From contig JAHJTL010000087.1 in assembly GCA_018829775.1 (NCBI GenBank), positions 1 through 36,086 of the forward strand: a stretch of DNA of 36,086 nt, read 5' to 3'. The notes under the pieces were generated by a model that saw only the letters and a program-made list of their open reading frames with translations, did not search any database and was not told the DNA's origin. The stretch is from Chloroflexota bacterium. Lineage in GTDB: Bacteria > Chloroflexota > Dehalococcoidia > Dehalococcoidales > RBG-16-60-22. Shown here one piece after another: positions 1-36,086 of the stretch. The position numbers and the translations under genes are program-made. How positions within the stretch are numbered: position 1 is the stretch's first letter; every line of letters begins with the position of its first letter.

Positions 1-436
1 CTTTGTTTTCCTGGGACACATTAGCTCCTTTCACTGTTTAGTCAGTCTACTACCTCTCAGGAGCTCGTGCCACCCGTCTAGAGTGTACGGTTATAGTGGC
101 CCTATTTGTGTCCCATTATCGCTGACGGTATACATTGCTCACCCTGTTACTATTTGTTACTGCTCAAATCTAATCGTTCTTTCTCCATCGTTTGTCTGGT
201 ATTGCTCGCGCATACTGCTTCACGATCTAGAGTTTCATGATATATATACTACTGGAATCCTGAAAGATTAACATGGTCTTACCTGATTAACAACGAGTTT
301 TAATACCTAATTTCTTATATAACAGGCTCTATTTTTACTATTTGGGTACCCAAAATGCTGTTTTGTATCTACTTCTAACATACGGTTAGAAGGCTGATTA
401 AGGTCATATAAGATTCAGGGGGAAAGGACCATGCGA
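1..436. other. Gene-poor AT-rich stretch
   Basis: No convincing gene is seen. The only open frame (83-271, plus) has no ribosome-binding site and no recognisable protein character. The stretch lies downstream of the minus-strand aldolase gene that ends at 437. The one regular element is a perfect 14-bp palindrome at 341-354, listed separately. Confidence 0.6.
341..354. promoter_or_regulatory. Perfect 14-bp palindrome TTTGGGTACCCAAA
   Basis: The sequence TTTGGGTACCCAAA is its own reverse complement. It has the size of a dimeric repressor half-site pair, but it lies about 80 bp beyond the 3' end of the minus-strand aldolase gene and no plus-strand gene starts nearby. Its function is unknown and chance occurrence cannot be excluded. 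Confidence 0.2.
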
Positions 437-1213
437 TTATTTGCTTCGGCCTGCCTTTCGGGCAACATCCAAAACGTTGCGTGCTGCATCAAACAGTAAC
501 CTATCTACATACGCGACAAGATTAAATCTGAAGCCTTTTTCTATTGCCCATCCGATATTGTCCGCATTTGCTGCCAGGCCGGCGGGTTTTCCTGTTCTTT
601 TCGACGCTTCAACTACTTTGTCAAGCGCTTGAGCAAGTCGAGGATTGTTCTTGTCGGGAGGCATAACCGGAGGAATAGGCAAGCCCAAATCGAACGACAA
701 ATCAAAGTGCCCCACAAGGCAGGCATCAAGCCCGTCAACAGAAAGAATCTCTTCTATATTTTCGATTGCTCTTCCCGTTTCAATTATGGCCGTAACAAGG
801 GTTTCGTCGTTGGCTGTCTTTAAATAGTCGGAGTCAATAAGTTCATACCGCCTGGGCCCGTAGCCCCTGATACCTTGTGGTGGATACTTACAGGCTTTGA
901 CCGCCTTCTCTGCATCCTCTTTAGTGCTCACCATCGGGACTACGATACCATGAGCACCAATATCAAGCAATCGTTTTATATCTGTAGAATCGTTCTGTTG
1001 CACCCTCACAATAGGAGTACAATCTGTTCCGTTCATAGCCTGCATCATTCTCTGGATAGTTTCGTAATGCATAGGCCCATGTTCATCGTCTATATATAGA
1101 AAGTCATAACCGGCCCGGGATAACAACTCCGTTACATCTGGATGACCAAGGCCGGTCAAAATGCCAACAACTATCTCCCCGCGCAGCAATTTTGCTTTCA
1201 GTATATTTTTCAA
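437..1213 (-). CDS. HpcH/HpaI-family class II aldolase (copy 1)
   Basis: This 258-residue protein belongs to the HpcH/HpaI family of metal-dependent pyruvate aldolases, which cleave 4-hydroxy-2-keto acids to pyruvate plus an aldehyde in the cytoplasm. Residues matching the family active site are visible: His45 (in DDEHGP), Arg70 (IVRVQ), and metal ligands Glu145 (AIIETG) and Asp171 (GHFDLS), with the usual glycine-rich stretch GIRGYGPRR near 114-122. The start is TTG preceded by a weak GGGGGT. The paralogue at 25175-25936 also starts with TTG and has the same key residues at identical positions, which supports this start. The gene stands alone here. The substrate is unknown; a sugar-acid or hydroxy-keto-acid cleavage role is inferred from the family and from the dehydratase genes elsewhere in the window. 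Confidence 0.88.
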   Translation of the reverse strand: MKNILKAKLLRGEIVVGILTGLGHPDVTELLSRAGYDFLYIDDEHGPMHYETIQRMMQAMNGTDCTPIVRVQQNDSTDIKRLLDIGAHGIVVPMVSTKEDAEKAVKACKYPPQGIRGYGPRRYELIDSDYLKTANDETLVTAIIETGRAIENIEEILSVDGLDACLVGHFDLSFDLGLPIPPVMPPDKNNPRLAQALDKVVEASKRTGKPAGLAANADNIGWAIEKGFRFNLVAYVDRLLFDAARNVLDVARKAGRSK

Positions 1214-1350
1214 CTTCGTTCAACCCCCGATTAAAATCTTCCTATTTATTAGGTTATTCTATAGATTATAAGCTGGCCACTTGTTAAGTGGCAAGTACTT
1301 AGTTTTGCGCAAATGCAGCGTCATATTGCGTAGATAATTTCTAGTTGCGC

Positions 1351-1385
1351 AGCCTTAGTCAGCGGTTCGAATCCACCCGCTGCCA
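1351..1385 (+). pseudogene. tRNA 3'-half-like fragment
   Basis: This stretch looks like the last part of a tRNA: AGCGG, a canonical T-loop TTCGAAT, CCACC, then CGCTGCC and a discriminator-like A. Only three of five T-stem pairs form. No matching 5' acceptor strand (it would need GGCAGCG), D arm or anticodon arm is seen upstream. CCA is not encoded. It is best read as a tRNA relic or an old attachment-site remnant. The isotype cannot be assigned. Confidence 0.4.
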
Positions 1386-1584
1386 GTTGTTGTTAACTTC
1401 GATTGTTCACAGAATAACCTCCAATCCTTAACAATACTCTCCAAAAAACCTTCCTTATACTGCACAATCTGACGGAATGTTGTTCGTAGCTATTTTGTCA
1501 ATCTATTAACCCCCATATCCTTGCTGTCATAATGCAATATTTTAAGGTAAAATCATCTTGTCTATGAAATCGGAGGTGCATAGT

Positions 1585-3291
1585 ATGGAAAAGTATGAGG
1601 GCGCAGAAGCTTTCGTGGAGGTTTTAAATGCGCATGGCGTGGAGAATATCTTCTTTAACCCCGGCTCTGCTACCGTTCCTATTCAAGCAACGATATCCAA
1701 ATATAGAGCCGCCGGCAAACGTGCCCCGAGGCTGATACTCTGCCTCGACGAATCGCTAACAATGACTGCAGCCCACGGACACTATATGGTTTCAGGGCGG
1801 CCACAAGTTATTATGGCACATTGTGAACTGGGTACCCAGCGAGTGGGTGGAGCGCTCCTTAATGCGCAGTTTGGACGAATACCCGTCATTCTATGGGCCG
1901 GGTTACAACTTCCCAACTCCCCACGCGTAAACTGGAAGCAAGAGCCTTACGACCAGGGCCTCATAGTGCGTAATTCCGTGAAGTGGGACCATCAGATAAG
2001 CAGCAACGAAAATATCCACGATGTCCTCCAGAAAGCCTTCCAGATCGCCTATACCGAGCCCTGCGGGCCGGTCTATCTTGCTTTTCCCCCATCAATTCTT
2101 ACCGAAAAGATTGACAGGGTGAAAATCCCACCATCAGCCATAACTGCCGTATCCTCAACCGCGCCGGCTGATGTTGACAGCCTCAGTAAGGCAGCTGAGA
2201 TATTGATTGAGGCGGAAAACCCTCTTATAGTAGCCGGCTACACCGGGAGGCATCATCAATCGGTGTCGTCGCTGGTAGAATTAGCCGAAACCCTATGTGC
2301 ACCGGTTATTACCAGTCAAACATGGCTGAATTTCCCTCACACGCATCCCCTCTGTGCTGGCGTTGAACAGTTCCGTGGGAGCAGGAAGACAAATCCCTTC
2401 GCAGATGCTGATGTTCTTCTGGTCATTGACTATGATATGCCGTACTCAGGGACAGAAACTTTGCCCGGCCCGGAGGCTAAAATCATTCATATCGACCTTG
2501 ACCCTTTTACACGGGGCCGACCTTTATGGGGCCGGGGTTCTGATATTTTCATTGAGGCTGACTCCAGAGAGGCCATCCCAGCGCTAAAGAAGATAATCAG
2601 CCAGAGATTAACCCCTGAAAAGCGCATACAATTGCAGGAGCGCTTTAAGCAGTTAGAAAGTAAACACAAGAAGCAACGGGACAGCTGGCATGCTCTGGCC
2701 ATGAGCAAAGCCGACCAGAAACCAATCTCTGCAGACTGGCTTTGTCATTGTATATCTGAGGTTATAGACGAGGACGCGATAATAGCGAGTTTTATGATTA
2801 GCCCACAGGCGCCGGTGACGGAACAGATCCTCCGCACCAAGCCGGGGACTTTTATAGGCAACGCCGGCGGTTCTGTCCAATGGGCATTGGGAGCGGCATT
2901 CGGAGCGAAAATAGCGGCTCCTGATAGAACGGTGGTAAGCGTGACGACGGATGGAGGCTTCGTATGGAGTTGCCCTGTTGCCACTCTCTGGACTGCCCGC
3001 GCCTACAACGCTCCGTTTCTATCAATCATCCTGAACAACCAGGGATATAATGTAATCAGGAAGATGGTCCAGAAGGGTTACGGCGAGAATAAGCTCACGG
3101 ACGAGATGGCATTTGAGGCGGGGGTAGACATTAAGCCACCGCCCGACTATGCTTTAATTGCTCAGGCCTGCGGTGCTTACGGGCGAATGGTGGAAGACCC
3201 GGCCGATGTTCTGCCAGCCTTGAGAGACGCCCTTGAACAGGTTAGCCTCGGGAAACCCGCGGTGCTGGATGTCAGGATAGAGAGAGAGTGA
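1585..3291 (+). CDS. Thiamine-diphosphate-dependent decarboxylase/synthase (acetolactate synthase/benzoylformate decarboxylase superfamily)
   Basis: This protein of 568 residues has the three-domain architecture of ThDP enzymes such as acetolactate synthase large subunit and benzoylformate decarboxylase. An N-terminal pyrimidine-binding domain (about 1-170) carries the conserved Glu in CLDESL. A central domain spans about 190-330, and a C-terminal pyrophosphate-binding domain carries VTTDGGF followed by LNNQGYN, the GDG...NN metal-binding motif with T in place of the first G. It should act on a 2-keto acid, decarboxylating it or joining it to a second carbonyl. No small regulatory subunit is adjacent, which argues against a biosynthetic IlvB. 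The start is ATG at 1585 because GGAGGTG lies six bases upstream; the frame stays open to a TTG at 1558 that would overlap this site. The real substrate is not identifiable from sequence. Confidence 0.85.
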   Translation: MEKYEGAEAFVEVLNAHGVENIFFNPGSATVPIQATISKYRAAGKRAPRLILCLDESLTMTAAHGHYMVSGRPQVIMAHCELGTQRVGGALLNAQFGRIPVILWAGLQLPNSPRVNWKQEPYDQGLIVRNSVKWDHQISSNENIHDVLQKAFQIAYTEPCGPVYLAFPPSILTEKIDRVKIPPSAITAVSSTAPADVDSLSKAAEILIEAENPLIVAGYTGRHHQSVSSLVELAETLCAPVITSQTWLNFPHTHPLCAGVEQFRGSRKTNPFADADVLLVIDYDMPYSGTETLPGPEAKIIHIDLDPFTRGRPLWGRGSDIFIEADSREAIPALKKIISQRLTPEKRIQLQERFKQLESKHKKQRDSWHALAMSKADQKPISADWLCHCISEVIDEDAIIASFMISPQAPVTEQILRTKPGTFIGNAGGSVQWALGAAFGAKIAAPDRTVVSVTTDGGFVWSCPVATLWTARAYNAPFLSIILNNQGYNVIRKMVQKGYGENKLTDEMAFEAGVDIKPPPDYALIAQACGAYGRMVEDPADVLPALRDALEQVSLGKPAVLDVRIERE

Positions 3292-3393
3292 ACAGCTTTC
3301 CGGCCTCAACTAATCCGTCAATACGATGGCCTGACTACTGAAAAATGCTTCTATTTTTAAATAGTCAGTTTGACAACCTGTCTAAAAACACAG

Positions 3394-3414
3394 AAAGCCC
3401 TTTTCCAGGGCTTT
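3394..3414 (+). terminator. Rho-independent terminator after the ThDP enzyme gene
   Basis: AAAGCCC, a short loop TTTTCCA, and GGGCTTTT form a compact hairpin ending in a T run on the plus strand, about 100 bp after the stop at 3291. It probably ends transcription of that gene. Confidence 0.65.
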
Positions 3415-3501
3415 TATTCGTGATACCACACTTAAATCCAATTGTTAAAAATTCAAACGTAGGACCTGTTCTACTCCCACAAATTCAATCGTTAATGGCT
3501 A

Positions 3502-3539
3502 GAGTCCCCTGCTTCGGGTTTTTCCGAAGCAGGGGACTC
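3502..3539 (-). terminator. Perfect 16-bp hairpin 3' of the TRAP binding-protein gene
   Basis: GAGTCCCCTGCTTCGG and its exact reverse complement flank a six-base loop. The hairpin begins eight bases after the stop codon of the minus-strand gene. Neither strand has a clear T run after it, so it may terminate or protect the 3' end rather than act as a classic intrinsic terminator. It also separates the convergent gene on the plus strand. Confidence 0.5.
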
Positions 3540-3546
3540 CTGAGCA

Positions 3547-4710
3547 CTACATGCGCTGCCAGGCGTCACGATAGGCTTTCTTGAAGTTCTCAATCGAGGT
3601 GTAGACCTTATCGAAGAAAGGATCCGCAGCCGCATACTCTGCGTAGAGGTCCATGGCTCTCGAGACCACCTCGTCAGCAATCGAGTCCGGGATAAAGGTT
3701 ACGGTAACGCCCTTCTCCCGGAACAGCGGGACGACTTCGAGGTCTCTCTGCGTCATGAATTGGTAGTAGTTCATGCCCGCTGCCTTGCCCATCTCGATGA
3801 TTAACTTCTTTAGACTCTCCGGAAGCTCCTCCCAGGAATCCCTGTTGACCATGATGGGCTGCCACTCCTGGGGCTGGCGGGCCGAGCCAAGATAGACGTA
3901 GTCGATGACCTCATAGCTGGCTATCGAGTAGTCATATCCCGGCGAGCTGAGCTGGAAGCCATCAAGCACACCGCGCATCATCGATTCGTAGGTCTCCTCG
4001 GTGCTGAGCGTAACCACTGAAGCGCCCATATCGGTGAAAATCTTGCCATCATCGCCAGCGGTTCGCAGCTTCAGTCCCTTGATGTCATCGGGCGAATTGA
4101 GTGGGTCCTTGGTATTGATGAAAATTTCGGGCACGGTGATGAATCCACCGGTGAAGACCGCGTTGTAGTCCTTGGCCATCTCGCTCAGCAGGTCAAGGCC
4201 CTCGAGTTGCATCCAGAAAAATTGCTCCGTCGGTGAAAGGCCAGCTATCTGGTAGGTGAACAGGTTGGTTGCCGGCCCGAAACGGTCCATCCAGTACATG
4301 GTGCAGGTACTTGCCATGTCGAGTACACCTTCATTGATGCCGTCAAGCTCCACCATTGACGGGACAATTTCGCCGCCTGAATGCAGTGGGACATCTAACT
4401 GGCCACCACTGGCCACCTCAAGGTCATCCGTGAACCATGTCCACCCCTTGTTGAAAGTAGAGCCAGCGCCAGCGTGCTGCTGGACAATCCACGAATATAC
4501 TTTGGGTGGCTGGGCGGGGGTCGGCGCTGGAGATGGAGATGGTGCTGGTGCTGGCGCTGGTACCGGGGCGGGAGCTGGTGCCGGCGTCGGTGCCGGTGCA
4601 GGGGCAGGCGCCGGTGCTGGGGCTGGGGCTGGCGCAGCACAGGCTGCTGCCAGGCCGCTTAAAAGGGTTACTATCATCGCGAGCAATAACAGTTTCTTTA
4701 TCTTAGTCAA
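3547..4710 (-). CDS. TRAP-type C4-dicarboxylate/organic-acid substrate-binding lipoprotein (DctP family)
   Basis: This 387-residue protein is the extracytoplasmic solute receptor of a tripartite ATP-independent transporter. It has a basic N-terminus, a hydrophobic signal and a lipobox (LAAAC, Cys24), so it is probably lipid-anchored outside the membrane. A Pro/Ala-repeat linker of about 45 residues follows. The DctP fold then runs from about residue 70 to the end, with typical segments such as GLKLRTAGDD and VVTLSTEETYESM. TRAP receptors bind carboxylates, often sugar acids, 2-keto acids or aromatic acids, which fits the catabolic genes in this window. The start is TTG with AGAGGAGG five to six bases upstream. 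No DctQ or DctM membrane subunit lies beside it, so its permease must be encoded elsewhere. Confidence 0.9.
   Translation of the reverse strand: MTKIKKLLLLAMIVTLLSGLAAACAAPAPAPAPAPAPAPAPTPAPAPAPVPAPAPAPSPSPAPTPAQPPKVYSWIVQQHAGAGSTFNKGWTWFTDDLEVASGGQLDVPLHSGGEIVPSMVELDGINEGVLDMASTCTMYWMDRFGPATNLFTYQIAGLSPTEQFFWMQLEGLDLLSEMAKDYNAVFTGGFITVPEIFINTKDPLNSPDDIKGLKLRTAGDDGKIFTDMGASVVTLSTEETYESMMRGVLDGFQLSSPGYDYSIASYEVIDYVYLGSARQPQEWQPIMVNRDSWEELPESLKKLIIEMGKAAGMNYYQFMTQRDLEVVPLFREKGVTVTFIPDSIADEVVSRAMDLYAEYAAADPFFDKVYTSIENFKKAYRDAWQRM
4517..4640 (-). repeat. Pro-Ala coding repeat in the lipoprotein linker
   Basis: The DNA consists of degenerate six-base units coding alternating Pro and Ala, with occasional Thr, Val or Ser. 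It encodes the stalk between the lipidated Cys24 and the ligand-binding domain. Such tracts keep the receptor away from the membrane and often vary in length between strains. The long plus-strand open frame opposite it is only a shadow of this repeat. Confidence 0.8.
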
Positions 4711-5395
4711 CTTCGCCTCCTCTAAAATTGAGATTGTAGGACCTTCTGACTGGTAGTTTATTACTGAAGACTATCACCCCCCTGTCTTAAAAGTGACGAT
4801 TCTGGTGATGGGCTCAGACTGTTTCAAGAGCATCTTGTGCATGTAACTTTCAGTACTACAGCAAAGTACTGGAAAATCGTTGGTAATGAACACCGTCATT
4901 GGTATAATCAACTGTGGAACTGGGAATCGAATGCCTCTAGTTAACAAACCAGGTGACTGGAAAATACCCACTTAGATTTAAGTATCAAACGATATACTTA
5001 TATAGAAAAAAGCGGGATGCCACTTCGCCCAATTTTGTATTAAGATACACATGGGAGGGGCTCCGGCCCAGCCTTTCCTTAAATCTCCCCTGGCAGAGCC
5101 CGCTTTCTTCACAATAATGTGGTGCCTCTTATTACAGCTACTGTTATCTTCAATTATTAATTACTACGTATTATTAAAGTAATTCTAAACATAAAAGCTT
5201 AGATTCGTATGATAAAAAGCTTAAATTTACATTAGAATTGCTGGGCAAATACAGACTTATAGTAGAGACGGTGAGCATCTCCAAAGGACAAGATGTTATC
5301 TCGTCACAATTAGAACGCTTTGTAATGATAAATAAGCCAAGGTGCCCGTACTGAAACCTTAGATAATCCCCTGACTATATTCACCGGGGAGTTAG
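4711..5395. other. 685-bp intergenic region
   Basis: No protein-coding gene is supported; the minus frame at 4774-4971 lacks a ribosome-binding site and protein-like composition. The part near 4711-4730 holds the ribosome-binding site of the TRAP receptor gene. The middle holds a candidate structured RNA (5006-5104). The AT-rich part at 5160-5240 contains an 8-bp inverted repeat (AATTCTAA at 5181, TTAGAATT at 5232) and two near copies of ATAAAAGCTTA. The rest shows nothing clear. Confidence 0.5.
5006..5104 (-). ncRNA. Candidate structured RNA with terminal stem and U run
   Basis: Read on the minus strand, the segment opens with AGCGGG and closes with CCCGCT followed directly by six T. A second helix, GCCA with TGGC, lies just inside. 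Within it are a helix GGGAG/CTCCC capped by GGCT/AGCC, and a separate hairpin TGTAT-CTTA-ATACA. Its layout is a multi-helix junction ending in an intrinsic-terminator-like tail. It matches no RNA family I can name (not SRP, tmRNA, 6S or a recognisable riboswitch core). It could be a small RNA or a leader of the TRAP receptor gene about 300 bases downstream. The plus strand could fold too, but its T run is poorer. Confidence 0.35.
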
Positions 5396-6022
5396 TTATT
5401 TTCTCGCTTCAATCAGCAGGACTATCCCGGCTGCAAGGTTTGTAATGCGTTCTACCTTCAAGCCACTCTTACCGACATTATCCGCCGTTCTACGGTTAAT
5501 ATTTGCTCCCACAATGCGAACAACCAGCGGGTTGTAAATGTTCATAAGCCAAGCCGAAATGCGATTGGCGCTTAAAACGTGCTCCAGCAATACCACTTTC
5601 CCACCAGGTCTGCAGACCCTCTCAACTTCTTTTAGCCCCCTGACTGGGTCAGGGACAGAGCAGAAAACGAACGACGCAACTACTGTGTCAAAGGTGTTAT
5701 CCTCAAATTCAAGGTTCTGAACGTCCATTTGTTTCAAACGGACTTCTATTCCAGACACCTCAGCTTTTCTCCTGGCACGGCTTAGCATCTTATCGCTGAA
5801 GTCCACCGCGGTTATCTCAGTGCCTTCCGGATAATACGGGTAATTCTTGCCGGTCCCCACCCCGACTTCCAAGATGTCGGTGCCCTCCGCCCTGCTCCAA
5901 AGAAGGTCTCGCCACCTGCTGTAGCGAGACCTCTCGATGAAGCCCTCCATAAGGTCATAGACCGGAGCGACTCGATTGTACCGTTTTCTGGTGACCTCTG
6001 TAGCTTTGCTTGTCGCTGTCAT
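5396..6022 (-). CDS. Class I SAM-dependent methyltransferase (UbiE/PmtA-like)
   Basis: This protein of 208 residues has a Rossmann methyltransferase fold. Motif I is ILEVGVGTGKNY, the acidic residue after strand 2 is in AVDFSDKML, and motif IV with its following helix is TVVASFVFCSVPDP. The post-motif CRPGGKVVLLEHV is typical of the UbiE/COQ5 and bacterial phosphatidylethanolamine N-methyltransferase group. Small-molecule or lipid methylation is therefore likely, but the substrate is not determined. The ATG overlaps the stop of the YHS gene by one base (TAATG), so translation is probably coupled. It is the last gene of the metal/envelope operon. Confidence 0.85.
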   Translation of the reverse strand: MTATSKATEVTRKRYNRVAPVYDLMEGFIERSRYSRWRDLLWSRAEGTDILEVGVGTGKNYPYYPEGTEITAVDFSDKMLSRARRKAEVSGIEVRLKQMDVQNLEFEDNTFDTVVASFVFCSVPDPVRGLKEVERVCRPGGKVVLLEHVLSANRISAWLMNIYNPLVVRIVGANINRRTADNVGKSGLKVERITNLAAGIVLLIEARK

Positions 6023-6192
6023 TATTCCTGTTCCCTGTGACCTTGGTCACCGGAAAGGTATTTCTCGGGGTCAGCGTCAAAGGCCTTCTTGCAACCTACG
6101 GCGCAGAAGTAGTAGGTTTTACCCTTGTACTCAGAGGTCGCTGCTGCGTTCTTCTCATCAACCTCCATACCGCAAACCGGGTCTTTAGCCAT
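6022..6192 (-). CDS. YHS-domain metal-binding protein (56 aa)
   Basis: This short gene starts at ATG 6192 with AAGGAGGTGA just upstream. It encodes 56 residues beginning MAKDPVCGMEV and containing TYYFCAVGCKKAF. Cys7, Cys30 and Cys34 form the classic YHS pattern found in copper-export ATPases, toluene monooxygenases and small stand-alone metal proteins. It is likely to bind a transition metal (copper or iron) in the cytoplasm. Its stop codon shares a base with the methyltransferase start. Its place after an FTR1 permease and a His/Met-rich secreted peptide supports a metal-handling role. The exact metal is inferred only. Confidence 0.88.
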   Translation of the reverse strand: MAKDPVCGMEVDEKNAAATSEYKGKTYYFCAVGCKKAFDADPEKYLSGDQGHREQE

Positions 6193-6237
6193 CTCTATCA
6201 CCTCCTTGTGGCAGCATTAACTTCCTTATTCCCTATT

Positions 6238-6558
6238 TTACCATCCCATCATGCCGCCCCAACCACCCATATGGCCACCCATTGTACCGCCCCAGCTGCT
6301 GGGACTCCCTTCTTCTGAGGCCGGATAATCATAGCCATGGCAGGGAGCATAACCGAGACCTTCGTGTACTTCCTCGGCAGCTTCAACCATTGCCTCCCAG
6401 TCACCTTCCTCGCAGGCCTCATGCATCGCCTGCCACGTTTCCCGGTCTGGTGTTTCCGAATCTCCCTCCGTGGGGCCGTGAGCGAATACGGGAATAGCGA
6501 AAGTTACCATTAAGCTCAGAACTGCAATAACCAAGCCAACAAGTAGAATTCTTTTCAT
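6238..6558 (-). CDS. Small secreted His/Met/Gly-rich protein, putative metal binder
   Basis: This protein of 106 residues has an N-terminal signal peptide of about 26 residues ending in VFAHG. An acidic helical middle (TWQAMHEACEEGDWEAMVEA) follows, then a low-complexity tail rich in Gly, Met, His and Trp with MGGHMGGWGGMMGW-type composition. Met/His tails of this sort are known in periplasmic copper-binding proteins. No named family is recognised. GGAGG lies six bases before the ATG. It is located between the FTR1 permease and YHS genes in the same operon, so extracytoplasmic metal capture or delivery is a reasonable inference. Confidence 0.75.
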   Translation of the reverse strand: MKRILLVGLVIAVLSLMVTFAIPVFAHGPTEGDSETPDRETWQAMHEACEEGDWEAMVEAAEEVHEGLGYAPCHGYDYPASEEGSPSSWGGTMGGHMGGWGGMMGW

Positions 6559-6602
6559 TTTGACCTCCTTTCTTTAATATCAGTGTCTATCACACATTGG
6601 TA

Positions 6603-7463
6603 TTACGTTGCTCCTGCATGCACATGCTGCTTCATACTTGCTGTCAGTTCACCTCCTTTCCTTGGTCTGGCCGGCAAGAAGTAACTTGCCAAGGTAAAGC
6701 CTAGATAACCGATGTAGGCAAGCACTTCCACCAGTGAAGGATTGGCATTGTAGCCAAAGATGGCGGTTAAGAACCTGCCGATTACTGATTGCTCGGGGAC
6801 AATGTGGTCAATGTCCCACACGTGCGCTATAGCAGGCGGGATAATGCCTGCCTCATGGAACTCATGGATGCCGTGGGCAAGTAGGCCAGCGGCGAATAGA
6901 ATCAGCAACAGTCCGGTAACGTTGAAAAAAGTTCTCAGGTTAAGCTTTGAGGTTCCCCTGTAAATGCTATAGCCGATAGCTACGGCGATACCCAAACCCA
7001 GGATACCTCCGACGGCTGATAAGACGGCCGACTCAGCTACTCTGGTGGCAGCAAAGAGAAAGAGTACCGTCTCAATACCTTCCCTGACTACTGCCACAAA
7101 AGCGAGCCCGAGCAGACCCAGCGTCGAACCACTACCAAGCGCAGATTGTATCTGGGCATGCAGATGTCCCTTAATGTTTATGGCCTGCTTCCTCATCCAG
7201 AAAATCATCCAGGTTAGCACGCCGGCGGCAGTCCACATGGCAATACCTTCAAAAATCTCCTCAGCCCTACCTTCAAGTCTCCCAGCGGAGAAATAAATCA
7301 CGGCCCCGGCCACTAAACTGACAACAATCGCCAGCGACGTTCCTATCCAGACAGGTTCGAAACCCTTACGGTTATTGGTGGTAGAGAGATAAGCAAGTAT
7401 TATCCCAATGATAAGAGCAGCTTCAAGCCCCTCCCTGAGTGTTATCAAAAGTGCACTAAGCAT
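6603..7463 (-). CDS. FTR1-family high-affinity iron permease
   Basis: This 286-residue, seven-helix membrane protein carries both REGxE signatures of the FTR1/EfeU family: REGLE at 10-14 and REGIE at 127-131. These glutamates bind Fe(III) during transport. Length and motif spacing fit a complete permease. No EfeO or EfeB partner or multicopper ferroxidase is adjacent; instead the gene is flanked by Lgt upstream and by a His/Met-rich secreted peptide and a YHS protein downstream. The start ATG is preceded by AGAGGTGAT. The operon's upstream operator suggests control by an OmpR-type regulator. Confidence 0.92.
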   Translation of the reverse strand: MLSALLITLREGLEAALIIGIILAYLSTTNNRKGFEPVWIGTSLAIVVSLVAGAVIYFSAGRLEGRAEEIFEGIAMWTAAGVLTWMIFWMRKQAINIKGHLHAQIQSALGSGSTLGLLGLAFVAVVREGIETVLFLFAATRVAESAVLSAVGGILGLGIAVAIGYSIYRGTSKLNLRTFFNVTGLLLILFAAGLLAHGIHEFHEAGIIPPAIAHVWDIDHIVPEQSVIGRFLTAIFGYNANPSLVEVLAYIGYLGFTLASYFLPARPRKGGELTASMKQHVHAGAT

Positions 7464-7489
7464 TTACCATATCACCTCTTTAAAGCTGT

Positions 7490-8299
7490 CTATGCCCTGC
7501 TTTCTGCTGTTATTCTTCGTTGCCTCTTTCTGGAGAGGTATACAAGTACTCCTGCTGATACAACCAAAGCGGCTACTGCTATCACCTGCGCTTGCTGTAA
7601 TTGCCAGAAGACCGCGTTTTCCAGGCGTACGAAGGTGAGAACGAAACGCCCTAAAGAGTAAAGAGATAGATAACTGAAGAAGAGAAGTCCATCTCTCCCA
7701 AAGCTGTGGCGTAGCTTCAGGAGAAAGAGCAGTATAGCTCCGTTCCACAGTATCTCATAAACCGGATAGGGGTGCGTGGGCACACCGAATAAAGCGCTGG
7801 GAATCAGGGCATCGGGGTGAGCGTAGATAAAGCCCCAGGGCAGGCTGGTAGCACCACCGTAGGCGTCTCCATTTATAATACACCCCAATCTGCCTATTAT
7901 CTGAGCGGTCAACAGGGCCGGTACCACGGCGTCAGCAAGGCGGCCTACTGGAATCTGCTTCACTTTAGCGTAGGCTATAGCTGCCATTCCTCCCGCGAAC
8001 AGTCCACCCCAGATAGCCAGGCCGCCCTGCTGAACCTGAAATATGTAAAGCGGGTTCCCCGCGTAGTATTCCCACTGGTCGAAGACGTGGAACATTCTAG
8101 CTCCTATTATTCCTGTTATCAGTACCCAGGGGGACAGCGAATAGACAAAGTCTGTGGGTAATCCTTTCCGCTTGCCCTCGCGGGCAGCTATAACTACGGC
8201 AGCTACAACCGCCAGTATTATGGCGACGCTGTACCAACGCAGCTCAAGGTCGCCTATTCGGAATATTACCGGGTCTATGTTAATGACAATGCCGCTCAT
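7490..8299 (-). CDS. lgt: Prolipoprotein diacylglyceryl transferase
   Basis: This 269-residue integral membrane enzyme moves diacylglycerol from phosphatidylglycerol to the lipobox cysteine of prolipoproteins. The family signature [13 protein letters not shown] is present, followed by [12 protein letters not shown]. The gene starts within the 3' end of the NfeD-like gene (20-bp overlap), with GAGGAAG before the ATG, so the two are probably coupled. Lgt is normally a housekeeping gene; its place inside a metal-linked, regulated operon is unusual. The window does encode at least two lipoproteins (the cupredoxin and the TRAP receptor). Confidence 0.95.
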
Positions 8300-8684
8300 T
8301 TAACTTCCTCACCGCATCTGCTGTTGATGCGGCGGAGGTTCCGTTTCTGCGCACGACCAATCGTATTCCGTTCACGGCTGTAACACTTACGGTTTCACCA
8401 GTCGTGATGGCGTCAGGAGAGCTGGCAGTCCATAGCTCGCCGTGGGAGCGAACCAGATACTGTGCATGATTAGATGGACCGAATTGCGATACTACTTCCG
8501 CCGTCGCACCAATTAAGCTCTCGCTACCGGTCTCAGGTTGCCTGCCCATTGCCTTGGCTATAAGCCAGTAAAGCAGAGCAGTTATCATACCGATAATCAT
8601 ATAAGTTGGTATTGCCGAGCTAAGCGGCATTAACCAGAAAATCGGCAATGCCAGAACCGGCATAAACAATATCAGATGACACAT
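8280..8684 (-). CDS. NfeD-like membrane protein
   Basis: This protein of 134 residues has two hydrophobic segments in the first 45 residues. A soluble C-terminal beta domain follows (about 55-115, [15 protein letters not shown] to [13 protein letters not shown]) and resembles the OB-fold domain of NfeD proteins. These partner with stomatin-type proteins or act in membrane quality control. No SPFH or stomatin gene is adjacent. The start lies one base after the zinc-ribbon stop codon, and GGAGG sits within the end of that gene. Assignment to NfeD rests on general pattern and is moderately sure. Confidence 0.65.
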
Positions 8685-8685
8685 C

Positions 8686-8880
8686 TTACTTTGTCACCTC
8701 CTCGGTGAGTCCCATCCTTTCTGGAGTGTTCATGTACATATTCTTACCACGACGTGCTTTATCTAGGCTCTTGATATCATGTTGATATCCACACTGGATG
8801 CATTGTTCATACCAGCTAAGGTGGTCTCGGTCAATTAAAATGTCTCCTTTACATCTGGGACAGCCTTTTAATCTCAACAT
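8686..8880 (-). CDS. Small zinc-ribbon protein
   Basis: With the ATG at 8880 the protein has 64 residues. GGAGGAG ends six bases before this ATG, which makes it preferable to the in-frame TTG at 8886 that would abut the ribosome site. Two CxxC knuckles are seen, Cys7/Cys10 (CPRC) and Cys27/Cys30 (CIQC), typical of a one-zinc ribbon. A charged tail follows. The specific function is unknown; such proteins may bind nucleic acid or protein partners. It is co-transcribed between the PDZ and NfeD-like genes. Confidence 0.75.
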   Translation of the reverse strand: MLRLKGCPRCKGDILIDRDHLSWYEQCIQCGYQHDIKSLDKARRGKNMYMNTPERMGLTEEVTK

Positions 8881-8984
8881 TTTCAACTCCTCCCCACCAA
8901 GCCTGGTGACAATCTCTGCTTGGGTGGTTCCCTTGGTTGTTTTTTTGCTGCTTCCGGTTCATCGGGCTGACATTAGTTCATAGC

Positions 8985-9413
8985 TTACTTCTGACCAGTT
9001 GTGTGGAAAATTTCTATCACCTTTGTCTCCGTTCCCCTCCTGACCTCAAGTGTTACTATATGACCCGCAGGGCACGCCATCATCATGCCTAAGAGTCGGG
9101 CTTTCGGCTCCAGTGCGGCGTCATCAAACGCGATGATGACGTCTCCCACCTGTATGCCGCTTCGGTCGGCAGGGCTACCTGGTATTACCTCAGTGACGAG
9201 AGCACCGTAATCCACGTCAAGCCCATAGTACTCTGATAGCCCTTGAGTGACAGGGAGATAAATGATTCCGAGACCTATGGACGTTTTTTCCACTGCCGCG
9301 GGCCGAGATAATACTTCGTCTTCTGTTCTTCCAGAGAAAAGGAAGAGACCAAGCAACACCACAACTATGCCAGCACCGGCAATAGAAATTACTAGTAATT
9401 TAGTCTTACTCAT
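8985..9413 (-). CDS. Membrane-anchored PDZ-domain protein
   Basis: This protein of 142 residues has one N-terminal transmembrane segment (about 5-27) and an extracytoplasmic PDZ domain (about 50-138). The carboxylate-binding loop region GLGIIYLP and the core VIPGSPADRSGIQVGDVII are clear and resemble the PDZ modules of HtrA proteases. The protease domain is absent, so it is likely a binding or adaptor protein. It is the first gene after the operator at 9484-9513 and probably heads the operon running down to 5396. Confidence 0.85.
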   Translation of the reverse strand: MSKTKLLVISIAGAGIVVVLLGLFLFSGRTEDEVLSRPAAVEKTSIGLGIIYLPVTQGLSEYYGLDVDYGALVTEVIPGSPADRSGIQVGDVIIAFDDAALEPKARLLGMMMACPAGHIVTLEVRRGTETKVIEIFHTTGQK

Positions 9414-9483
9414 TAAAACTACCTCAAAAGAAAAAGCACCACAGATGCTACATTCTCATCTAGTATCTATGGTGCCACAGACT

Positions 9484-9513
9484 GCTTAAAGGAAGGTTAA
9501 AAGAAGCTTAGAA
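9484..9513 (-). promoter_or_regulatory. Triple 11-bp direct-repeat operator upstream of the PDZ operon
   Basis: On the minus strand three units follow one another with exact 11-base spacing: TTCTAAGC, TTTTAACC and CTTTAAGC, separated by TTC and TTC. Direct repeats at 10-11 bp spacing are the classic binding pattern of OmpR/PhoB-family regulators. A possible -10 (GATACT) lies about 20 bases downstream. The array sits between the histidine kinase stop (9519) and the PDZ start (9413). A matching array is found at 11680-11709. Confidence 0.7.
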
Positions 9514-9518
9514 TACGA

Positions 9519-10904
9519 TTAGAGTTTTAACCAGACAGTAAATTTACTGCCTTTGCCCGATTCACTGGTGACAGTGACCTCACCGTCGTGCTGCTCGGCT
9601 ATGCTTTTTACGATGGCCAAACCCAATCCCGTACCGCCGCTGCCACGGGACCGAGCCTTGTCGACCCGGTAGAAGCGGTCGAATATGTGTGGAAGGTGCT
9701 CCGGGGGGATTCCGATTCCACTGTCAGCCACTTCCAGACGCGCCCATGAACCATCTCGAAACAACGAAAGCGTAATAGTGCCATCCTCCAGGGTATATTT
9801 GATGGCATTGTCAACCAGATTCGCCAGTAACTGTCTCAGCCGCTGAGGGTCACCTTGCACTGTCAAATCTTCCTGACGCTCTAAGATAATCTTTCGTCCT
9901 CCGACCAAAGCCTTGGCTCTCTTTATTTCCTCTGCAAGAATGTTTTTGAGCGGAACCCTTTGCTGCTGTGCTGGCTGCCCCGACTCCACCTCAGCGAGAA
10001 GGAGAAAGTCATCGACAATCTTGGACATTCCAATTGACTCGCGCTCAATGGCTTTTAGCGACTCGCGTCTTTCTTCCTCACCGAGCTTGCGTTTCAGCAA
10101 ATCAAGGTTACCGCGGATGACGGTTAATGGCCCTCTTAGCTCATGTGATGCGTCTGCTACGAAATATCTCTGGGATTGAAATACTTTGTCCAGGTGCCGA
10201 ATCATATGGTCAAAGGTGGCTGCCAGCTCCCCTATCTCATCCGAGGTCCCTTTATAGTCGACACGGCGGCTGAGGTCGGAACTTGTTTCGATGTCCTTGG
10301 CTGTTTTTGTAATCCGGCTGACCGGTGCCAGGGCACCACGGACTACGGCTGCGCCGGATACCGAGGCCAGTATGAGGGCCACCAGAATGCTTGCCAGTAG
10401 AGCCCATCTCACCCGGCTCATTGCGGCATCTATGTGGTTTAAGGAATGAGCTACCTCCAGGAGAAGAATCTGGTCTCTTAGATACAGTGGCGAAACCATC
10501 ATCCGAACGCTGGCACTACCACCGGCGGCTACCGTCTCTATGGCCACATTTCCAGCAAAGCCCTGCGAAATCAGAGACGGATTTACCGGCAGTTCTTGCT
10601 CACCAAGGTTGTTCGATTTCACCACTACGTTCCCGCCTCGGTCTATCAACTGGATATAAATTCCAGGTGATGCAAACTCGTTGATTGGTGGTAACTTGGA
10701 GTGAATAACCTCATAATCCAGAGGGTCGGGAATTTCCTGTGGGTGAAGCGTGCCGTGTACGCGCGCTGAATAGATGCTGAGATTTTCGTCTACCTGAGCA
10801 ATGAGGTAGCGTTGCAGTAAAATATGGAGCACGATACCGGATAGAATCAGTATGGCACATAATATCAGGGCAAACCACAAAGTCAGCCGCCAGCGAATCG
10901 GCAT
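9519..10904 (-). CDS. Membrane sensor histidine kinase
   Basis: This protein of 461 residues has transmembrane helix 1 (about 8-32), an extracytoplasmic sensor region of about 130 residues and helix 2 (about 166-188). A HAMP domain (190-242), a HisKA domain with phospho-acceptor His254 in ASHELRGP, and a HATPase domain follow. The HATPase domain has N box NLVDNAIKYT (Asn366 region), DSGIGIP and GGTGLGLAIV. This is a complete EnvZ/CusS-type kinase. It lies five bases after the response regulator gene, whose last codons contain its ribosome site (AAGGAG). The stimulus is not visible, but the regulated neighbours point to metal or envelope stress. Confidence 0.93.
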   Translation of the reverse strand: MPIRWRLTLWFALILCAILILSGIVLHILLQRYLIAQVDENLSIYSARVHGTLHPQEIPDPLDYEVIHSKLPPINEFASPGIYIQLIDRGGNVVVKSNNLGEQELPVNPSLISQGFAGNVAIETVAAGGSASVRMMVSPLYLRDQILLLEVAHSLNHIDAAMSRVRWALLASILVALILASVSGAAVVRGALAPVSRITKTAKDIETSSDLSRRVDYKGTSDEIGELAATFDHMIRHLDKVFQSQRYFVADASHELRGPLTVIRGNLDLLKRKLGEEERRESLKAIERESIGMSKIVDDFLLLAEVESGQPAQQQRVPLKNILAEEIKRAKALVGGRKIILERQEDLTVQGDPQRLRQLLANLVDNAIKYTLEDGTITLSLFRDGSWARLEVADSGIGIPPEHLPHIFDRFYRVDKARSRGSGGTGLGLAIVKSIAEQHDGEVTVTSESGKGSKFTVWLKL

Positions 10905-10908
10905 GCAC

Positions 10909-11574
10909 CTACTCCTTCATAACGTATCCCACACCACGAACCGTATGAATCAGCCTGGGTCTGTCACGAACCTCTAACTTGGACCTCAGATAACGTATGT
11001 AGACTTCGATTACATTGGATTCGCCTTCGAAGTCATACCCCCAGACTCTGTCGTAAATGAGGTCTCTTTTGAGTACCTGGCGTGGGTGGCGCATGAACAG
11101 CTCAAGCAGGTCAAACTCCTGGGCGGTTAGCTCTATTGGGTCATTGCCCCGCTTCACCTCTCTGGTCGCCGTATTCAACGATAGGTCGCTAAAGCGGAGC
11201 GTTTCCTCTTCCCCGGGTTGGCGACGTCTAAGCAAAGCCCTGACTCTCGCCAGAAGTTCATCAAAGGCAAACGGCTTGACCAGATAATCGTCAGCACCGC
11301 TCTCAAGTCCGACCACTTTGTCAGCGACAGTCCCCTTGGCGGTAAGCATGAGGATGGGAACATCACCTCCCTGCCGCAGGCGCTTACTTACCTCAATGCC
11401 GTCAATCCCGGGCATCATGATGTCCAGTATGACCAGGTCAGGTTCTTTTTCCCGCGCTTTGGCCAGTGCTTCCGAGCCGTCAGCTGCAGTGTCGACTTCA
11501 TAGCCCTCATAGGCCAGACCACGCCTGACAAAGCTTATAATCTCGGGATCATCATCAACAACCAGAATGCGCAT
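10909..11574 (-). CDS. OmpR-family response regulator
   Basis: This 221-residue regulator has a receiver domain (1-115) and a winged-helix DNA-binding domain (about 125-221). The receiver shows the acidic pocket at DDD (7-9), phospho-acceptor Asp51 in VILDIMMPG, Thr78 and Lys100 in YLVKPF. The C-terminal DNA-binding wing is clear ([21 protein letters not shown]). It is transcribed with the adjacent kinase. Proteins of this class bind direct repeats of about 11 bp, and two such arrays flank this gene pair, so it is the natural candidate regulator. Its own ribosome site is weak. Confidence 0.94.
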
Positions 11575-11679
11575 ATTCCGTATCTCTGCTAAATATGGTT
11601 ACCCCTAATTTAATCATAGATGGTGAAATCACTAGGGTCAAGTTGAATAGCTGAGAAATGAATTATCCCCTGGTTAAAA

Positions 11680-11709
11680 TTCTAAGCATCTTTTAAGCAG
11701 CTTTTAAGC
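11680..11709 (+). promoter_or_regulatory. Triple 11-bp direct-repeat operator upstream of the cupredoxin gene
   Basis: Three units TTCTAAGC, TTTTAAGC and TTTTAAGC start at 11680, 11691 and 11702, exactly 11 bases apart, in the orientation of the downstream lipoprotein gene. They match the array at 9484-9513 nearly base for base. A weak -10-like TGTAAT follows about 17 bases later, as in promoters where the activator replaces the -35 box. The site is also about 105 bp upstream of the response regulator on the other strand, so autoregulation is possible. Confidence 0.72.
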
Positions 11710-11762
11710 TTATTCTCATGACTCAATGTAATCATGGATTTAGAAAGATTAAGGAGGAGAAA

Positions 11763-11783
11763 ATGATGTGGCAAAATAAATAG
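11763..11783 (+). other. Six-codon leader-like ORF (MMWQNK)
   Basis: A strong AAGGAGGAG precedes ATGATGTGG and the frame stops after six codons at TAG. A second, similar site (AAGGAGGAAT) then precedes the GTG of the lipoprotein gene 50 bases later. It may be a short translated leader or a leftover from duplication of the initiation region. No attenuator hairpin was identified. Confidence 0.3.
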
Positions 11784-11835
11784 CAGAAATGGTAGTAAAT
11801 CTCACTCAAGAAAAATAATTAAGGAGGAATAAAAC

Positions 11836-12330
11836 GTGAAAAAAATAATTGTAGTAATAAGTGCTCTTTTATTGGTCAGCCTAATTTTTGTTGGCTGTCA
11901 AGGCCCATCAGGATTAGTTGGCCCAGCGGGACCACAGGGACCAGCAGGTGAAATACAACCAGCAATACAAGAATTATCGATCATAATGGGCGAAGGGGAA
12001 ACTATCGAGGAAGTAGATGAAGAGGAAGTTTTGACTGACGAATTTCACCGCTGGGAGCCGTCTGCTTTAGTAGTATACAAGGGTGATACCGTCAAACTTG
12101 AAGTGTCCAATCCTCGAAGCAAAGTCCACAGTCTTGTTCTTCCCGACTTCGGTGTGGTTACACCCGAGCTGGAACCCCGGGGCGGCACGGCTACCGTGGA
12201 GTTCGTCGCCGATAAGGCCGGTGTCTTCCAGTATGCCTGTGGTGTTCCCTATGACCGCGAGGGCGGAGCACTCGACTGCGACCTGGACCACCAGCGCCAG
12301 GTAGGATATCTAATCGTCTTGAATCGGTAA
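11836..12330 (+). CDS. Cupredoxin-domain lipoprotein with collagen-like linker
   Basis: This 164-residue protein starts at GTG with AAGGAGGA eight bases upstream. A signal peptide ends in a lipobox at Cys21 (FVGC). A short Gly-X-Y run (GPSGLVGPAGPQGPAGE) and an acidic linker follow. The C-terminal part (about 70-164) is a cupredoxin-like beta-sandwich. Candidate copper ligands are His98 (KVHSL), Cys135 (YACG), Cys148 and His152. The Cys148-x3-His152 spacing resembles the second half of a CuA site, but the first Cys is farther away and the axial Met position is Gln155. It is likely an outer-face electron-transfer or metal-binding protein. It follows an operator shared with the PDZ operon. Confidence 0.75.
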   Translation: MKKIIVVISALLLVSLIFVGCQGPSGLVGPAGPQGPAGEIQPAIQELSIIMGEGETIEEVDEEEVLTDEFHRWEPSALVVYKGDTVKLEVSNPRSKVHSLVLPDFGVVTPELEPRGGTATVEFVADKAGVFQYACGVPYDREGGALDCDLDHQRQVGYLIVLNR

Positions 12331-12347
12331 TGAAGGAGGGAAGTTGA

Positions 12348-12680
12348 ATGAGGTATTTAATCATCTCCAGGAACAGACACCCGGTACCACCAGACGTTGC
12401 GGCTACGCTCTTTGACGCGGCGCTAGCATGGAAGCAGAAATACCAAAGTAAAATCAAAGAAATATTCGCTTTTGCTGGAATGCAAGCTGGCGGTGGAATT
12501 GCCGAGACGCAGTCTCATGAAGAGCTGGATAGCATAATGGCTGAATTTCCCATGGGCCCATTCGGAGAAACAGAAATTTACCCTCTGATAAATGTGGAAC
12601 GAGCATGGGAAGTCAGGAAAAAGATGGCTAAAACCATGGCTACTGAAAGCGGACGGAAACCACTGACAGTAGACGGTTGA
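12348..12680 (+). CDS. Small protein of the dimeric alpha/beta-barrel (muconolactone-isomerase-like) type
   Basis: This protein of 110 residues begins with MRYLIISR, a first beta strand typical of ferredoxin-like dimeric barrels. A helix (AATLFDAALAWKQKY), GMQAGGGIAETQSHEEL and MAEFPMGPFGETEIYPL follow, the layout seen in muconolactone isomerase-like proteins. No catalytic residues can be named and the function is unknown. GGAGGG lies seven bases before the ATG. It begins 17 bases after the cupredoxin gene, so the two are probably one transcript. Confidence 0.6.
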   Translation: MRYLIISRNRHPVPPDVAATLFDAALAWKQKYQSKIKEIFAFAGMQAGGGIAETQSHEELDSIMAEFPMGPFGETEIYPLINVERAWEVRKKMAKTMATESGRKPLTVDG

Positions 12681-12747
12681 GATAGAACTGACAGGCTCGT
12701 GATTGGTATTACGTGTCGGTTGGTACAGTGTTAGCCGGATAAATGAG

Positions 12748-12772
12748 AAGGGGGGGCAGAAATGCTCCCCTT
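12748..12772 (+). terminator. Hairpin terminator after the cupredoxin operon
   Basis: AAGGGGGGGCA, a GAAA tetraloop, and TGCTCCCCTT form a strong hairpin with one bulge, followed by a moderately T-rich ACTCTTTA. It lies about 70 bases after the stop at 12680 on the same strand. Confidence 0.55.
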
Positions 12773-12777
12773 ACTCT

Positions 12778-12927
12778 TTAAAGAACATTCAGATGTCGCC
12801 AAATAGCCTGGCCTCTGGTACCATTCAATTGTGCAATATAGTTACACCACTGGCAACCGGGTGAGTGTTCGGGTGGCCCCAGTAATTCTGGCACATCCAT
12901 TCCTTCATCAAGGTTGGATATTCTCAC
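12778..12927 (-). CDS. Unrecognised 49-aa ORF with CxxC, possibly a gene remnant
   Basis: A minus-strand frame from GTG 12927 encodes 49 residues with a natural-looking composition, including PGCQWCNYIAQ and ending RHLNVL. The frame stays open upstream to a TTG at 12942 but has no Shine-Dalgarno site. It may be the C-terminal relic of a larger protein, or a real small CxxC protein after the VOC gene. Nothing recognisable supports a function. Confidence 0.25.
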   Translation of the reverse strand: MRISNLDEGMDVPELLGPPEHSPGCQWCNYIAQLNGTRGQAIWRHLNVL

Positions 12928-12964
12928 AAAAGTAATGTCCAACCCATCTTATAGTTAGGAGCAA

Positions 12965-13462
12965 TTATTCACCCGATGTGGTATTGCCATAATATCGATC
13001 TACTCCTGGTGGTAGCTCCTGCAGCTCAATAATAACACCGCCGACCTTGTCGGTATCAAAGAAAGCCATGCCACCGCCACCCACATTTTTTTGATATACG
13101 ATCGCCTTAAATCCTGCTTCAGCCATTATAGAAATCGCTTCTTCGATGTCATCCACAATGAAGGATATGTGGTTAATGCCTTCGCCTCGACGCTCTAAGA
13201 ATTCTTGATGGATATACTTTCCTGAAACAGGTTGAATTAACTCAAGCCATATTGGCCCCATCTGTCCTCCTCTTGCTATAAGTTTGATATCAGGAGGGGC
13301 AGGCTTGCCGTAAAGCATCCTGTCTGTATGAACTACCTTCACGGGTTCAAATGGCCCTATTCCTAGAGCTTGATAATATTCAATAGCCTCGTCCATGTTC
13401 TTGACTATTACCGCCATGTGGTGGAGCTTTGATAGCAGCTCTCCTATCCTTTTTTTCTTCAT
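12965..13462 (-). CDS. VOC-family protein, methylmalonyl-CoA-epimerase-like
   Basis: This protein of 165 residues has two paired beta-alpha-beta-beta-beta modules of the vicinal-oxygen-chelate fold. The four expected metal ligands are visible: His15 (LHHMAV), Glu74 (WLELIQP), His98 (INHISF) and Glu146 (IIELQE). The layout matches methylmalonyl-CoA epimerase and glyoxalase-like relatives. An epimerase or isomerase role on a CoA ester or hydroxy acid would fit the CoA-transferase and lyase genes upstream, but is inferred. The ATG is preceded by AGGAGGAG. A decayed second copy lies at 21895-22185, including matching 3' flanking DNA. Confidence 0.82.
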   Translation of the reverse strand: MKKKRIGELLSKLHHMAVIVKNMDEAIEYYQALGIGPFEPVKVVHTDRMLYGKPAPPDIKLIARGGQMGPIWLELIQPVSGKYIHQEFLERRGEGINHISFIVDDIEEAISIMAEAGFKAIVYQKNVGGGGMAFFDTDKVGGVIIELQELPPGVDRYYGNTTSGE

Positions 13463-13593
13463 GTTAACTCCTCCTGCTCTCTGTACTATCAGATATCATT
13501 TCACCCGGGTATATCTTCTCTTGGGATTTCAGCATGTAGTATCATATTTTGATAGCCTCCTTACTGGAAGTCTGACGAATCAAGGCAGCGCTA

Positions 13594-14487
13594 TCAGCGC
13601 CCTGAAGTGGCTTTCTCTTTCTTCGCAATGGAATCAGCCAGGGCCAGGACTTTTCTAGCCCTTTCCGCCACGGGGGCATCTACCATCTTGCCGTCGAGGG
13701 AGGTTGATGCCTGGCCTTGCGCTAAGGCTGCCTCAAAGGCCTGCACTACCCGGTGTGCCTGGGCAATCTCCTCCTCAGAAGGAACGAAAACCTGATTCAC
13801 CGGGCCAACCTGGTCCGGGTGGATTACCGCCTTGCCCTGGAAACCCAACTGGGCAACTGCCCTCGTTTCCCTGATTAGTCCGTCCGTATCTCGCACGTCA
13901 GTATATACACTGTCGATGGCCAGAACATTGGCTGCGTGGCAGGCGACGGCAATCACCGCTCGGGGATAATAAATCTCGGAGCCTTCTTTGGTGCGATTTA
14001 TGCCCATCTCCAGAGCAAAGTCTTCGGCACCGAAGATAGCGCCGATAATACGAGGAGACGCACTGACGATATCACAGGCATTTATGATACCCTCTGGAGT
14101 CTCAATGAGAGGCAGAATTCCTGTAGAACCCACTTCAAGGCCTGACTTCTTCTCTGCGTCGGCGAGTAAGGCAGCAGCCCTGCGTATATCATCCCTCGAC
14201 TCACTCTTGGGGAGACAGATGCCTTTGAGCCTCCCGGTGGCGACCGCCTTTATGTCTGGTACAGCGTAAGGGGTTGGAAGCGAGTTGATACGTACGAAGA
14301 TATCTTTCCCGCTCGAAGCAAGCTCATCTATTGAAGCGGCGACCATTTTCCGGGCAGCGTCCTTTTCCGAAGGAGGAACCGAGTCTTCAAGGTCGAGTAT
14401 GAGGGCATCAGCAGGTATCAGACGGGCTTTTTCCAGCCTCCTTTCCTGATTACCGGGAACAAATAGAAGCGTTCGCAATATTAGCAT
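13594..14487 (-). CDS. CitE-like CoA-ester lyase (malyl/citramalyl-CoA lyase family)
   Basis: This protein of 297 residues from ATG 14487 is a CitE/HpcH-type TIM barrel. It begins RTLLFVPGN and contains LDLEDSVPPSEK, which holds substrate-binding acidic residues. VRINSL with its arginine, LPLIETPEGI with the metal-binding Glu and GAEDFALEMG with the metal-binding Asp follow. Relatives cleave malyl-, citramalyl- or citryl-CoA, releasing acetyl-CoA with glyoxylate or pyruvate. AGGAG lies six bases before this ATG, whereas the in-frame GTG at 14502 would sit on top of it. It follows the CaiB gene by about 45 bases in the same direction, suggesting activation of an acid to its CoA ester and then cleavage. 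Confidence 0.87.
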   Translation of the reverse strand: MLILRTLLFVPGNQERRLEKARLIPADALILDLEDSVPPSEKDAARKMVAASIDELASSGKDIFVRINSLPTPYAVPDIKAVATGRLKGICLPKSESRDDIRRAAALLADAEKKSGLEVGSTGILPLIETPEGIINACDIVSASPRIIGAIFGAEDFALEMGINRTKEGSEIYYPRAVIAVACHAANVLAIDSVYTDVRDTDGLIRETRAVAQLGFQGKAVIHPDQVGPVNQVFVPSEEEIAQAHRVVQAFEAALAQGQASTSLDGKMVDAPVAERARKVLALADSIAKKEKATSGR

Positions 14488-14533
14488 AGGGACTCTCCTC
14501 ACGTTTTCAATATCATTTCAGCCGGATTTAATG

Positions 14534-15796
14534 CTATATCACCTTCTTGAGCTTCAGCTCCTCCAGTTGCTCCGGTGAATAACCGAGCAGGTCCTGGTAA
14601 ACCACTTCATTCGCTGCTCCCATAGGTAATCCAGGGAACCTGATCTCACCCGGCGAGTTCAGCAACTTAATAGGCACATCAGGCATCCTGAGGGCCTTGC
14701 CTGTGGCCGGGTCATTGAGGTCAACAAGTGTCTTTCTCCCCTGCACATGGGGGTCTTCAGCAATGCCGCGCATATCGGCGATTATCCCGGCGGTTATCTC
14801 GTGTTTCTCACAGGCTTCCAGAGCTTCCGGCAAAGTCATACTGGCAAACCAATTGGCGATTACCCGGTTGAGCTCCTTCCTGTTCTCTTTCTTGATTCGA
14901 GCTTCATTAGTACTGAAGCGGGGGTCACTCTTATACTCAGGTTTACCTATAGCGTCCATCAACCTCTCAAACGGCACCTGCGCCGTGGCAGAAAGCGCCA
15001 GCCAACATTTATCTTTTGTCTGGTAATTGTTGCGGGGTGCGGCATAGCTCATTTCACTACCGAAAGGTTGAGGAACTTCCCCGGTTAGCCAGTATTCAAG
15101 GAAGTCAGCACCAAGCAACCCGAGTAAAGGCTCGTAAAGTGACACGTCAATCTCCTGGCCACCGTATTCCCCTCTCCTGGCGCTTCTCAGCGCCACCATG
15201 GTAGCAAAAGCAAGATGCAGTCCGGCAACCATATCCGCCAGAGGAAACGGTGGGCTTAAAGGTGGGCCATCAGGTTGGGCATTTAGAAAAGTGAAACCGC
15301 TGAAGCCCTCCGCCAGGGTGCCAAAGCCGGGCCTGGAAGCATACGGCCCCGTCTGTCCATAGCCCGAGATTCGACCGATGACCAGTCCTTTGTTAAGCTG
15401 CAAAAGCCGCTCACTAGGAAACCCTAGCCTGCCAAGAACTCCGGGGCGAAAATTCTCCACAAGAACGTCAGACTTCTTAACCAATCCCGCAAAAATTTCG
15501 GCACCTTCAGGTGTCCTTAAATTTAGAGTTACCGGCAGCTTGTTACGGCTGACAGTCAACCACCAGGACTGAAAGCCACCTTCGAGCACTCCCCATGCCC
15601 GGATGGCATCGGGCGAATTTGTGTTCTCGATTTTGATAACCTCGGCTCCGAAATCCCCGAGAAGGGTTGCTGCAAACGGAGCTGCTATCACCGTACCCAT
15701 GTCAATTACACGAATGTTCTTAAGAGGCAGTTCGCTGCTTTCTGCATAAGCTCGCTGGCGCCGAATAAAATCACTTAACTCTTTACCTGAACTCAT
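14534..15796 (-). CDS. CaiB/BaiF family III CoA-transferase
   Basis: This protein of 420 residues has the N-terminal family III signature (IRVIDMGTVIAAPFAATLL, GAEVIKIEN). A Gly-Tyr-Gly segment (RISGYGQTGPY) and the catalytic-aspartate region (IDVSLYEPLLG) follow. These enzymes move CoA between carboxylic acids. Family members acting on itaconate, citramalate, mesaconate, formate/oxalate or carnitine cannot be told apart here. GGGGG lies six bases before the ATG at 15796; an in-frame GTG is three bases upstream. The ATG shares its A with the stop of the preceding dehydrogenase gene (TGATG), so the two are coupled. Confidence 0.9.
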   Translation of the reverse strand: MSSGKELSDFIRRQRAYAESSELPLKNIRVIDMGTVIAAPFAATLLGDFGAEVIKIENTNSPDAIRAWGVLEGGFQSWWLTVSRNKLPVTLNLRTPEGAEIFAGLVKKSDVLVENFRPGVLGRLGFPSERLLQLNKGLVIGRISGYGQTGPYASRPGFGTLAEGFSGFTFLNAQPDGPPLSPPFPLADMVAGLHLAFATMVALRSARRGEYGGQEIDVSLYEPLLGLLGADFLEYWLTGEVPQPFGSEMSYAAPRNNYQTKDKCWLALSATAQVPFERLMDAIGKPEYKSDPRFSTNEARIKKENRKELNRVIANWFASMTLPEALEACEKHEITAGIIADMRGIAEDPHVQGRKTLVDLNDPATGKALRMPDVPIKLLNSPGEIRFPGLPMGAANEVVYQDLLGYSPEQLEELKLKKVI

Positions 15797-16701
15797 CACT
15801 TGCCCCCTTTAGGTAATGTCCCGTGCTCAGTCCAAGAAAGGCCATAGTCATAAAATGACCGCTCAACCCCGGGAAAGAACCGGAAGGCATCCAGTTGGGA
15901 GACCAGTCCAGCAATAGGAACAAGCTGCCCCACATCTTTAGCCATTTTCAACACCAATGCCATGTCCTTTTGCATTCCCAACCAAAGTGGTCCCTTCGTG
16001 CCCTCACAGTATTCCTTCACGAGCTCTTGTATCAAGTCCCAATTCTGCACTGCCCAGCTACCACCTGAGCTTACCCTAACTACATTGAGAAGGGTCTCGG
16101 TTTCAAGGCCAACTCTACGAGCCAGCGCAATTCCCTCTGACAGAACAGCTAAATTGAGAATATGCAGGAAATTATTTACCAGCTTGCAAGTCTCTCCCAT
16201 TCCGGCACTGCCAAGATAAAATATGTTCTTCCCCATCGCTTCGAATACAGGGCGGCATTCCTCGAAAGCCCCCTTGTCACCACCCACCATAATAGTTAAA
16301 GTTCCAGTCTCTGCACCAGGCCTTGCTCCACTGACTGGAGCGTCTAGACATCTAATACCCTTTTCTTTGCCCTCAGCTGCTATCCTCTGACAGTGAAGAG
16401 GGTCAATAGTGCTGCTAATAACGAAAATCGACCCTTCTCTTGCCCCTTCCCAGGCTCCATTTTCCCCATAGATGACCTCATCGATTTGAGCGTCATCGCG
16501 AACCATAGTGATAATTACGTCGCTCACCCTTGCTGCTTCCTTACATGTATCGGCACTCTTAGCACCTAATGCTTGTAGTTCCTCCACGGTTTTTTTCACC
16601 ACGTCATGGACTGTAAGGTCAAAGCCCTTCTTTATCAGGTTCTTGGCCATACGTGCTCCCATCACCCCTAGCCCAATAAAACTCACCCTTTTTTTGGCCA
16701 T
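15796..16701 (-). CDS. NAD(P)-dependent 3-hydroxyisobutyrate-dehydrogenase-family reductase
   Basis: About 301 residues form a two-domain beta-hydroxyacid dehydrogenase. The N-terminal nucleotide-binding motif is GLGVMGARMAKNL, the substrate-binding stretch is DAPVSGARPGAETG, and the catalytic lysine is in MGETCKLVNNFL. Relatives oxidise 3-hydroxyisobutyrate, reduce tartronate semialdehyde, or act on 2-hydroxymethylglutarate. The start could be ATG 16701 or the in-frame GTG at 16704; the GGGGGT site fits either. It is first of a coupled trio with the CoA-transferase and the CitE-like lyase. Confidence 0.88.
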   Translation of the reverse strand: MAKKRVSFIGLGVMGARMAKNLIKKGFDLTVHDVVKKTVEELQALGAKSADTCKEAARVSDVIITMVRDDAQIDEVIYGENGAWEGAREGSIFVISSTIDPLHCQRIAAEGKEKGIRCLDAPVSGARPGAETGTLTIMVGGDKGAFEECRPVFEAMGKNIFYLGSAGMGETCKLVNNFLHILNLAVLSEGIALARRVGLETETLLNVVRVSSGGSWAVQNWDLIQELVKEYCEGTKGPLWLGMQKDMALVLKMAKDVGQLVPIAGLVSQLDAFRFFPGVERSFYDYGLSWTEHGTLPKGGK

Positions 16702-16771
16702 CACCTTCTACCCCCTTTCTTTGTTCGCGTCAGCAACTAAACCTAGTCATATTGCGGTGACACTTCGTTTC

Positions 16772-18148
16772 TCAGGCAGTAACCAGTCGGCAGAACCCTT
16801 TTATGCTTGGTTCCTGCTCCAGAGCCTGCACCCGCGTAACTATCTTCTTCCTTCTCTCCGCAGGGTAAATAGTTGATGTCAGGTCGTCGAACTTACCGAG
16901 CAGTTCTTCCCAGGTCAGCGGGTTTTCCGTGTCTCCCTTAGGATAATCAATCCTGGTCGAGAACCTTCGTCCGTCTTCAGTCACCAGCTCCACGCTGGCT
17001 GGCCACTGCCTGGGGAAGACCGTTTCCAGCCCGGGGTCTTCCACGCAGGAAACGCGCCCCATCATCTCTTTGATTCTGGGGGATTCTATATTCTCCTGAG
17101 TATATTCGTTCAAGGAGGCTTTGCCATAAAGTATGGCAACGGCTGCTCCAAAGGGCATGCTGAACTGGGCGTCAACCAGCGTCTTGGGATTGTACTTCAA
17201 TTCCTCAGGCTCAGCAACTATGGGGAACCCCGCTTTCAATATTCCCAGAGTTACCTGCTTTACCTCCTCCGGTTTCAGGTTATTCTCCCTCATAATACGC
17301 AAAATACCGTCTATCGGGCCCTGCTTGTAACGACAGCAGGCATGGGGCTTGATACTCGTTCTCATGATTTCAAAAGGCTTCCCCAAATCCGCCAGAACCC
17401 TGTCAGGGTCAGCGCCATCGGAATATGCATGCAGGAAACCAAATCTCCCCTCAATTATCGTGGCGGGCCCATTAAATCCCCTCTCTGCCAGCAGAGCCGC
17501 GATTACTCCATTGTGGGCAGCCCACCCGGCGTGCAATCGCTTGGTCCAGGAACCGTCGGCCAGGAATTCCATAGAACCCGCCGCCTGGCTTCCAGCAATG
17601 CCCAGACTATTAATCGTCTGTTCCTGGTCCAGTTCAAGTATTTTGGAGGCAGCGGCGGCAGCTCCAAAGACACCGCATGTTCCCGTTGGGTGAAATCCCC
17701 GGGCATAATGATTGGCCGGATTCAAAGCCTTGCCCAGCCTGGTCATGACCTCATAACCTGCAATTACTCCTTCGATAAACCTTTTCCCGCCGCAGTCAAT
17801 GAGTTCGCCGACAGCGAAGGCCGCCGGGAATATAGCAACTGCGGGGTGGGCAGACGATTCATTATGCAGGTCGTCCAATTCCAGCGAGTGAGCTGATGTG
17901 CCGTTGGCCAGCGCCGCATATTGGGGAGCCGCGCTCATATCAGTCCCGATAATTACCGTGCCTCCTGGGCTTAGTCCGATATCCTTGACGAGACGATACA
18001 CAGTTTTGCTCGACTCAACAAGGGAACCCCGGATGGCGACACCAAGAAAATCCAGACAATGGTATTTAACTCTATCGACTATTTCCAGAGAAATATCTTC
18101 ATACTTAATGCTGGCGCAAAACTCCACCAGCTCACTGGTAATACCCAT
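16772..18148 (-). CDS. MmgE/PrpD-family protein
   Basis: This protein of 458 residues covers the full length of the MmgE/PrpD family. Typical segments are FLGVAIRGS, ANGTSAHSLELDDLH near 80-95, GYEVMTRLGKAL, and IKPHACCRYKQGPIDGI in the middle. The family includes 2-methylcitrate dehydratase and cis-aconitate decarboxylase, which makes itaconate, so a hydro-lyase or decarboxylase acting on a tricarboxylate-like acid is expected. The adjacent CaiB and CitE-like genes make a C5-dicarboxylate route attractive, but this is inference. It lies between the reductase gene downstream and the small beta-barrel gene upstream. Confidence 0.88.
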   Translation of the reverse strand: MGITSELVEFCASIKYEDISLEIVDRVKYHCLDFLGVAIRGSLVESSKTVYRLVKDIGLSPGGTVIIGTDMSAAPQYAALANGTSAHSLELDDLHNESSAHPAVAIFPAAFAVGELIDCGGKRFIEGVIAGYEVMTRLGKALNPANHYARGFHPTGTCGVFGAAAAASKILELDQEQTINSLGIAGSQAAGSMEFLADGSWTKRLHAGWAAHNGVIAALLAERGFNGPATIIEGRFGFLHAYSDGADPDRVLADLGKPFEIMRTSIKPHACCRYKQGPIDGILRIMRENNLKPEEVKQVTLGILKAGFPIVAEPEELKYNPKTLVDAQFSMPFGAAVAILYGKASLNEYTQENIESPRIKEMMGRVSCVEDPGLETVFPRQWPASVELVTEDGRRFSTRIDYPKGDTENPLTWEELLGKFDDLTSTIYPAERRKKIVTRVQALEQEPSIKGFCRLVTA

Positions 18149-18179
18149 ATTAGCTAACCTCCACCCTCAGAAGCATTAT

Positions 18180-18503
18180 TTAAGAAACGTATTCCTTTCT
18201 AACTCCTACCTCTTGCCCTATGTCTACCGGCAGAGCAGTTCTCGTCTTTTTGTCCATGCGGAGAGTAGTAATATTCCCGCTTCCTCTGAGTAGAACGGCC
18301 TTTGCTTTTTGTGTCCAGGCACCGATTATTTCGACCGTTTCCCCTTCTGAGACTCCCAGTTCCGTCATCGCCTCCTCAGTCATAGCGGCAACACCATTTC
18401 CGTCTATATCCTCGCCCACGGTGAGGGTAATCTCTTTACCATACTGGGGTGCGGCGTAAGTTCTGCCCTCTACCTTCCTGTAAAACGCATCGCGCATGGT
18501 CAA
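18180..18503 (-). CDS. Stand-alone Cdc48 N-domain-like double-psi beta-barrel protein
   Basis: This protein of 107 residues resembles the N-terminal substrate-binding domain of archaeal VAT/Cdc48. It shows strand TLTVGEDI, then GVAAMTEEAMTELGVSEGET, VEIIG, AVLLRG, and TLRMDKKTRTALPVDIGQEV ending VRKEYV. This is the pattern of gly-rich start, helix, KxLGLxxGDxVEIxG, IxxRMDxxTRxxxxVxxGDxVxVRK. No AAA ATPase domain is present. It sits 17 bases after the fumarate reductase iron-sulfur gene and probably shares its transcript. The start is TTG 18503 with GGAGA upstream, or ATG 18497. Function unknown; an adaptor or chaperone for the reductase is one guess. Confidence 0.65.
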   Translation of the reverse strand: MTMRDAFYRKVEGRTYAAPQYGKEITLTVGEDIDGNGVAAMTEEAMTELGVSEGETVEIIGAWTQKAKAVLLRGSGNITTLRMDKKTRTALPVDIGQEVGVRKEYVS

Positions 18504-18520
18504 CTAATCTCCATAGAATT

Positions 18521-20035
18521 TCAAAGATTTTCAGCTATAAAGTCTATTATATCCATTATCCTGAGGTCATCGCTGTCCCGGGCACTGTCTATAAGGTTCT
18601 GTTCACACCAGGGACAGGCGGATACAATCACTGAGCTACCGGTTTCCCTGGCCTGTTTAATCCTTTCTTTTCCCAGGGCTATTGCCAAATCGTTATTGAC
18701 TAGCTTTACACCACCGCCAGCACCGCAGCAGAACGATTCGGCCCCGGTCTTTGCCATTTCACAGAGCTCAATCCCCTTGACAGCGCCGATAACCTCTCGC
18801 GGCGCACGATAAATCCCGCAATCTCTCCCCAATCGACACGGGTCATGGTATGTTATCCTGGTCTCCGGCATCTTCCTGCGGAGAACGCCCAATTTGTCTT
18901 TGGCTTCAGTGATGACCTGCGAAATATGCTTTACCCCGGGCATTTCTATGGTGGGCAAGTGTTTCGGGTAGTCTAAAGTCAACACCTTATAACATTCAGC
19001 ACAGCCGGTGATGACTGTCCTGGCTCCTCCCGCCTGGAACCTGCGCGCAAGGTCCCGGGCGTTTTCCCTGAACCTTTCCTCGTTACCCGTGTTCAGGAGT
19101 GGGGCACCGCAACACGGTTCATCATCAGCATAGTAGGCAACCTCAATCCCCAGTTTTCTCAATAGCGCTACCGCTGCCTTCAGTGTGTCGCCTCGTTCCA
19201 GGGACGAGAGACAACCGGCAAAGAGCACCGTATCCCCGGTTTTGGGCAGGTCCAGCCCATTTGCCCAGTGCCACTTTGCCTCCTTCCCGAAGGGATTGGA
19301 TTTCCGCCCGATGTTATCGGTTACCTCTTTTATGGACGGGGGAATCTCTTCCTCTCCAAGGAACAGTGACCGGAGCTGTCCTATAGCCTTTTCCGGGATA
19401 TTGATTCCCTTTGGGCATATGTCGGTGCAGGCGCCACACTGGGTACAGTTAAACAGGCCGTATTGAGCTGCCTCGGCCACCCTCTTTGCGGTATCCAACG
19501 GATTAAAGGCCGATTTCGCCAGATGCACCTGGTACATTGGACCAACGAAAGTCTCCCACCCCTCCTTAATCACCGGGCACACCACCAGGCAAGCCAGGCA
19601 ACCAAGGCACTGGGACATCTCCCTGGCAGGCAATACCTCGGACTGAGACGCTTTCATCTCTATTTGGGAGATATCGTCGTCACGATTCAGCCATGGCCTG
19701 AGTTCCTGAAACCGTCTCTCGGCGATATCCCGGTCAATCACCAGGTCCTTTGTCACCGGGAAATAGGGCAGGGGCTCCAGAACCATGCCATTCTCCACCG
19801 GCGCTTTGCAGGCTAAAGTGGGTTTTCCATTGGCCATTACGGTGCAGATGCCACATAGAAATTCTCGGCAGGACAATCGCCAGGCTATGTTTGCCCCATG
19901 TTTCAGATTGACATTATCTATGGCATGAGATATTCTCATGCTCTCATAATGGTCAACAGAGTACTCCTCATAGTGAGGCTCGTTGTCCAGCCGGGAATCA
20001 TAGCGAAGCACCTTTATCGAGAACTGGCTGCTCAC
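18521..20035 (-). CDS. Fumarate reductase iron-sulfur subunit fused to HdrD-like CCG domains (TfrB-like)
   Basis: This protein of 504 residues joins an SdhB/FrdB-type module to a heterodisulfide-reductase-like module, as in thiol:fumarate reductase subunit B of methanogens. A plant-type 2Fe-2S site uses Cys56, Cys61, Cys64 and Cys76. Two 4Fe-4S motifs follow (Cys143/146/149/153 and Cys197/200/203/207). Two CCG domains (CCGAPLLNTG with GCAECY, and CCGAGGG with ACPWC) bind a non-cubane 4Fe-4S cluster in HdrB/HdrD. The electron donor could be a thiol pair, or another carrier if the CCG part has diverged. No membrane anchor subunit is present. The flavoprotein gene lies 47 bases upstream. Confidence 0.88.
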   Translation of the reverse strand: MSSQFSIKVLRYDSRLDNEPHYEEYSVDHYESMRISHAIDNVNLKHGANIAWRLSCREFLCGICTVMANGKPTLACKAPVENGMVLEPLPYFPVTKDLVIDRDIAERRFQELRPWLNRDDDISQIEMKASQSEVLPAREMSQCLGCLACLVVCPVIKEGWETFVGPMYQVHLAKSAFNPLDTAKRVAEAAQYGLFNCTQCGACTDICPKGINIPEKAIGQLRSLFLGEEEIPPSIKEVTDNIGRKSNPFGKEAKWHWANGLDLPKTGDTVLFAGCLSSLERGDTLKAAVALLRKLGIEVAYYADDEPCCGAPLLNTGNEERFRENARDLARRFQAGGARTVITGCAECYKVLTLDYPKHLPTIEMPGVKHISQVITEAKDKLGVLRRKMPETRITYHDPCRLGRDCGIYRAPREVIGAVKGIELCEMAKTGAESFCCGAGGGVKLVNNDLAIALGKERIKQARETGSSVIVSACPWCEQNLIDSARDSDDLRIMDIIDFIAENL

Positions 20036-20082
20036 GAGACTCCCTTCAAAACCTTAACCGTGGTCTCTTCTGAAATCAGCAT

Positions 20083-21840
20083 CTACCCCTCAATCTTTCC
20101 GGATACGGGGAACGCCGGTAATTCCACCTCGTCAGGGTCAAGTCGCGTTTTCACAATCGGAGCCTTGGTCAGAACGTATTGACCATCCTCATCCTGATGA
20201 ATGACTATGTTCAGCGTCCAGTCCTTGTCCGGGAGGGGATAATCCTCCCTGAAATGGCCGCATCGGCTTTCTTTCCTTATCAGTGCTGCTCTCGCCATCA
20301 CTTCCGCAGATACAATCATACTCCGAACGTCCATGGCTTCGATGAAGTTCGTGTTGTAAGCGCCGGTTCCATTTCCGATTCGCGGTAAGCGGTTCTCCTT
20401 GATATCATTAAGGGTATCGAGGGCATGCTTGAGCTTTTCTTCAGTTCGGGCAATTCCCACGTAGTCCCAGGTTAGCTCTTTTATCTCATTTCTGATTGCC
20501 ATTGGATTTATCCCGTTATCTGTCCCCACAACATTCGATATCTCCTTCTCAACTCTGGCAAGTTCCTCGTTGAAGCTGGCTTCATTGATTTTACCGTATT
20601 TTCCTGACAGAGCTGTCCGGGCGGCTGCTTCACCGGCAATCTTCCCCGATACCAGCAAGTCGGGCAGCGAATTGGAACCGAGGCGATTGCCACCATGCAC
20701 CCCGCCGACACTCTCGCCGCAGGCGTATAGATTCTTCACCTTTGTCGATTCCCAGTTAGTATCCACCCTGATGCCGCCATCCTGATAATGAGAAGACGGA
20801 TAGACAATGACAGGCTCTTTCCTGATATCCAGACCGTCGTTCAGCCCTCTCATCAATATGGTGTTCAGCCTTTCCTCGATAACACTGGCGGGCAGATGGG
20901 TCACGCTCAGGTAAACGCCGCCATGTTCGGTGCCTCGACCCTCCTGCACCTCAAAATAAATACACCGCGAGGTAAAATCGCGGCAGGCAAGCTCCAGCTG
21001 TTGCGGGTTGTATCTTTCCATGAATCGCTCGCCGTGGACGTTGTAAAGTCTTCCACCTTCACCCCGCACCGCCTCAGTTATCAGAAGCCCGGCCATGGAC
21101 TCGGGTGCAATGTAACTGGTGGGATGGAACTGGAAGACCTCCATATCGACCAGTTCGGCTCCGACCTCAAGTGCCATTCTATTGGCATCACCGACTTTCC
21201 CGGAGGGGGCAATGCAATACTTGAATATCTGACCACTCCCGCCAGAGGCAAGAATGACAGCTTTGGCCTTAAATACCAGAAAGCTTCCCTTTCTCATATC
21301 ATAGGCAACACAACCGATAACTCTTTCGTCCTCCACGAGCAGTTTTAACACCATGCAATCATTGGTGACCCTGATTTGCCTTCTGAGCACCTCGCAGCAG
21401 AGCCCGCGCATCATCTCCCCACCAGTCCGGTCGCCACTGATACAGGTCCTGGGATAGGAATGCCCCCCGAGCTGTCGCTGAAAATACCTCCGGTTATCAT
21501 CTCTGTCAAAAAGGGAGCCATAGCTTTCCAGTTCCTTGAATCGGTCTGGGGCGTTATGACACAGGATTTCTACCAGCTTCTGGTTATTGAGCAGACCCCC
21601 GCCGATACACGTATCCCGGAAATGGGCTTCCCAGTTATCCCTGGAATCAGCGCTGCCGAAGACGGCGGCGTAGCCTCCCATGGCTATTGGCGTACAGCCG
21701 CTGTAGCCGAAAACCCCCTTCACTACCATATGGGTCTTAGCCCCCATCGAATCAGCGGCAATTGCAGACCGGGCAGCGGCTCCACCTCCGCCAACTATCA
21801 ATACATCGGTCTCTATAACGGGAGCGTTCCTTATTATCAT
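20083..21840 (-). CDS. Fumarate reductase/succinate dehydrogenase-type flavoprotein (TfrA-like)
   Basis: This FAD protein of 585 residues has a dinucleotide motif DVLIVGGGGAAARSA (12-26). Further family blocks are EVFQFHPTSY, EAVRGEGGRLYN, and GGVHGGNRLGSNSLPDLLVSGKIAG. Substrate-site residues include the HPTS histidine and the SHYQDGG region. Where SdhA/FrdA carry the SHT histidine that binds FAD covalently, this protein reads SGCTPIAMGG, so FAD is probably non-covalent. It forms a complex with the TfrB-like subunit and would reduce fumarate or another unsaturated acid, or run in reverse. It heads the minus-strand cluster; GGAGAAG precedes the ATG. Confidence 0.9.
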   Translation of the reverse strand: MIIRNAPVIETDVLIVGGGGAAARSAIAADSMGAKTHMVVKGVFGYSGCTPIAMGGYAAVFGSADSRDNWEAHFRDTCIGGGLLNNQKLVEILCHNAPDRFKELESYGSLFDRDDNRRYFQRQLGGHSYPRTCISGDRTGGEMMRGLCCEVLRRQIRVTNDCMVLKLLVEDERVIGCVAYDMRKGSFLVFKAKAVILASGGSGQIFKYCIAPSGKVGDANRMALEVGAELVDMEVFQFHPTSYIAPESMAGLLITEAVRGEGGRLYNVHGERFMERYNPQQLELACRDFTSRCIYFEVQEGRGTEHGGVYLSVTHLPASVIEERLNTILMRGLNDGLDIRKEPVIVYPSSHYQDGGIRVDTNWESTKVKNLYACGESVGGVHGGNRLGSNSLPDLLVSGKIAGEAAARTALSGKYGKINEASFNEELARVEKEISNVVGTDNGINPMAIRNEIKELTWDYVGIARTEEKLKHALDTLNDIKENRLPRIGNGTGAYNTNFIEAMDVRSMIVSAEVMARAALIRKESRCGHFREDYPLPDKDWTLNIVIHQDEDGQYVLTKAPIVKTRLDPDEVELPAFPVSGKIEG

Positions 21841-21894
21841 CTTCTCCGTCCCCTCAATCTGCCGAAATCTTCATCACTTTATAGTTGGGAGCAA

Positions 21895-22185
21895 TTATTC
21901 GCCCCATGGTTTAAGGCCCCAATATGGATCTTCATTAAGGTGAGGTGGTAGCTCCTCCATCTCAATAATAACACCGCCGACCTTGTCAGTATCAAAAAAA
22001 GCCATGCCACCGCCACCTTCATTTTTTGAACTGGAGATTACCTTAAACCCTGCCTCAACCATTATAGAAGTCGCTTCTTCGATGTCATCCACAATGAAGG
22101 CTATGTGGTTGATGCCTTCACCGTGGCTCTCCAAAAATATTCTCTGGGGGGACTCTCCTGTAACAACTGAATCTTCAAATAGATA
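21895..22185 (-). pseudogene. Truncated, decayed VOC-family gene copy
   Basis: The last 79 codons closely match the C-terminal half of the VOC protein at 12965-13462: GEGINHIAFIVDDIEEA, AGFKVI, GGGGMAFFDTDKVGGVIIE. The frame continues upstream with weaker similarity (FYLFEDSVVTGESPQRIFLE) but meets a stop at 22222-22224 and has no usable start; the TTG at 22134 lies inside a Leu codon of the alignment. The first half of the fold with two metal ligands is missing. The DNA just after the stop (TTATAGTTGGGAGCAATTAT) is also shared with the other copy, so this was a segmental duplication. Confidence 0.82.
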
Positions 22186-22324
22186 AAAAACGTTATCTAT
22201 TGAATTCAGATTATTATAACCCTAATAGTATAATTGCCCATATATCAAAATATCAATACTAAAACGGTTTAGGATAACATTCCGTCAAATGTTCAATTAA
22301 GGAACGCTTTTCCAACAAGATATC

Positions 22325-22353
22325 TTTTAATTGTTACTGAATAATACTATACT
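22325..22353 (+). promoter_or_regulatory. Candidate promoter for a leaderless mRNA
   Basis: A -10-like TATACT (22348-22353) lies six bases before the ATG at 22360, and a weak TTTTAA stands 17 bases upstream of it. No Shine-Dalgarno sequence is present. Transcription starting at the usual distance would begin on or next to the A of the start codon. Confidence 0.4.
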
Positions 22354-22359
22354 GGTCAC

Positions 22360-22968
22360 ATGTTGAATCTTTGGAATCGTATTATAACTACAGGCATTAT
22401 TTATCCTGCTTTAGCAGTCTTCTTCAAATTCTTGGAAAATATTACCTTCCTGGGTTTGATACGATATGTTTTCATCCGCAGACTACGTTTCAGGTGGTAC
22501 ATATTATATTCCCAACTTGCCGTTGACCTATACGTTCTATTCTGGTTTGCTACAGAGTTAGCGGTATTTTTATACCCATTTACTTCTTTAGTTATAACCC
22601 GGGTATTTTCTTATATTTATATATGGAGAATTGTTGACATTGTTCAGTCCTGGTTCAATGTAACTGTTCGCCCTCCCTACCAATCAACGCCTCCAAGAGC
22701 ATTGACCCTTGTCTTGCTGAATTATATTGAAATAATATTAATCTTTACGGTAATTATTTTTAGTTTCCAGGATAATTTCTTTCATAGACCCATTTATATG
22801 TATAACGCATTTTTCTCAAGTGTCAGTGTTATTATTCCAATGGTAGATCCGGTTATTACCCCTCTCACCCTAACCGGCCTTGCCATTTATTACGGGGAAA
22901 TCGCTTTAGGGCTGATATTTCTCATAGTCATTATTCAACGAACTGTGGCCCTTTTTTCTCATAAATAA
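22360..22968 (+). CDS. Integral membrane protein resembling a two-helix ion-channel pore without selectivity filter
   Basis: This protein of 202 residues is strongly hydrophobic. It has about four or five membrane segments, a basic loop (IRRLRFRWYI) and a final segment ending SHK. The C-terminal part (YNAFFSSVSVIIPMVDPVIT, PLTLTGLAIYYGE) lines up by eye with the pore helix, filter and last helix of Ion_trans_2 potassium channels (ITPLT-x-G). The TVGYG filter is replaced by VIIPMVD. It may be a degenerate channel or an unrelated membrane protein. The gene is AT-richer than its neighbours and stands alone. Confidence 0.55.
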   Translation: MLNLWNRIITTGIIYPALAVFFKFLENITFLGLIRYVFIRRLRFRWYILYSQLAVDLYVLFWFATELAVFLYPFTSLVITRVFSYIYIWRIVDIVQSWFNVTVRPPYQSTPPRALTLVLLNYIEIILIFTVIIFSFQDNFFHRPIYMYNAFFSSVSVIIPMVDPVITPLTLTGLAIYYGEIALGLIFLIVIIQRTVALFSHK

Positions 22969-23125
22969 AGATGCCCTGAGGCACCAGTTAAGCAACGCAA
23001 ATTTCATCACAATCCTGTTCGCTGACTGCCAGTCCAACACGGGCTAATCCCGTGGGCCCCACGCCATGAAACTGGGCCTTGTAATGAATTTCCGAGTATC
23101 AAACGCATCATAGTATGCCAAAATG

Positions 23126-23155
23126 AAAAAGCAGGGCGTTTCTACAGCACCCTGC
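23126..23155 (-). terminator. Rho-independent terminator for the zinc-ribbon/coiled-coil gene
   Basis: On the minus strand GCAGGG and CCCTGC enclose a 13-base loop and are followed by TTTTTC. The hairpin lies about 30 bases after the stop codon at 23186. Confidence 0.75.
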
Positions 23156-23185
23156 TTATGTATTTAAGCTATAAAACTTCTGTGT

Positions 23186-23800
23186 TTATGCTTCTTCCTT
23201 GATACCCTGCCTTATGTTGCGCTTTATTACGTCCACAACTCCCAAGTTGTCATAGCGTTCCTGCATAACCTGGATAGTCCGGAGCACTTTCTGTGTTATA
23301 TCGCTCTGTGCCCGCTCCAGCCCCCCGAGCCGCGTCTCAATGTCGTTTAACACCGGCTGCAGCCAGCCTGAAGCGGCGTAAAACTGCTGCGCTTTATCAA
23401 GGTCTTCCGTCAGGCTTATGACCTTCTCCTCCAGCCCGGCCGCCTCTTGCTCTTTCTGCCGGAGTAACTCGGCAAATTCCGCCTTCTGCGATTCGCTCGC
23501 TTCCAACTTGCTGCGGGCAGCACTGTTGGCCATCTTTACCTGCTTGTTTTCTTTCTCCAGCTCGAAATGCGCGGTTTGCAGGCAATTGATACAGTAAATG
23601 GATGTCCCTTTATCCAGTTCTGTGCCACACTGAGAGCATGCGAGGGGTTGTACTTTGACCTGTTTACTGGCGCGGCACTCCTTGCACCGCGTGGGCAGGT
23701 TGAAACCTTTCATCTCGTAGAACTCCTGCTCGGCCATGGTCAAGATGAATTCTTTACCACACTGACGGCAGCTCAACTGCATATCAGCTTCCTTGGCCAT
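23186..23800 (-). CDS. Zinc-ribbon and coiled-coil protein
   Basis: This protein of 204 residues starts with a zinc-binding region. It holds CRQCGKEF, then RCKECRASK (a probable treble-clef/zinc-ribbon pair) and a second ribbon CSQCGTEL with CINCLQ. From about residue 80 a long Lys/Glu-rich coiled coil runs to about 135, followed by a helical tail with RTIQVMQERYDNLG. The CxxC-F-x13-14-F-x-x-x-C-x-x-C start is common in small zinc proteins of Chloroflexota and Gram-positives. No function is known. AGGAGGGC lies before the ATG, and a clear terminator follows. Confidence 0.75.
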   Translation of the reverse strand: MAKEADMQLSCRQCGKEFILTMAEQEFYEMKGFNLPTRCKECRASKQVKVQPLACSQCGTELDKGTSIYCINCLQTAHFELEKENKQVKMANSAARSKLEASESQKAEFAELLRQKEQEAAGLEEKVISLTEDLDKAQQFYAASGWLQPVLNDIETRLGGLERAQSDITQKVLRTIQVMQERYDNLGVVDVIKRNIRQGIKEEA

Positions 23801-24017
23801 TTGAAGCCCTCCTTTGTTTCAGGTTTCCGGGTTTCAAGCCAGACTGACAATTCAGTTACCAATAAAATTATTATGTTATCCTGCCAGTAACCCATAATAT
23901 ACCACATATTTTTTTGTTTTGCACTACTTTAATCGGAAACCACTGAAAATTTTTTTACCTCTGGAAATATGTGCGGAATAACTGAATGCTCCAATATCGA
24001 ACAGCTCCTGAATTGCG

Positions 24018-25166
24018 CTAGCTGATAGCTTGCTCTTGAACGTAGTCCATGTCCAGCGTCACCCCGAGCCCGGGTCGTTCCGGGATATCAAGGTAACCTT
24101 CCTTCATAACAAACTGCTCGTGCGTAACCTTGTCGCGGAAGGGGTGCGGGGAGCGGTCATATTCAAAAAGTGGTTCGGCCGGGAAGCGGCGCTCGGGAAA
24201 GTTGGGCAGGACGGCAAATAACTGCAGGGCGGCCGCCAGACCGACATTGGTCCCCCAGACGTGTGGAATAACCGGCACGTTCCAGGCACTGGCCAGCGCC
24301 AGTATCCGCATCATCTCGGTGAATCCGCCGGCGGCGCAGAGGTCGGGTTGCAATATATCCACAGCACGCCGGGTAATGAGTTCACGGAAACCGAACCGCG
24401 TATATTCGCACTCGCCACCGGCGATGAGGATGTTGGACTTCCCTTTCACCTCCACGTAGCCATCAATGTCTTCCGGCGGCACCGGTTCCTCCAGCCAGTA
24501 TACATTATAGGCTTCCATCTGGCGGGCCAGCTGGATCGCTTCCGCCGCATTGTAGGCATGATTGGCATCAACCATCAGCCTCATTTCATGGCCAATGGCT
24601 TCCCTCACCGCTCGAACGTATTCCATATCGGTGTCAATTCCATAGCCGACCTTGAGTTTCATCGCCGAGAAGCCAGCCTTCTTGTAGCCAAGTGCCTCTT
24701 CCACGAGTGCATCTTTTATACTGGGCACATGCTGCGGTTCATAGAGACCGGTAGCGTAGACATGTGCCCGATGGCGATAGCCTCCGCCCAGCAGTTTGTA
24801 GACGGGCATACCGAGCGCTTTCCCTTTGATATCCCAGAGGGCGATATCGATGGCGCTGAGGGCACAGACGGGCAGTCCCTTCTGTCCCTGGTCCCTTGTC
24901 CGGTTGTATAGGAAATCCCATATGACACTGCTCTGAAAGGGGTCCGCCCCGGCCAGCAGCGGTGCATAGGCATCGTTTATCATGGTGGTGGCTATCCTGG
25001 CTGGCCCGCCGACATACATCGCTTCCCCCACACCATCGATTCCCTCATCGGTGGAAACCACACACAGGGCCGTCTGGCGTCGGTCGGTCACCCACTGCGA
25101 CCAGCCAAATGCCTTGTCCTCCAGCAGCTCTTCCAGCACATAGGTAGTGACACCGGTTATTTTCAT
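24018..25166 (-). CDS. Mandelate racemase/muconate-lactonizing-enzyme-family protein
   Basis: This protein of 382 residues has an N-terminal capping domain (1-125) and an enolase-type TIM barrel. The catalytic set of the mandelate-racemase subgroup is complete: Lys170-x-Lys172 (MKLKVG), metal ligands Asp200, Glu226 and Glu252, and the Asp275/His302 dyad (QPDL, PHVWG). With both bases present it can abstract the alpha proton of either configuration, so acid-sugar dehydration or racemisation is expected. It lies eight bases after the HpcH/HpaI aldolase gene on the same strand. This gives the familiar pairing of dehydratase and aldolase in sugar-acid breakdown. The actual substrate is unknown. 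Confidence 0.9.
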   Translation of the reverse strand: MKITGVTTYVLEELLEDKAFGWSQWVTDRRQTALCVVSTDEGIDGVGEAMYVGGPARIATTMINDAYAPLLAGADPFQSSVIWDFLYNRTRDQGQKGLPVCALSAIDIALWDIKGKALGMPVYKLLGGGYRHRAHVYATGLYEPQHVPSIKDALVEEALGYKKAGFSAMKLKVGYGIDTDMEYVRAVREAIGHEMRLMVDANHAYNAAEAIQLARQMEAYNVYWLEEPVPPEDIDGYVEVKGKSNILIAGGECEYTRFGFRELITRRAVDILQPDLCAAGGFTEMMRILALASAWNVPVIPHVWGTNVGLAAALQLFAVLPNFPERRFPAEPLFEYDRSPHPFRDKVTHEQFVMKEGYLDIPERPGLGVTLDMDYVQEQAIS

Positions 25167-25174
25167 CTTCCCGC

Positions 25175-25936
25175 CTATTTCTTTGTCGTCTTACCGGCTT
25201 TCTCAAGGGCCATTTTGGCCCCCTTGAGGAGAAAGGTATCGTCCGCATCAACGGTATTGAATATGAACCCCTTTTCCAGAGCCCACTCAACGTTCTCAGA
25301 GATACAGAACATGCCGGCCGGCTTGCCGTGCTTGTCCGCGGCTTGCAGAACCCTGTCGAACGCTTCCTGATATTGCGGTGCATCCCAGTCCGGAGGCACG
25401 CCAAATCCCAGGCTAACCGAGAGGTCCCATGGGCCGATATAACAGGCATCAATGCCCGGCACGGAGAGAATCTCATCCAGGTTGTCGAGCGCCTTTTTGG
25501 TCTCAATCTGGATGGTGATGAGAAGCTCATCGTTGGCCGTCTTGAAGTAGTCGGGGTCGAACATGCCGGCACGCCTCGGCCCCCACCCCCGGATACCCTC
25601 CGGCGGGTACTTGCAGTACCTCACCGCATTCTCCGCTTCTTCCCTGGAGTTCACCCAGGGGATGAGCACGCCGTAGGCACCGATGTCCAGCACCCGTTTT
25701 ATCACTACCTGGTCGTTCCACTGTGGCCTCACAATGGGTATACAACCACTTCCGTTCATTGCCTGCATCATGCGCTGCAGCGTCTCGTAACCCGCCGGCG
25801 CATGCTCGCTGTCGAGCAGCAGCCAGTCAAATCCCACGCGTGAAAGCCACTCCGCCACATCCGGATGTCCCACCATGACGAATGTGCCGATTACCGCCTC
25901 GCCCTTCTTCAACTTTTCCTTTAAAGGGTTCTTCAA
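25175..25936 (-). CDS. HpcH/HpaI-family class II aldolase (copy 2)
   Basis: This protein of 253 residues is a close paralogue of the aldolase at 437-1213. Shared positions include His45, Arg70, Glu145 and Asp171, and blocks such as ETLQRMMQAMNGSG, KYPPEGIRGWGPRR and KTANDE. It should cleave a 2-keto-3-deoxy or 4-hydroxy-2-keto acid to pyruvate and an aldehyde using a divalent metal. The start is TTG, with AGGAGG eight bases upstream. It is the first gene of a two-gene operon with the downstream enolase-family enzyme, which would supply its 2-keto-3-deoxy substrate. Confidence 0.9.
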   Translation of the reverse strand: MKNPLKEKLKKGEAVIGTFVMVGHPDVAEWLSRVGFDWLLLDSEHAPAGYETLQRMMQAMNGSGCIPIVRPQWNDQVVIKRVLDIGAYGVLIPWVNSREEAENAVRYCKYPPEGIRGWGPRRAGMFDPDYFKTANDELLITIQIETKKALDNLDEILSVPGIDACYIGPWDLSVSLGFGVPPDWDAPQYQEAFDRVLQAADKHGKPAGMFCISENVEWALEKGFIFNTVDADDTFLLKGAKMALEKAGKTTKK

Positions 25937-26058
25937 TACGTTTACCTCCTGTCTGTCCTTATATTTCAGCTGAAATCCGCCACATTCTAACAGACCCCTT
26001 TTAAGGCTGTCAAAATAACAATGAAAGATTGCTCAGACAGGCCGAGTTTGCTTTTGCC

Positions 26059-26088
26059 TTGACAAATTTCTATACAGTCAAATAATAT
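26059..26088 (+). promoter_or_regulatory. Sigma-70-type promoter of the acid-sugar operon
   Basis: A perfect TTGACA (26059-26064) and TAATAT (26083-26088) are separated by 18 bases. Transcription would start near 26095, right at the AAAGGAGG that precedes the ATG at 26108. The untranslated leader would then be only about 13 bases. It lies in the 171-bp divergent gap opposite the aldolase gene. Confidence 0.65.
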
Positions 26089-26107
26089 TGGCCGAAAGGA
26101 GGACGCA

Positions 26108-27190
26108 ATGAAAGTCACCGATATGGTCAGCACCCCGCTGTCGGTACCGCTCAAGTGGCCATTTAAGAACGGTTTTGCCGTCGACAGGGTCAATCCGGTG
26201 GTGGTTCAACTTTTCACCGATGAAGGACTGGAAGGGATTGGCCTGGCTTTCACCTGGAATGACCAGCGTGTGAAATCGCTGAAAGCCTGCATTGACGACC
26301 TGAAAGAGACCGTAGTGGGGCAGGATATATTCCGCTGGGCCGAGGCCTGGCAGAAACTCTGGAATGATACCAGGTGGATGGGGCATCAGGGGTATCCCAT
26401 CTATGCCCTTTCCGCCATCGATACCGCGCTCTGGGACCTGCGGGCGAAAGCCGCTGGCATGCCGGTTGCCCGTTTGCTCGGCGGATACCGTGATGAAGTG
26501 CCCGTATATGCCAGCCACCTTCTATTTTGCAACTGGAGCATTGACGAATTGCAGAAAGATGCGGCTTCCCTGGTGAAGCAGGGCTTCCGCGCCATGAAAA
26601 TGAACATGGGCAATAAACCGTTCCAGGTTGAGCTGGAAAGGCTGAAGGCGGTGAGAGAGGTGGTGGGGGACGACATTGATATAATGGTTGACGTGAACTG
26701 GGTGTGGACGGTGCCCCAGGCAGTTCAGATGGGGCGAGAGCTTGAGAGGTACCACGTGTACTGGCTGGAAGACCCGCTGCCCAGCAACGACCCCGCGGAC
26801 TGGGCCCTGGTCACCAGTGCCCTGGGCCTGAGGGTTGCCGGCGGTGAGACGCTCTCCAGCAAACACGATTTCCGCCGCGTGTTTGAGAACAAGGCGCTGG
26901 ATGTGCTGATGCCGGACCTGCAGCGGGTTGGCGGGGTTACCGAATGGATGAAGGTGGCCGCGATGGCCGAGGCCTGGAATTTACCCGTGGCCAGCCACGT
27001 CTTCCACGAATTTTCCGCCCATCTGGTGGCCGCCATCCCGAACGGCCTCATCGTTGAATATATGCCCTGGTGGGATTTCATTTATCAGGAGCCGCTGCCA
27101 CTCAAGGACGGCTATATCAGAATCCCCGATAAGCCAGGGTTTGGGCTGGAACTGAACCCGGATATTGTCCAGAAATACGCAATGAAATAG
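26108..27190 (+). CDS. Mandelate racemase/enolase-superfamily protein with KxN instead of KxK
   Basis: The 360-residue protein keeps the exact residue register of mandelate racemase: Lys164, Asp195, Glu221, Glu247, Asp270 and His297 all fall at the reference numbers. The exception is position 166, Lys in the racemase, which is Asn here (MKMNMG). The remaining base dyad Asp270/His297 suggests stereospecific proton abstraction or dehydration rather than racemisation. The capping domain is at 1-125 and the barrel follows. AAAGGAGG lies before the ATG. It is the first gene of an operon with a DUF2520 dehydrogenase and a galactonate-dehydratase-like enzyme. Its substrate is probably a hydroxy or sugar acid. 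Confidence 0.88.
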   Translation: MKVTDMVSTPLSVPLKWPFKNGFAVDRVNPVVVQLFTDEGLEGIGLAFTWNDQRVKSLKACIDDLKETVVGQDIFRWAEAWQKLWNDTRWMGHQGYPIYALSAIDTALWDLRAKAAGMPVARLLGGYRDEVPVYASHLLFCNWSIDELQKDAASLVKQGFRAMKMNMGNKPFQVELERLKAVREVVGDDIDIMVDVNWVWTVPQAVQMGRELERYHVYWLEDPLPSNDPADWALVTSALGLRVAGGETLSSKHDFRRVFENKALDVLMPDLQRVGGVTEWMKVAAMAEAWNLPVASHVFHEFSAHLVAAIPNGLIVEYMPWWDFIYQEPLPLKDGYIRIPDKPGFGLELNPDIVQKYAMK

Positions 27191-27223
27191 CGTTAAAGCT
27201 GGCTCGCCAAGGAGGTAACAGAA

Positions 27224-28087
27224 GTGCAAAAGCTCGGGTTTATTGGCGCCGGACCGGTGGGCACTGCCTTTGCGGTAAACCTGTCGAAGCTCGACTATCA
27301 AATCATCGGTGTTTTTGATGTCGTCAAGGAGGCAGCGCAGCGATTTGCCGATGATGTCACCGGGTGCCGGGTCTATGACAAGGCTCAGGAGCTGGTCGAT
27401 AGTGCCGATATGGTCTTTATCACCACTCCCGATGATATCATCCCCAGGGCCGCCGCCGAACTCAAGTGGCGCACCGGACAATCGGCCGTCCACTGCAGCG
27501 GCGCCAGCACAGTGCACTCATTGGACTCCGCCAGAGAACAGGGCGCCATGGTGGGCGCCATTCATCCCTGCCAGACCTTCGCCGGAAGGGAACAGGCCAT
27601 CGCCAATCTGCCCGGTTCCACCTTCGCCATTGAATCCGAGGAGCCCTTGAAAACGACGCTCACCGAAATCGCCAGGGCACTGAACGGTGACCTGGTTTAT
27701 CTCACCTCCGAGGATAAAGCCCTCTACCACGCCGCCGCCTGCATCGCCTGCAATTACTTTTGCACCCTGGTTGATATAGCCACCGACCTCTGGCAGAATT
27801 TCGGCAAGTCCAAAGAAGAGGCAGCCAAGGCGTACATCCCGCTCCTGCAAGGTGCGGTAAACAACATCGCCAGCATTGGCTTTCCCGGTTGCCTTACCGG
27901 GCCTATCGCCCGGGGGGATGTCAAGACGATACAAAGCCACCTCGTTGCGCTGGAAAAACACGCCCCTGATATACTGCCTCTCTACAGAGAGCTGGGGCTC
28001 AAGACCATACCCATTGGCATCGCCAAAGGCACCCTGAATGAGGACAAAGCCAAAGAACTGCGGTCTCTGCTCGAAAATAAAAAATAG
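27224..28087 (+). CDS. Rossmann-like dehydrogenase with DUF2520 domain
   Basis: This protein of 287 residues begins with a dinucleotide-binding motif GFIGAGPVGTAFA (about 4-16). It follows with FITTPDDIIP and HCSGASTVHSL, and continues into an all-helical C-terminal DUF2520 domain containing HPCQTFAG, YHAAACIACNY and GPIARGD. The architecture is that of the beta-hydroxyacid/ketopantoate-reductase-like group. The reaction is not established for most DUF2520 members. The start is GTG with AGGAGG eight bases upstream. Flanked on both sides by enolase-superfamily genes, it probably oxidises or reduces an intermediate of the same pathway. Confidence 0.85.
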   Translation: MQKLGFIGAGPVGTAFAVNLSKLDYQIIGVFDVVKEAAQRFADDVTGCRVYDKAQELVDSADMVFITTPDDIIPRAAAELKWRTGQSAVHCSGASTVHSLDSAREQGAMVGAIHPCQTFAGREQAIANLPGSTFAIESEEPLKTTLTEIARALNGDLVYLTSEDKALYHAAACIACNYFCTLVDIATDLWQNFGKSKEEAAKAYIPLLQGAVNNIASIGFPGCLTGPIARGDVKTIQSHLVALEKHAPDILPLYRELGLKTIPIGIAKGTLNEDKAKELRSLLENKK

Positions 28088-28113
28088 ACACAGATGCCAG
28101 GAAGGAGAACGTA

Positions 28114-29277
28114 ATGAAAGTTACCGGGGTCAAGACCTATCTTTACCATGGGCACTTCAACTGGCTGCTGGTCAAGCTGGAGACGGACGAAGGCATCGAG
28201 GGCTGGGGTGAGGCGACCACCCAGTCTTCCGAACTTGCCACACAGGCCCATGTTCACACAATCGGCGATAATTACTTGGTCGGTAAAGACCCGCGGCAGA
28301 TAGAGCTGCACGTCAGCACCCTGCTGCGGAACAGCTACTGGAAGCCGTCATTCGTGATATACAGCGCCATCAGCGGCCTTGAGATGGCCATGTGGGACAT
28401 CCTTGGTAAAAGCCTCAACGTGCCCGTCTATACCCTGCTCGGTGGCGCCTGCCACCCTCGCCTCAAGATGTACCACAACGGATGGTGGTTCGGGGCCAAA
28501 TCACACGATGACTATGCCAGGCTGGCCAGAGACATGGCGGCCAAAGGCGCCAAAGCACTTAAGTTCGACCCCATGCAGGGAATGGATACCTTTATTGATA
28601 CCAAACAGTTCAATCGAACGGTCGAGGCAGTCCGCCTGGTCAGGGAGGCGGTCGGCGATGATGTTGAGCTGATGATAGACGTTCATGGCCGACTGAGCCC
28701 GGATAACTCTATCCGGCTGGCAAGGGCAGTGGAACCTTATCGCCCTTACTGGTGGGAGGAACCCATACCCACTGACGCCAGCCTGGACGACCTGGCCCGG
28801 GTCGCCCAGTCAATAAATATACCGGTCGTTGCCGGCGAGCGCCTTTATACCCGCTGGGGTTTCCGCGACCTGTTTGAGAAACGGGCGGCGTCAATTATAA
28901 ACCCGGACATCGCCCGCGTGGGCGGCATCCTGGAAACCAAGAAGGTCGCTGACATGGCCCATGCCTATTACATAAGCGTCAACCCCCACAGCGCCAGCGG
29001 CCCGGTGCTCACCGCCGCCAGCATACAGATGGAAGCGGCCACGCCTAACTTTCTCATCCACGAATTTTTCTCCATCGACCTCCCGTTTTATGAGGAGGTA
29101 ATTAAGGACCCATTCCCGGTGATAACAGATAATAATTACATAGAGTTGCCCACCAAGCCCGGGCTGGGGATAGAGATCGATGAGGCAGCGCTGAACAGAC
29201 GACCCTACAAATATGTTGACCTGGGTGCCTTCTGGGCAACCCATGACGATTGGAGAGAAATTACCGGCCGTAAATAA
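28114..29277 (+). CDS. D-galactonate-dehydratase-like enolase-superfamily enzyme
   Basis: This protein of 387 residues carries KxD (Lys150-x-Asp152 in LKFDP) and Asp189-x-His191 in MIDVHGR. Glu215 (WWEEP), Glu242 (AGERLY), Asp265 and His292 (NPHSASGP) complete the set. The DxHGR motif and NPHSxxGP are marks of the galactonate/gluconate dehydratase group, where the extra His acts as acid/base. Loss of a hydroxyl from an aldonic acid to give a 2-keto-3-deoxy acid is therefore likely. AAGGAG precedes the ATG. It is third in the operon after the DUF2520 dehydrogenase. The product could feed the HpcH/HpaI aldolase encoded on the opposite strand. The exact sugar acid is uncertain. Confidence 0.88.
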   Translation: MKVTGVKTYLYHGHFNWLLVKLETDEGIEGWGEATTQSSELATQAHVHTIGDNYLVGKDPRQIELHVSTLLRNSYWKPSFVIYSAISGLEMAMWDILGKSLNVPVYTLLGGACHPRLKMYHNGWWFGAKSHDDYARLARDMAAKGAKALKFDPMQGMDTFIDTKQFNRTVEAVRLVREAVGDDVELMIDVHGRLSPDNSIRLARAVEPYRPYWWEEPIPTDASLDDLARVAQSINIPVVAGERLYTRWGFRDLFEKRAASIINPDIARVGGILETKKVADMAHAYYISVNPHSASGPVLTAASIQMEAATPNFLIHEFFSIDLPFYEEVIKDPFPVITDNNYIELPTKPGLGIEIDEAALNRRPYKYVDLGAFWATHDDWREITGRK

Positions 29278-29301
29278 TAAGCAGGACGCTTTACATTCGA
29301 G

Positions 29302-29721
29302 ATGATGAAAGGACTACCGTTCAGGGTCTGGTCTCTGGTCACGATAACGCCTGTTTTCGCGGCCATTATTATCCGCATTATCTGGGAACTGGCGGTTAAC
29401 TTCTCGACCAGCGGCCTGCTCATGTCAGCTCTGGTCATCATCGGCGTTCTCGGTCTGTATGCTCTCCTCTTCTACCTCATCCTGAAGCCGAACCTTAAAT
29501 TGCTTACCAGCCTCCCCGTCTGGATTGGCATCGCGGTACTGATGACCGGCGGCATGATTGGTGCCAGCATCCACCTGACGCGCTTTCTTCCATCGCATCA
29601 GTCCGAGCTGCCCTGGAGCCTGGTTCTCGCCCTGCTCTACGCCTTCGCCATGTTCAATGCTTACTGCATACTGCTCTGGTTTGTCTGGTCGCTCTGGAAA
29701 AAGAAACATCGGAAAGAATGA
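29302..29721 (+). CDS. Four-helix membrane protein of unknown function
   Basis: This protein of 139 residues has four predicted membrane helices (about 10-30, 38-60, 68-92 and 105-130) and ends in a basic KKKHRKE tail, so the C-terminus is probably cytoplasmic. No family is recognised. The frame begins with two adjacent ATG codons (29302 and 29305) and lacks a strong ribosome site. It follows the dehydratase gene by 24 bases, and the metallopeptidase gene begins three bases after its stop, so it may be co-transcribed with both. Confidence 0.6.
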   Translation: MMKGLPFRVWSLVTITPVFAAIIIRIIWELAVNFSTSGLLMSALVIIGVLGLYALLFYLILKPNLKLLTSLPVWIGIAVLMTGGMIGASIHLTRFLPSHQSELPWSLVLALLYAFAMFNAYCILLWFVWSLWKKKHRKE

Positions 29722-29724
29722 ACC

Positions 29725-30096
29725 ATGGACAGAGAACGGTTCGAGTGGCTCGTGTTCAAGGCCGTTGACGACCTGCCCGACGAGTTCCGTGAACGTATGG
29801 ATAACATCGATATCGTGGTGCAGGACAAGCCGACATCCAGCCAGCTGGCCGAGGCCGGGCTGAGGCGCAGCGAAACCCTGCTGGGTCTCTACGAGGGTGT
29901 GCCCCTGACCCGGCGAAGCCGTTCTTACGGCATGGTGCCACCGGACAAAATCACCATTTTCCAGAAGCCGATTGAGGCCAGGTGCCGCGGTGATATTGAA
30001 ATCCAGCGGGAAGTTCAACGCGTGGTGAAACATGAAATCGCGCACCACTTCGGCATTGGCGATGCCAGGCTGAACCAGCTGGAACGGGATAAATAA
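29725..30096 (+). CDS. Zincin-like metallopeptidase family protein (DUF1025-type)
   Basis: This short protein of 123 residues carries HEIAHHFGIGD near its C-terminus. His103, Glu104, His107 and Asp113 make an HExxHxxGxxD metallopeptidase site. The upstream part (YEGVPLTRRS, MVPPDKITIFQKPIE) is typical of the minimal zincin family formerly called DUF1025. These small cytoplasmic proteins look like minigluzincins; substrates are not known. It begins three bases after the membrane protein gene with no separate strong ribosome site, indicating translational coupling. Confidence 0.85.
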   Translation: MDRERFEWLVFKAVDDLPDEFRERMDNIDIVVQDKPTSSQLAEAGLRRSETLLGLYEGVPLTRRSRSYGMVPPDKITIFQKPIEARCRGDIEIQREVQRVVKHEIAHHFGIGDARLNQLERDK

Positions 30097-30196
30097 TATT
30101 AAAAATTGTTATTTATCTTTAAATAGCGCTAACCTCTCGGCCGTTTTTCCGTTTTATATATATAGAGTTAGTTCTCTGAGGAGGTTTACACTGGAA

Positions 30197-31306
30197 ATGA
30201 ACAAAATCAGGATATCAATAGTCAGCATTATTCTGGTAACTTCGCTTCTGTTGGGCGGTACCGCCTATGCTCAGGAAGAAGAATTGCCCGATCCCGGAAT
30301 CACGCCGGACAGCCCCTTCTACTTCTTTGACACATTCGGCAAGAAAATCGGCCTTATGTTCACCTTCGGTGATGAGGCCAAAGCGCAAAAGGCCCTCGAG
30401 TATGCCGAAGAGAGGCTGTCCGAAGCCAATGCCATGGCGCTGAAAAACAGGCTGCAAGAGATGAGTCAGGCAGCGGGCAGCTATGAGGAATTCATGGCCA
30501 TGGTTCAGGAGAAGCTGCAGGCGGCAGTCCAGCAAAATGCATCGGCCAATATATCGGAAAAAGTGGCACTGGCAACGGAAAAACACCTGACCGTCCTCGA
30601 CCGGGTCAGAGACAGGGTCCCGGAGGAGGGCAAAGAAGCCCTTAATCGTGCCCGGGAGAGGTCGCTCGATGGGCAGCAGAATGCACTGCGCGCCCTTGCC
30701 AGGCATAGAGTAGAGAGAGCCGTCGAGATTAACCTGGACAGCATCCAGAATCGCCTGCAAAGAGCCCTGGAAAAAGCGAGTGAAAACGCCACTGATGAAG
30801 TGGAAAATGCTATTGAAGATGCGGAAGCGCTGCGCCGATTTGGCCAGGAGATTTCAGAAACCGCCAGAGGGCTCAGCGAAAATACTACAACGGTGGATGA
30901 ACTCGTGGCCAGAGCCACCGCGGTACATCTGGAAGTCATGGCCCAGGTTCACGAAAAAGCACCCGAGCCAGCCAGAGAGGCCATTGAAAACGCTATGGCC
31001 AACGCGCTGGAAAATCGCGAACAGGTTATTGAGCGACTCAAAAACCGGGCGGCTCTGGGTGATATAGCGGAGGACGTTCCGGCACTGCAGCAGGTCCAGG
31101 CTGAGGTGATGGAGAGAATACAGAGTCGAATCCAGGAGAGGCTTTTGGAAGTAACTGACAATCAGTCCGCCGAACAGGTTCAGGAAAGAGTCCAGGAGCA
31201 GCTTAAAGAAACAGTGCAGGAGCAGATATCAAATCCGAATTCAGAAACACCCCAAAATACCAGTTCGGACAACGCGAGCGAAGTAAATAAGAGTAAGGGA
31301 AGATAA
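30197..31306 (+). CDS. Secreted DUF5667-type helical protein
   Basis: This protein of 369 residues has a signal peptide (about 1-26, ending TAYAQ). A DUF5667-like segment follows (ITPDSPFYFFDTFGKKIGLM, DEAKAQKALEYAEERLSEA), then very long charged helices with repeated NALENREQ- and ERVQEQ-type patterns. It is probably exported and forms an extended coiled coil outside the membrane. Such proteins are frequent in Chloroflexota and some archaea and have no known role. GAGGAGG lies 12 bases from the ATG at 30197; an in-frame CTG at 30191 sits at the ideal distance and could be the real start. A TATATATATA stretch upstream may hold its promoter. Confidence 0.75.
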   Translation: MNKIRISIVSIILVTSLLLGGTAYAQEEELPDPGITPDSPFYFFDTFGKKIGLMFTFGDEAKAQKALEYAEERLSEANAMALKNRLQEMSQAAGSYEEFMAMVQEKLQAAVQQNASANISEKVALATEKHLTVLDRVRDRVPEEGKEALNRARERSLDGQQNALRALARHRVERAVEINLDSIQNRLQRALEKASENATDEVENAIEDAEALRRFGQEISETARGLSENTTTVDELVARATAVHLEVMAQVHEKAPEPAREAIENAMANALENREQVIERLKNRAALGDIAEDVPALQQVQAEVMERIQSRIQERLLEVTDNQSAEQVQERVQEQLKETVQEQISNPNSETPQNTSSDNASEVNKSKGR

Positions 31307-31325
31307 AAGCAGCTCTTGCCTGAGG

Positions 31326-32717
31326 TCAGACTTCAGACTTCAGCTCTTTGACCATGTACTCGCCCAGTGAGCTGTAGCCAGATTCGGTGCGGTAGTATTC
31401 TCGGGCCCCGACCCCGCTCAGCACCAGCATCTGCCCTGCCCGAAATTCCTCCGCAGCAATTCGCTCCGCCTCCCGGAGAAGTGCCCTGCCGATTCCTTTA
31501 TGCTGTGCGGCGTCCGGTCGCTGCTCGGCCAGCGGCACCTCGGGACCGAAAGTATGTAGCTCCCTGATTATGGCCAGGTTCCCCTCCTGTTCCGGCCCTA
31601 AAACCGGCACCGGTCTATCCTGAATCCGCATCCGCAGCAGGCCGAAAAGCGTTTCCTTTTCGTCTTCAAAAGAAAGGAATATCTCCCGGCCGTCGGACGC
31701 CTCATAGTCGAGACGCGTCAGCCGAGGTTCACCTATCTCCCAGCCATCCCTCGCCCGGTGTCCGTATTCACGGCAACGGATGCACTGGCACTCCAGCCCT
31801 CGCTCCTGCAGGCGCTCTCTCAACAGACCGCGCAGGGAGTCTCTGGGGCCACCGGTAATGAATTGCGGCGGTATATCGCGCAGCACCCGGGAAATCCTGA
31901 CGTACCTGGGCACCATCGCCTTTATATCCACCAGCAGATTGACCATGGTATCGAAATCGTACGGAATGAAACGCCCTTCCTGATACCACTTTTCCAGCTC
32001 GGTCCCCTCCACGACCATGGTCGGGTACAGCTTCAGCCCATCCGGCCGGAAGTGGGCATCGTCGAATAGCTTTTTGGATAACTCAAGGTCTTGCTCGGGG
32101 TTGGAGCCGGGCAGCCCGGGCATCCAGTGATAGTACACCTTAAAACCGTGTTCCTTGAGCAGCGATGTGGCACTCACCACGTCTTCAACCAGGTGTCCCC
32201 TTCGGACCAGGCGGTAAATATCGTCATCCAAGGTCTGCACGCCGAGTTCAACACGCGTGGTGCCAAATTCGAGCATGCGCTCGACCTCCTCCTGACGGCA
32301 CCAGTCGGGCCTGGTTTCGATACATAATCCGGTGCAGCGGTGATTGGCAGACTCGTTTAAGCGCTTCGCCTCTTCCAGCGTCGCTGACTCCCGCTCGTTC
32401 AGGGCATCATAGCACCCCTTGATGAACTCATACTGATAGTCCAGCGGTTGCGCCAGAAAAGTCCCGCCCATGACTATCAGCTCCACTTTATCGGTGGGGT
32501 GGCCCATCTCCTCGAGCACGTGCAACCTCAGTGCTACCTGCTGACCGGGGTCGTAATCGCACCGCCTGGCCCGGAGGACGGCTGGCGATTCTGGCGTATA
32601 GCTGCGCGGCGTGTTGGCGAAGGTCGGGCAGTACAGGCACTGTCCCGGGCACTTCATAGGCCGGGTCATGGCCGCCACCGGCGTCACTCCTGATATGGTC
32701 CTGGCGAGTTTTTTCAT
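31326..32717 (-). CDS. elp3: Elp3-type radical SAM/acetyltransferase tRNA U34 modification enzyme
   Basis: With the ATG at 32717 the protein has 463 residues. It begins MKKLARTISGVTPVAAM, runs through a radical-SAM core and ends in a GNAT acetyltransferase domain with HKGIGRALLREAE and an EYYRTESGY motif. The iron-sulfur cysteines are in CPGQCLYC (CX3CX2C), and IVMGGTFLAQP and GLCIETRPDW are family blocks. Elp3 uses acetyl-CoA and SAM to install carboxymethyl on wobble uridine. The frame is open 78 codons further upstream, but that would overlap the divergent methyltransferase gene and adds non-conserved sequence. The short form agrees with bacterial Elp3, which lacks the eukaryotic N-terminal extension. 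Confidence 0.93.
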   Translation of the reverse strand: MKKLARTISGVTPVAAMTRPMKCPGQCLYCPTFANTPRSYTPESPAVLRARRCDYDPGQQVALRLHVLEEMGHPTDKVELIVMGGTFLAQPLDYQYEFIKGCYDALNERESATLEEAKRLNESANHRCTGLCIETRPDWCRQEEVERMLEFGTTRVELGVQTLDDDIYRLVRRGHLVEDVVSATSLLKEHGFKVYYHWMPGLPGSNPEQDLELSKKLFDDAHFRPDGLKLYPTMVVEGTELEKWYQEGRFIPYDFDTMVNLLVDIKAMVPRYVRISRVLRDIPPQFITGGPRDSLRGLLRERLQERGLECQCIRCREYGHRARDGWEIGEPRLTRLDYEASDGREIFLSFEDEKETLFGLLRMRIQDRPVPVLGPEQEGNLAIIRELHTFGPEVPLAEQRPDAAQHKGIGRALLREAERIAAEEFRAGQMLVLSGVGAREYYRTESGYSSLGEYMVKELKSEV

Positions 32718-32728
32718 CACTGCCCTGC

Positions 32729-32734
32729 TATAAT
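32729..32734 (+). promoter_or_regulatory. Consensus -10 box between elp3 and the methyltransferase
   Basis: TATAAT lies in the 51-bp gap between the divergent elp3 and methyltransferase starts. A recognisable -35 is absent (GAGTTT at the right distance). The leader to the ATG at 32769 would be about 27 bases and carries no Shine-Dalgarno site. Confidence 0.4.
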
Positions 32735-32768
32735 GTAATATCGATTTCAGTTTATCAGATTTGTGCTG

Positions 32769-33419
32769 ATGGCAACAGTCAGGGACGTATTCGACCAGAT
32801 TGCGCCGAGCTGGTATAACTTCCGGCACCGGTCCATCTTCAGACGTGAACTGGAGTCGCTGGCGGAGCGGTGGGGAGGAGGCCGGCTGCTCAACCTGGGC
32901 TGTGCCCACGGTCCCGATTTCTCGCCCTTCGCGCCCAACTTTGAATTGCACGGCGTGGACCTATCCACGGAGATGCTCAGGTTTGCCCGGAAATACGCGC
33001 AAAAATACGAATTCAGGGTAAACCTGACCCTTGCCGACGTCCGTTCCCTACCGTATCACGATAACACCTTTGACCATGCCATTTCGGTCGCTACGTATCA
33101 CCATGTGAAAGGCGAAACCGATAGACTCGCCGCGCTGCGGGAGCTCAAACGCGTACTGAAACCGGGCGGCGAAGCCTTTATTACCGTCTGGAATCGATGG
33201 CAGCCAAGGTTCTGGTTCAAAGGCAAGGAGATTGCGGTACCGTGGCGGACCAAAGAAAAGATCCTTCACCGTTATTACTACCTGTTCACCTATCTTGAAC
33301 TGGAAAAGCTGGTCAATGAAGCCGGTTTGGAGGTGATTAAATCCTTCCCCGAACACGGCTACCGGTTCCCACTAAAATATTTTTCCAGAAATATCTGTCT
33401 CCTGTTGAGAAAGGCTTAA
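32769..33419 (+). CDS. Trm9/ALKBH8-like tRNA wobble-uridine methyltransferase (predicted)
   Basis: This class I methyltransferase of 216 residues has motif I LLNLGCAHGPD, GVDLSTEML, and DHAISVATYHHV at motif IV. Beyond the common fold it shows traits of the Trm9/ALKBH8 group. The N-terminal VFDQIAPSWYNFRH resembles the EIAPHFSxTR region. The insert ITVWNRWQPRFWF ... EIAVPWRTKE is typical, as are YYYLFTYLELEKLV and the C-terminal YFSRNICLLLRK. Trm9 methylates cm5U34 to mcm5U34, directly after Elp3 chemistry. Its divergent position beside elp3 strongly supports this. The start is ATG 32769; an in-frame GTG lies at 32763. No ribosome site is seen. Confidence 0.78.
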   Translation: MATVRDVFDQIAPSWYNFRHRSIFRRELESLAERWGGGRLLNLGCAHGPDFSPFAPNFELHGVDLSTEMLRFARKYAQKYEFRVNLTLADVRSLPYHDNTFDHAISVATYHHVKGETDRLAALRELKRVLKPGGEAFITVWNRWQPRFWFKGKEIAVPWRTKEKILHRYYYLFTYLELEKLVNEAGLEVIKSFPEHGYRFPLKYFSRNICLLLRKA

Positions 33420-33450
33420 CCACACCAGTAAAAAGGTGTAAGATAGAAAT

Positions 33451-33693
33451 ATGTTATTGAAAATCAAGTGTCCTGCATGCCAGACCGAGGGCAGTCTATC
33501 GCTGGTTGAGTCCAGCTATGAGGGCCCATACCGCTGCTGGAAATGCCGTGCCCTCTTTTCCATCGTGCTGAAAAACAATAAACTCACCTCCTGCGAGCCC
33601 CTGACTGAAGAGGATTTGCAAAAGCAGCAGGAAATCAAGGCCCTCCAGGACAAGCTCAAGCGGCAGTTTCCTGGAAGACAGGATACGGGCTAG
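33451..33693 (+). CDS. Small zinc-ribbon protein
   Basis: This protein of 80 residues has CPAC (8-11) and CWKC (about 29-32) knuckles in a short beta-rich domain (IKCPACQTEGSLSLVE, YRCWKCRALFSIV). A charged helical tail ends in KRQFPGRQDTG. The fold is MJ0042- or DUF-type zinc ribbon. Function unknown. It follows the Trm9-like gene by 31 bases on the same strand and may be in one transcript. The ribosome site is weak. Confidence 0.7.
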   Translation: MLLKIKCPACQTEGSLSLVESSYEGPYRCWKCRALFSIVLKNNKLTSCEPLTEEDLQKQQEIKALQDKLKRQFPGRQDTG

Positions 33694-33816
33694 TTCCCCG
33701 CCGTTTGCCAAGTTATTCTCTTTCTGGCTATACTTTTAGTTACCATTTCACGTCATCTTGGAGTATTTATCGTGAATAGACGCAGCGACGTAAATAAACA
33801 AAGGAGGCTCCCGCCA

Positions 33817-34317
33817 ATGCTTATCCCAACTATCATCATGGGGGTGATTGCCGTCGCCCTGCTCTATATCGCTTATCAGCGAGGGGGCGGAGAACACGTT
33901 GTCGGTTTGAAATCAGCCGGCAACCTGCTGGTTCAGATTCTTCCCCTGCTTATTTTTGCCTTTATCGTCGCCGGAATGGTACGGGTACTTATTCCCCAGG
34001 AATTAATCTCGAAATGGGTTGGCGCAGAGTCAGGATTTCGCGGCATTCTGATTGGCTCGGTGCTCGGTGGTATTATGCCAGGTGGACCCTACGTCAGCAT
34101 GCCCATTATTGCCGGACTACTGCGGACCGGGGCAGGCATTGGCACGATGGTGGCCCTGATAACGTCCTGGTCATTAATTGCCATTGCCCGGTTGCCAATG
34201 GAAATCGGTATTTTGGGATGGAAATTCTCCTTGATTCGGCTGGCCTGCGTTTTCTTTTTCCCACCGATTGCCGGTCTTATCGCCAGCAAGCTCTTTTCCA
34301 GCATTGAAGTGGTTTAA
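33817..34317 (+). CDS. Half-size permease of the UPF0718/ArsP-like superfamily
   Basis: From ATG 33817 (AAGGAGG nine bases upstream) the protein has 166 residues with about five membrane helices. Glycine-rich GSVLGGIMPGGPYVSMPI and VALITSWSLIAIARLPMEI resemble one half of the YraQ/ArsP permease family, where the full protein has two such halves. The in-frame GTG at 33772 would place the Shine-Dalgarno sequence inside the coding region. No second half is adjacent; it may dimerise. The transported compound is unknown. Confidence 0.65.
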   Translation: MLIPTIIMGVIAVALLYIAYQRGGGEHVVGLKSAGNLLVQILPLLIFAFIVAGMVRVLIPQELISKWVGAESGFRGILIGSVLGGIMPGGPYVSMPIIAGLLRTGAGIGTMVALITSWSLIAIARLPMEIGILGWKFSLIRLACVFFFPPIAGLIASKLFSSIEVV

Positions 34318-34346
34318 ATAAAAATCAGTCAAAGGAGGACACAGTA

Positions 34347-34676
34347 ATGGCGAAAGTAATCAACATGGTCTCCACGGAATGTCAGCCAGAGGTCGAGGAA
34401 GAATTCAACAAATGGTATGACGAAGTGCACATCCCGCTGCTGTTCAAGTTCAAGGGAATGAAGAAGGTAACCCGCTATAAAATACTGAATAAAACCGGCG
34501 AGTTCCCGACCTATCTGGCGATTTACGAATTTGAAAGCCTGTCTGAACATCAGGCATATACAGACAGTAAGGAACTGGCTGCCGCCAGGGCCGAGATGAG
34601 TGAGACCTGGAAGAAAGGTGGATGGGAAATCAAGTCGCGCATGCAGTATGAGGAAATGAAGACCTGGGAAAGGTAA
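34347..34676 (+). CDS. EthD-like dimeric alpha/beta-barrel protein
   Basis: This protein of 109 residues begins KVINMVSTECQPEVEEEF and continues NKWYDEVHIPLLFKFKGM, KVTRYKIL and YLAIYEFESL. This is the pattern of EthD/antibiotic-monooxygenase-type ferredoxin-like barrels (NxWYxxxHxPxL). Its conserved His in EVHIP is where many members bind substrate or act. AAAGGAGG precedes the ATG. It follows the half-permease gene by 29 bases. The function is unknown; degradative pathways often carry such proteins. Confidence 0.72.
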   Translation: MAKVINMVSTECQPEVEEEFNKWYDEVHIPLLFKFKGMKKVTRYKILNKTGEFPTYLAIYEFESLSEHQAYTDSKELAAARAEMSETWKKGGWEIKSRMQYEEMKTWER

Positions 34677-34696
34677 AATACTTACTTTTCTTTCTC

Positions 34697-34726
34697 AGCT
34701 TTGGAGGCTCGCTTGCCTCCGAAGCT
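34697..34726. terminator. Hairpin after the EthD-like gene
   Basis: AGCTTTGGAGGC and GCCTCCGAAGCT form a 12-bp stem with one G-U pair around a six-base loop, about 20 bases after the stop codon. It has no T run on either strand, so the role as terminator is uncertain. Confidence 0.45.
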
Positions 34727-34764
34727 AACCGAATGTTAGAATAATATTTGTTTGTTAAACGTAT

Positions 34765-34806
34765 GGGCCGCTAGCTCAACTGGCAGAGCAGCTGACTCTT
34801 AATCAG
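34765..34806 (+). pseudogene. 5' half of tRNA-Lys(CTT), 3' half lost
   Basis: The first 41-42 bases are a canonical tRNA-Lys: acceptor strand GGGCCGC, TA, D arm GCTC-AACTGGCA-GAGC, and anticodon arm GCTGA-CTCTTAA-TCAG with anticodon CTT. The next bases do not form a T arm or a matching 3' acceptor strand (GCGGCCC expected), so the gene is broken just after the anticodon arm. This is typical of a recombination junction in a tRNA gene. A functional copy must exist elsewhere. Confidence 0.75.
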
Positions 34807-34993
34807 AGACCAGATGTTCCACTCAGTTCCGCCAGATACGATTTGGTAGTGTCCTGTCGATGACCCTGCGTCAGTTTGTATCTGGCTGTGCCACTCTGTG
34901 CCGGGTGGTGCTAACCAGTATGGTGGCGAAATGGTGGCAAAAATGGAAGACCGTTACGCTACAGTTCGGCATGCTTTAGCGGCTCCGCGGTGG
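34807..34993. other. Non-coding stretch after the broken tRNA
   Basis: No gene is supported. A near-tandem repeat ATGGTGGCGAA/ATGGTGGCAAA occurs at about 34920-34942. The sequence may be the inner edge of an integrated element, or debris. It ends at the convergent minus-strand gene at 34994. Confidence 0.4.
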
Positions 34994-35551
34994 TTAATCC
35001 TTGAACAACCCTCTGGGCAACGGTGGATGCGGCGGCAGAGCCGGCAAGAAATCAGACGGCTTCCATCCTGACGAAGATGGTTCACTAGGCTGCTCGGCTT
35101 TTCTGACGGCAGGTGTTGGTAAATACGCTGGAGCCGCCTCGAATTTTGCATTTGCCCTCAGGAACTCAATTACGGGCATCCAGTTTCCTGCTGCCACCTC
35201 GGATTTAAGCGACTTGATAAAAGCTGAGAAACCATCCGGTCTCAGGATGGAAAAGTCCTGTGATTTCAGCCGCTTAAGCCAGGAATCAGAATCCTCGTCA
35301 CTGTAGGTGGTTCCTACGGTGACCCTCCCCTCAGGCGAGACAAGCACCCGGGCTGACCCTCCAATCAAGTTGTCCACCTCCATCCTGACTCTGTTCAGCA
35401 GCCGGTCAAGGCTTGCCTCGATAATAGTTTTGGACTCCGCGTCCAGATAGATTTGCAACTTGTGCATGGTGTCGACTAGACTTTTTGCTTCCTCTACTCC
35501 ACTATCCAGCATCTGCACAAGGTCGCGAACTTTGTCTTTTACGGCACCCAT
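34994..35551 (-). CDS. Unrecognised protein (185 aa)
   Basis: The first 60 residues (VRDLVQMLDSGVEEAKSLVD, TIIEASLDRLLNRVRMEVD) are helical. A mixed region with GSARVLVSPEGRVTVGTTYS, SWLKRLKSQDFSILRPDGFS and ANAKFEAAPAYLPT follows. A proline/serine-rich tail (KPSDFLPALPPHPPLP) ends the protein. No family is recognised. Its ATG overlaps the stop codon of the upstream gene by one base (TGATG), so the two are translated together. The pair lies beyond the broken tRNA-Lys and may be accessory. Confidence 0.6.
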   Translation of the reverse strand: MGAVKDKVRDLVQMLDSGVEEAKSLVDTMHKLQIYLDAESKTIIEASLDRLLNRVRMEVDNLIGGSARVLVSPEGRVTVGTTYSDEDSDSWLKRLKSQDFSILRPDGFSAFIKSLKSEVAAGNWMPVIEFLRANAKFEAAPAYLPTPAVRKAEQPSEPSSSGWKPSDFLPALPPHPPLPRGLFKD

Positions 35552-36086
35552 CAGCTACCCCCTATGTTCCCCAAGGCGTCTTTTAGGTTTCGGTCTAAGA
35601 GGGAAAAATAACGAAACTGGTTCTTATTTGTGTCCGTCCAGAGCCTGATAGAATTAAGCATAACAAGAACAAGCGGCAAGCAATCCTCGTAGCCTGCAGA
35701 AGTCGGGTTCTGGAGTAGGTTCAGAATGTCTCGCGACTTGGCGTCCTTCTTTGTCTGTTGCTGCGCAACACCGGCTTGCCGACCCGCCTCAATTGCCTTG
35801 GCATTAAGAACCTCGAGCTGCTCCAGAGTTGCTCTAATCCTAGCCTGGTACTCCGCTTCCAGCTCCTTTTGCCTCTGGGTTTTGGCTTGAGTCTCAACTA
35901 GCCCAGTTCTCGCCTGGCTGATTTTCTTTTCTATCTCCTCCAGGCTGCCATAGGCTTCAATTGCTTTCATAACGTCTACGGCCTCGCCGTATTTCATCGC
36001 TGTCTCTCTTATCAACGTAATCGTTTGAAGGCTGAATTTACGGCGCAAAAGGTCTTCGCACATCTCAATGATTGATTTGAGGTGCA
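35551..36086 (-). CDS. Unrecognised coiled-coil protein, 5' end beyond the window
   Basis: At least 177 residues are visible. The frame is open through the ATG at 36063 to the window edge, so the true start may lie outside. After a helical N-part (LLRRKFSLQTITLIRETAMK, YGEAVDVMKAIEAYGSL) a coiled coil of about 70 residues (EKKISQARTGLVETQ, QKELEAEYQARIRATLEQLE) follows. A helical C-domain ends LKDALGNIGGS. No family is recognised. It is translationally coupled to the downstream gene. A structural or scaffold role would fit a coiled coil, but this is a guess. Confidence 0.6.
   Translation of the reverse strand, partial: HLKSIIEMCEDLLRRKFSLQTITLIRETAMKYGEAVDVMKAIEAYGSLEEIEKKISQARTGLVETQAKTQRQKELEAEYQARIRATLEQLEVLNAKAIEAGRQAGVAQQQTKKDAKSRDILNLLQNPTSAGYEDCLPLVLVMLNSIRLWTDTNKNQFRYFSLLDRNLKDALGNIGGS

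Follow-up and report, generated by a model that had tools for sequence, protein, structure and literature searches.

A stand-alone Cdc48 N-domain-type barrel encoded beside a TfrAB-like reductase in Dehalococcoidia, a probable dedicated partner of the enzyme

The window analysed here, a stretch of 36,086 nucleotides from a Chloroflexota genome of the class Dehalococcoidia (assembly GCA_018829775.1, contig JAHJTL010000087.1), carries a minus-strand run of genes in which a TfrA-like flavoprotein and a TfrB-like iron-sulfur protein are followed by a small stand-alone barrel protein and then by a member of the MmgE/PrpD family (Table 1). The original prediction had put the small open reading frame in the right place, and the strand that encodes it is the minus strand; its figures of 107 residues and a 17-base gap after tfrB had been counted from a TTG codon at 18503. 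In a sister genome of the same genus (G005) the ATG at 18497 is kept and this TTG is not, making a protein of 105 residues and a gap of 23 bases more likely. The intergenic gaps on either side are 47 bases between tfrA and tfrB and 31 bases between the barrel gene and the MmgE/PrpD gene. Comparison of the barrel gene with its G005 copy gives a dN/dS of 0.154, with third codon positions accounting for 29 of the 41 nucleotide differences; the corresponding values against the sister genome are 0.158 for tfrB, 0.114 for tfrA and 0.189 for MmgE/PrpD. The barrel frame is a real, constrained gene, and the constraint on it is as strong as that on tfrA and tfrB.

Table 1. Features at the barrel locus, in positions of the window, with the basis of each assignment
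Feature	Positions	Strand	Basis
MmgE/PrpD family protein, next gene downstream	16772..18148	-	Pfam
Stand-alone CDC48_N-type protein of 105 aa starting at ATG, a double-psi barrel by homology	18180..18497 (incl. stop)	-	Pfam PF02359, ORF, purifying selection, conserved ATG
N-terminal extension of the barrel protein, residues 1-21, starting the Y-x-A-P-x-Y-G-x-E-I-x-L-T motif	18435..18497	-	Three-protein alignment
tfrB-like iron-sulfur subunit, 504 aa: Fer2, Fer4, two CCG domains	18521..20035	-	Pfam, NCBIfam
tfrA-like flavoprotein, 585 aa: FAD_binding_2, Succ_DH_flav_C	20083..21840	-	Pfam

Downstream of MmgE/PrpD the run continues with other genes for acid and CoA metabolism, and the cluster also encodes CoA-transferase III and CitE-like proteins. 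We do not judge the MmgE/PrpD gene to be a member of the tfrAB-barrel unit; it stays intact in G349, a genome from another family that has lost tfrAB and the barrel gene. No BKACE gene was seen in the window at the place before tfrA that it occupies in G005. Just upstream of tfrA (21895-22134, minus strand) is a 79-residue glyoxalase-family-like frame, by appearance a truncated copy, of which G349 has a longer version beside its BKACE gene. Two mandelate-racemase/enolase-type proteins and an HpcH/HpaI aldolase are encoded near the cluster, at 24018-27190.

Against the Pfam CDC48_N family the window protein scores 46.0 bits over residues 25-101 (cut-off 35.1, E 6.2e-12), and a Pfam scan at E <= 1 matched no other family; within the 105 residues there was no AAA ATPase domain and no match to the Nc half of the N-domain (CDC48 domain 2), the protein stopping after the barrel. 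The G005 copy is also above the cut-off at 41.7 bits, and a more distant homologue in the genome G094, taken alone, falls below it at 29.1 bits. Under a model made from 20 AAA-borne N-domains the window protein reaches 27.8 bits, as against at most 11.7 for 2,000 shuffles. When the profile of all three proteins is compared with solved chains, symmetric barrel designs come out best (E 2e-12 and worse), with the natural Cdc48-family chains 7dg7 (E 1.8e-7) and 7dg9 (E 4.5e-6) and VAT-N (1cz4, E 0.006) also matched. The Pfam score and the profile match to solved barrels bear out the homology with the Cdc48/VAT N-terminal double-psi barrel that had been proposed for this protein, and the accompanying claim that it lacks an ATPase domain agrees with the Pfam scan. 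An AlphaFold2 model built from just two sequences, the window protein and the G005 copy, has a mean pLDDT of 48.3, too poor to use, and a Foldseek search with it returned nothing at E <= 0.001; since this is the sole structure model, the double-psi-barrel fold rests on sequence homology. Judged by these profiles, the window protein is a CDC48_N-type barrel without an ATPase. It contains no cysteine and no histidine, and so is not itself a thiol carrier.

Three stand-alone proteins of this kind were found. The G005 barrel is 88% identical to the window protein, and the G094 barrel, of 107 residues, is 40-41% identical and comes from a different order of Dehalococcoidia, one represented by a single genome. 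All three share the motif Y-x-A-P-x-Y-G-x-E-I-x-L-T (residues 14-26), and the extension in which it starts falls outside most of the CDC48_N homology. No counterpart of the motif occurs in 20 aligned AAA-borne N-domains, its first part preceding the start of their domain. In a tree that sets them among 24 AAA-borne N-domains from the same phylum, the stand-alone proteins come together as one clade (UFBoot 97, FastTree 0.943) at the end of a long branch, whose attachment among the AAA N-domains the tree does not resolve.

Many of the genomes searched for the family are incomplete. The window's own genome (G000, 95.6% complete) has a single CDC48_N match, the window gene, and G094 likewise has its barrel protein as the single match. 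Among 61 genomes comprising G000 and its near relatives there are four matches at E <= 0.001, of which the two above the cut-off are the window and G005; the barrel is present in two of the six genomes of the genus and two of the 31 of the family. Across the class, 51 of 393 genomes match CDC48_N at E <= 0.001, 32 of them above the cut-off, and all of those except the window's lie in frames of at least 544 residues; the G094 homologue emerged on reading one of the weaker matches below the Pfam cut-off. A two-row profile run on 400 genomes of the phylum gave 14 matches, the window and 13 others, all belonging to one family; the frames span 266-921 residues, and the 266-residue frame runs into an AAA frame. 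The class matches further include a 115-residue frame (G083); short CDC48_N frames in G150, G135, G298 and G019 and a long one in G033 lack the family motif, and the three-row family profile A2 has weak matches in G303, G155 and G281. Species genomes were searched within the window's own phylum, and the search was carried beyond it through genome contigs by peptide pattern, plasmids and viral contigs. The contig scan with the window protein found one locus, the G005 one (L002, JAUWLN010000006.1, from a Dehalococcoidia bacterium), and the plasmid scan found no match; among 80 loci from a D1-domain scan of viral contigs, none had an N-domain under the 20-domain model. Weak CDC48_N similarity was also seen in a 307-residue frame whose C-terminal part is hydrophobic and which has two barrel-like stretches (L041, 6456-7376, minus strand; 20 bits) and in two 136-residue frames (L038, 3096-3503, minus strand; L039, 467-874, plus strand), which to us look more like FwdD-type barrels.

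Turning to the enzyme, the "Tfr-type" label given to it by the original prediction stands for the domain architecture (Fer2, Fer4 and two CCG domains, with an FAD flavoprotein), whereas both subunits stay under the curated cut-offs for the true CoM/CoB enzyme: the window TfrB scores 357.1 bits against NCBIfam TfrB (cut-off 385) and the window TfrA 613.4 bits against NCBIfam TfrA (cut-off 718). All cluster cysteines are present in the window TfrB. The window TfrA keeps the motifs HPT, RD-SR and HYxxGG, and its Cys49 aligns where covalent-FAD relatives carry histidine; we take Cys49 to stand in the place of the covalent-FAD histidine. In the G094 TfrB (L037, 5309-6874, minus strand) the first CCG set lacks one cysteine and the second lacks all, so that the two barrel-linked enzymes need not share a chemistry.

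The order tfrA-tfrB-barrel is found in all three intact cases, namely the window, G005 (locus L002) and G094 (locus L037). In G005 the genes run BKACE, tfrA, tfrB, barrel, MmgE/PrpD. In G094, where tfrB again comes after tfrA and the frames of tfrB and the barrel overlap by 4 bases, the neighbours are a methylmalonyl-CoA mutase, two acetyl-CoA hydrolase/transferase genes, a dehydratase-type gene, a B12-binding protein and methylaspartate mutase E; apart from tfrA, tfrB and the barrel, these are unlike the neighbours in the taxonomic order of the window and G005. The neighbours in both lineages suggest branched dicarboxylate substrates, for example mesaconate or itaconate. When G000-G005, G349 and G094 are compared, full-length TfrB occurs in G000, G005 and G094 only, which are the barrel carriers; within the genus, the same two of six genomes hold both. 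G349, from another family of the window's order, has an intact BKACE gene, then a barrel 3' end of about 30 codons with stops, then an intact MmgE/PrpD gene, and its genome contains no full-length TfrB and no close TfrA elsewhere. This reads as a single deletion across tfrA, tfrB and the beginning of the barrel gene, with the barrel remnant decaying afterwards; an assembly error is possible, yet it leaves the stops in the remnant unexplained. The genomic link to the reductase genes that had been anticipated from the window alone was thus recovered in other genomes, through the gene order in G005 and G094. Taken together, two independent contexts and one joint loss support a link between barrel and reductase across few lineages.

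TfrAB-like pairs also occur with a different small protein. A TfrB search of 323 class genomes, with at most four candidates scored per genome, gave 22 hits at E <= 1e-60, of which those in G000, G094, G085 and G067 match over the whole length; a phylum search of 370 genomes at E <= 1e-66, again with at most four candidates scored in each, returned the window's own gene only, and both searches may have missed full-length genes. The barrel is present beside full-length tfrB in G000 and G094 and absent in G085 and G067, showing that a TfrAB-like enzyme does not need a barrel in general. The subunits in the latter two genomes are 26-42% identical to the barrel-linked ones. In G085 a GcvH-like gene directly follows tfrB; in G067 the GcvH-like gene stands before tfrA, behind another CCG gene, and what follows tfrB is presumably an OsmC-like gene, so that an exchangeable slot after tfrB has G085 as its single example. 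Lipoate-ligase-like and radical-SAM-like genes are nearby in both. By Pfam, the small proteins of loci L105 and L106 match GCV_H, and the window protein does not. At both loci (L105, 1-8677; L106, 1-10732) the TfrAB-like pair shares its operon with a GcvH-like carrier as well as lipoate-ligase and radical SAM proteins, and the lipoyl carrier may be the redox partner of these pairs. The set of radical SAM and lipoate-ligase genes resembles the LipS1/S2 pathway (PMC10332631).

Because the barrel accompanies tfrAB in two distant lineages, it is probably a dedicated partner of the enzyme. The reading that we favor, with a probability of roughly 55%, is that it is a dedicated, non-catalytic partner of the TfrAB-like enzyme and most likely stays bound to it as a small subunit or a docking cap. 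Cdc48 N-domains are known for binding peptides or surfaces; here, the barrel with its added N-terminal motif would bind TfrB or the TfrAB interface independently of ATP, and once bound could stabilise the TfrAB complex or dock it to an electron or substrate partner. The main rival, which we hold to be possible and clearly less probable, is that the barrel acts outside the final complex as a factor that helps TfrA or TfrB to assemble or fold without using ATP, for example in cluster or FAD insertion or in protection of the apo-enzyme. The operon data speak for such a factor as much as for a bound partner, and there would be work for it, as TfrA has Cys49 instead of the covalent-FAD histidine and TfrB needs several clusters; moreover, the VAT N-domain in isolation aids folding by itself. 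However, this class also has TfrAB pairs linked to GcvH that carry these same domains and cysteines and manage without a barrel, and the frame overlap in G094 together with constraint like that on a structural gene suits a stoichiometric partner at least equally well.

Two further readings are less probable still. The barrel could be a small-molecule-binding or regulatory barrel for the wider dicarboxylate gene cluster, in keeping with the MmgE/PrpD, CoA-transferase III and CitE-like proteins in the window and the methylaspartate mutase E, methylmalonyl-CoA mutase and CoA-transferase proteins in G094, both clusters having the look of branched dicarboxylate metabolism. We consider this improbable, as the barrel stays with tfrAB where the remaining cluster differs, and was lost together with tfrAB in G349 while MmgE/PrpD and BKACE remained. 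Least probable of all, and in our view very unlikely, is a quality-control adaptor delivering the reductase, or some other client, to an AAA ATPase, even though this is the domain with which Cdc48/VAT binds substrates and adaptors. Recruitment of substrates to an AAA ATPase, which the original prediction had given as the role of such domains, finds no support here: at the thresholds used, the barrel protein is the sole CDC48_N match in G000 and likewise in G094, making a Cdc48 adaptor role unlikely in these hosts. The Nc half is also missing, and an enzyme-specific gene order with joint loss does not suggest general quality control. Returning to the bound partner, a more specific and tentative scenario, to which we give a fairly low probability, is that a Cdc48-type barrel parted from its ancestral ATPase to become a permanent subunit of a TfrAB-like enzyme, in the operon place that the lipoyl carrier occupies in G085. 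It would perhaps serve there as a docking module, through which the flavo-iron-sulfur core could pass electrons to or from a different partner protein in place of a lipoyl carrier.

If a dedicated partner is the right reading, a domain that recruits substrates for a protein-unfolding machinery has been put to new use, without its motor, as the specific partner of a redox enzyme in metabolism. This would also suggest that TfrAB-like operons may differ in their small partner gene, which is a barrel in some and a lipoyl carrier in others, and such a variable partner gene makes the electron partner of uncharacterised bacterial TfrAB-like enzymes a testable question. Additionally, it would give a way into the function of a small protein likely to be annotated as hypothetical. 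In the titles and abstract openings that our literature search covered, with most subscription papers outside its scope, we found no free-standing CDC48_N protein beside a reductase.

Several known systems invite comparison. By profiles, the window protein is the same domain as the Nn double-psi barrel of Cdc48/VAT (PF02359; 1cz4, 7dg7, 7dg9), from which it differs in lacking the Nc half and the D1/D2 ATPase, in having an extra N-terminal motif, and in being encoded as a stand-alone gene after metabolic genes. A free-standing barrel subunit of a redox enzyme has a precedent in FwdD of formylmethanofuran dehydrogenase (5t5i), with which the window protein has weak local similarity only (17.5 bits against a cut-off of 175; E 0.36 when the three-protein profile is compared with solved chains) and from which it is further set apart by a gene unit without a molybdopterin enzyme. 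The methanogen thiol:fumarate reductase TfrAB (NF004898, NF004900), which works with CoM and CoB, has the same architecture as the window pair in both subunits, whereas the window subunits miss both curated cut-offs and are followed by a barrel gene. With the operons of G085 and G067 the window operon shares two subunits and a small third protein; there the third protein is a lipoyl carrier, and in the window it is the barrel.
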